From contig JAMPHU010000027.1 in NCBI GenBank assembly GCA_023663225.1, positions 1-38,929 on the forward strand: a stretch of DNA of 38,929 nucleotides, written 5' to 3'. This document shows positions 1-38,929 of the stretch, in pieces. The translations under genes and the position numbers were made by a program. Source of the stretch: Candidatus Gastranaerophilales bacterium (lineage in GTDB: Bacteria; Bacillota; Clostridia; Lachnospirales; Lachnospiraceae). Each line of letters opens with the position of its first letter. The first letter of the stretch is position 1. The notes beneath the pieces are model-generated. The model was not told the DNA's origin. It worked only from the letters and a program-made list of their open reading frames with translations, and searched no databases.

Positions 1-2
1 GC

Positions 3-47
3 GGAATTGGTGCGGTAGAAGAAGGGAACTTATCAGGAAGTGCGTAA
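3..47 (+). CDS. Possible 3' end of an upstream gene
   Basis: One reading frame is open from the window edge to a TAA at 45-47 and would encode about 14 residues ending in GNLSGSA. The piece is too short to identify. It is called only because its stop lies shortly before the ychF ribosome binding site. Another frame, closing at 59-61, is equally possible. Confidence 0.25.
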   Translation, partial: GIGAVEEGNLSGSA

Positions 48-78
48 AATCAAGGTTTTAAGGAGGATATAGATAGAA

Positions 79-1176
79 ATGAAACTAGGCATTGTAGGAC
101 TCCCCAATGTGGGAAAGAGCACGCTTTTTAATTCGCTGACCAAGGCGGGAGCGGAATCCGCCAATTATCCCTTCTGTACCATCGACCCCAACGTGGGAGT
201 AGTGGCTGTGCCTGACGAGAGGCTCAAGCTTTTAGGCGATATGTACCAGTCCAAAAAGGTGACGCCCGCCGTGATCGACTTCGTGGATATCGCGGGACTG
301 GTGAAAGGCGCGTCCAAAGGCGAGGGATTGGGCAATCAGTTTTTGAGCAATATCCGCGAGGTGGACGCCATTGTGCATGTGGTGAGATGCTTTGAGGATG
401 AGAATGTGGTGCACGTGGACGGCAGCGTCGATCCTCTGCGGGATATCGAGACCATCAATCTGGAGCTTATTTTTGCCGATTTGGAAGTGTTGGAGAGGAG
501 ATTGTCCAAAGTGGTGAAGGCCGCCAGAATGGACAAGACGCTGGCGAAGGAGGAGGCTCTTTTAAACCGCATCAAAGAGCATTTGGAGAGCGGCAAATTG
601 GCCAAGAGCATGGAGATCGAGGATGAGGATGAGAGCGCGCTTTTAAATTCCTATAATCTGCTTACGTACAAGCCGGTGATCTATGCCGCCAATGTGGCGG
701 AGGCTGATCTTGCGGACGATGGCGCAGGCAATGACAAGGTGGCGCAAGTGCGGAAGTTTGCGGCTGGTGAGAACAGTGAGGTATTTGTCATCTGTGCCCA
801 GATCGAGGAGGAGATTTCCGAGCTGGATGAGGATGAGAAGGCGATGTTTTTAGAGGATCTGGGACTGCAGGAGTCCGGTCTGGAAAAGCTGATCAAGGCC
901 AGCTACAGGCTTTTGGGACTGCACAGTTTCCTCACGGCAGGCGAGGATGAGACCAGAGCGTGGACCATCAAACTGGGCACTAAGGCGCCTCAGGCGGCGG
1001 GCAAGATCCATTCTGATTTTGAGAGGGGTTTTATCAAGGCGGAAGTGGTCAATTATAAGGATCTGCTGGAGCAAGGGTCTCTGGCGGCCGCCAGGGAGAA
1101 GGGCCTGGTGGGGATGGAAGGAAAAGATTATGTGGTGAAAGACGGGGATGTGATCCTGTTTCGATTCAATGTGTAG
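79..1176 (+). CDS. ychF: YchF/Ola1-family redox-regulated ATPase
   Basis: The 365-aa product is full length for YchF, a universally conserved P-loop protein of the Obg-related TRAFAC class that prefers ATP and associates with ribosomes. A P-loop (GLPNVGKST, residues 7-15) and a DxxG switch (DIAGLVKG) are visible. In place of the NKxD specificity motif there is an NVAE-type motif near residue 205, as expected for ATP preference. A helical insert follows, and a C-terminal TGS domain covers about residues 280-363, ending in VILFRFNV. The ATG has an AGGAGG box at 61-66 with a long, 12-nt spacer. lgt follows after 22 nt, so the two are probably cotranscribed. No promoter is visible in the 78 bases upstream. 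Confidence 0.97.
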   Translation: MKLGIVGLPNVGKSTLFNSLTKAGAESANYPFCTIDPNVGVVAVPDERLKLLGDMYQSKKVTPAVIDFVDIAGLVKGASKGEGLGNQFLSNIREVDAIVHVVRCFEDENVVHVDGSVDPLRDIETINLELIFADLEVLERRLSKVVKAARMDKTLAKEEALLNRIKEHLESGKLAKSMEIEDEDESALLNSYNLLTYKPVIYAANVAEADLADDGAGNDKVAQVRKFAAGENSEVFVICAQIEEEISELDEDEKAMFLEDLGLQESGLEKLIKASYRLLGLHSFLTAGEDETRAWTIKLGTKAPQAAGKIHSDFERGFIKAEVVNYKDLLEQGSLAAAREKGLVGMEGKDYVVKDGDVILFRFNV

Positions 1177-1198
1177 GGGTCTGGGAGGATAGATACCG

Positions 1199-2065
1199 AT
1201 GAATGTGATGGATATTGAGTTCCCGAATCTGGGAATTTATCTGGAGAATGTGCCCAAGAGTTTTTCGGTGCTGGGATTTCAGGTGACATTCTATGGACTG
1301 ATCATTGGGATCGGCGTGCTTTTGGGGATCCTAATGGCGGCGCATGACGGGAAAGTGATGGGACAGGATCCGGACACCTATTGGGATTTTGCGCTTTATG
1401 CGGTGATCTTTTCCGTGATCGGCGCGAGGATTTACTATGTGGTCTTTGCGTGGGATTATTATAAGGACAATCTCCTTAGCATCTTCAACACCAGAAACGG
1501 AGGAATGGCAATCTACGGCGCTGTGATCGGCGGATTTGCCACTTTGTTTGTGTACAACTGGGTGAAAAAGACCAATCCCTTTCAGATGGGCGACAGTGCG
1601 GTGCTGGGACTGATCCTGGGACAGGCGGTCGGCAGATGGGGGAATTTTATGAATCGGGAAGTGTTCGGAGAGTACTCGGACGGACTCTTTGCCATGAGGC
1701 TGCCCATCGCGGCGGTCAGGAGTCGGGATATCTCCGAGAATATATGGGCGCATGTGGCGGAAGGAGAGAATTTTATACAGGTGCATCCCACCTTCCTCTA
1801 CGAGAGCGCCTGGAATCTACTGGTGCTCTTTGTGATGCTTTTGTACCGCAGACACAAAAAGTTTCATGGCGAAGTCTGTCTGCTCTACTTGGGCGGATAC
1901 GGCCTGGGACGTTTTATCATCGAAGGGATCCGGACGGACACCCTGTTCGTTCCGGGGACGCAGATTCCGGTCTCCCAGGTGTTGTCGCTGGCCATGGTGG
2001 CCTTTGCGGTGATCGTGGACGTGATCGTGCGTCTGCGGATGCGCAAAAAAGCAGTTGCAGAGTGA
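1199..2065 (+). CDS. lgt: Prolipoprotein diacylglyceryl transferase
   Basis: The 288-aa polytopic membrane protein transfers diacylglycerol from phosphatidylglycerol to the lipobox cysteine of prelipoproteins, the first step of lipoprotein maturation. The Lgt signature GRWGNFMNREVFG lies at residues 145-157. The HPTFLYES motif begins at about residue 196, and a YGLIIGIGV-type first helix is present. About seven hydrophobic segments fit the family. A GGGAGG box at 1183-1188 supports the ATG at 1199. A terminator-like hairpin begins 20 nt after the stop, so this is the end of the ychF-lgt unit. Confidence 0.97.
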   Translation: MNVMDIEFPNLGIYLENVPKSFSVLGFQVTFYGLIIGIGVLLGILMAAHDGKVMGQDPDTYWDFALYAVIFSVIGARIYYVVFAWDYYKDNLLSIFNTRNGGMAIYGAVIGGFATLFVYNWVKKTNPFQMGDSAVLGLILGQAVGRWGNFMNREVFGEYSDGLFAMRLPIAAVRSRDISENIWAHVAEGENFIQVHPTFLYESAWNLLVLFVMLLYRRHKKFHGEVCLLYLGGYGLGRFIIEGIRTDTLFVPGTQIPVSQVLSLAMVAFAVIVDVIVRLRMRKKAVAE

Positions 2066-2085
2066 AACTGTTACGCAAAAAGAGG

Positions 2086-2144
2086 TTGTCGCATGATAGC
2101 GGTTTTTGCCATTTCCTTGGCATCAACCGTCATGCGGCAATTTT
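2086..2144 (+). terminator. lgt terminator hairpin (simple member of the dispersed hairpin family)
   Basis: TTGTCGCATGA at 2086-2096 pairs with TCATGCGGCAA at 2130-2140 with a single G-U pair. CGGTT (2100-2104) pairs with AACCG (2125-2129), a small TGCCA/TGGCA hairpin closes the top, and TTTT follows. The arm sequence recurs at 15552, 31239 and 38039. Confidence 0.75.
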
Positions 2145-2273
2145 CATGAACTTTTCTATATGATGATGGGAAATCATCCCACCTCCACAATATCTTGTGC
2201 TTTTTCCCCTTTTTTTCATTAATTTTCATTACAAATTTCAGCAATTATTACAATTTTTTGCAATAAAATAATG

Positions 2274-2446
2274 TAACAGTTCAGCCCTCCCATTCATAAA
2301 AGCGTCTGCTTCGCATCCGTCGCCGCTTCCGCGGCTCACCTTTTATTTCATGTGAGGGCGCTCCGCTCATAAAATGATATGTAAGCCGTGCTTTGTGCGC
2401 AAGCGCCCACGCGCAGCTTACATATCATTTTATGGCTGAACTGTTT
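2274..2446. repeat. 173-bp non-coding element with terminal inverted repeats (MITE-like)
   Basis: The 12-bp inverted ends AACAGTTCAGCC (2275-2286) and GGCTGAACTGTT (2434-2445) bound two palindromes. The first is imperfect, about 2286-2358. The second has perfect 19-bp arms, 2368-2386 and 2416-2434, around a 29-nt loop. The right end, read inverted, is identical for 20 bases to the left end of the larger element at 27864 (TAACAGTTCAGCC plus ATAAAAT). There is no open reading frame of note. I infer a non-autonomous mobile or mobilised element; no transposase is in the window. Confidence 0.75.
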
Positions 2447-2476
2447 AAAAAAAATTAATAATTTTATTGATTTTAC

Positions 2477-2505
2477 TTGTCAAACGCGTTATTTTAGTAT
2501 AGAAT
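2477..2505 (+). promoter_or_regulatory. Sigma-A promoter of the dcw operon (mraZ)
   Basis: TTGTCA (2477-2482), a 17-bp spacer and TAGAAT (2500-2505). The predicted start, near 2512, coincides with the first MraZ-type box. Confidence 0.75.
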
Positions 2506-2511
2506 CAAAAG

Positions 2512-2570
2512 AAAGTGGGATGAAGATACCATAAAAACCCATAAAGTGGGATGAGATGTCCATAAAGGGA
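2512..2570 (+). promoter_or_regulatory. MraZ-box repeat array
   Basis: AAAGTGGGA occurs at 2512-2520 and 2543-2551, and a diverged AAAGGGA at 2564-2570. The spacings of 31 and 21 bp are near whole helical turns. MraZ proteins are known to bind repeated GTGGG-type boxes just upstream of their own gene, so autorepression of the dcw operon is the likely role. Confidence 0.7.
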
Positions 2571-2614
2571 AGGTATCGGCGTGGCAGCGCCCACTTTGAA
2601 CGGTGGTGATTGTG

Positions 2615-3046
2615 ATGTTTATGGGCGAGTACAATCATACGATAGACGCGAAAGGCAGGTTGAGTATTCCTTCAAAGTTCCGCAGTATTTTGGGAATGGA
2701 GTTTGTGATCTCCAAAGGGATAGATGGCTGTCTCTATGCGTATGCCAACGAGGATTGGACGAGATTTGAGAAAAACCTGACATCGCTGCCACTGGTTGAC
2801 AAAGGAGCGAGACAGTTCGCGCGTTTTTTCCTGGCAGGAGCGGCCCAAATGGAGTTGGATCCGCAGGGAAGGATCCTCTTGCCTGCGTCGCTCAGGGAAT
2901 TTGCGGGACTGGAGAAGGACGTGGTGTTGGTAGGTGTAGGCACCCGCATCGAGATTTGGAGCAAGTCAAGATGGGATGAGGCGAATGCGGAAGTGGATAT
3001 CGACGATATCACCGCCGGTATGAAAGACATGAACCTTACCATCTAA
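2615..3046 (+). CDS. mraZ: MraZ, AbrB-fold transcriptional regulator of the dcw cluster
   Basis: The 143-aa product has the two SpoVT/AbrB-like halves typical of MraZ, each with a DxxGR element: [20 protein letters not shown] at the N-terminus and [15 protein letters not shown] in the middle. I chose the ATG at 2615 (MFMGEYNHT) over in-frame GTG codons at 2603 and 2606. It gives the usual family length, and GGTGGTGA at 2602-2609 sits as its ribosome binding site. MraZ is the first gene of the dcw cluster and a DNA-binding autoregulator; candidate binding boxes lie at 2512-2570. rsmH starts 10 nt downstream. Confidence 0.95.
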
Positions 3047-3056
3047 GGAGCGGACT

Positions 3057-3986
3057 ATGGAATTTAAACACTGTTCCGTTCTGTTGACGGAGACGATAAA
3101 CGAGTTACATATCAGACCGGATGGCATCTATCTGGACGGTACCTTAGGAGGCGGCGGGCACGCGTATGAAGTATGTAAAAGGCTAAAGGGCGGTCACTTT
3201 TATGGGATCGACCAGGATGACGCGGCGATAGAGGCGGCGGGGGAGAGGCTCTCCCTCTTTGGAGAGAATGTCTCTATCCTGCGCGGCAATTACTGCAATG
3301 CGCGGACGCTTTTGAGGGAGCGGGGCGTGAGTGAAGTGGACGGCATCGTGCTGGATCTGGGGGTCTCCTCCTACCAGTTGGACACGGAGGAGAGAGGCTT
3401 TTCCTACCGCTTCTGCGCTCCCTTAGATATGCGGATGGACAGACGGCAAAGCCTGACCGCGAGGGAGATCGTGAATGAATATCCGGAGCGGGAGCTTTTC
3501 CGTGTGATACGGGATTATGGGGAGGAGCCTTTTGCCAAGAATATCGCCAAACATATTGTGCGGGCGAGGGCGGACAAACCCATAGAGACCACGTTTGAAT
3601 TAAACGACCTGATCAAGGCGGCGATCCCCGCCAAAATGAGGCAGAACGGGCATCCCTCCAAGCGGACCTTTCAGGCGATCCGCATTGAGTGCAATGCCGA
3701 GCTGGAAGCGCTTAAGAATTCGTTAGATGAAATGATAGAACTGCTAACCCCCGGGGGAAGATTGTGTATCATCACTTTCCATTCCCTTGAGGATCGGATC
3801 GTAAAGAACGGTTTTAAGACGAATGAAAACCCTTGTATCTGCCCGCCGGAGTTTCCGGTATGTGTGTGCGGCAGGAAGTCAAAGGGAAAGGTCGTCACCA
3901 AAAAGCCGATTCTTCCCGGCGCGAAAGAGACAGAGGAAAACAGCCGCGCCAAGAGCGCGAAGCTTCGTGTGTTTGAGAGAGCATGA
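3057..3986 (+). CDS. rsmH: 16S rRNA (cytosine-1402 N4)-methyltransferase
   Basis: The 309-aa SAM-dependent enzyme (RsmH/MraW) methylates N4 of C1402 in the ribosomal P site. SAM-binding motif I ([14 protein letters not shown], residues 27-40), GIDQDD, the [11 protein letters not shown] motif and ERGFSYR follow in the family order. Near the C-terminus a short Cys-rich segment ([13 protein letters not shown]) precedes a basic KKPI region, as in other Firmicute RsmH proteins. Its position between mraZ and ftsL is the conserved one. Confidence 0.97.
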
Positions 3987-4013
3987 CTATAAATAGAAAA
4001 GAGGACAAGACCC

Positions 4014-4496
4014 ATGGCGCAGAGAAGACACACTCACACAGAACGGACCAAAAGACAGTCTGCGAGAAATATGTATGTATATGACAATACTGCCAGAGAT
4101 ATGCAGGTTCAGAGACAACTGGAAGAACAACCAAAGAGAAAACTCAGTCACGAAGCGAGAAAGAATCGGGACAAGGCGCACCACATGAGCATGGGTTATG
4201 TGCTGTTTTTGGTGGCGGCGCTGGGCGCCTGCGCGATGATACTGATCAATTACGTGCAGCTACAGGCAGAGCTCACCACAAAGATTCAGAATGTGGCAAG
4301 CAGGGAGAGTGAGTTAAACACTCTGCGGCTGGAAAATGATGAGGCGTACAACCGCATTGTCAGCAGTATCGACTTGGAGGAGATCAGGCGGATCGCCATC
4401 GGGGAGTTGGGAATGACCTACGCAGGAGAAGGTCAGATCATCACTTACAGCGGCGTGGGCAGAGACTATATGAGAAAAGTGGCCGACGACAACTAG
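4014..4496 (+). CDS. ftsL: Cell division protein FtsL-like (septum formation initiator type)
   Basis: The 160-aa bitopic protein has a basic, Gln/Arg-rich cytoplasmic part (about residues 1-60), one membrane span (about 61-82, GYVLFLVAALGACAMILI) and an external coiled coil (about 83-140, SRESELNTLRLENDE) ending in the EIRRIAIGELGM segment typical of FtsL/DivIC. FtsL links FtsQ/DivIB and the septal transpeptidase in the divisome. Sequence conservation in this family is low; position between rsmH and the PBP gene supports the call. A GAGGA box lies 8 nt before the ATG. Confidence 0.88.
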   Translation: MAQRRHTHTERTKRQSARNMYVYDNTARDMQVQRQLEEQPKRKLSHEARKNRDKAHHMSMGYVLFLVAALGACAMILINYVQLQAELTTKIQNVASRESELNTLRLENDEAYNRIVSSIDLEEIRRIAIGELGMTYAGEGQIITYSGVGRDYMRKVADDN

Positions 4497-4534
4497 AGCC
4501 GGACGCTATTGCAGTCGGCGGTGCGGAGGAGAAT

Positions 4535-6799
4535 GTGAAAGAAAACAGTAGCGGCAAGTTTGCCATATGGATGCAAAAAAAGCTGGTGATCCTTTTCTTG
4601 GGGATCTTACTGGCTTTTGGCGTGTTGTCGTCGATTTTGGTTTCCATAGCAAAGGAGAACGGAACGGAATACCAGAAGCAGGTATTGTCCCAGCAGCGGT
4701 ATGATTCCACTACGATTCCCTTTCGGAGAGGGGATATCGTGGATGCCAGAGGCACGCAGCTTGCCACCAGTGAAAAGGTCTATAATCTGATCATCGATGC
4801 CAGCGTGATGACATCGGGCAAAGGGAAATACTTAGACCCCACCATGCAGGCGTTGGCGCAATATTTTCCGCAGTTAAACATAACGGAGATCAGGCAGTAT
4901 GTGACCACTCACGAGAACTCCCAGTGGTATGTGGCGCTCCGCCGTCTGACGTATGACGAGATCAGTGATTTTCGGGCGGCCCAGGCCCAGACGGAAAGCA
5001 ATATAAAAGGGGTCTGGTTTGAGGAGGAGTACAGGCGGATTTACCCCAACGGCTCTCTGGCTGCGGATGTGGTGGGGTTTGCCAACAGCGGCAACGAAGG
5101 TTCCTACGGGTTGGAAGAATATTATAACAGCGTTTTAAACGGTACGAACGGGAGAGAATACGGTTATCTGAACGACGATTCCAATTTGGAGAGAACCGTA
5201 AAGCCAGCTGTGGACGGATACACCATTCACAGCACCATAGACGCCAATATCCAGAGTATCGTGGAAAAATATCTCAAGCAGTTTAATGATGAGCACATGA
5301 ATGTCGCCAGGGAGGGGAACGGTGCGGAAAATATCGGCTGCATCATCATGGAAGTGGACACGGGCAGAGTCTTGGCCATGGCGAACTATCCCACCTATGA
5401 CCTGAACAATGTGCGGGACACGACAGCTTTGATCGGTTCCAATCTGTATGAAAGAGAGGAACTGGCAAACGGCTACTACCGCTTCAACAAGACGGACACG
5501 ATCATCACGCAGGAAGTCCTGGACGGATTGAGCGAGGATGAGTTGTATGTGAATTTGAACAACCTCTGGAAGAATTTCTGCATTACCTCCACCTATGAGC
5601 CGGGGTCCACGGCCAAGCCATTCACTGTGGCGGCGGCGTTGGAGAACGGCGATATCACAGGGGAGGAGCATTACGGCTGTTCCGGTTATTATGAAGTGGG
5701 CGGGCACACGATCGGGTGCCATCCCACCACGGGAGGCCACGGGGATGTGACGGTGCAGTCCTCTGTGGCGTGGTCTTGCAATATTGCGCTGATCAAGATC
5801 GGACAGACGATGGGGAGAGATACCTTCAGCAAGTTTCAGGATATTTTCAATTTTGGTTTAAAGACAAATGTGGATCTGGCGGGGGAAGCCAGAACGGTCA
5901 GTCTGATCTATCAGGCGGAGGAAATGGGACCGGCGGACCTGGCCACCAATTCCTTCGGACAGAACTTTAATGTGACGATGATCCAGATGATCACGGGTTT
6001 TTGTTCTCTGATCAACGGCGGATATTATTATGAACCGCACATGGTGGACCGCATCACCAATTCCAGCGGCGCCACCATAGAGAATATTGAACCCAGGGTG
6101 TTAAAACAGACCGTGTCCGAGTCTACATCTGCGCTGATCAGACAGTATTGCCGCGCCACGGTGATGGAGGAGGGCGGCGAACACAGGACCGGTCAGACCG
6201 CCAGACCTGCGGGTTACGCCATCGGCGGCAAGACCGGCACGGCGGAGACGCTTCCCCGCGACAACAACGAATATGTGGTATCCTTTATCGGATTTGCGCC
6301 TGCGGACGAACCGCAGATCGCAATCTATGTGGTGGTGGACAGGGCCAATGCGTCGAAACAGGACGATGCCAAGTATGCCACGGGGATTGTGAAAAATATC
6401 CTGACGGAAGTACTCCCCTATCTGAATATTTTTATGACCGAGGAATTGAGCGAGGCCGAGATACAGGATCTCAACGAGAGAAATCTGGCGATCACCAATA
6501 TGTACACCCAAGACCAGGAGGAAACCCCCACGCAGGAGGGTGCGGAAAACGGCGACACGCCGGAAGAAAACGGTTATGACAACGGCGACGGCACGATCAC
6601 TGATCCCACAGGCGAGACGGTCAATAAGACGCCGGCCTGGATGAATTATCCCATCGATCCGACCACCGGCTACCGCAAAGATCCCAATACCGGAGACTGG
6701 CTGGATGCGCAGACGGGAGAACTGATCGATAAAAGCGAGAGCGTTATGGGGGCGGATGTGCCGGTGAATCCCCATATCATCAATCCCATGGTGGAGTAG
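4535..6799 (+). CDS. ftsI: Class B penicillin-binding protein (FtsI/PBP2B-like), first of two tandem copies
   Basis: The 754-aa septal peptidoglycan transpeptidase starts at GTG behind GGAGG (4525-4529). It has an N-terminal membrane anchor (about residues 14-38), a dimerisation/pedestal domain with RRGDIVDARG, and a transpeptidase domain with all three active-site motifs: STAK at 358-361, SCN at 414-416 and KTG at 566-568. A roughly 110-residue acidic tail after the catalytic domain contains DPTTG/DPNTG repeats. It resembles no domain I know and could be a wall-associated linker. The position matches pbpB (ftsI) in the Bacillus order pbpB-spoVD. Which of the two copies does vegetative septation is inferred from position only. 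Confidence 0.9.
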   Translation: MKENSSGKFAIWMQKKLVILFLGILLAFGVLSSILVSIAKENGTEYQKQVLSQQRYDSTTIPFRRGDIVDARGTQLATSEKVYNLIIDASVMTSGKGKYLDPTMQALAQYFPQLNITEIRQYVTTHENSQWYVALRRLTYDEISDFRAAQAQTESNIKGVWFEEEYRRIYPNGSLAADVVGFANSGNEGSYGLEEYYNSVLNGTNGREYGYLNDDSNLERTVKPAVDGYTIHSTIDANIQSIVEKYLKQFNDEHMNVAREGNGAENIGCIIMEVDTGRVLAMANYPTYDLNNVRDTTALIGSNLYEREELANGYYRFNKTDTIITQEVLDGLSEDELYVNLNNLWKNFCITSTYEPGSTAKPFTVAAALENGDITGEEHYGCSGYYEVGGHTIGCHPTTGGHGDVTVQSSVAWSCNIALIKIGQTMGRDTFSKFQDIFNFGLKTNVDLAGEARTVSLIYQAEEMGPADLATNSFGQNFNVTMIQMITGFCSLINGGYYYEPHMVDRITNSSGATIENIEPRVLKQTVSESTSALIRQYCRATVMEEGGEHRTGQTARPAGYAIGGKTGTAETLPRDNNEYVVSFIGFAPADEPQIAIYVVVDRANASKQDDAKYATGIVKNILTEVLPYLNIFMTEELSEAEIQDLNERNLAITNMYTQDQEETPTQEGAENGDTPEENGYDNGDGTITDPTGETVNKTPAWMNYPIDPTTGYRKDPNTGDWLDAQTGELIDKSESVMGADVPVNPHIINPMVE

Positions 6800-6881
6800 C
6801 GCATTTTGGAGAATAAAATACGAATAACCAAAGCCAAAGGAGAATACAGTTAGGTAAGGCTCTTTTTGTGAGGTTTCGTAT

Positions 6882-8618
6882 ATGCTTACGAACAACAATC
6901 AGATCGCCCACAGAAAAAAGATCATGGTGGTATTCTTTGCCTGCGCCGGAATATTGCTCTTTCTGTTTGGAAGGTTGGTGTATCTGATGATATGGCGGGC
7001 GGATCATTATTCCCAGCTTGCCGACGCCTTGCATGAGAGAGAGCGGAGCATCAAGGCGGCGAGAGGGCGGATCTTGGACCGCAACGGCGTGGTGCTGGCG
7101 GACAATAGAACCGTCTGTACCGTTTCTGTAATACACAATCAGATCGAAGATCCGCAGGAAGTGATACGGGTGCTCTGTGAAGAACTGGAGCTGTCTGAGG
7201 AGTACGTCACCGCCCGTGTGGAAAAATATTCTTCCATGGAGCGTATTTTGAGCAATGTGGATAAGGAGACGGGAGACCGCATCAGAGAATACGATCTGGC
7301 GGGGGTGAAGGTGGATGAAGATTATAAGAGATATTACCCTTACGGGGAACTGGCCAGCAAAGTGCTGGGATTTACCGGAGGAGATAACCAGGGTATCATC
7401 GGACTGGAGGTCATATACGAACCATTTCTGGCGGGAGAGGCGGGCACGATCCTCACTGTGACCGACGCCAAGGGGATCGAGGTGGACGAAGCGGGAGAGC
7501 GCAGAGTGGAACCCATAGCGGGCAACGATCTCTACATAAGTATCGACCATAATATTCAGGCGTATGCGACACAGCTTGCCGAGCAGGCTTATGCCGCCAA
7601 GGAGGCGGACGGCGTCTCGATCATTGTGATGAATCCGCAAAACGGAGAGATTTACGCCATGGTGAATGTGCCGGAATTTGACCTGAACAATCCCTATGAG
7701 CTGCCGGAGGGAACCGCGGAGACGATCAGCGTGGAGGAGCAGCAAAACCTGTTGAACGGTATCTGGAGAAACGGCTGTATCAACGACACTTACGAGCCGG
7801 GCTCCACTTTCAAAATCATCACCGCCGCCGCGGCGCTGGAAGAAGGTGTGGTGACGCCGGAGGATCAATTCAGTTGTCCCGGTTTTATCGTGGTGGACGA
7901 CAGAAAAATACGCTGCCACAAGACGGCGGGGCACGGGGCGGAGAATTTTGTCAAGGCGACCATGAATTCCTGCAATCCCGTGTTCATCACGGTGGGACTC
8001 CGCCTGGGAGTAGATCGTTATTACGCCTATTTTGAACAGTTCGGCTTGAAGAAAAAAACTGGAATAGACCTGCCGGGGGAGGCGGGCACGATCATGCACA
8101 ATAAGGAGGATATGGGCAATGTGGAGCTGGCGACGGTGTCTTTCGGGCAATCTTTTCAGATCACGCCCATACAGCTTTTGACTACGGTTTCCTCCATTAT
8201 CAACGGCGGAGACCGGATCACCCCCCATTTTGGTATTCGGGCGGTGGATGAAAACGGCGAGCTGGTGGAGGAATTTACCTATCCGGTGCAGGAGGGCATC
8301 TTGTCGGAGGAGACCAGCGCTACCATGCGTGAGATCTTAAAGATGGTGGTGGAGGAAGGCGGCGGTATCAACGGCAAGGTGGAGGGCTTTAGTGTGGGCG
8401 GCAAGACCGCTACAAGCCAGACCCTTCCCAGAGGCAGTGGGCGCTATATCGCTTCTTTTATCGGATTTGCGCCGGCGGAGGACCCCCAGGTGATCGCCAT
8501 CGCCATCATCAACAACCCCCAGGGGACTTATTACGGCGGACAGATCGCGGCGCCGGTGGTGCGTCAGTTATTTGAAAATATCCTTCCTTATTTGGGGGTT
8601 ATGGGTTATAATCAATAG
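6882..8618 (+). CDS. spoVD: Class B penicillin-binding protein (SpoVD/FtsI-like), second copy, KTG motif altered to KTA
   Basis: The 578-aa paralogue of the preceding gene has an N-terminal anchor (about residues 15-38), the RGRILDRNG pedestal motif and a transpeptidase domain with STFK at 308-311 and SCN at 363-365. The third active-site motif reads KTA (508-510) in the context GGKTATSQT where class B PBPs normally have KTG. It lacks the acidic tail of its neighbour. By position it corresponds to spoVD, which makes spore cortex peptidoglycan in Bacillus, but a vegetative role cannot be excluded. It lies 82 nt downstream of the first PBP, and its start is supported by GTGAGG at about 6868-6873. 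Confidence 0.88.
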   Translation: MLTNNNQIAHRKKIMVVFFACAGILLFLFGRLVYLMIWRADHYSQLADALHERERSIKAARGRILDRNGVVLADNRTVCTVSVIHNQIEDPQEVIRVLCEELELSEEYVTARVEKYSSMERILSNVDKETGDRIREYDLAGVKVDEDYKRYYPYGELASKVLGFTGGDNQGIIGLEVIYEPFLAGEAGTILTVTDAKGIEVDEAGERRVEPIAGNDLYISIDHNIQAYATQLAEQAYAAKEADGVSIIVMNPQNGEIYAMVNVPEFDLNNPYELPEGTAETISVEEQQNLLNGIWRNGCINDTYEPGSTFKIITAAAALEEGVVTPEDQFSCPGFIVVDDRKIRCHKTAGHGAENFVKATMNSCNPVFITVGLRLGVDRYYAYFEQFGLKKKTGIDLPGEAGTIMHNKEDMGNVELATVSFGQSFQITPIQLLTTVSSIINGGDRITPHFGIRAVDENGELVEEFTYPVQEGILSEETSATMREILKMVVEEGGGINGKVEGFSVGGKTATSQTLPRGSGRYIASFIGFAPAEDPQVIAIAIINNPQGTYYGGQIAAPVVRQLFENILPYLGVMGYNQ

Positions 8619-8649
8619 AGTCAGTGTGTTTGCATGGAAAGGCGGGAGT

Positions 8650-9609
8650 ATGAACCGTACCTGTATTGTGAGCGTCGTCGTCTCCTTCGGGATCAGCGCA
8701 CTGTGCGGACCGATCTTCATACCGTTTCTCAGGCGGTTGAAATGCGGTCAGACGGTCAGGGACGACGGGCCGAAAACACACCTTAAGAAGACGGGGACTC
8801 CCACTATGGGCGGGATTTTGATCCTTACGAGTCTGGCGGTGACTTCCCTGCTATACATCAGAGAATTTCCGGACATTGCGCCGGTATTGTTTTTGACATT
8901 CGGTTTCGGCCTGATCGGTCTTTTGGACGATTATATCAAGGTGGTATGCAGACGTTCCATGGGGTTGACGCCTTGGCAGAAGCTTTTGGTGCAGCTTGTG
9001 GTGACGGGGATCTTCGCATATTATCTGCTGCACTTTACCAATGTGAGCCTGGCCATGAAGATTCCCTTCTGGCAGGGCCGATACATAGATTTTGGGATAT
9101 GGAACATTCCGATTCTTTTCTTCGTGGTGCTGGGAACCGCCAACGGCACGAATCTCACGGACGGACTGGACGGTCTGGCGGGAAGTGTGACGCTGATCGT
9201 CGCGGTGTTTTTTACAGCGGTGGCAGTTGGAACGAAAAGCGGCATCATGCCCGTGACCTGTGCGGTGGCAGGCGCTCTGATGGGGTTTTTACTGTTCAAT
9301 GTCTACCCCGCCTCCGTGTTTATGGGCGACACCGGTTCCCTGGCGCTGGGCGGCTTTGTGGCGGCGTGCGGATACATGCTGCAGATGCCGTTATTTATCG
9401 CCATTGTCGGCATGGTTTATCTGTTGGAGGCGGCATCCGTCATCCTGCAGGTGGTGTATTTTAAATTGAGCGGCGGCAAGCGGATCTTTAAGATGGCTCC
9501 CCTGCATCATCATTTTGAGCTGTGCGGCTGGCCGGAGACCAGAATTGTGGCGGCGTTTACGATCTTTACCGCGATCATGTGCCTGATCGGCCTGGTCGGG
9601 TTTCATTAG
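8650..9609 (+). CDS. mraY: Phospho-N-acetylmuramoyl-pentapeptide-transferase
   Basis: The 319-aa polytopic enzyme transfers phospho-MurNAc-pentapeptide to undecaprenyl phosphate to form lipid I. Recognisable segments are KKTGTPTMGG, GLLDDYIK (catalytic Asp pair), NGTNLTDGLDGLAG, MGDTGSLALGG and the PLHHHFEL histidine motif near the C-terminus. The reading frame is open further upstream, overlapping the PBP gene. The ATG at 8650 gives the usual length and the canonical N-terminus, with GGCGGGAG just before it. A 10-nt gap separates it from murD. Confidence 0.97.
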   Translation: MNRTCIVSVVVSFGISALCGPIFIPFLRRLKCGQTVRDDGPKTHLKKTGTPTMGGILILTSLAVTSLLYIREFPDIAPVLFLTFGFGLIGLLDDYIKVVCRRSMGLTPWQKLLVQLVVTGIFAYYLLHFTNVSLAMKIPFWQGRYIDFGIWNIPILFFVVLGTANGTNLTDGLDGLAGSVTLIVAVFFTAVAVGTKSGIMPVTCAVAGALMGFLLFNVYPASVFMGDTGSLALGGFVAACGYMLQMPLFIAIVGMVYLLEAASVILQVVYFKLSGGKRIFKMAPLHHHFELCGWPETRIVAAFTIFTAIMCLIGLVGFH

Positions 9610-9619
9610 GAGGAAACAG

Positions 9620-10990
9620 ATGGGATTGGTTTTCAAAGGAAAAAAATGTTTGGTGGTGGGTTCCGGTATCAGCGGGATCGGGGCGCTCGGCCTGTTGGAG
9701 CGGCTCGGCGCTCAGGTGATTTTGTACGACGGCAACCGTGAGTTAAAAGCGGAGGAAATGCGGGAGAAACTGCCCCAGGGAAGCGGCGCACTCTGTGTCG
9801 CTGGAGACCTTTCGCCAGAGGAGGAGAGCGTGGAGATCGCCGTTTTGAGTCCCGGCGTGCCCAAGGATATCCCTCTGGCAGTCAGACTGCGTAAGCGGGG
9901 CGTGCCCATCATAGGAGAGATCGAGTTAGCCTTTCAGGCGGAGCAGGGAAGGGTGGCAGCGATCACAGGCACCAACGGCAAGACGACCACGACCACCTTG
10001 GTCGGCGAGATTATAAAGGCGCACTTGGGCGCAGACAAAACCTTTGTGGTGGGCAATATCGGGAACCCTTACACGGCGGAAGCGCCAAAGACGAGGCCCG
10101 ACACGGTGACGGTGGGTGAGATCAGTTCCTTTCAGTTGGAGACCGTGGACACTTTTCATCCGGTGGTGTCGGCGATCTTAAACATCACACCGGATCATCT
10201 CAACCGCCATCACACCATGGAAGCTTATGCGGCGGCCAAGGAGGCTGTGGCGGCAAGACAGACAAAAGAGGAGATCTGCGTTTTAAACTATGACAATTCC
10301 TACACGAGAGCGTTTGCGGACAGATGTCCTGCGCGGGTTGTGTTCTTCTCTTTGGGCGAAACGCTTAAAGAGGGATATTATCTAAACGGAGACAAAATTG
10401 TAAAAAGCGAAGGCGGAAAAGTCACAGAACTTCTGGATATCCACACAGGCATGAGACTGGTGGGGATGTGCAATGTGGAAAACGTGATGGCGGCTATCGC
10501 GATCGCGGAGGGAATGGGCGTGCCCATGGAGACCATTCTGCGGGTGGTGAAAGAGTTTCAGGCTGTGGAGCACAGAATTGAGTTTGTGGCTACCAAAGGG
10601 GGCGTGGATTATTATAATGATTCCAAAGGAACCAACCCCGACGCGGCCATCCAGGGGATTCGGGCGATGAGCAAACCCACCGTTTTGATCGGCGGCGGCT
10701 ATGACAAGGAGAGCGAGTACGACGAATGGATCGAGAGTTTTGAGGGCAAGGTGAAATGGCTGGTGCTGATCGGACAGACGAGGGAAAAGATCGCGGACTG
10801 TGCCAGGAAACACGGTTTTACACAGATTCGGTTTGCGGATACCTTTTACGAATGTTGCAAGCTCTGTACCGAACTTGCGGAGAGCGGCGATGCGGTGCTC
10901 TTGTCCCCCGCCTGCGCCAGTTGGGGAATGTTTGCCAACTACGAGGAGCGGGGACGGATATTCAAAGAGTATGTATGCGCGTTAGATTAG
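9620..10990 (+). CDS. murD: UDP-N-acetylmuramoylalanine--D-glutamate ligase
   Basis: The 456-aa cytoplasmic Mur ligase adds D-Glu to UDP-MurNAc-L-Ala. It has an N-terminal Rossmann-like UDP-binding domain (VVGSGISGIGAL), the ATP-binding loop GTNGKTTTTT near residue 116, a central domain with NITPDHLNRH, and a C-terminal domain with YNDSKGTNPDA and SPACASWGMF. AGGAGG lies 6 nt before the ATG. It is the only Mur ligase in this cluster; murC, murE and murF are not in the window. Confidence 0.97.
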   Translation: MGLVFKGKKCLVVGSGISGIGALGLLERLGAQVILYDGNRELKAEEMREKLPQGSGALCVAGDLSPEEESVEIAVLSPGVPKDIPLAVRLRKRGVPIIGEIELAFQAEQGRVAAITGTNGKTTTTTLVGEIIKAHLGADKTFVVGNIGNPYTAEAPKTRPDTVTVGEISSFQLETVDTFHPVVSAILNITPDHLNRHHTMEAYAAAKEAVAARQTKEEICVLNYDNSYTRAFADRCPARVVFFSLGETLKEGYYLNGDKIVKSEGGKVTELLDIHTGMRLVGMCNVENVMAAIAIAEGMGVPMETILRVVKEFQAVEHRIEFVATKGGVDYYNDSKGTNPDAAIQGIRAMSKPTVLIGGGYDKESEYDEWIESFEGKVKWLVLIGQTREKIADCARKHGFTQIRFADTFYECCKLCTELAESGDAVLLSPACASWGMFANYEERGRIFKEYVCALD

Positions 10991-11003
10991 GATAGGAGCG
11001 GTT

Positions 11004-12173
11004 ATGGCGGCACGAAAAGCGGGGAGACGCAGAAGAAAAGAACAATCTGAATATTTTTTTGACTACAGCCTTTTGTTTATCGTGCTGTTTTTGCTGGGGT
11101 TTGGTCTGGTGATGGTATATTCCGCCAGCTATTACGAGGCGTTTTCGGACTACGAGGACGCCGCATACTACTTAAAACGCCAGCTTGCCGCGGATATCAT
11201 CGGACTGGTGGCCATGATTGCAGTGGCCAACATCCCCTATCATTTTTGGGAGAGATTTGCCGTGGCGGGTTATGCGGTGGCTGTGGTTCTGATCTTTTTG
11301 GTTCTGACGCCTTTGGGGATCGAGAGCCACGGCGCCAGAAGATGGATCGGCCTGCCGGGTCTGCCGTTTAACTTACAGCCCGCTGAGGTGGCGAAGCTGT
11401 GTATGATCTTGTTTTTGGCGTCCATGGTATGTAAGATGAAAAAGAGTGTGCGGACGATGAAGGGGTTTATCACCATGATTCTGGTGCCGCTGCCTATCGT
11501 GATCCTGGTCAAGATGGTCACGGAAAATTTGAGTTCCGCTATCATCATTCTGGGCATCGCAATGCTCATGGTGTTCGTGGCCAGTCCCGATTACAAGAAA
11601 TGGATCATCATGGGGTCCATAGCGGCGGTGGCGGTGACGATTTTGGTCTTGGTGATCGTGAACGCGGGGGCGGACGGTGCGGAAGGATTCCGAAGCGACC
11701 GCATCCGTGCCTGGGTCGATCCGGAGAGCGACGCCCAGGGAAAAGGATTCCAGACCTTGCAGGCTCTCTACGCGATAGGAAGCGGGGGGATATGGGGCAA
11801 GGGACTTGGGCAGAGTATGCAGAAGTTGAGCTTTCTGCCGGAGGCGCAGAATGACATGATCTTTTCCATTATCTGCGAGGAACTGGGACTTTTTGGAGCG
11901 ATTGCCATCATATTGATGTTTATTTTGTTGTTATGGCGCATGATGATCATTGCCAACAATGCGTCGGATTTGTTTGGAGCGCTGCTAGTGGTAGGCGTGA
12001 TGGGACATATCGCCATCCAGGCGATCTTAAATATCGCCGTTGTGACCAACACGGTGCCCAACACAGGAATTTCCCTGCCTTTTATCAGCTACGGAGGCTC
12101 GTCCGTGATGTTTTTGCTGATCGAGATCGGCCTGGTCTTGAGCGTGGCCAAGAGGATCCAGCTCAAAACGTGA
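11004..12173 (+). CDS. ftsW: FtsW, SEDS-family septal peptidoglycan polymerase
   Basis: The 389-aa SEDS protein has a basic N-terminus and about ten hydrophobic segments. SEDS hallmarks include the segment GARRWIGLPG, KGLGQSMQKLSFLPEAQNDM in the large loop, and PFISYGGSS near the C-terminus. FtsW polymerises lipid II together with its class B PBP partner, here encoded a few genes upstream. A SpoVE role is possible because this family gave rise to both in Firmicutes; only one copy is in the window. Confidence 0.95.
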   Translation: MAARKAGRRRRKEQSEYFFDYSLLFIVLFLLGFGLVMVYSASYYEAFSDYEDAAYYLKRQLAADIIGLVAMIAVANIPYHFWERFAVAGYAVAVVLIFLVLTPLGIESHGARRWIGLPGLPFNLQPAEVAKLCMILFLASMVCKMKKSVRTMKGFITMILVPLPIVILVKMVTENLSSAIIILGIAMLMVFVASPDYKKWIIMGSIAAVAVTILVLVIVNAGADGAEGFRSDRIRAWVDPESDAQGKGFQTLQALYAIGSGGIWGKGLGQSMQKLSFLPEAQNDMIFSIICEELGLFGAIAIILMFILLLWRMMIIANNASDLFGALLVVGVMGHIAIQAILNIAVVTNTVPNTGISLPFISYGGSSVMFLLIEIGLVLSVAKRIQLKT

Positions 12174-12243
12174 GCTGTCACAAAGAAACACCGTCTGCAT
12201 AGTATAGAACAGGTCTTTCAATTTTGGAACCGGATGGTGTTAC

Positions 12244-13506
12244 ATGGACTCTATTCATATTCAGGGCGGCGTCCCGCTGCAGGGACGAGTCTGTATTCAA
12301 GGCTCTAAAAATGCAGCGCTGCCTGTTTTGGCGGCTTCGCTGCTTACCAAAGAGACCTCCTGCATCCGTAATTGTCCAAGGATCGCGGATGTATACCGGA
12401 TGGTCAGTCTGCTGAAGAGTCTGGGCTGTAAGGTGGTATGGGAAGACGGCGGGGTGCGGGTGAACCCTGTATGTGTGTGCAGAGGAGAGATGCCGAAAGA
12501 TGCCATCATGGGTATGCGTTCGTCTTTGTGTCTTTTGGGGGCCATGCTGGGCAGATGTAACGAAGTGGTCATGGAATATCCGGGCGGCTGTGTGATAGGA
12601 GAGCGGCCCATCGATCTGCATCTTGACGCCCTGAAGAAAATGGGGGTGCAGTTTGTGGAGGAGTCCGGCCGTCTGCATGCAAAAGCCTTGAGTGGACTCC
12701 ACGGAGCCAAGATCGTATTTCCCGCGGTCAGCGTGGGCGCTACGGAAAATGTTGTCCTGGCGGCTGTTCTTGCGGAGGGGGACACTGAGGTGTTTGGGGC
12801 TGCGTTAGAGCCGGAGGTGACGACGCTCTGCCGTTATTTACAGTGCTGCGGGGCGGTGATAGAGGGAGTCGGAACTGACAGGCTCCAGATCACGGGGCGT
12901 TGTGGAAGAGTGTTACACGGGGCCGAATTTCGAATCCCGTCGGATCGCATTGTGGCGGGCACGTATCTCTTTGGCTGTATTGCCACCGGAGGCAGTGTTT
13001 TTTTGGAAGGCGCGCCGAACGATCAGATGGAGTCGGTGTTGTCTGTGGCGGAGGAGATGGGAAGTCAGTGCGATTTGGTCAAGGAGGGCGTCTATATCCA
13101 ATCGCCCAGAAAACCGCTTTTGCCGTCCGGTATTCGGACGGAGCCATATCCCGGATTTCCCACGGATCTGCAGTCCATGGCGCTCGCCGCCATGACCATA
13201 GGCGAGGGCAGTTGTCTGATCGAGGAGACGATCTTTGAGGATCGTTTTCGCGTGGTGGAACCGTTAGTCCAAATGGGAGCTGACATTGTGGTGCAGGATT
13301 CGCACAGGGTGATAGTGAAAGGCGTGCCCCGCATGAAGGGAACCTTGGTGGAGGCGAGAGAGCTGCGCGGCGGAGCGGCTCTGGTATTGGCGGGACTGCT
13401 GGCGGAGGGAACCACACAGGTGTGCGGCGTCACTTATATAGACAGAGGATATGAGAATATCTGTAAAGACTTAAGAGAGTTAGGAGCGCGGATCGTCAGT
13501 GTTTAG
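12244..13506 (+). CDS. murA: UDP-N-acetylglucosamine 1-carboxyvinyltransferase
   Basis: The 420-aa EPSP-synthase-fold enzyme transfers enolpyruvate from PEP to UDP-GlcNAc, the committed step of peptidoglycan synthesis. GSKNAALPVLAA (residues 20-31) carries the conserved Lys-Asn pair. The catalytic cysteine is present at residue 116 in GGCVIGERPID, so the fosfomycin-sensitive form of the site is kept. PTDLQS and RFRVVEPLVQMGA follow. It sits between ftsW and ftsQ, where murG/murB are found in Bacillus. Its 3' end overlaps ftsQ by 8 nt, implying translational coupling. Confidence 0.95.
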   Translation: MDSIHIQGGVPLQGRVCIQGSKNAALPVLAASLLTKETSCIRNCPRIADVYRMVSLLKSLGCKVVWEDGGVRVNPVCVCRGEMPKDAIMGMRSSLCLLGAMLGRCNEVVMEYPGGCVIGERPIDLHLDALKKMGVQFVEESGRLHAKALSGLHGAKIVFPAVSVGATENVVLAAVLAEGDTEVFGAALEPEVTTLCRYLQCCGAVIEGVGTDRLQITGRCGRVLHGAEFRIPSDRIVAGTYLFGCIATGGSVFLEGAPNDQMESVLSVAEEMGSQCDLVKEGVYIQSPRKPLLPSGIRTEPYPGFPTDLQSMALAAMTIGEGSCLIEETIFEDRFRVVEPLVQMGADIVVQDSHRVIVKGVPRMKGTLVEARELRGGAALVLAGLLAEGTTQVCGVTYIDRGYENICKDLRELGARIVSV

Positions 13507-14233
13507 AACAAGAGGAAGGATAGGCGTAATCATACTGGTGTTTGTCGTGGTGTCCGCGGTTCTCATAGGGGCGGGCGGCTATGTGTGGGCCACCTACACG
13601 ATTAAGACTGTCTACGTGGAGGGCAATGTCCATTACACGGAGGACGAGATCAAAGAGTATGTCATGTCAGGCCCCTTCGGAAACAATTCGCTGTATCTGT
13701 CGCTGCGGTACGAAAACAGAAGTATTTTGAATGTCCCTTTTGTGGACGCGATGGATGTGGATATTCTTTCTCCGGATACGATCCGGATCACGGTGTACGA
13801 GAAAGCGTTGGCTGGATACGTGAAATATCTGGACACCTATATGTATTTTGATAAGGACGGATATGTGGTGGAGGGATCCAGTATCCTGACAGTGGGTGTT
13901 CCCCAGGTCACAGGACTGCACTTTGATCATGTGGTCCTGGGCGAACCGCTGCCCGTGGAGGATGAAGAGGTGTTCGATCATGTGATGGACATCACAAAGC
14001 TGCTGAATAAATATGAACTTGTCGTGGACAAGATCTATTTTCAGTCCACGGGCGGAGTGACGATCTATTTTGGGGACGTCAAGGTGATGCTTGGCAGCGA
14101 TTATGCCAATCTGGAGGACAAGGTGATGCTGCTTCCGGAGTTTCTGCCCAGCCTTTCGGGGAAAAGCGGAACCCTGCAGATGGAGAACTATGACGGGGAC
14201 AACGGCAAATATACTTTTAACCCCAGTCAATAA
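13499..14233 (+). CDS. ftsQ: Cell division protein FtsQ/DivIB
   Basis: The 244-aa bitopic protein starts at a GTG inside the 3' end of murA. A short basic N-terminus precedes one membrane span (about residues 9-30). A POTRA domain follows (TIKTVYVEGNVHYTEDEIKEYV, split near residues 35-56), and then the FtsQ beta domain to the end. It bridges FtsL/DivIC and the septal synthase. It is short for the family because it lacks a long cytoplasmic tail. It is the last gene of the operon before the separate ftsZ promoter. Confidence 0.9.
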   Translation: MFRTRGRIGVIILVFVVVSAVLIGAGGYVWATYTIKTVYVEGNVHYTEDEIKEYVMSGPFGNNSLYLSLRYENRSILNVPFVDAMDVDILSPDTIRITVYEKALAGYVKYLDTYMYFDKDGYVVEGSSILTVGVPQVTGLHFDHVVLGEPLPVEDEEVFDHVMDITKLLNKYELVVDKIYFQSTGGVTIYFGDVKVMLGSDYANLEDKVMLLPEFLPSLSGKSGTLQMENYDGDNGKYTFNPSQ

Positions 14234-14272
14234 AACTTTTAACTGAAACTTGTAAATTTTCAAAAAAATGGG

Positions 14273-14301
14273 TTGCTAAATTTGTAAAATGATTATATGA
14301 T
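14273..14301 (+). promoter_or_regulatory. Sigma-A promoter of ftsZ
   Basis: TTGCTA (14273-14278), a 17-bp spacer and TATGAT (14296-14301) lie in the AT-rich 129-nt gap between ftsQ and ftsZ. This gives ftsZ expression independent of the long upstream operon. Confidence 0.7.
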
Positions 14302-14346
14302 AGACTATATGGAGTTTAATAGGGAAGCGTGTGTGCTTGTCTGGAA

Positions 14347-14355
14347 AGAGGAGGA
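14347..14355 (+). promoter_or_regulatory. Strong ribosome binding site that fixes a TTG start for ftsZ
   Basis: AGAGGAGGA lies 7 nt before TTG at 14363. There is no in-frame ATG near it, and the protein from this TTG begins with the normal short FtsZ N-terminus. Confidence 0.8.
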
Positions 14356-14362
14356 TTAACCT

Positions 14363-15541
14363 TTGCTGGAGATTAAGACGAACGAGGCTGAATCTGCTGC
14401 CAAGATCATTGTAGTGGGTGTAGGCGGTGCAGGTAATAATGCTGTAAATAGAATGATCGATGAACAGATAGATGGTGTGGAATTTATCGGAGTGAATACG
14501 GACAAGCAGGCATTGCAGCTCTGCAAGGCACCCAGATTGCTCCAGATCGGCGAGAAGCTGACCAAGGGATTGGGCGCGGGCGCGAAGCCTGAAGTGGGCG
14601 AGAAAGCTGCCGAGGAGAGTTCCGAGGAGATCGCCGCTGCGCTGGAAGGGGCGGACATGGTGTTTGTCACTTGTGGCATGGGCGGCGGCACAGGCACGGG
14701 CGCGGCTCCCGTTGTGGCGCGGCTGGCCAAGGATATGGGGATTTTGACGGTGGGGGTTGTGACCAAGCCTTTTCGGTTTGAGGCCAAGACTCGTATGGTC
14801 AATGCCTTGAGCGGTATCGAGCGCATCAAGGCCAATGTGGACACCTTGATCGTCATTCCCAACGACAAGCTTTTGGAGATCGTGGACAGGCGTACCACCA
14901 TGCCGGAAGCGCTCAAGAAGGCGGATGAGGTATTACAGCAGGCAGTACAGGGCATCACGGATCTGATCAATGTGCCCGCTGTGATCAACTTAGACTTTGC
15001 GGATGTTCAGACCGTTATGAAGGACAAGGGGATCGCGCATATCGGCATAGGCGAAGGCAAGGGCGACGACAAGGCTTTGGAGGCTGTCAAGATGGCGGTG
15101 GAGAGTCCTCTGCTGGAGACCAAGATAACCGGCGCGAGCCATGTGATCCTCAATATTTCCGGCGATATCAGCCTTGCGGACGCCAACGACGCGGCAAGCT
15201 ATGTGCAGGATCAGGCGGGCGACGAGGTCAATATTATATTTGGTGCGATGTATGATGCGAACCGTTCTGACAGTTGTGTGATCACTGTGATCGCGACTGG
15301 CTTGGAGGAAGCGGTGGAGCCTCAAATGCAGAACAGGTTGGGAGGCGCGTACAGACAACCCACTCCCCCGATCGCGCAAAACCCCATGAAAAATATGAAT
15401 TTACAGTCCTCCGGTATAGGGGGACAGCAGGGCGCTCCCAAGCCGGTGCAGCCTTTGTCCAGTATCCAGAGGCCCGCGGACATCAGAAGCTCTGTGGAGG
15501 AGAAGTCCTTAAAAATTCCGGATTTTTTGCAGAGACATTAG
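14363..15541 (+). CDS. ftsZ: Cell division GTPase FtsZ
   Basis: The 392-aa tubulin homologue forms the Z ring. [11 protein letters not shown] (residues 21-31) and the tubulin signature GGGTGTG (107-113) form the nucleotide site. NLDFADV and the C-terminal tubulin-like domain follow, then a Gln/Pro-rich linker and a conserved tail, KIPDFLQRH, that docks membrane tethers and regulators. It starts with TTG, which is rare for such a highly expressed gene. It has its own promoter and is followed by a large hairpin at 15552-15676, so it is probably monocistronic. ftsA is not next to it, as is usual in this group. Confidence 0.98.
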
Positions 15542-15551
15542 TAGAGAGGAT

Positions 15552-15676
15552 AAAGAGGCGCTGTCGCGTGATAGCAATTTCTGCCGTTCCATACATCATA
15601 TTTTGTTCCGAAGCGGTGGCTGGTCACAAAATATGATGTATGGAACGGCCATTAGCTGTCATGCGGCAGCTCTTTT
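15552..15676. repeat. Nested double palindrome after ftsZ, probable terminator
   Basis: The outer arms (about 15552-15575 and 15653-15676) are the GGCTGTCGCATGATAGC-type hairpin seen after lgt, ending in TTTT. Inside is a perfect 24-bp palindrome, 15583-15606 against 15626-15649, around a 19-nt loop (15607-15625, TCCGAAGCGGTGGCTGGTC). Similar inner palindromes with the same loop length lie at 19349 and 31273. Just downstream, CTGAACTGTTA (15687-15697) matches the terminal repeat of the elements at 2274 and 27864. Confidence 0.8.
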
Positions 15677-15734
15677 ATGCGCAGGACTGAACTGTTACAC
15701 ATGCGGCCCGCGCGACGAGTAAATAGGTGAGAGT

Positions 15735-16286
15735 ATGAAATGGTTGATTGCTTCAGATATTCACGGTTCCGCGTATTATTGCAACAAGTTGTTGGAGGCG
15801 TATGACAGAGAGGGCGCGGATCGGATGCTGCTCTTGGGAGATTTGCTCTATCATGGCCCCCGCAATGATCTGCCCGAAGGATATGCGCCGAAAGAAGTCA
15901 TTCGTCTTTTGAACGAGAGGCGGGAGCAGATTGTGTGCGTGCGCGGCAACTGCGAGGCGGAGGTGGACCAGATGGTGCTGCAGTTTCCCGTGATGGCGGA
16001 TTACTGTATTCTGTGTGTAGAGGATCGGGTGATCTATGCCACCCATGGTCATCTGTGGGGCGAGGACGATCCGCCGGCTTTTTTGAGCGGGGATATTCTG
16101 CTCTGCGGGCATACGCATATCCCGGGTTTTGTGGAGCATGAGGGGTATCTGTACATGAATCCGGGATCCGTGTCTCTTCCCAAGGAAGGCAGCTATCACG
16201 GCTATATGACTCTCTATGGCGGGCTGTTTGAGTGGAAGGATTTGGAGGGAAATGTGAGGTTGTCGAAAGACCTCAGAAGAAATTAG
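15735..16286 (+). CDS. yfcE: YfcE/MJ0936-family metallophosphodiesterase
   Basis: The 183-aa calcineurin-like protein carries the two-metal site motifs of the YfcE family: SDIHG (residues 7-11), GDLLYHGPRN, RGNCE (about 74-78), THGH and GHTHIPG near residues 129-135. MNPGSVSLPK completes the fold. The family hydrolyses simple phosphodiesters in vitro; the physiological substrate is not established. The 3' end of the gene contains a Spo0A-box match belonging to the spoIIGA promoter region. RBS: AGGTGAGAG before the ATG. Confidence 0.92.
   Translation: MKWLIASDIHGSAYYCNKLLEAYDREGADRMLLLGDLLYHGPRNDLPEGYAPKEVIRLLNERREQIVCVRGNCEAEVDQMVLQFPVMADYCILCVEDRVIYATHGHLWGEDDPPAFLSGDILLCGHTHIPGFVEHEGYLYMNPGSVSLPKEGSYHGYMTLYGGLFEWKDLEGNVRLSKDLRRN
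16261..16267 (+). promoter_or_regulatory. Spo0A box (TGTCGAA)
   Basis: An exact match to the 0A-box consensus TGNCGAA lies 37 nt upstream of the spoIIGA -35 element, inside the end of the phosphodiesterase gene. A second, one-mismatch box (TGACAAA, 16305-16311) overlaps the -35. This resembles the two-site layout upstream of Bacillus spoIIG. Confidence 0.6.
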
Positions 16287-16303
16287 ATTTTCCCGCCTTC
16301 TTT

Positions 16304-16336
16304 TTGACAAAATCTAAAGACATCACCCTTTATAAT
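16304..16336 (+). promoter_or_regulatory. spoIIG-type promoter with an over-long spacer
   Basis: TTGACA (16304-16309) and TATAAT (16331-16336) are both perfect consensus hexamers but are 21 bp apart. The Bacillus subtilis spoIIG promoter, which needs Spo0A~P with sigma-A, has the same peculiarity (about 22 bp). Confidence 0.7.
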
Positions 16337-16355
16337 GATTATGAAAAGGGTGATG
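16321..16355. promoter_or_regulatory. 11-bp perfect inverted repeat around the spoIIGA -10 and ribosome binding site
   Basis: CATCACCCTTT (16321-16331) and AAAGGGTGATG (16345-16355) are perfect complements 13 nt apart. The -10 hexamer begins at the end of the left arm, and the right arm contains the GGTGAT ribosome-binding sequence before the ATG at 16358. A transcript starting near 16343 lacks the left arm, whereas a read-through transcript would contain both. Confidence 0.7.
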
Positions 16356-16357
16356 AA

Positions 16358-17176
16358 ATGTATTATGAACTTTATGTAGACAGTTTATTTCTTGTGAACT
16401 TTTGCATGAATCTATTTCTTCTGCTGCTGGTGAACGAGAGGACGCATCGCACTGCCACGCGTTTTCGTCTGATCTTAGGAGCCGCGGCGGGAGCGGTTCT
16501 TTTTCTATTCCCCTTTTTTTGTAATGGTCCTGTGGGACCAAAGGTAATATTGGGAGCCATATGCGGCGTGTGCAGTATGCTCTTTCTCTCTTTTCGCGTG
16601 AGGAGTGTAAGGGCGTTTTTCGGACTGTTTGAAAAGCTGCTTCGCTACTCTTTTTTGATGGGTGGAGCGCTTTTGTTTCTCATACGATGCCTGTCGCGGA
16701 TTTTTCCTGCATTTCGAGATTATGTGACAGGTATTTTTGGGATCATAGGCGTGGGAGCAATGGTGTTCCTTTTCTTTTTCTATCGCAGGGAGACGGATGG
16801 TGCGGGGTTTTGTACGGCGGTTCTTGTGTGTGGAGAGCGCAGGGAGAGTGTTTCGGCACTTTTGGATACCGGCAACTCTCTGACGGAGCCAATCAGCGGC
16901 AAGCCGGTATCCGTGCTGGATAAGGAGGTCTTTGACAGACTTTGGGAGCAGGAACCCGCCTACTTTCGGGTGATTCCCTACCACAGCATCGGCAGGAATA
17001 AAGGGCTGCTAAAAGGGTATCTTTTGCCTGAACTGCGTCTGGAGCTTGACGGTGTGGTCAAGATCTGTCGGGATGTGTATATTGCGGTGGGAGAGGAACC
17101 AGTGTCTGAAGAGAATCAAGAGAAATGGCAGAAGGTGAAATTGATTGTGAATCCCGAGTTGCTGTATCGGGTTTGA
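16358..17176 (+). CDS. spoIIGA: SpoIIGA, membrane aspartic protease that activates pro-sigma-E
   Basis: The 272-aa protein has an N-terminal half of about five membrane spans (from [20 protein letters not shown]) and a soluble C-terminal half with the aspartic-protease motif LLDTGNSL, catalytic Asp at about residue 170. SpoIIGA sits in the sporulation septum and, triggered by SpoIIR, removes the pro-sequence of sigma-E. The ATG at 16358 gives the family N-terminus; the frame is open upstream but encodes nothing family-like. sigE follows 13 nt later. Regulation: see the Spo0A-type promoter at 16304-16336. Confidence 0.93.
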
Positions 17177-17189
17177 AAGGAAGGTAAGA

Positions 17190-17927
17190 ATGATTTTAAA
17201 GGTGACAATGCCGTCTAAGGTGCAGTTTAAGTTAATAAGAAGAGAGAATTTTGCAAAGAGGAAACCAGGTGAGATTCACTATATCGGAGGAACGGAGGTG
17301 CTGCCGCCGCCTCTGGAGTTGGAGCAGGAGGCCAGGGTGATCGGCGCTCTGGGAACGGAGCAGGACGGTCAGGCGAAGGCTACTTTGATCGAGCACAATC
17401 TGCGTCTGGTGGTGTATATCGCCAAAAAATTTGACAACACGGGGGTGGGAGTGGAAGATCTGATCTCCATCGGCACGATCGGATTGATCAAATCTATCAA
17501 TACCTTTAAGCCTGACAAGAACATCAAACTGGCGACTTACGCCTCCAGATGTATCGAAAACGAGATCTTGATGTACTTGAGAAGGAACAACAAGACTAGG
17601 CTGGAGGTCTCCATAGACGAGCCGCTCAATGTGGACTGGGACGGAAATGAGCTGCTTTTGTCGGATATTCTGGGGACGGACGAGGACGTGATCTATCGAA
17701 ATATTGAAAACGAGGTGGAGAGAAAGCTTCTCATGGGGGCGATCAGTAAGCTTTCGGAGCGGGAGAAGACGATCATCCGTCTGCGATTTGGATTGGGAAG
17801 CAGAGACGGACAGGAGATGACGCAGAAGGAGGTGGCAAGTTATCTGGGGATATCGCAGTCATACATCTCCCGCCTGGAAAAAAAGATCATGCGCCAGTTG
17901 AGAAAGGAGATGAGTATGCAGATTTAG
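17190..17927 (+). CDS. sigE: RNA polymerase sporulation sigma factor SigE (pro-sigma-E)
   Basis: The 245-aa sigma-70 family protein shows the sigma-E hallmarks: [14 protein letters not shown] around residues 29-42, [41 protein letters not shown] and the helix-turn-helix [15 protein letters not shown]. The first 28 or so residues are a basic pro-sequence like that of Bacillus pro-sigma-E, which is cut near the Tyr-Ile-Gly-Gly segment. It controls early mother-cell genes. In Bacillus sigG follows directly; here sigG lies 1.5 kb further on and on the other strand. Confidence 0.96.
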
Positions 17928-17928
17928 T

Positions 17929-17957
17929 TTGCAAAGCGGCGCAGTCTGTATTATACT
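17929..17957 (+). promoter_or_regulatory. Sigma-A-type promoter upstream of the small unknown gene
   Basis: TTGCAA (17929-17934), a 17-bp spacer and TATACT (17952-17957). It begins right after the sigE stop and would serve 17993-18301 and perhaps the VanZ gene. Confidence 0.65.
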
Positions 17958-17992
17958 TAAATACATAGCTGTTTATGTAGAAGGAAATGATA

Positions 17993-18301
17993 ATGATACA
18001 ACGAGACGATATATTGTCCATGGAATATTTGAAGAAGACAGAGTTTACCGGATGCCATAAGGGTATGCGCTATCGCCTGGAGAAGGCGGAGGAGGACGGG
18101 GAGAGACGGCTGAAATGTACGGTGTGGCCGGAGCCTTTTAATTTTTTTACAACCCCCGACGAGCAGAAGGAGAGCGAGCTGTTTGACTTTGAGGAGAGCG
18201 GTGTGGAAGCCGCTGTCGCGTGGATGAATACCAGATTTTCTGAAGAGAGGGAAAAATGGGAGCATGCCGCTTCTCATTGGGACGTATATCGGTTGCGATA
18301 G
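17993..18301 (+). CDS. Small conserved-looking protein of unknown function
   Basis: The 102-aa acidic protein starts MIQRDDILSMEYLKKTEFTG. It has no membrane span, signal peptide or motif I can name; WPEPFNFF and a C-terminal helix rich in Glu/Trp are its most distinctive parts. I recall similar small proteins in other Lachnospiraceae but no function. The ATG at 17993 is preferred over 17987 because AAGGA (17981-17985) is 7 nt before it but nearly touches the earlier ATG. It has its own promoter, and the VanZ gene follows after 15 nt. Confidence 0.8.
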   Translation: MIQRDDILSMEYLKKTEFTGCHKGMRYRLEKAEEDGERRLKCTVWPEPFNFFTTPDEQKESELFDFEESGVEAAVAWMNTRFSEEREKWEHAASHWDVYRLR

Positions 18302-18316
18302 ATACGGAGCCGCGTT

Positions 18317-19348
18317 ATGTTAAAATATATTTTGCAAGATCTGGCGAATGTATTCCGCTACCTGCCCTACGGACTGGTAGCGGGGATACTGGTCGCCATT
18401 GTCTTAAGTGTGGTCAATGACAGGAGGGTCAAAAAAGAGCGTGCGCCTTTTTCCGTGGCGGCGACCACCGGTTTTTTTATGTATGTGGTGATTATGCTTT
18501 TCATCACCTTTTTGTCCAGAGAGAGTGGGAGCAGAAATGGGATCGATCTGGAGCTTTTTTCTACCTGGGGGATCAATACGCGCAATAATGCCTATGTGGT
18601 GGAGAATGTGCTGTTGTTCGTTCCCTTTGGCTTTGTGTGCGCCTGGGCGCTGAAAAGCGCCAGAAAATTGCCGGTCTGTACACTGTATGGAGCGGCGGGA
18701 AGTATGCTGATCGAGCTGATGCAGCTTGTGACGCAGAGAGGCGTCTTTCAGATCGACGATGTGCTCACCAACACGCTGGGTACTATGATCGGATATCTTT
18801 TGTTCCGGTGTGTGCTGAATGAGGAACGCACCGGAAGGCAGCGGATTCGATGGGGCGTTGTGCTTTTGGGGATGATCCTGACGGCGGCGGTGGCTTTGTT
18901 TGTGTTTGGATTTGCCAGCGAGGGCACGCACACTTCTGACGGATCCGATATGAGTGTGACCCGTTATCTGGTACAAGCAGTACAGGCATGGCTGGGGATC
19001 GATCTGGGTCGCATCGAGCTTGCGGCGGTACTCAAATTTTTCCACCCTTTGTTGAACAAGCTGGCTCATGCGTTGGAATATGCCGCAATCTGTGTGGCGC
19101 TTGGCTTCGGTTTCCAGATGATCAGGCATAAACGCGCGCGGATAGTCAACTATTTTTACGCGCTGTTCTTCTGCGGTGTGATCGCCGTGCTGGATGAGCT
19201 TTTACAACAGTATGTCTTCAAGCGGGCGGGCAGAGCCGTGGATGTGCTGGTGGACATCGCGGGAGCTGTCATAGGCGGCTGTATCTATGTGTTTTTGAGT
19301 GAGTTTTTGGAGTTTTTGACAGGGGAAGAAAATGAGGAAATGGATTGA
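18317..19348 (+). CDS. Membrane protein with two VanZ-like domains
   Basis: The 343-aa polytopic protein is roughly twice the length of a single VanZ domain. The first domain (about residues 55-165) has NVLLFVPFGFVCAW and the acidic ELMQLVTQRGVFQIDDVLTNTLGT segment. The second (about 235-335) repeats the pattern: KLAHALEYAAICVALGFGF and DELLQQYVFKRAGRAVDVLVDIAGA. VanZ proteins confer low-level teicoplanin resistance in some hosts, but most genomic copies have no proven role, so none is claimed. Its 3' end runs to the edge of the hairpin at 19349. Confidence 0.85.
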   Translation: MLKYILQDLANVFRYLPYGLVAGILVAIVLSVVNDRRVKKERAPFSVAATTGFFMYVVIMLFITFLSRESGSRNGIDLELFSTWGINTRNNAYVVENVLLFVPFGFVCAWALKSARKLPVCTLYGAAGSMLIELMQLVTQRGVFQIDDVLTNTLGTMIGYLLFRCVLNEERTGRQRIRWGVVLLGMILTAAVALFVFGFASEGTHTSDGSDMSVTRYLVQAVQAWLGIDLGRIELAAVLKFFHPLLNKLAHALEYAAICVALGFGFQMIRHKRARIVNYFYALFFCGVIAVLDELLQQYVFKRAGRAVDVLVDIAGAVIGGCIYVFLSEFLEFLTGEENEEMD

Positions 19349-19440
19349 CCTTCCCATATACCCTATTTTGTTCCGAAGCGGCGGCTGGTTACAAAATAGG
19401 GTGTATGGAAAGGCGTAAGCTTTTATACGACAGCTCCTTT
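19349..19440. repeat. Palindrome of the nested-hairpin family between convergent genes; bidirectional terminator
   Basis: The inner arms 19349-19371 and 19391-19413 pair over 23 positions with one mismatch and one wobble. The loop is the 19-nt family loop (19372-19390). The stem core differs from the copies at 15583 and 31273 on both arms (ACCCTA/TAGGGT). Only one outer arm is present (GACAGCTCCTTTTT side, to about 19440); the other is replaced by the end of the VanZ gene. Confidence 0.75.
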
Positions 19441-20220
19441 TTATGCCGACAGATAGTTGCGCATGGTGTGCAGCGCCTTTTTCTCCAGCCGTGAAACCTG
19501 GGCCTGGGAGATGCCGATCAGATCGGCCACCTCCATCTGGGTCTTTCCCTCGAAGAAGCGCAAGGAGATGATCTCCCGCTCCCTGTCGTTTAGTCTTTTC
19601 ATGGCCTCGCTGAGGGAGAGGTGTTCGACCCAGTTGTCTTCTTTGTTCTTTTTGTCGCTGATCTGATCCATGACATAGAGGGTGTCGCCGCCGTCGGTGA
19701 AGATGGGTTCGTAGAGACTCATGGGGTTTTGGATGGCGTCCATGGCGTACACGATGTCTTCTTTGGAAATGCCGATCTCTGATGCGATCTCTTCGATGGT
19801 GGGTTCTTTTAAGTTTTTGCGGGTCAGATTGTCGCGGGCATAGATTGCCTTGTAGGCGGTATCCTTCAAGGAGCGGGATACCCGAAGCTGGCTGTTGTCC
19901 CTGAGAAAACGCCTGATTTCACCGATGATCATGGGAACTGCATAAGTGGAAAATTTGACGCTCATAGAGGGGTCAAAATTGTCGATCGCCTTGATCAGGC
20001 CGATGCAGCCGATCTGAAACAGATCGTCCACATTTTCGCTGCTGGAAGAGAAGCGTTTGATGACGCTGAGCACCAGACGCAGATTCCCCTCGATATAAGT
20101 TTCTCTGGCGTTCTGATCGCCGTTTTCGATGCGCTTGAAAAGCGCCTCTTTTTCCTCCGCCTTCAGCAGGGGGAGCTTGGCGGTGTTCACACCGCAGATC
20201 TCTACTTTTCCCAATGCCAT
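19441..20220 (-). CDS. sigG: RNA polymerase sporulation sigma factor SigG
   Basis: The 259-aa forespore sigma factor starts MALGKVEICGVNTAKLPLLK, the typical sigma-G N-terminus. It has NLRLVLSVIKRF, DDLFQIGCIGLIKAIDNFD, KFSTYAVPMIIGEIRRFLRD and a C-terminal helix-turn-helix DLIGISQAQVSRLEKKAL. The frame is open further upstream, but the ATG at 20220 fits the family length and has GGAGGAA just before it. The protein directs late forespore genes and is normally autoregulated; a sigma-F/G promoter is visible at 20287-20316. Confidence 0.96.
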   Translation of the reverse strand: MALGKVEICGVNTAKLPLLKAEEKEALFKRIENGDQNARETYIEGNLRLVLSVIKRFSSSSENVDDLFQIGCIGLIKAIDNFDPSMSVKFSTYAVPMIIGEIRRFLRDNSQLRVSRSLKDTAYKAIYARDNLTRKNLKEPTIEEIASEIGISKEDIVYAMDAIQNPMSLYEPIFTDGGDTLYVMDQISDKKNKEDNWVEHLSLSEAMKRLNDREREIISLRFFEGKTQMEVADLIGISQAQVSRLEKKALHTMRNYLSA

Positions 20221-20286
20221 GTTTCTTCCTCCATCTATTTTTGTCGGGGATACCGCGTGAACGGATATCATCGTTTTTGGTAATGG

Positions 20287-20316
20287 TAGTATGCTCTTTG
20301 GAGTGTCAGGATATAC
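20287..20316 (-). promoter_or_regulatory. Sigma-F/sigma-G promoter of sigG
   Basis: Read on the minus strand: GTATA (20312-20316), an 18-bp gap and CATACTA (20287-20293). These match the forespore consensus GHATR and CATNHTA. It gives a leader of about 60 nt and would support sigma-F start-up and sigma-G autoregulation. Confidence 0.75.
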
Positions 20317-20377
20317 GGTGAAAGCATATAATAGTGATGAAGAAAATGATCGCACAAATTGCGAAAAAGGGAGAAAA

Positions 20378-20611
20378 ATGCTGTTATCGGAACTAAAATG
20401 CAAGGACGTGATCAACATCAGAGATTGCAAAAAGCTGGGACATATCGGAGATATTGAGTTTGACGAGTGCAGCGGGTGCATTTGCAAGATCATCGTGCCG
20501 GGGGGAAATAAGATTATGAATTTTCTCAGATGCGACCCCGATATTGTGATCCCTTATAAAGATATACGCCAGATCGGGCCGGACATCATTTTGGTTGACA
20601 TTCACTGTTGA
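20378..20611 (+). CDS. ylmC: YlmC/YmxH-family PRC-barrel sporulation protein
   Basis: The 77-aa protein begins MLLSELKCKDVINIRDCKKLGHIGDIEFD and has the single small beta-barrel of the YlmC/YmxH family. These are found in spore formers, often next to sporulation sigma genes; their function is not settled. The ATG at 20378 follows GGGAGAAA and gives the usual length, so the longer open frame from 20291 is not used. It is divergent from sigG, and its promoter region overlaps the sigG promoter. The -10-like TATAAT is at 20327-20332 with a poor -35. Confidence 0.88.
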   Translation: MLLSELKCKDVINIRDCKKLGHIGDIEFDECSGCICKIIVPGGNKIMNFLRCDPDIVIPYKDIRQIGPDIILVDIHC

Positions 20612-20623
20612 GAAAGTTATAAT
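20595..20623 (+). promoter_or_regulatory. Perfect-consensus sigma-A promoter of nrdR
   Basis: TTGACA (20595-20600), 17 bp and TATAAT (20618-20623). The -35 lies in the last codons of ylmC. Just after the expected start, AAATATAC is repeated at 20633-20640 and 20642-20649, a possible operator. I see no canonical NrdR box. Confidence 0.8.
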
Positions 20624-20668
20624 ATCAATAATAAATATACGAAATATACAGGTTGAGGGAGGTACTTT

Positions 20669-21145
20669 ATGAAATGCCCTTTTTGTAGTCACGAGAATAC
20701 CCGAGTCATAGACTCCAGGCCCGCAGACGAGAATAATTCCATCCGCCGCAGGCGGGTGTGTGACAAATGCGGCAAACGCTTCACTACCTACGAGAAGGTG
20801 GAGACCATTCCCCTGATCATTATAAAGAAAGATAACAATAGGGAGGCCTACGACCGCTCCAAGATCGAGGCGGGCGTGCTCAGAGCTTGTCACAAGCGGC
20901 CGGTCAGCGCTGCACACATCACCAAACTGGTGGATGAGGTGGAGTATGAGGTCACCAATATGGAGGAGCGGGAGATTCAGAGCCAGATCATAGGTGAGCT
21001 TGTTATGAACAAACTCAAGGATCTGGACGCGGTGGCGTATGTGCGTTTTGCGTCCGTGTACAGAGAGTTTAAGGATATCAATACCTTTATGGATGCTCTG
21101 AAGAATGTTTTGCAGCATGACGCTATGGACGGGGGAGAGCAGTGA
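20669..21145 (+). CDS. nrdR: Transcriptional repressor NrdR
   Basis: The 158-aa protein has an N-terminal zinc ribbon (CPFC at residues 3-6, CDKCGKRF near 31) followed by an ATP-cone domain (about residues 49-139). It senses dATP/ATP and represses ribonucleotide reductase operons. No nrd operon is in the window. The GGGAGG box is 8 nt before the ATG. Its stop codon abuts the stop codon of the convergent flippase gene with no base between. Confidence 0.97.
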   Translation: MKCPFCSHENTRVIDSRPADENNSIRRRRVCDKCGKRFTTYEKVETIPLIIIKKDNNREAYDRSKIEAGVLRACHKRPVSAAHITKLVDEVEYEVTNMEEREIQSQIIGELVMNKLKDLDAVAYVRFASVYREFKDINTFMDALKNVLQHDAMDGGEQ

Positions 21146-22501
21146 TTAGCGTCTCCTGCCGGTGAATCGGTACAGGCAGAGCAGATAGAGCACGCTCAAG
21201 ACGATCTGACTGCAAAGGATTCCCCAGAGATATCCCTTGATGCCAAAGCGCGGAACGGCCAGGAAGACGAAAGCAAGCCGTACTAACAGGCTGAACACAT
21301 TCAAGACAAAAATGCGTCCTGCCATTCCCAGACCTTGCAGGATGCTGGAGAGCGTGGTGTCCAGGTACAAAAAGGGACATAAGAAGCTCAGTGTTCGGAT
21401 GAAATGTCCGGCCAAGGGGCTGTCAAAGAGGCTTCGTCCGGCCCAGCCGCCCAGCAGCAGAAAGACAGCCATACATACGAAACCCAAGGCAAAGCAGTAT
21501 TTGATGGTGCGCATAGCGGCCTCTTTTACTGCTTTCATATTGCCCACGGCATAGCTCTCCGAGATCATGGGCAGCAGCAATACCGACACCGAGCCGGTGA
21601 TGGCATTGGGAAAAAAGATAAAGGGCATGGCCATACCGGTCAGCACACCGTATACGCTGAGTGATGTGGCAGTATCGTAACCGTAGGATTTCAGGCAGGC
21701 GGGAATGGAGACGGACTCTATACTCTGTAAAATGTTTAACACGATGCGGTTTGCCGTCAGTGGGAGAGCCATTCCCAGGATGCTTTTGTAGACGGGGAGC
21801 AAAGCCTGTCTGTGCGCGGATCCGCCCATTTTTTTGGAGGCGAGAAGGGTTCTGCGCCCCGACGTCAGGCTGCCATAGACGGACAGCACGGAGATCAGCA
21901 TGGACACGAACTCTCCCACTACCAGGCCGAACACGGCCACATTGATGGAAGGGGCGCCTCCCTCTGTCGCGGCGCGGACGGAGAGCAGATAGACGCATGC
22001 CACGCGGGTGATCTGCTCCAATAGCTGCGTGACGGCGGGCACAGAGGTTTTTTTCCTCCCATAAAAATATCCGTTGATACAGGCGTGGATGGCGCTCATG
22101 GGGATGGAAAAAGCAAGGATGCGCAGCATGGAGGCGGTGCGCGCTTCCAACAGCATATGTATGGCGATGAGATCCGACAGAGAGTATATGACGATGCTGC
22201 AAAGGACAGATAGCGGCAGCGAGATGCTCAGGCCCACGAACACAGGTTTGAAGGAGGAATTCTTATCTTTGACGGCGCGCTCCGCCACAAACTTGGAGAT
22301 GGCGGTCTGGTAGCCTGCCGCCGTGAGGGAAAAGGCGAGCGACAGCACGGGATTGACCAACTGATAAATCCCCATTCCCTCCTCTCCAAAGAGTCTGGAG
22401 AGATAGATTCTGTAAAAGAAACCGATGATGCGGGTGATAAAGCCGGTCAGGGTCAGGACGGCGGTTCCGATGAGCAGAGGATGGCGCTTGAGTTGTTTCA
22501 T
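21146..22501 (-). CDS. SpoVB-like polysaccharide/lipid flippase (MOP superfamily)
   Basis: The 451-aa polytopic protein has about 12-14 hydrophobic segments. Its N-terminus (LIGTAVLTLTGFITRIIGFFYRIYLSRLFGEEGMGIYQL) is the pattern of the SpoVB/polysaccharide-transport group, here split over residues 10-48. SpoVB is needed for spore cortex synthesis in Bacillus; relatives flip undecaprenyl-linked precursors, so the exact substrate is not shown by the sequence. The window lacks a murJ or other flippase gene. No convincing promoter or strong ribosome binding site is visible upstream of the ATG. Confidence 0.88.
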   Translation of the reverse strand: MKQLKRHPLLIGTAVLTLTGFITRIIGFFYRIYLSRLFGEEGMGIYQLVNPVLSLAFSLTAAGYQTAISKFVAERAVKDKNSSFKPVFVGLSISLPLSVLCSIVIYSLSDLIAIHMLLEARTASMLRILAFSIPMSAIHACINGYFYGRKKTSVPAVTQLLEQITRVACVYLLSVRAATEGGAPSINVAVFGLVVGEFVSMLISVLSVYGSLTSGRRTLLASKKMGGSAHRQALLPVYKSILGMALPLTANRIVLNILQSIESVSIPACLKSYGYDTATSLSVYGVLTGMAMPFIFFPNAITGSVSVLLLPMISESYAVGNMKAVKEAAMRTIKYCFALGFVCMAVFLLLGGWAGRSLFDSPLAGHFIRTLSFLCPFLYLDTTLSSILQGLGMAGRIFVLNVFSLLVRLAFVFLAVPRFGIKGYLWGILCSQIVLSVLYLLCLYRFTGRRR

Positions 22502-22553
22502 AAAAGAGGGTCCCTATCAAAAGCTTTCTCTCATATATATTCTCTGGAGATAG

Positions 22554-22582
22554 TTGACAGAACATCATTTCGGTGCTATATT
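22554..22582 (+). promoter_or_regulatory. Sigma-A promoter of iscS
   Basis: TTGACA (22554-22559), 17 bp and TATATT (22577-22582). It predicts transcription from about 22589 and a leader of about 70 nt. Confidence 0.8.
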
Positions 22583-22616
22583 ATTTCTGTATTTCCTAGT
22601 AAGGCGGTATAAATAA

Positions 22617-22637
22617 GGTACTTAAATAAAAAGTACC
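22617..22637. promoter_or_regulatory. Inverted repeat in the iscS leader
   Basis: GGTACTT (22617-22623) and AAGTACC (22631-22637) flank a 7-nt AT spacer, preceded by the similar half CGGTA at 22604-22608. It lies between the predicted start site and the ribosome binding site. This could be an operator (for example for an Rrf2-type iron-sulfur regulator) or a leader hairpin. The regulator is not in the window. Confidence 0.5.
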
Positions 22638-22659
22638 GATATATAAAGGAGGTTGTAGG

Positions 22660-23838
22660 ATGATATATTTGGATAATGCAGCCACCACCAAGACTGCACC
22701 AGAGGTCGTGGAAGCGATGCTTCCTTATTTTTCCGAGTGTTACGGCAACGCGAGCGCGATCTATGGACTGGGTTCTGAGAGCAAGAAGGCCATCACAGAG
22801 GCCAGAGAGAAGATTGCCGGATGTCTGGGCGCCAAGCCTCAGGAGATTTATTTTACGGCCGGTGGTTCCGAGTCCGACAACTGGGCGCTTAAGGCGGCGG
22901 CCGAGGCGTACAAAAGTAAGGGGAAGCATATTATCACGACTCGGATCGAGCATCATGCCGTACTTCACACCTGTCAGTATTTGGAGCAGGAGGGATATGA
23001 AGTCACTTATCTGGGCGTGGATCGGGACGGTTTGGTGGATCCGGAGGAGTTAAAGCGCGCGATCCGGCCGGATACCATTTTGATCAGTATCATGTTTGCC
23101 AACAATGAGATCGGTACGATCGAGCCGATCAAGGAGATCGGCGCCATCGCAAAAGAGCGGGGCGTTTTGTTCCACACGGACGCCGTGCAGGCATTTGGAC
23201 AGGTGCCGATCAACGTGGATGAGCTTCATATCGACATGCTCAGCGCCAGCGGACATAAGTTGAACGGCCCCAAAGGAATCGGATTTCTCTACATTCGAAC
23301 CGGCGTCAAGATCCGTTCCTTTGTGCACGGCGGCGCGCAGGAGAGAAGCCGCCGCGCGGGGACAGAAAACGTGCCGGGGATTGTCGGCCTGGGAGTGGCC
23401 GCCGAGAGAGCCGTGTCCACCATGGCGGAGCGGACAGGGAAGGAAGCGATGTTAAGGGATTATCTGATCGAGCGTGTGGAGAAGGAGATCCCTTACTGTT
23501 GGCTGAACGGTCATCGCACAAAGCGCCTTCCCAACAATGCGAATTTTTCCTTTTTGTATATTGAAGGAGAGTCCATGTTGATCATGTTGGATATGAAAGG
23601 GATCTGTGCATCCAGCGGATCCGCGTGTACTTCCGGTTCCCTGGATCCATCACACGTGTTATTGGCGATCGGCCTGAAACATGAGGAGGCGCATGGTTCC
23701 CTGAGACTTACGCTGTCCGAGGAGACCACCAGGGAAGATCTGGACACCGTGGTGGAGGAGCTGAAAGCGATCGTAAAAAGACTGCGGGATATGTCGCCGC
23801 TGTATGCGGATTTCCAGGCAGGAAAGAGCTCTCTATAA
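22660..23838 (+). CDS. iscS: Cysteine desulfurase (IscS/NifS family)
   Basis: The 392-aa PLP enzyme takes sulfur from cysteine and leaves a persulfide for Fe-S assembly and tRNA thiolation. DNAATTK starts the protein, HHAVLHTC lies in the cofactor site, the PLP lysine is K200 in [10 protein letters not shown], and the persulfide cysteine is C323 in [10 protein letters not shown]. The long active-site loop after SSGSAC places it in the IscS/NifS group I rather than SufS. RBS AAAGGAGG. iscU and mnmA, which take its sulfur, follow. Confidence 0.96.
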
Positions 23839-23849
23839 AAGTAGCACAT

Positions 23850-23934
23850 GTGATTTAATATCATATGCAATTAAATATCATATGCGATTTATTGCCATAT
23901 GCGATTAAGTATTGCGTGTTATTTAATGTTATAT
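23850..23934. repeat. Five degenerate 17-nt tandem repeats between iscS and iscU
   Basis: Units begin at 23850, 23867, 23884, 23901 and 23918 and follow the pattern G-Y-R-ATTTAATATCATAT. Units 1 and 2 differ at about three positions; later ones drift. The tract is AT-rich and has no spacers, so it is not a CRISPR array. It occupies half of the iscS-iscU gap (23839-24014); no good promoter is seen in the rest. Confidence 0.7.
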
Positions 23935-24014
23935 AACAATCAGTGATGCGAAGCAGACCTATTTTTGAATAAGAGAGGCCAAACTGTTACTGTGTGACAG
24001 AGAAAGGAATCGAT

Positions 24015-24455
24015 ATGTATAGTGAAAAGGTGATGGATCATTTCCAGAATCCCAGAAACGTGGGAGAGATAGAGAACGCCAGCGGCGTGGGAACAGTCGG
24101 AAACGCCAAGTGCGGCGATATTATGAGGATTTTTCTCGACATTGACGAGGAGGGGATCATCAGGGAGGCAAAGTTCAAGACTTTTGGCTGCGGCGCCGCA
24201 GTCGCTACCAGTTCCATGGCCACGGAGCTGGTGAAGGGCAAGACGATCCAGGAGGCTTTGCAGGTTACCAACAAGGCCGTCATGGAAGCTTTGGACGGAT
24301 TGCCGCCCGTGAAGGTGCATTGTTCTCTGTTGGCGGAGGAGGCGATCCACGCGGCGCTCTGGGATTACGCGGAGAAAAACAATATTCAGATCGAGGGACT
24401 GCAAAAACCCAAGAACGATATCAGCGAAGACGAGGGTGAAAGCGAGGAATACTAA
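24015..24455 (+). CDS. iscU: Iron-sulfur cluster assembly scaffold IscU/NifU N-terminal domain
   Basis: The 146-aa scaffold builds [2Fe-2S]/[4Fe-4S] clusters with sulfur from IscS. MYSEKVMDHFQNPRNVGE opens the domain, and the three ligand cysteines are in NAKCGD, FGCGAAVA and VHCSLL. A 20-residue acidic tail (DISEDEGESEEY) extends beyond the domain. I chose the ATG at 24015, preceded by AAAGGA, over an in-frame GTG at 23994. Confidence 0.95.
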   Translation: MYSEKVMDHFQNPRNVGEIENASGVGTVGNAKCGDIMRIFLDIDEEGIIREAKFKTFGCGAAVATSSMATELVKGKTIQEALQVTNKAVMEALDGLPPVKVHCSLLAEEAIHAALWDYAEKNNIQIEGLQKPKNDISEDEGESEEY

Positions 24456-24497
24456 AGAGCGGAGAAGTCCTGTTGTCGTGACAAGAAGGAGAACCGG

Positions 24498-25568
24498 ATG
24501 AAAGAAAAGGTCGTAGTGGGCATGTCGGGGGGCGTGGACTCCTCCGTGGCGGCGTACTTGCTGAAAGAACAGGGATACGAAGTGATTGGCGTCACAATGA
24601 AGCTTTGGGAGGAAGAGAGGCAGGAACAGAAAGAAAACGGCTGTTGTGGATTAAGCGCCGTGGAGGACGCCAGACGAGTGGCGCAGATTTTGGAGATTCC
24701 CCATTATGTTATGAACTTTAAAGAGGTGTTTCGGGACAAAGTCATAGATTATTTTGTGGAAGCGTACCTGGCGGGGAGAACCCCCAATCCCTGTATCGCC
24801 TGCAATCGATATGTAAAGTGGGAGGCGCTGTTAAAAAGAAGTATGGAGATCGGCGTGGACTATATCGCGACGGGACACTATGCCAGGATAGACAAACTGC
24901 AAAGCGGCCGTTTTGCCATCCGCAATTCTACCGTGACCGCAAAGGATCAGAGTTACGCTTTATATAATCTGACGCAGGAACAGTTGGCGCATACTTTGAT
25001 GCCGGTGGGGGCGTACCGTAAGGAGGAGATCAGGGAGATCGCCGCAAGGGCAAACCTTCCCGTGGCTGACAAGCCGGACAGTCAGGAAATCTGTTTTGTG
25101 CCCGACAACGACTATGCCGGCCTGATCGAGCGGATGGCGGGGGAGCGGACGCCGAAAGCGGGAGCGTTTGTGGACAGACAAGGCCATGTGCTCGGCAGAC
25201 ATAAGGGCATCACCCATTACACTGTCGGCCAGCGGAGAGGGTTGGAACTGGCCATGGGACGTCGGGTATTCGTGACTGAGATCGAGCCGGAGAAGAATCA
25301 GGTGGTCGTGGGGGAGGACGCGGATCTGTACACGGACACGATTCTCTGCGGTGACGTCAACTATATGTCCGTGCCGGAATTGACAAGTCCTGTGCGGGCA
25401 TTGATTAAGATCCGTTACAATCACAGGGGCGAGTATGGAACGATCGTCAGACTGCCTGACGGCAAGGTGCGCTGCCTGTTTGAGAATAAGGTGCGGGCGG
25501 CCGCTAAGGGACAGGCTGCGGTGTTTTATGACGGGGAATATGTGCTGGGCGGCGGCACGATTTTGTGA
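24498..25568 (+). CDS. mnmA: tRNA-specific 2-thiouridylase MnmA
   Basis: The 356-aa enzyme makes 2-thiouridine at the wobble position of tRNA-Lys, -Glu and -Gln. The PP-loop GMSGGVDSSVAAY is at residues 8-20. The two catalytic cysteines are C99 (NPCIACN) and C199 (SQEICFVPD). GQRRGLELAMGR and the C-terminal beta-barrel follow. In Firmicutes it often receives sulfur directly from a dedicated desulfurase encoded next to it, which fits the iscS-iscU-mnmA order here. RBS AAGGAGA. Confidence 0.97.
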   Translation: MKEKVVVGMSGGVDSSVAAYLLKEQGYEVIGVTMKLWEEERQEQKENGCCGLSAVEDARRVAQILEIPHYVMNFKEVFRDKVIDYFVEAYLAGRTPNPCIACNRYVKWEALLKRSMEIGVDYIATGHYARIDKLQSGRFAIRNSTVTAKDQSYALYNLTQEQLAHTLMPVGAYRKEEIREIAARANLPVADKPDSQEICFVPDNDYAGLIERMAGERTPKAGAFVDRQGHVLGRHKGITHYTVGQRRGLELAMGRRVFVTEIEPEKNQVVVGEDADLYTDTILCGDVNYMSVPELTSPVRALIKIRYNHRGEYGTIVRLPDGKVRCLFENKVRAAAKGQAAVFYDGEYVLGGGTIL

Positions 25569-25613
25569 TTCGTGCATATATTGATGGGAGAGTATGATTA
25601 TCGGGAGAATGTT

Positions 25614-26150
25614 ATGGATCATGTATTTCGCGGAGACGGGGACCGGATGCCTCCTGTGGGACGATTTGCGTCTGTGACGGGCACGATCGTGGAGATGGCG
25701 CCCACCAAAATGAGGAGACAGGTGAACGGTTGTACGATCTTTGTGACGTTGGAGGATGAGAACGGCGGCACTGTGAACTTTATTATGGGGCCGGATGTGT
25801 ATGTGGTGGATTTTGTCACGTTGTCTGTGGGAATGAAGGCAGCGTTCTGGTATCGGACGGACGCCCCCATGCCTTTAATCTATCCGCCTCAGTATCGCGC
25901 GGCGGTGGCGGCGCAGGTAAATGGCAGCAGGATGATCAATGTGGATCACTATAATGACGCCCTGGTGAACGAGGCGCAGACCCTACAGTTGCATATTGAC
26001 GGCTCCGTGAATCTGAGAACCGTCAACAATCAGTATTTTCAGGCCAGTCCTGCCGGACAGGAGCTCGTGGTGATCTATGAGAGTTCCACCAGGAGTATTC
26101 CGGCCCAGACGACGCCGAAGGAGATTATAGTGCTCTGCGGGGAGGCTTGA
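25614..26150 (+). CDS. Protein of unknown function with an OB-like N-terminal half
   Basis: The 178-aa protein has no signal peptide or membrane span. The N-terminal half (about residues 12-85, GRFASVTGTIVEMAPTK to PLIYPPQYRAA) is a run of short beta strands around a central charged turn, which looks like an OB or similar small barrel; that is an impression, not a match. The C-terminal half is also strand-rich. The ATG at 25614 has GGGAG 6 nt before it; the frame is open upstream to 25572, only 4 nt after mnmA. Probably cotranscribed with mnmA. Its stop is 4 nt from the convergent hisJ-like gene. Confidence 0.75.
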   Translation: MDHVFRGDGDRMPPVGRFASVTGTIVEMAPTKMRRQVNGCTIFVTLEDENGGTVNFIMGPDVYVVDFVTLSVGMKAAFWYRTDAPMPLIYPPQYRAAVAAQVNGSRMINVDHYNDALVNEAQTLQLHIDGSVNLRTVNNQYFQASPAGQELVVIYESSTRSIPAQTTPKEIIVLCGEA

Positions 26151-26154
26151 GGCC

Positions 26155-26973
26155 TTAGAGTTTGAGCGGTAGAGGTCTGTGCTCCTCATAGACGGCGTAA
26201 TAGGGGAAACCGCAAGAGAGCAGGATTTCTCTGGCTCGGTTGAAGCCGTCCGCAATATAGGCAGGACTGTGGGCATCGGAACCGACAGTGACGATTTGGC
26301 CGCCCAGCTTGCGATAGCGTTTTAATACGCCTGTACAGGGATGCACATCGCGCATCCCTTTTTTGATGCCTCCGGTATTTAACTCCAGTCCCTTTCCCTT
26401 TTCCAGCAAAAACTCCAGAATGGGATCAAAGAGATCGCGATACTTTTCATAACAGTAGTTACTATCCATGGAAGCGCCGTATCTCACCACATAGTCCAGG
26501 TGGCCGTAGACGTCGAAGTCAGAGAAACAACGCAGATTTTCCAGAATCGATTCAAAATATTCGCGGTAAGCCGCTTCGTCGCTCCGTCCCTCGTAAAAGG
26601 AAGGATAGTAGACGTCCTGACCATGACACAGATGGGAGGAGCCGATGATAAAATCAAAGTCAAAGGCATGGGCATAGGCGGCATTTCTTTGCGCCAGATG
26701 CGGCTGCAGGCCCAGCTCCACCCCAAAGAGGAGACGGATGCGGCCGCGGTATTTTTCTTTCAGGCGAGTCAGTCCGCGCAGATAGGCGTCCGTGTCCAAC
26801 AAAAACTGTGAGCCGGGGCCGTCGGGAGAGTCGGGGTAGTCAAAGTCGTTGTGTTCCGTAAAACACATCGTTGTAAGACCTCGCGAGATTCCTTCTAAGA
26901 TCATTTCCTCCATGGGAGAGTCGGAGTCGCCGGAGTAGGAGGAATGAAGATGACAGTCGGCTGTGATGGGCAT
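26155..26973 (-). CDS. PHP-family histidinol-phosphatase (HisJ/HisK type)
   Basis: The 272-aa PHP-fold metallohydrolase shows the four metal motifs: ADCHLHSSYSGDSD at the start, FTEHNDFD, GSSHL in the middle and TVGSDAHSP near the C-terminus. HisJ-type enzymes dephosphorylate histidinol phosphate in histidine synthesis, but no other his gene is nearby and the PHP family has other phosphatases, so substrate is uncertain. It is the second gene of a leftward pair with the methyltransferase, 19 nt apart. RBS AAAGGA. Confidence 0.85.
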   Translation of the reverse strand: MPITADCHLHSSYSGDSDSPMEEMILEGISRGLTTMCFTEHNDFDYPDSPDGPGSQFLLDTDAYLRGLTRLKEKYRGRIRLLFGVELGLQPHLAQRNAAYAHAFDFDFIIGSSHLCHGQDVYYPSFYEGRSDEAAYREYFESILENLRCFSDFDVYGHLDYVVRYGASMDSNYCYEKYRDLFDPILEFLLEKGKGLELNTGGIKKGMRDVHPCTGVLKRYRKLGGQIVTVGSDAHSPAYIADGFNRAREILLSCGFPYYAVYEEHRPLPLKL

Positions 26974-26992
26974 AATGATATCCTTTCTTGTG

Positions 26993-27748
26993 TCATTGCA
27001 CTTTTCTGCAGACGACCAGCATAGACAAACCCGGAAGGCGGATGCCGATTCTGCTAAAAAAGCGGTTGACCTGAAAATCGAGAGTCAGGCAGGCGGTCAA
27101 AAAACGTGTCAATAACGCGTGTTGTGAAAACTTCCACTGTGCCGTGATCTTGTGTTTGGGGTCGATGGGGACATGGAAAAGCTTTTGTACAAAACGAACC
27201 AGGAAAAGGGAGGTATAAAAATAGTGGTATTCGATTCTTTTTAGTTCTGGAATCTGTTTAAACAGGTGGTCAATACTCTCTCTGTCATATCGGCGAAGAT
27301 TTCTGACTGTGACATCGTGTTGAGAGAACAGGCTAGGGAACGCTGGGAGTGTGAAAAAGAAATAGCCTCCTTTGATCAGCTTTCGGCTCACCTTTCTGAC
27401 ATAGGCGGTATCATCCTCCATGTATTCTAACGAATCCATCATAATCGCATAATGCAGGCTCTTTTCGGGAAGATCGTCCACATAGAGATACTTGTGGATC
27501 TGGGCATGTTTGGAACTTAAGTCTGTGTAACCGATGTCAACGGCGTGCACTTGATCTTTGTCATACTTTTTTAACAGAGCCTTGTCAAAATAGAGATCCC
27601 CCGCGCCTATATTGACATAGGAGCAGGCGGGAAAATGTCTGTGGAGCCGGTCCAGATAGCCGGATATGGAATCCAGGACGCATTTTGTGCGGCTCAATTC
27701 CCAGGGATGTCTGTATAACAGTGCGTCTGTCACCTCGTTAAGGTCCAT
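26993..27748 (-). CDS. Class I SAM-dependent methyltransferase, substrate unknown
   Basis: The 251-aa protein has a Rossmann methyltransferase core: YVNIGAGDLYFD (motif I, about residues 44-55), VHAVDIGY, a DDLPEKSLHYAIMMDSLEYMED acidic segment (motif III/IV region), and LIKGGYFFFTLPAFPSLFSQHD. The late motif with FSQHDVTVRNLRRYD resembles methyltransferases found in glycan and lipid clusters. The C-terminal 80 residues contain hydrophobic, basic stretches that may touch the membrane. It is driven by a perfect promoter at 27805-27833. Confidence 0.8.
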   Translation of the reverse strand: MDLNEVTDALLYRHPWELSRTKCVLDSISGYLDRLHRHFPACSYVNIGAGDLYFDKALLKKYDKDQVHAVDIGYTDLSSKHAQIHKYLYVDDLPEKSLHYAIMMDSLEYMEDDTAYVRKVSRKLIKGGYFFFTLPAFPSLFSQHDVTVRNLRRYDRESIDHLFKQIPELKRIEYHYFYTSLFLVRFVQKLFHVPIDPKHKITAQWKFSQHALLTRFLTACLTLDFQVNRFFSRIGIRLPGLSMLVVCRKVQ

Positions 27749-27804
27749 CGGTTGGTTGCTCCCTTTCTTGCGCGTTTTTATAATCGTTTCTCTTTCAGTT
27801 GTCT

Positions 27805-27833
27805 ATTATATTTTTCCTTTCCGCTCTTGTCAA
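27805..27833 (-). promoter_or_regulatory. Perfect-consensus sigma-A promoter for the methyltransferase-hisJ pair
   Basis: On the minus strand TTGACA (27828-27833), 17 bp and TATAAT (27805-27810). The -35 stands 30 bp from the left end of the element at 27864. Confidence 0.8.
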
Positions 27834-27863
27834 TATGAAAATCACTTGGCGGCGTCCGCGGGG

Positions 27864-28214
27864 TAACAGTTCAGCCATAAAATAGTTGCTTTTTAGCCAA
27901 GGTCGTAGCAAGTGTCATTGTGCGGATGGTATATTCCAACGCAGACACGCTTTCGCTGCACCTCGCTCGTAGCGGTACATAAGCTGCTAAAAGACAGCAG
28001 CTATAGTCAACAACGTTTACTATTAGTACCGACGGCTCGCTAGCGTCTACTTATGGAGTATACCGTCCACACAATTCGGATTACAACATTCGGCAAGAGC
28101 ACATAGCGCTGCTACGTGTTTCATCGAGTGAAAACGTGTCCGAATGGGAATGATTACCCCGCTAGAGCGTAACTTTCCGTAATATTTGGGCAACCTGAAA
28201 AGGCTGAACTGTTA
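27864..28214. repeat. 351-bp structured non-coding element with perfect 13-bp terminal inverted repeats (copy A)
   Basis: TAACAGTTCAGCC (27864-27876) and its exact complement (28202-28214) bound a sequence without a usable reading frame. Inside are nested stems: an 18-bp near-complementary pair with arms around 27925-27942 and 28053-28070 (GGTATATTCC/GGAGTATACC), a tight AGCTGCT...AGCAGCT hairpin near 27982-28002, and ACGTGTTTCA/TGAAAACGTGT near 28114-28138. A second, partly inverted copy starts at about 38648. It fills the gap between two divergent promoters. Confidence 0.85.
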
Positions 28215-28244
28215 TGCCCCCCCGTTTTGCGGGAAATTGCAGTA

Positions 28245-28273
28245 TTGTATTTTGCGGGTGGATACCCTATAAT
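28245..28273 (+). promoter_or_regulatory. Sigma-A promoter of the GT-C-like gene
   Basis: TTGTAT (28245-28250), 17 bp and TATAAT (28268-28273). The -35 begins 30 bp beyond the right end of the element at 27864-28214. Confidence 0.75.
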
Positions 28274-28297
28274 GAGGAAAATGGAGGAAGGGCATCT

Positions 28298-30013
28298 ATG
28301 GCTTGGAACAAAGACCGATCTGTTTATATCATATTTTTGGGGATGGCGTTGCTCTGCTCCCTGATCTGGACTTTCACGAGTGTGAGCTATGATGTGGAAT
28401 ATCAGATTGCCATGGCTTATCGTCTGCTGCAGGGGGATAAGATGATATTGGAGATGTGGGAACCTCACCAGACTTCCATTTTTTTGCCGGCTGCGCTGAT
28501 GTGGATTTACCGGACTCTTTTTCACACCACCACGGGGATTGTGCTCTATCTGCAAATCTGTGGGGCGTTGATCAGATGTGGGGTGACCTGGTTATTGTAT
28601 CGCGTGCTGCGGGGAGAATGGGATCAAAAGTCTGCTTTTATGGCGGCGATGTGTTATTTTATGATTCTGCCCAAGGACTATGTGATGCCGGAATTTGGCA
28701 ATTTGCAGTTGTGGTTTGCCACGCTGTTTTTTTGCTTTTTGTGGATGTATTTGAAAGAGAAAAAGCGGTTGTTTTTGATATTGGGGGCTCTTAGCCTGTG
28801 TTTGGATGTGCTGGCGTACCCCTCCTGCGCCATTCTTTTGTTAGGAGGAATCCTGATACTTTTGTGGTATGCGGAGCAAGGCGTTTTAGATTCGTTGATC
28901 TTGACGGGCATCTGTGCGGCCCTAGGGGCTGTATTCGGCGGTTATTTTCTGCTCTCTGTGGGGTGGGACAGACTGAAGATGTGTATCGTAAGCATGTTGG
29001 CGTTGGAGCCTTCCCACACGGTGGACGGCGTCTCGAAATTGGCGGCTTACGGAAAAGATCTGTTGGAAGTGGCGGCAGTTCTTTTGATAGTAGGGGGGGC
29101 AGGCCTGGTGATCAGTGTGCCGATACATGCGGGCTTTTTTAGAAAAAACTGTGCGGATCGCAAGCAGACGGGGCGGTATCTGTGGCTTTTAAGCTGTATT
29201 GGATTGCTTCTGACAGGGTTTTTGTTGAATATCTTAAGTCTGGAGAACCGCTGCGCGTATACGGTGATCTTTTTGGCGGAAGTGGCGGCAGGCTTTTTTT
29301 GCAGGAAGATTTTGCAGGAGCGGGAGAGACGGCTCTATGTGTGCTGTAGTCTGATCGGGGTTTTCAGTTTTTTCGCCACGCTGATCTTGACCGACCATCC
29401 GCTTATCGTGTCAGGGGCTTACGGATTGTTGGCGGTTGTGGCCGCGCTGCTGCCGATCGAAAGGCAAGTGGAGCGGATCGCACATAAATCGATCAGGAAG
29501 GCTTTTTATGCAGGATTTGTATGTTTTCTGGCGCTTTTGGCGTTTCGGTGCGTTTATCTGCGGACGCCTTTGGTGGGAAGAGGGCAGATCGTCTCCGGCT
29601 TTTCGGATTTGTCTATTGTGCGCAGCGGCCCCGCCCTCGGGATCATTTCCGACGAGGAGGGCGTCTGCTTACAGCGGGACAGCTATCCGGAGTGGCAGGA
29701 GTTGATCCAGCCCGGGGACAAGGTGTGGATTGTGGGAGGCGTGGTGGACACGTTGGGGTATCTGTATGCGGATGTGGAAGTGGCGGCGCCTTCCACCATG
29801 TCAACGCCCACCTACAGCGAGGCGATTCTGGATTATTGGAGGCTCAACCCCGACAAATATCCGGATGTCGTCGTGGCATCGGGATATAGAGGGAACATGG
29901 TGTATGAGCTGTACTCCAACGAGTGGCTGATGTCCTGGCTTTGGGAGGAGTTTCAGCCTGCATCCGTGGTGGAGGGAGAATACTGGATCTACTATTTTAG
30001 AGAAGCCAGATAA
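28298..30013 (+). CDS. Polytopic membrane protein, GT-C glycosyltransferase-like
   Basis: The 571-aa protein has about eleven or twelve membrane spans and an extracellular-looking C-terminal domain of about 130 residues. The N-terminal loop after the first span (SYDVEYQIAMAYRLLQGDKM, then EMWEPHQTS) resembles the acidic first loop of GT-C enzymes that use polyprenyl-phosphate sugars. This is a resemblance in layout, and the catalytic role is inferred. The ATG at 28298 is preceded by GGAGGAAGG. The open frame further upstream runs into the repeat element and is not used. The donor and acceptor are unknown. Confidence 0.7.
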   Translation: MAWNKDRSVYIIFLGMALLCSLIWTFTSVSYDVEYQIAMAYRLLQGDKMILEMWEPHQTSIFLPAALMWIYRTLFHTTTGIVLYLQICGALIRCGVTWLLYRVLRGEWDQKSAFMAAMCYFMILPKDYVMPEFGNLQLWFATLFFCFLWMYLKEKKRLFLILGALSLCLDVLAYPSCAILLLGGILILLWYAEQGVLDSLILTGICAALGAVFGGYFLLSVGWDRLKMCIVSMLALEPSHTVDGVSKLAAYGKDLLEVAAVLLIVGGAGLVISVPIHAGFFRKNCADRKQTGRYLWLLSCIGLLLTGFLLNILSLENRCAYTVIFLAEVAAGFFCRKILQERERRLYVCCSLIGVFSFFATLILTDHPLIVSGAYGLLAVVAALLPIERQVERIAHKSIRKAFYAGFVCFLALLAFRCVYLRTPLVGRGQIVSGFSDLSIVRSGPALGIISDEEGVCLQRDSYPEWQELIQPGDKVWIVGGVVDTLGYLYADVEVAAPSTMSTPTYSEAILDYWRLNPDKYPDVVVASGYRGNMVYELYSNEWLMSWLWEEFQPASVVEGEYWIYYFREAR

Positions 30014-30041
30014 ATTGATTGGAAAATTTTTCAATTACATC

Positions 30042-30070
30042 TTGAATTATTGGGGTAAATTAGGTAAAAT
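30042..30070 (+). promoter_or_regulatory. Candidate sigma-A promoter of gap
   Basis: TTGAAT (30042-30047), 17 bp and TAAAAT (30065-30070). The leader would be about 107 nt and holds a small inverted repeat (TCGGA 30096-30100 / TCCGA 30121-30125). A second TAAAAT at about 30155 has no good -35. Confidence 0.55.
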
Positions 30071-30183
30071 AGCTTTGTTGATAAAATTTTGACAATCGGA
30101 CATGCCTGTTTTGTTGGATATCCGACTAACATTACTCTGTAATGGTCAAAATAAGATAAAATAATTTTTAGGAGGGAACTAAA

Positions 30184-31200
30184 ATGGCAGTAAGAGTAGC
30201 GATTAACGGTTTTGGCCGTATTGGCCGTCTGGCGTTTCGACAGATGTTCGGAGCGGAAGGATATGAGGTTGTGGCGATCAACGATCTGACCAGCCCCAAG
30301 ATGCTTGCACATCTGTTGAAGTATGATTCTTCTCAGGGCAAGTATGAGCACGCAGACGAGGTGACAAGCAGCGATGATTCCATCACCGTATGCGGCAAGG
30401 AGATCAAGATTTATGCATTTCCGGATGCCAACAACTGCCCTTGGGGCGAGTTGAAGGTGGATGTGGTTTTGGAGTGCTCCGGCTTCTACACCAGCAAGGA
30501 GAAGGCGCAGGCGCACATCAATGCAGGCGCGCGCAAGGTTGTTATCTCCGCACCCGCGGGCAATGACCTTCCCACCATTGTTTACAACACCAACCATGAG
30601 ACTTTGAAGGCTTCCGATACCATCATCTCCGCTGCATCCTGCACCACCAACTGCCTGGCTCCTATGGCTGACGCATTGAATAAGTATGCGCCCATCCAGT
30701 CCGGCATCATGGTGACCATTCATGCATACACCGGCGACCAGATGACTCTGGACGGCCCTCAGAGAAAGGGCGATCTGAGAAGATCTCGCGCAGCGGCAGT
30801 GAACATTGTTCCCAACAGCACTGGCGCAGCAAAGGCTATCGGCCTTGTGATCCCCGAGTTGAACGGCAAGCTGATCGGTTCCGCACAGCGTGTGCCTACC
30901 CCTACCGGATCTACCACGATCCTGACTGCTGTTGTGAAGAAGGCTGACGTGACCAAGGAAGGCATCAACGCTGCAATGAAGGCTGCTGCGAACGAGTCCT
31001 TCGGCTACAACGAGGACGAGATTGTATCCTCCGATGTGATCGGAATGAGATACGGCTCCCTGTTCGATGCGACCCAGACGATGGTGAACAAGGTTTCTGA
31101 CGATCAGTACGAGGTACAGGTGGTTTCATGGTATGACAATGAGAACAGCTACACCTCTCAGATGGTCCGCACGATCAAGTATTTCAGCGAGCTTGCATAA
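30184..31200 (+). CDS. gap: Glyceraldehyde-3-phosphate dehydrogenase, type I
   Basis: The 338-aa enzyme converts glyceraldehyde 3-phosphate to 1,3-bisphosphoglycerate. [14 protein letters not shown] is the NAD-binding start, the catalytic cysteine is C153 in SCTTNCLAP, and [15 protein letters not shown] is the conserved end. AGGAGGG precedes the ATG. Codon use is strongly biased, as in highly expressed genes. A nested hairpin at 31239-31358 separates it from pgk, so partial termination between the two is likely. Confidence 0.98.
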
Positions 31201-31238
31201 GATGCGCTCCTACAGAGATCATAAAAATTAGGACTGCC

Positions 31239-31358
31239 AAGGGGCTGTCGCACGATAGCAATTTCAGCCATTCCATACACCATATTTTGTTCCGAAGCAG
31301 TGGCCAGTCACAAAATATGGTGTAAGGGAGGGCAGCGGCTATATGCGGCAGTCCCCTT
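31239..31358. repeat. Nested double palindrome between gap and pgk, probable terminator/attenuator
   Basis: The outer arms AAGGGGCTGTCGCACGATAGC-type (31239-31259) and 31338-31358 pair with small bulges. The inner arms 31273-31290 and 31310-31327 pair over 18 positions with one mismatch around the 19-nt family loop (31291-31309). The stem core ACCATA/TATGGT differs from the other copies on both arms. The 83 bases after it, up to pgk, show no clear promoter. Confidence 0.8.
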
Positions 31359-31441
31359 ATATTTTGACTCTCGCGAGCAATGAGCCAAGTGCCGTGTTTG
31401 CGGCGGAGTTGTTGACTTTAAGAAGTAAGAAGGAGGACAAA

Positions 31442-32665
31442 ATGGGATTAAACAAGAAATCAGTTGACGATATCAATGCAAAGGGAAAGAGAGTGCTGGT
31501 GAGGTGCGACTTTAATGTGCCCTTAAAAAACGGCGAGATCACAGACGAGACTCGTATCGTGGCGGCGCTTCCCACCATCCAGAAGTTAGTGAATGACGGC
31601 GGCAAGGTGATCCTCTGCTCTCATCTGGGCAAGGTAAAGAACGGCCCCAACGAGGGAGAATCTCTCGCTCCCGTGGCCAAGAGACTTTCCGAGAAGCTGG
31701 GCAAGGAAGTTGTGTTTGTGGCTGATTACAATGTGACCGGCGAGGCGGCGACCAAGGCGGTGGAGGCTATGAAGGAGGGCGATGTGGTCCTGCTTCAGAA
31801 TACTCGTTTCCGCGGCGCGGAGGAGACCAAGAACGGCGAGCAGTTCAGCAAGGAGTTGGCTGATCTGGCAGATCTGTACGTCTGTGACGCTTTCGGTTCT
31901 TCCCACAGGGCGCACGCATCCGTAGCAGGTGTTACGAAATGCATCACCGCAAAGGGCGGCGAGAATGTGGTTGGTTATCTGATGCAGAAGGAGATTAATT
32001 TCCTCGGCAACGCGGTGGAAAATCCGGTTCGTCCTTTCGTGGCTATTTTGGGCGGCGCGAAGGTTGCCGACAAGTTAAACGTAATCTCCAATCTGTTGGA
32101 GAAGTGTGATACCCTGATTATCGGCGGCGGCATGGCGTATACCTTCTTGAAGGCGCAGGGCATGGAAGTAGGTAATTCCCTGGTAGATGACGAGAAGATC
32201 GATTATTGTAAGGAGATGATGGCGAAGGCCGAGAAGCTGGGCAAGAAGCTTCTGCTTCCCATCGACACTACGATCGCAAAGGCGTTCCCCAATCCGATCG
32301 ACGGACCGGTGGAGGTTTCCTATGTGGATTCCGACAAGATCCCTTCCGATATGGAAGGTTTGGATATCGGCCCCAAGACCCAGACTCTCTTTGCGGATGC
32401 GGTTAAGTCCGCCAAGACCGTAGTGTGGAACGGGCCTATGGGCGTGTTTGAGAATCCCACTCTGGCAGAGGGCACCATCGCGGTGGCAAAGGCGCTGGCT
32501 GAGACGGATGCCACCACCATTATCGGCGGCGGCGACTCCGCAGCAGCGGTAAATCAGTTGGGATTTGGCGACAAGATGAGCCACATTTCTACCGGTGGCG
32601 GCGCTTCTCTGGAATTTTTGGAGGGCAAAGAGCTTCCCGGTGTGGCGGCGGCTGATGATAAATAA
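31442..32665 (+). CDS. pgk: Phosphoglycerate kinase
   Basis: The 407-aa enzyme makes ATP from 1,3-bisphosphoglycerate. The substrate site [10 protein letters not shown] (residues 20-29), [31 protein letters not shown] and the C-terminal [10 protein letters not shown] and [15 protein letters not shown] motifs are all present. The ATG at 31442 has AAGGAGG before it. The frame stays open upstream into the arm of the hairpin at 31239-31358, but that part is not PGK-like. tpiA follows after 21 nt. Confidence 0.98.
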
Positions 32666-32686
32666 GATAGAATCGAGGAAAGTATT

Positions 32687-33436
32687 ATGGCGAGAAGAAA
32701 AATTATAGCGGGCAACTGGAAAATGAATATGACGCCCAGTGAAGCCGTAAAGCTGTGTGCCGAGTTGAAGGATCTGGTAAAGAGCGACGAGGCGGACGTG
32801 GTATACTGCGTGCCTGCCATTGACATTGTGCCTGTGGTGGAAGCGGTAAAAGGCACCAATGTGGCGGTTGGCGCTGAGAACATGTATTTTGAGGAGAAGG
32901 GCGCTTACACCGGCGAGATCTCCGCGGCAATGTTGAAGGATGCAGGCGTCAAATATGTGATCATCGGCCACTCCGAGAGAAGGGACTATTTCAAGGAGGA
33001 CGATGCCCTGCTCAACAAAAAGGTGAAAAAGGCGATTGAGGCGGGATTGACTCCCATTCTCTGCTGCGGTGAATCTTTGGAGCAGCGGGAGATGGGCGTT
33101 ACCATGGACTGGATTCGCCTTCAGATCAAATCCGATTTGGTGGATGTGACCGCAGATCAGGTGAAAGAGATGGTGATCGCTTACGAGCCTATCTGGGCCA
33201 TCGGCACGGGCAAGACCGCGACTACAGAGCAGGCGCAGGAGGTGTGCAAGGGCATCCGCGACTGTATCGCTGAGATGTACGATGATGCGACCGCCGCTGC
33301 GGTGCGTATCCAGTACGGCGGATCCGTGAACGCGGGCAATGCGGCTGAATTGTTTGCACAGCCGGATATCGACGGCGGCCTGGTAGGGGGCGCTTCCCTG
33401 AAAGCGGACTTTGGGAAGATTGTGAACTATAAGTAA
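32687..33436 (+). CDS. tpiA: Triose-phosphate isomerase
   Basis: The 249-aa TIM barrel interconverts dihydroxyacetone phosphate and glyceraldehyde 3-phosphate. The catalytic residues are visible: K14 in AGNWKMN, H95 in IGHSERR and E167 in [12 protein letters not shown]. The phosphate-binding [10 protein letters not shown] and GGLVGGASL are near the end. It completes a gap-pgk-tpiA glycolytic set, and a strong terminator follows. Confidence 0.98.
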
Positions 33437-33450
33437 TCAGAAAGTGTAGG

Positions 33451-33495
33451 AAAAGAGGTGTCGAAGGTGGTGGAAGCCTTTGAGGCCTCTTTTTT
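33451..33495 (+). terminator. Terminator of the glycolytic genes
   Basis: AAAAGAGG (33451-33458) pairs with CCTCTTTT, and the stem continues with TCGAAGG/CCTTTGA. A run of T follows. It is a classic intrinsic terminator, unrelated in sequence to the dispersed hairpin family. Confidence 0.85.
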
Positions 33496-33507
33496 GTCAA
33501 ATTACAT

Positions 33508-33536
33508 TAGACTTTGTGTCCTAGTTATGGTATACT
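33508..33536 (+). promoter_or_regulatory. Candidate promoter of the 62-aa gene
   Basis: TAGACT (33508-33513), 17 bp and TATACT (33531-33536). The -35 matches at four of six positions. Confidence 0.5.
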
Positions 33537-33579
33537 AAATACAACAGGTAGTCGTAATTGAAAACTGGGAGGTGACGGG

Positions 33580-33768
33580 ATGCCAAGCGGTGCAGATATT
33601 ATTAAAGATTATGTAAGTGAATTCTCAAGGCTTCAGAATTGGATGTTAGCTATAAAAAGTACCAATCCGGATACTTATAATTCAATGCACGACCGATATC
33701 TGGAATTAAAAGTTACATTGTCAAGTTTGGGCGTCAATCTTTCAGAACTGGACAAGATCAAAGAATAG
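33580..33768 (+). CDS. 62-aa protein of unknown function
   Basis: MPSGADIIKDYVSEF starts a small, charged, probably all-helical protein with no signal peptide, membrane span or Cys. It is supported as real by a strong GGGAGGTG ribosome binding site just upstream, a candidate promoter, a hairpin 22 nt after the stop, and the lack of any other gene in this 520-nt gap. I do not recognise the family. It stands alone between two terminators. Confidence 0.7.
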   Translation: MPSGADIIKDYVSEFSRLQNWMLAIKSTNPDTYNSMHDRYLELKVTLSSLGVNLSELDKIKE

Positions 33769-33790
33769 AATGAAATAGTAAGCGGATCAG

Positions 33791-33820
33791 GGCGCAAGTT
33801 TATGATATATGACTTGCGCC
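33791..33820 (+). terminator. Hairpin after the 62-aa gene
   Basis: GGCGCAAGT (33791-33799) and ACTTGCGCC (33812-33820) form a perfect 9-bp stem with a 12-nt loop. It is followed by ATAATAAT rather than a T run, so termination may be weak. Confidence 0.6.
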
Positions 33821-33889
33821 ATAATAATGCTATAACAATTTAGGTTTTGAAAATGGAATTCAGGTGTGACGATAAAGCGGTGAAAACTA

Positions 33890-33919
33890 TTGACAGAACT
33901 TTATATACAGATGTATAGT
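33890..33919 (+). promoter_or_regulatory. Promoter of the large surface-protein gene
   Basis: TTGACA (33890-33895), 18 bp and TATAGT (33914-33919), about 36 bp upstream of the ATG. Confidence 0.7.
33906..33915. promoter_or_regulatory. CopY/BlaI-type operator candidate (TACAGATGTA)
   Basis: An exact match to the TACANNTGTA pattern bound by BlaI/MecI/CopY-family repressors, extended to TATACA-GA-TGTATA (33904-33917). It overlaps the -10 box, where a bound repressor would block transcription. No such repressor gene is in the window. Confidence 0.45.
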
Positions 33920-33954
33920 TAGTAAGGTTTAAAAAACTTCAGAGGAGGGACAAA

Positions 33955-36900
33955 ATGAGAAAGAAAGTTTTTAGCCTCTTGCTTGCGGCGTGTCTCGCGG
34001 TTGGGATGTTGCCGACAACAGGGGGGGTAGCGTATGCTGAAACATTGGAGACTTTGTCTGACGGGGGACAGTGCCAGCAGATGTATGAAGGCTCCAATAT
34101 CAACGCGCAGAATTACGGCAATAGCTATCCATATTGGAGCAGTCCGGTAGAGTCCTATTTGGTGCCCATGTCTGACGGAGGTACTATGCGCGTGCAGGCG
34201 GGGGATCATATAGAGGGGATTTTGGTGGAATATTATGACGCGGATCACAATGCCCAGGTTGCTCGGACAAAGGTGATTCCGGAAGAACTGCCGATTTTTG
34301 GCGGTTTCTATGCGACGTCGGATGCCTATTATGTTCTGACAGGGCAGAACAATCCTGATGAAAGTGCGGATGTAGAAGTTTATCGCATCACAAAGTATGA
34401 TACGAACTGGAACAGAGTCGGTTCTGACGGACTGAAGAATTGTAACACGACCAAGCCTTTTGACGCGGGCAGTGCGCGCATGGAGGCGTATGGAGATTAT
34501 CTGTTGGTTCGCACGTCGCATGAGATGTATCAGTCCTCAGATGGTCTAAATCACCAGTCGAATGTGACGATACAGCTTGATATGCGGACGATGGAGATTA
34601 CAGATTCTTATACGCAGGTTATGAATACGGGATATGGTTATGTAAGTCATTCCTTTAACCAGTTCCTGCATGTTGAAGATGGACATATCATTGCGGTGGA
34701 TCATGGTGATGCACATCCGCGTTCCGCTGTGTTGATTAAATATCCTACGGATGTCACTTCAGGTAAGTTTACTACAGGCAGTTGTAGTGTTACTAATGTG
34801 ATGACGTTTCCGGATGTAAAAAATTACAATGATACGGGATCGTCAGTGGGCGCCTTTGAGTTATCTGCTTCCTCGTATCTTATCGCCGGCAATTCCGGCA
34901 TCAAAGAGGGTGTGATCGGAGAGACCCACAATGTGTTTGTCGCCGCCGTTGATAAACAGACGGACGAGGTGACTACCAATTGGCTTACGAATTTCGCCGA
35001 AGGCGACGGTACCACATCTACCCCGCATATGGTCAAGCTGTCCGACAACCGTTTTGTGGTTCTCTGGACAAGGGGACAGAATGTGTGCTATGTGGAAGTC
35101 AACGGAGAGGGTCAGGCTGTTTCAAGTACTTACAGCATGAAGGGAGAGCTTTCCGACTGTGCGCCTGTAGTTTCCGGCGGAAATATTACATGGTATACAT
35201 GGCGGAATGACGTCCTGACATTTTATGACATCAATACATCCGATCTTTCTTCCAATCAAAAGACGGATGTGGTGGCGGGACATCAATATGAAGTGATCAA
35301 AACGGAGATCAAAACGGAGGGCGGTATCTCGACGCTCCGATGCAGTGTCTGCGGAACGGAGAAGCAGGTTGCTGTCTATAATTTTTACGGTGTTTATTGG
35401 AATGAAGATGATGGTACTGGAAGTTACAGTACTGGCAGTTTTTCAGGCGAATATAATGTGGGAGATGTGATTTATTTCGAGGTGGCGAACACGAGAGAAC
35501 CTTCCGACGAGGGGTTGGAGCTCAATCAAGAGTGGACGATCGACGTCTCCGATGAGGACAAAGTGCTTTGTACAATCACTTACGATGGGCACGGCTATAT
35601 GATGGGATATTTTACCATGCTGTCTTCCGGAACCGCTACTTTGAGCTTTTGCCCAAGGTATAATCCGGATAACAAACAGACTTTTTCTCTGAATATTGCT
35701 TCCGATCCGGTTTCCGGTATTGAGGTTTCCCCCACAATCCTGGAGTTGCTGGAGGGGACAACAGGGCAACTGGAGACGACGGTAACACCGGACAGCGCTG
35801 ATCAGAGCGTGACGTTTTCCAGCAGCGATAACACAGTGGCAACGGTCAGTGGGGAAGGACTTGTGACGGCTGTAAAGGCAGGAACGGCAACGATCACCGT
35901 CACAGCGGCAGATCAAACCCACACGGCCCAATGCACGGTTACGGTGACTGCCCATGAACATACTTTTGATGATATATGGCACAAGGATGAAACAGGTCAC
36001 TGGCATCAGTGTACGCAGGATACTGTCCGGAAGGATGAGGCTGCTCACAGTATGCGGGAAGTGATCGATCAGGCTGCCACAGAGGAGCAGACAGGTAGGA
36101 AACATGAAGAATGTACGGTCTGCGGTTATACGGGAGCGGAAATTGAAATTCCTAAACTGGACCATACGCATGCGATGACTTATCATGCTGAGGTAGCTGC
36201 CACCTGTACACAAGCCGGTGTCAAGGCATATTATGCGTGCAGCAAGTGCGGTAAGTCTTACAGTGACGAGGCAGGCAATCTGGAGATCACGGATCTTGTG
36301 ATTGCGGCATTGGGTCATCGTTTTCAGAATTACAATTTTGATGAAGGAAGCGCAAGCTGTACAGAGGATGGCACAGAGACAGCCAAGTGTGACAGATGCG
36401 ATGTTACGGACACAAGGACGGCGGAGGGAACGAAGCTGCCCCATGTGATGGCCGCATGGACGACGACGGTGGAGCCGACTTGTACCGTGGCGGGAACCAA
36501 AACCAGAAAATGTCAGAACTGTGATTATACAGAGAGTGATGAGATAGCGGCTCTGGGACATTCTTGGGAAGAGGTTCTGGACAGACCGGCTACGGAGGAG
36601 CAGACCGGACTGAAGCATCAGGAGTGTACGGTTTGCCACGAGAAGGGGGAAGAGACAGAGATCCCCAAGCTGGATCATACACATGTGATGACTTACCATG
36701 AGGGAGCGGATGCTACCTGTACAGAAAGCGGTACTAAGGCATATTATGTGTGCAGCAAGTGTGGTAACTATTACAGTGATGAGACGGGCAGCCTGGAGAT
36801 CGCGGATCCTGTGATTCCAGCGTTGGGTCATAGTTTCCAAAATTACAATTTTGATGAAGGAAGCGCAAGCTGTACGGCGGACGGCACGGAGACAGCCAAG

Positions 36901-38007
36901 TGTGACAGGTGTGATGTCACGGACACAAGGACGGCAGAGGGAACGAAGCTGCCCCATGAGATGTCTGCGTGGACGGTAGTCAATCCTACCTGTACAGAAG
37001 CCGGAAGCCGGAGTAGAAACTGTCAGAACTGTGATTACACAGAAAGTGAAGAGATAGCAGCTCTGGGTCATAAGTGGAGCGAGGTTGTGACATGGGCGGA
37101 AGATTATTCCCATGCAGAGGTTACCGCAGACTGCGAAAATGATCCGAACCATACGGAGACACATGACGCGGTTATCACGGTAAAAGATACCTCTACCTGT
37201 GTGGATGCCGGTGTGATCACTTATACGGGCACGGTTACCCTATCGGATGGAACGGTATTCACAGATAGCAAGACAGAGGAAGGGGCGGCGCTCGGCCACA
37301 GCTTTTCCAATTATGTCCTCAACAGCGACAAAAGCGAGACAGCCAAGTGTGACCGCTGCAGTGAGACCGATACAAGGAAGTCGAATATTCAGATTAAGGA
37401 TGAGACAAATGTCAATGTAAAAGTTGATATAGGCGGCCTGGATCTGAACAAGACAGTGGAAAATTTGGCACAGCATGATGTGGAGGTTATCTTGCATCAG
37501 GAAACGGCAAGTGACAAGAATGTGACGGAACTGGCAGGAAAGGTAGACGGAGACTATGAAAGTGCCGGTACCTTTGAAATTAAACTGTTGTTGAGCGTTG
37601 ACGGTAAAGAGCAAGGAGAACTTACAGAAGAATTCGGTTCTGTGCAGTTGAGTCTGTCCGTGGGCGCGACTTATGCGGGGAAGAAAGCTGTTGTCTATCA
37701 GCTCCACGGCAATGAGATCATTTTGCACAGCGGCTTGACTGTGGATGCGAACGGTAATGTCACATTCAAAATTGACAAATTGTCTTCCTTTATGGTAGCA
37801 GTACAGAAGGATGAGCCGGTACAGGATTCTTCTGACGATGACAGCCAGGAGACAGAAAATGTGAAAGCTACACCGGCGGCGCAAGTATATCTGTCGCCAA
37901 AGACCGAAGAAAGTATATCGATGTCCCTGTGGGTGTCTGGACTTGCTCTCGCAAGCGCGTTTGTGTGTGCGATTCTGGCTGGTGTGAAGAAAAAGCAGAA
38001 ATCGTAA
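33955..38007 (+). CDS. Large secreted, probably wall-anchored repeat protein
   Basis: The 1350-aa protein has a signal peptide (MRKKVFSLLLAACLAVGMLP, cleavage likely after AYA near residue 29). Residues 30-460 are strand-rich with regularly spaced aromatic and Asp residues and may be a beta-propeller; I cannot name it. A Big_2 Ig-like domain follows at about 586-665. Residues 708-1042 hold two copies of a 171-residue unit rich in CxxC pairs (CTVC, CSKCG, CDRCD, CQNCD). A strand-rich domain covers about 1142-1285. The end has SPKTEES (from 1314), a hydrophobic span and KKKQKS: a sorting-signal layout with a non-LPXTG motif. Promoter and operator at 33890-33919. Ligand or function unknown. Confidence 0.85.
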   Translation: MRKKVFSLLLAACLAVGMLPTTGGVAYAETLETLSDGGQCQQMYEGSNINAQNYGNSYPYWSSPVESYLVPMSDGGTMRVQAGDHIEGILVEYYDADHNAQVARTKVIPEELPIFGGFYATSDAYYVLTGQNNPDESADVEVYRITKYDTNWNRVGSDGLKNCNTTKPFDAGSARMEAYGDYLLVRTSHEMYQSSDGLNHQSNVTIQLDMRTMEITDSYTQVMNTGYGYVSHSFNQFLHVEDGHIIAVDHGDAHPRSAVLIKYPTDVTSGKFTTGSCSVTNVMTFPDVKNYNDTGSSVGAFELSASSYLIAGNSGIKEGVIGETHNVFVAAVDKQTDEVTTNWLTNFAEGDGTTSTPHMVKLSDNRFVVLWTRGQNVCYVEVNGEGQAVSSTYSMKGELSDCAPVVSGGNITWYTWRNDVLTFYDINTSDLSSNQKTDVVAGHQYEVIKTEIKTEGGISTLRCSVCGTEKQVAVYNFYGVYWNEDDGTGSYSTGSFSGEYNVGDVIYFEVANTREPSDEGLELNQEWTIDVSDEDKVLCTITYDGHGYMMGYFTMLSSGTATLSFCPRYNPDNKQTFSLNIASDPVSGIEVSPTILELLEGTTGQLETTVTPDSADQSVTFSSSDNTVATVSGEGLVTAVKAGTATITVTAADQTHTAQCTVTVTAHEHTFDDIWHKDETGHWHQCTQDTVRKDEAAHSMREVIDQAATEEQTGRKHEECTVCGYTGAEIEIPKLDHTHAMTYHAEVAATCTQAGVKAYYACSKCGKSYSDEAGNLEITDLVIAALGHRFQNYNFDEGSASCTEDGTETAKCDRCDVTDTRTAEGTKLPHVMAAWTTTVEPTCTVAGTKTRKCQNCDYTESDEIAALGHSWEEVLDRPATEEQTGLKHQECTVCHEKGEETEIPKLDHTHVMTYHEGADATCTESGTKAYYVCSKCGNYYSDETGSLEIADPVIPALGHSFQNYNFDEGSASCTADGTETAKCDRCDVTDTRTAEGTKLPHEMSAWTVVNPTCTEAGSRSRNCQNCDYTESEEIAALGHKWSEVVTWAEDYSHAEVTADCENDPNHTETHDAVITVKDTSTCVDAGVITYTGTVTLSDGTVFTDSKTEEGAALGHSFSNYVLNSDKSETAKCDRCSETDTRKSNIQIKDETNVNVKVDIGGLDLNKTVENLAQHDVEVILHQETASDKNVTELAGKVDGDYESAGTFEIKLLLSVDGKEQGELTEEFGSVQLSLSVGATYAGKKAVVYQLHGNEIILHSGLTVDANGNVTFKIDKLSSFMVAVQKDEPVQDSSDDDSQETENVKATPAAQVYLSPKTEESISMSLWVSGLALASAFVCAILAGVKKKQKS
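36076..37080 (+). repeat. Internal tandem duplication, 513-bp period, in the surface-protein gene
   Basis: ATEEQTG occurs at 36076 and 36589. The following blocks (KLDHTH, MTYH, CSKCG, QNYNFDEGSASCT, CDRCDVTDTRTAEGTKLPH, CQNCDYTES, AALGH) recur in the same order. The second unit is slightly shorter. The high identity of the middle block suggests recent duplication or conversion. Confidence 0.9.
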
Positions 38008-38038
38008 TTTGATTGTGAGTGAAGTTTAAACTGTAGAT

Positions 38039-38090
38039 AAAAGGGCTGTTGCATGATAACTGAAGTGGCTATCGTGCGGCAGCCCCTTTT
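38039..38090 (+). terminator. Terminator of the surface-protein gene (simple member of the hairpin family)
   Basis: AAAAGGGCTGTTGCATGATA pairs with the complement ending GGCAGCCCCTTTT at 38090, with wobbles and a one-base bulge. It has the same arm sequence as the hairpins at 2086, 15552 and 31239 but no inner palindrome. Confidence 0.8.
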
Positions 38091-38128
38091 GCTGTGTAAG
38101 TGATAGGAAAGTGGTAGAAATATCAGAC

Positions 38129-38172
38129 GCACAATTCGGACTACAGTATTCAGTGGACAAATATTTACGGAT
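38129..38172. repeat. Degenerate remnant of the 351-bp element
   Basis: GCACAATTCGGACTACAGTATTC (here 38129-38151) resembles 28069-28091 of copy A at most positions. ACAAATATTTACGGA (38157-38171) resembles the complement of 28176-28190. The second part is therefore inverted relative to copy A, as in copy B. Confidence 0.5.
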
Positions 38173-38200
38173 GTGATAAACTGTGCAGGGAATAATCGTG

Positions 38201-38207
38201 AGAGGAG
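38201..38207 (+). promoter_or_regulatory. Ribosome binding site suggesting a TTG start for the GtrA gene
   Basis: AGAGGAG is 10 nt before TTG at 38218. The alternative GTG at 38173 has no comparable site and would add residues derived from the repeat remnant. Confidence 0.55.
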
Positions 38208-38217
38208 TATTATTATT

Positions 38218-38658
38218 TTGCGAGGCAAAAATTGGAACGCGTTGATTCAATTCATAAAATTTGGCATGGTGGGAGCCTGTAATACGGTGCTTGGCTATCT
38301 GATCACGAATGTAGGTTACTATGTTTTTGGCTTTCACGAGCAGGTCTGCAATCTGATCTCCTTTTTACTTACGGTGCTGATCTCCTATCTCTTAAACAGT
38401 CGGTTCGTGTTTCGCGGCGATCAGGAAAGTGCACAGCCCTGGTATAAGGCGCTCGCAAAAGTCTATGCTTCTTACGCGCTGACGGAGCTTGTGCTGATGG
38501 GGATTCTCCTTTTTGTGGAGGAGAGGCTATTGGGGATCCCGCATTTCATTGCAACGTTCGTCAATCTCTGTGTAACAGTGCCGATCAATTTTGTGTTGAA
38601 TAAATTCTGGGCTTACCGAAAACGGGGGGCGGAAAAGGAAGAAGCGATTCAGCCATAA
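38218..38658 (+). CDS. GtrA-family membrane protein
   Basis: The 146-aa protein has four membrane spans and the GtrA pattern: QFIKFGMVGACNTVLGYLI at the start, NSRFVFRGD after the second span, and FVLNKFWAYRKR after the fourth. GtrA proteins are thought to help flip or deliver polyprenyl-linked sugars during surface glycan decoration. The only possible partner nearby is the GT-C-like protein 8 kb upstream. The last three codons and the stop (ATT CAG CCA TAA) lie in the terminal repeat of the element that follows, so the element supplies the end of the gene. The start is either TTG 38218 (preferred) or GTG 38173. Confidence 0.85.
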   Translation: MRGKNWNALIQFIKFGMVGACNTVLGYLITNVGYYVFGFHEQVCNLISFLLTVLISYLLNSRFVFRGDQESAQPWYKALAKVYASYALTELVLMGILLFVEERLLGIPHFIATFVNLCVTVPINFVLNKFWAYRKRGAEKEEAIQP

Positions 38659-38929
38659 AATACTTGCTTTTTAGCCAAGGTCGTGGCAAGTGTCATTGTG
38701 CAGATGGTATATTCCAACGCAGACACGCTTGCGCTGCACCTCGCTCGTAGCGGTACATAAGCTGCTAAAAGACAGCAGCTAAGTACCGACGGCTCGCTAG
38801 CGTCTGCTTATGGAGTATACCATCCGCACAATTCGGATTACAACAACCGTTAAAAACCATCTGACATTGCTAGTTACTAAGCTCCAGCGGGGTAATTGTT
38901 CCCATGAGGAACCGTTGAAACACGTCGGC
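38648..38929. repeat. Copy B of the structured element, right half inverted, cut by the window end
   Basis: 38648-38845 matches 27870-28088 of copy A almost base for base, apart from a 21-nt segment (28004-28024) that copy B lacks. After 38845 the match stops. 38872-38925 then matches the complement of 28114-28174 (AGTTAC, AGCGGGGTAAT, TTCCCAT, GAAACACGT in reversed order). The left end is eroded to TTCAGCCATAAAAT. The right end is outside the window. Confidence 0.8.

Follow-up and report, generated by a model that had tools for sequence, protein, structure and literature searches.

The window, by which we mean the whole 38,929-nucleotide stretch of DNA that was analysed, contains an element at 27863-28215 with inverted terminal repeats and a folded core, and further stretches that are related to it by their ends or by their core. 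The features are listed below; bit scores and E-values are those of R1, the covariance model built for the core module.

27863-28215, + strand: whole element, 353 bp, consisting of terminal repeat, folded module, right-hand segment and terminal repeat
27863-27876, + strand: left terminal inverted repeat GTAACAGTTCAGCC, 0 mismatches
27915-28077, + strand: folded core module ('module B'), R1 147.7 bits, E 4.2e-38
27917-27938, + strand: 5' arm of the long stem, 22 nt, pairing with 28054-28075 (86% complementary)
28054-28075, + strand: 3' arm of the long stem
28078-28201, + strand: right-hand segment, with matches in other copies to query 245-351
28202-28215, - strand: right terminal inverted repeat, 13 of 14 bases
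38648-38929, + strand: second copy, left repeat decayed, apparently cut by the contig end
38693-38834, + strand: full-length folded core module in the second copy, R1 165.1 bits, E 8.3e-43
2273-2447, + strand: 175-bp element (L039) belonging to this terminal-repeat family, its hairpin interior dissimilar, target duplication 7/8
15685-15698, - strand: terminal repeat standing alone next to a long hairpin, 1 mismatch
23977-23990, - strand: isolated terminal repeat, 2 mismatches

The initial annotation of this DNA described perfect 13-bp inverted ends at 27864-27876 and 28202-28214. These were confirmed, and the repeat becomes 14 bp long when one base is added on each side. Sites of the 14-mer GTAACAGTTCAGCC with up to two mismatches number six in the window, against 0.24 expected from shuffled sequence. 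The stable folding that had been claimed was reproduced (z of -5.1 as RNA and -4.3 as DNA, with none of 100 shuffles equally stable), and so was the lack of a reading frame, since 27863-28215 contains no internal ORF of 80 amino acids; the right end of the element is overlapped by two ORFs. No Rfam family had been recognised in the element, and none reaches its gathering score in the window. At E-values up to 5 the only Rfam match is one microRNA family (E 3.2), which lies far under the gathering score and is meaningless. This copy shows no 8-bp target duplication, as its flanks agree in three of eight positions. Its module contains a 21-base insert at about 28004-28024, and parts of the segment 28078-28201 recur without the module in other copies.

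A second copy near 38648 that keeps both arms of the long stem had also been proposed. Indeed, 38648-38845 matches query 7-225 at 87% identity, about 200 bases being common to the two copies, and both arms are present in it, while the 21-base insert is absent. Because the contig stops at 38929, apparently inside the element, the second copy was judged by its decayed left end only. A GtrA-like gene (PF04138; window 38173-38658) has its stop codon within this decayed end. The modules at 27915-28077 and 38693-38834 are both among the 36 sequences from which R1 was built. Elsewhere in the window, 15583-15698 is a probable remnant of another family member, and 23940-23990 is a probable remnant whose interior, judged by eye, resembles the type found at 2273-2447.

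The terminal repeat is abundant in the genome from which the window comes. The annotation had considered the case that only two copies exist. This case is refuted, as this genome holds at least 78 pieces matching the element on 33 of its 111 contigs, a lower bound obtained by scoring 40 of 150 first-look candidates. The 14-mer GTAACAGTTCAGCC occurs exactly at 25 forward and 24 reverse sites, and the 13-mer TAACAGTTCAGCC at 30 forward and 27 reverse sites; the reversed-pattern control gave 0 for each. At least 13 contig ends of this genome sit 38-45 bases from a terminal repeat (L054 for contig 58), so the draft breaks at the repeat and the true copy number is probably higher. The repeat is also spread among relatives. 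It was found as an exact 14-mer in 57 of 299 genomes sampled from the bacterial family, with this genome included, at as many as 77 sites in each orientation, and the reversed pattern had one site across all 299 genomes. Butyribacter intestini (G156) has 92 and 91 exact sites, and the matches of a contig scan were titled Lachnospiraceae, Eubacterium, Acetatifactor, Butyribacter and similar.

Target duplications were examined in 107 distinct intervals, 28-600 bp long, that have the repeat at both ends, with up to two mismatches per end and with 120 viral loci left out. The flanking 8-mers agree in 7-8 of 8 positions in 72 of these intervals and in all eight in 44. When left and right flanks were paired at random, the means were 0.99 (7-8/8) and 0.46 (8/8), and the maxima 6 and 4. 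Nine of the 22 intervals of this genome reach a flank match of at least 7/8, and clear target duplications are seen at L022 (ACAGCAAT) and L036 (ACTTCTTG). The element had been suggested to be mobilised in trans, to function as RNA, or both. Its mobility is upheld by the copy number, the shared exact ends, the 8-bp duplications and the lack of a gene; the RNA role is not upheld, as described below. We place the element at 27863-28215 in a large MITE-like family. Four elements of 28-42 bp (L375, L378, L379 and L401) consist of hardly more than two ends and have perfect 8-bp duplications; they are perhaps hairpin deletions following insertion. Open frames resume past the element in 12 of 76 elements, which could reflect insertion into genes, but the pieces beside two elements of this genome have no Pfam match and we give the resuming frames no weight.

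A viral scan with the bare 14-mer gave at least 120 stretches, at a length of pattern for which chance matches are expected. Four of 120 viral loci have intervals with 7-8/8 duplications (L251, L252, L260 and L313), and L252 and L260 are one element read from either side. L251 and L313 are members in IMG/VR viral contigs and have 8/8 duplications. A strict core pattern had no match in viral contigs and none in plasmids, and a phage search gave two matches of 35-36 bases.

A transposase that moves the family was searched for in several ways. The IS66, ISL3 and IS256 transposase families (PF03050, PF01610 and PF00872, respectively) have no match in the genome of the window, which is a 94.5%-complete draft. 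ISL3 and IS256 were searched for presence, and the loci found were covered by a general scan for ends 700-8000 bp apart; of the 11 genomes used for these other transposases, IS66 was searched in G000 and G156 only. No pair of family ends was seen around the gene in the IS66 loci (30 + 15, with 1.5-kb flanks). Thirteen wider IS66 stretches of relatives included five with placeable ends, and all five had another repeat: the relatives' IS66 elements have 8-bp duplications and the ends GTAAGCG or GTAAACG. The start with GTAA and the 8-bp duplication make the family resemble these IS66 elements. The remainder of the repeat differs, and an IS66 transposase with matching ends was not found in these loci. 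No autonomous partner lies between terminal repeats that have matching duplications at distances of up to 6.5 kb, and among the loci covered, ends 700-8000 bp apart gave no convincing one, the single match being AT-rich. In the long intervals of three loci from Butyribacter or relatives, no transposase was recognised by eye among the ORFs. In Butyribacter intestini the pair search covered the first 100 of 183 exact sites, and 12 stretches were fetched. Five of the 12 hold a near, decayed partner end with a 7-8/8 duplication, and three wider unpartnered end pairs (7.2-12.2 kb) have flanks that agree in 5, 3 and 2 of 8 positions.

The same ends enclose dissimilar sequences. We grouped the interiors of 76 elements with 7-8/8 duplications, seven of them, of at most 60 bp, being set apart, and obtained 12 dissimilar groups with no similarity between them at the threshold used. 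The ends often pair as a stem that carries two hairpin arms. With the ends removed, 11 of the 12 representatives still fold better than 100 of 100 shuffles (z of -3.2 to -18.8), and one folds no better than its shuffles (z of -0.3). In the genome of the window, pieces of the element at 27863-28215 turn up again, combined and oriented differently. The interiors framed by the repeats are interchangeable and fold by themselves.

The core module, which is part of the interior of the element at 27863-28215, is conserved in structure. Of forty copies found, four were left out (a pair that had been read on the wrong strand, a deleted one and a chimeric one), and the remaining 36 (25 from the genome of the window and 11 from nine relatives) were aligned. 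The consensus has 48 pairs with 97.3% of cells paired, and 23 of the pairs are changed on both sides. None of 500 shuffles reaches any of five measures, and shifting the partners by 1-3 columns abolishes the signal. Covariation and a covariance model were among the checks that the annotation had named; the module shows the former in 23 of 48 pairs, and R1 is the latter. R1 finds the module in 109 of the 299 genomes and 108 of 298 genera, with rough E-values and with copy numbers that are lower bounds, since at most 10 candidates were scored per genome. Terminal repeat and module occur together in 17 genomes against 20.8 expected, and so the two look independent of each other. In a set of 68 module sequences (the first 86 of 100 model matches, with identical ones removed), all four Watson-Crick pairs occur at many helix positions. 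Unpaired stretches, read by eye, are mostly conserved as well: ACGCTYTCGCT, CGYAGCGGTACATAAG, AAADDAC in the apical loop, and TAAGTACCGRCG. Modules also occur in groups. Locus L467 has three of them about 0.9 kb apart within 1500-4000, with similar coding sequence between them, and at L450, L461, L463, L464 and L465 two inverted modules lie about 145 bp apart within one larger palindromic element.

These data bear on the possibility that the elements are ordinary MITEs whose hairpins have no function, arising by inverted duplication or template switching and decaying neutrally, with the conserved loops reflecting recent horizontal spread. The many dissimilar interiors are in keeping with such an origin, as is the equal frequency of G-U and A-C mismatches described below, which fits the neutral decay of perfect palindromes. 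On the other hand, neutral decay would lose pairing with divergence, whereas the module keeps its fold and most of its unpaired bases in these 109 genomes, nearly all of different genera, and its helices draw on all four Watson-Crick pairs. We therefore consider neutral hairpins an unlikely explanation, though one that retains some weight.

Next is the question of whether the structure is conserved as DNA or as RNA. An RNA helix tolerates G-U but not A-C mismatches, and on double-stranded DNA these two are mirror images. Mismatches were counted where at least 70% of the sequences have a Watson-Crick pair. The module has G-U and A-C in 34 and 39 cells, spread over 18 and 22 columns (32 sequences from 32 genomes), whereas 6S RNA treated alike, from 30 genomes of the same bacterial family, has 49 and 12 cells in 16 and 8 columns. 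The contrast gives a Fisher p of 7e-5, computed over cells that are not independent. The set of 68 module sequences has a G-U:A-C ratio of 50:78. In the first alignment, which consists mostly of copies from the genome of the window, the ratio was 64:34, becoming 38:33 when one pair is removed, and the reverse strand of the module shows a weak opposite lean (54:30). A count over every predicted pair, in which the covarying pairs of 6S have 22.6% G-U and 1.5% A-C, was discarded as biased, because it exaggerates the contrast. Among pairs predicted on both strands, 6S keeps only two, which are too few for any statement. A neutral baseline was sought in one Butyribacter interior family, represented by 32 recent and non-independent copies of a single interior; it gives 27:3 with the structure of one strand and 15:16 with that of the other. 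This, together with the varying counts, indicates that the G-U:A-C ratio is no clean meter of DNA against RNA.

Other observations concern the same question. Both strands of the module fold about equally. The neighbouring genes are mixed, the commonest family accounting for 4 of 114 neighbours (114 of 125 neighbouring ORFs were taken for family assignment). Among the 58 modules counted for orientation, the upstream gene runs in the same direction in 32 and in the opposite direction in 26, and the downstream gene in 30 and 28, respectively. Rfam gave no match at the module in 20 loci of other genomes. The mismatch pattern, the folding of both strands, the mixed neighbours and the unbiased orientation argue together against a cis-regulatory RNA or an RNA read from one strand, and we favour folded DNA over these by about three to one. 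This bears on the RNA function proposed by the annotation, which the same four observations do not support. It also bears on a broader proposal, that the module is a new structured non-coding RNA hitch-hiking on several MITE families in the manner of HEARO/omega RNAs. Such an RNA would account for the conserved unpaired bases, the branched fold and the strong covariation; R1 scores one strand far higher than the other (165 vs 44 bits), and both the first alignment and, weakly, the reverse strand have G-U above A-C. Against it, G-U is no commoner than A-C in the module, unlike in 6S, both strands fold alike, and the module has no Rfam match, gene partner or orientation bias. A hitch-hiking RNA thus appears quite unlikely to us, and the conserved structure of the module is likely to be one of DNA rather than RNA, a view to which the evidence from sequence leads indirectly.

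The module is not confined to elements with the ends seen in the window. We examined 70 module contexts and found outer inverted repeats together with direct repeats of 7-10 bp in 16 of them, while a null with swapped flanks, which breaks both features at once, gave 1 of 241. Four rows of G203 were discounted (a palindromic end or a wide chance pair), leaving 12 of 70 contexts. Ends similar to TAGGCGATTGCGAAAC with 10-bp duplications were seen at L489, L433 and L434, with L486 and L488 close to them, in four genomes. L469 has GTTACTGTTTATGGGGTGGGG ends with an 8-bp duplication, GGTTCGGGTGTCAAAAGCCC ends with duplications of about 7 bp were found at five loci of one genome, and L476 is a single further case. 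Judged by eye, a GTTACTG end among these resembles the repeat of the element at 27863-28215, and the two are possibly related. No ends were found in the remaining contexts among the 70. In some other genera, the module sits in elements with different ends. A folded-DNA cassette that is conserved in structure across one bacterial family, is selected for its DNA shape and not for a protein, an RNA or a fixed sequence, and passes between transposon families differing in ends and duplication lengths is a tentative extension of this result, whose chance of being right we put somewhat below even.

Taken together, we regard the element as a non-autonomous MITE-like transposon whose module is probably kept as folded DNA and may aid the elements that carry it, and we assign this reading a probability of roughly 0.7. 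A DDE transposase encoded elsewhere would bind the terminal repeats, excise or copy the element and insert it with an 8-bp staggered cut. The module may be maintained as folded DNA, as a hairpin or a cruciform that could become exposed in single strands during replication, and a protein might bind it through the conserved unpaired bases. By such binding or otherwise, the module could aid the persistence or spread of whichever mobile element carries it, which is a guess. A different kind of folded DNA is represented by REP/RAYT-like elements, which are single-stranded DNA elements whose hairpins are recognised by the Y1 (HUH) transposase that moves them. Y1 transposases bind hairpins with bulges and unpaired bases; the hairpin core of the module has bulges, too, and its unpaired bases are conserved. 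However, the family has target duplications and terminal inverted repeats, which are hallmarks of DDE and not of Y1 transposition, and this makes movement by a Y1 enzyme very improbable.

No paper came up in a full-text literature search with the repeat sequence, and a search by title and the start of the abstract found no description of the family; most subscription papers lie outside the scope of both searches. The MITE-like family is thus of a known kind, and its sequence and modular build are apparently undescribed. The MITE-like family also explains assembly breaks and repeats between genes in a bacterial family that is abundant in the gut. What merits further work is the common, structure-conserved module that occurs in transposons differing in their ends. 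The usual reading of a structured non-coding element is as RNA. A widespread, strongly covarying structure combined with DNA-like mismatches and differing transposon ends would be a case for selection on a DNA fold, and it raises the question of which protein, if any, reads the fold of the module.

Among known systems, bacterial MITEs, in the account given in a section of PMC10969869, are small, non-coding and present in many copies, with terminal inverted repeats, direct repeats and stable stem-loops. The family is like them in size, lack of a gene, inverted ends, direct repeats, copy number and stem-loops. It is unlike them in that many dissimilar hairpin interiors occur between one pair of ends, and in that one interior module is common to elements with other ends. 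With IS66 the family shares ends that start with GTAA and the 8-bp duplication, whereas its ends read GTAACAG instead of GTAAGCG or GTAAACG and it has no TnpABC genes. BOX elements of Streptococcus pneumoniae have a modular build. According to a section of PMC10969869, they cluster and insert into one another. The family and BOX elements are both modular non-coding repeats with stable hairpins, a likeness drawn from description, and the family differs from them by its 14-bp ends with 8-bp duplications. HEARO/omega RNAs are structured non-coding sequences riding on mobile elements. The module resembles them in this respect, but has neither an Rfam match nor an excess of G-U. Finally, integron attC sites and REP/REPIN elements are DNA recognised by its fold. 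Single-stranded DNA has been considered for the STAXI motif as well, in a section of PMC2864571. Recognition by fold is the likeness to attC and REP/REPIN that we propose for the module, which, unlike them, is branched and enclosed by transposon ends.
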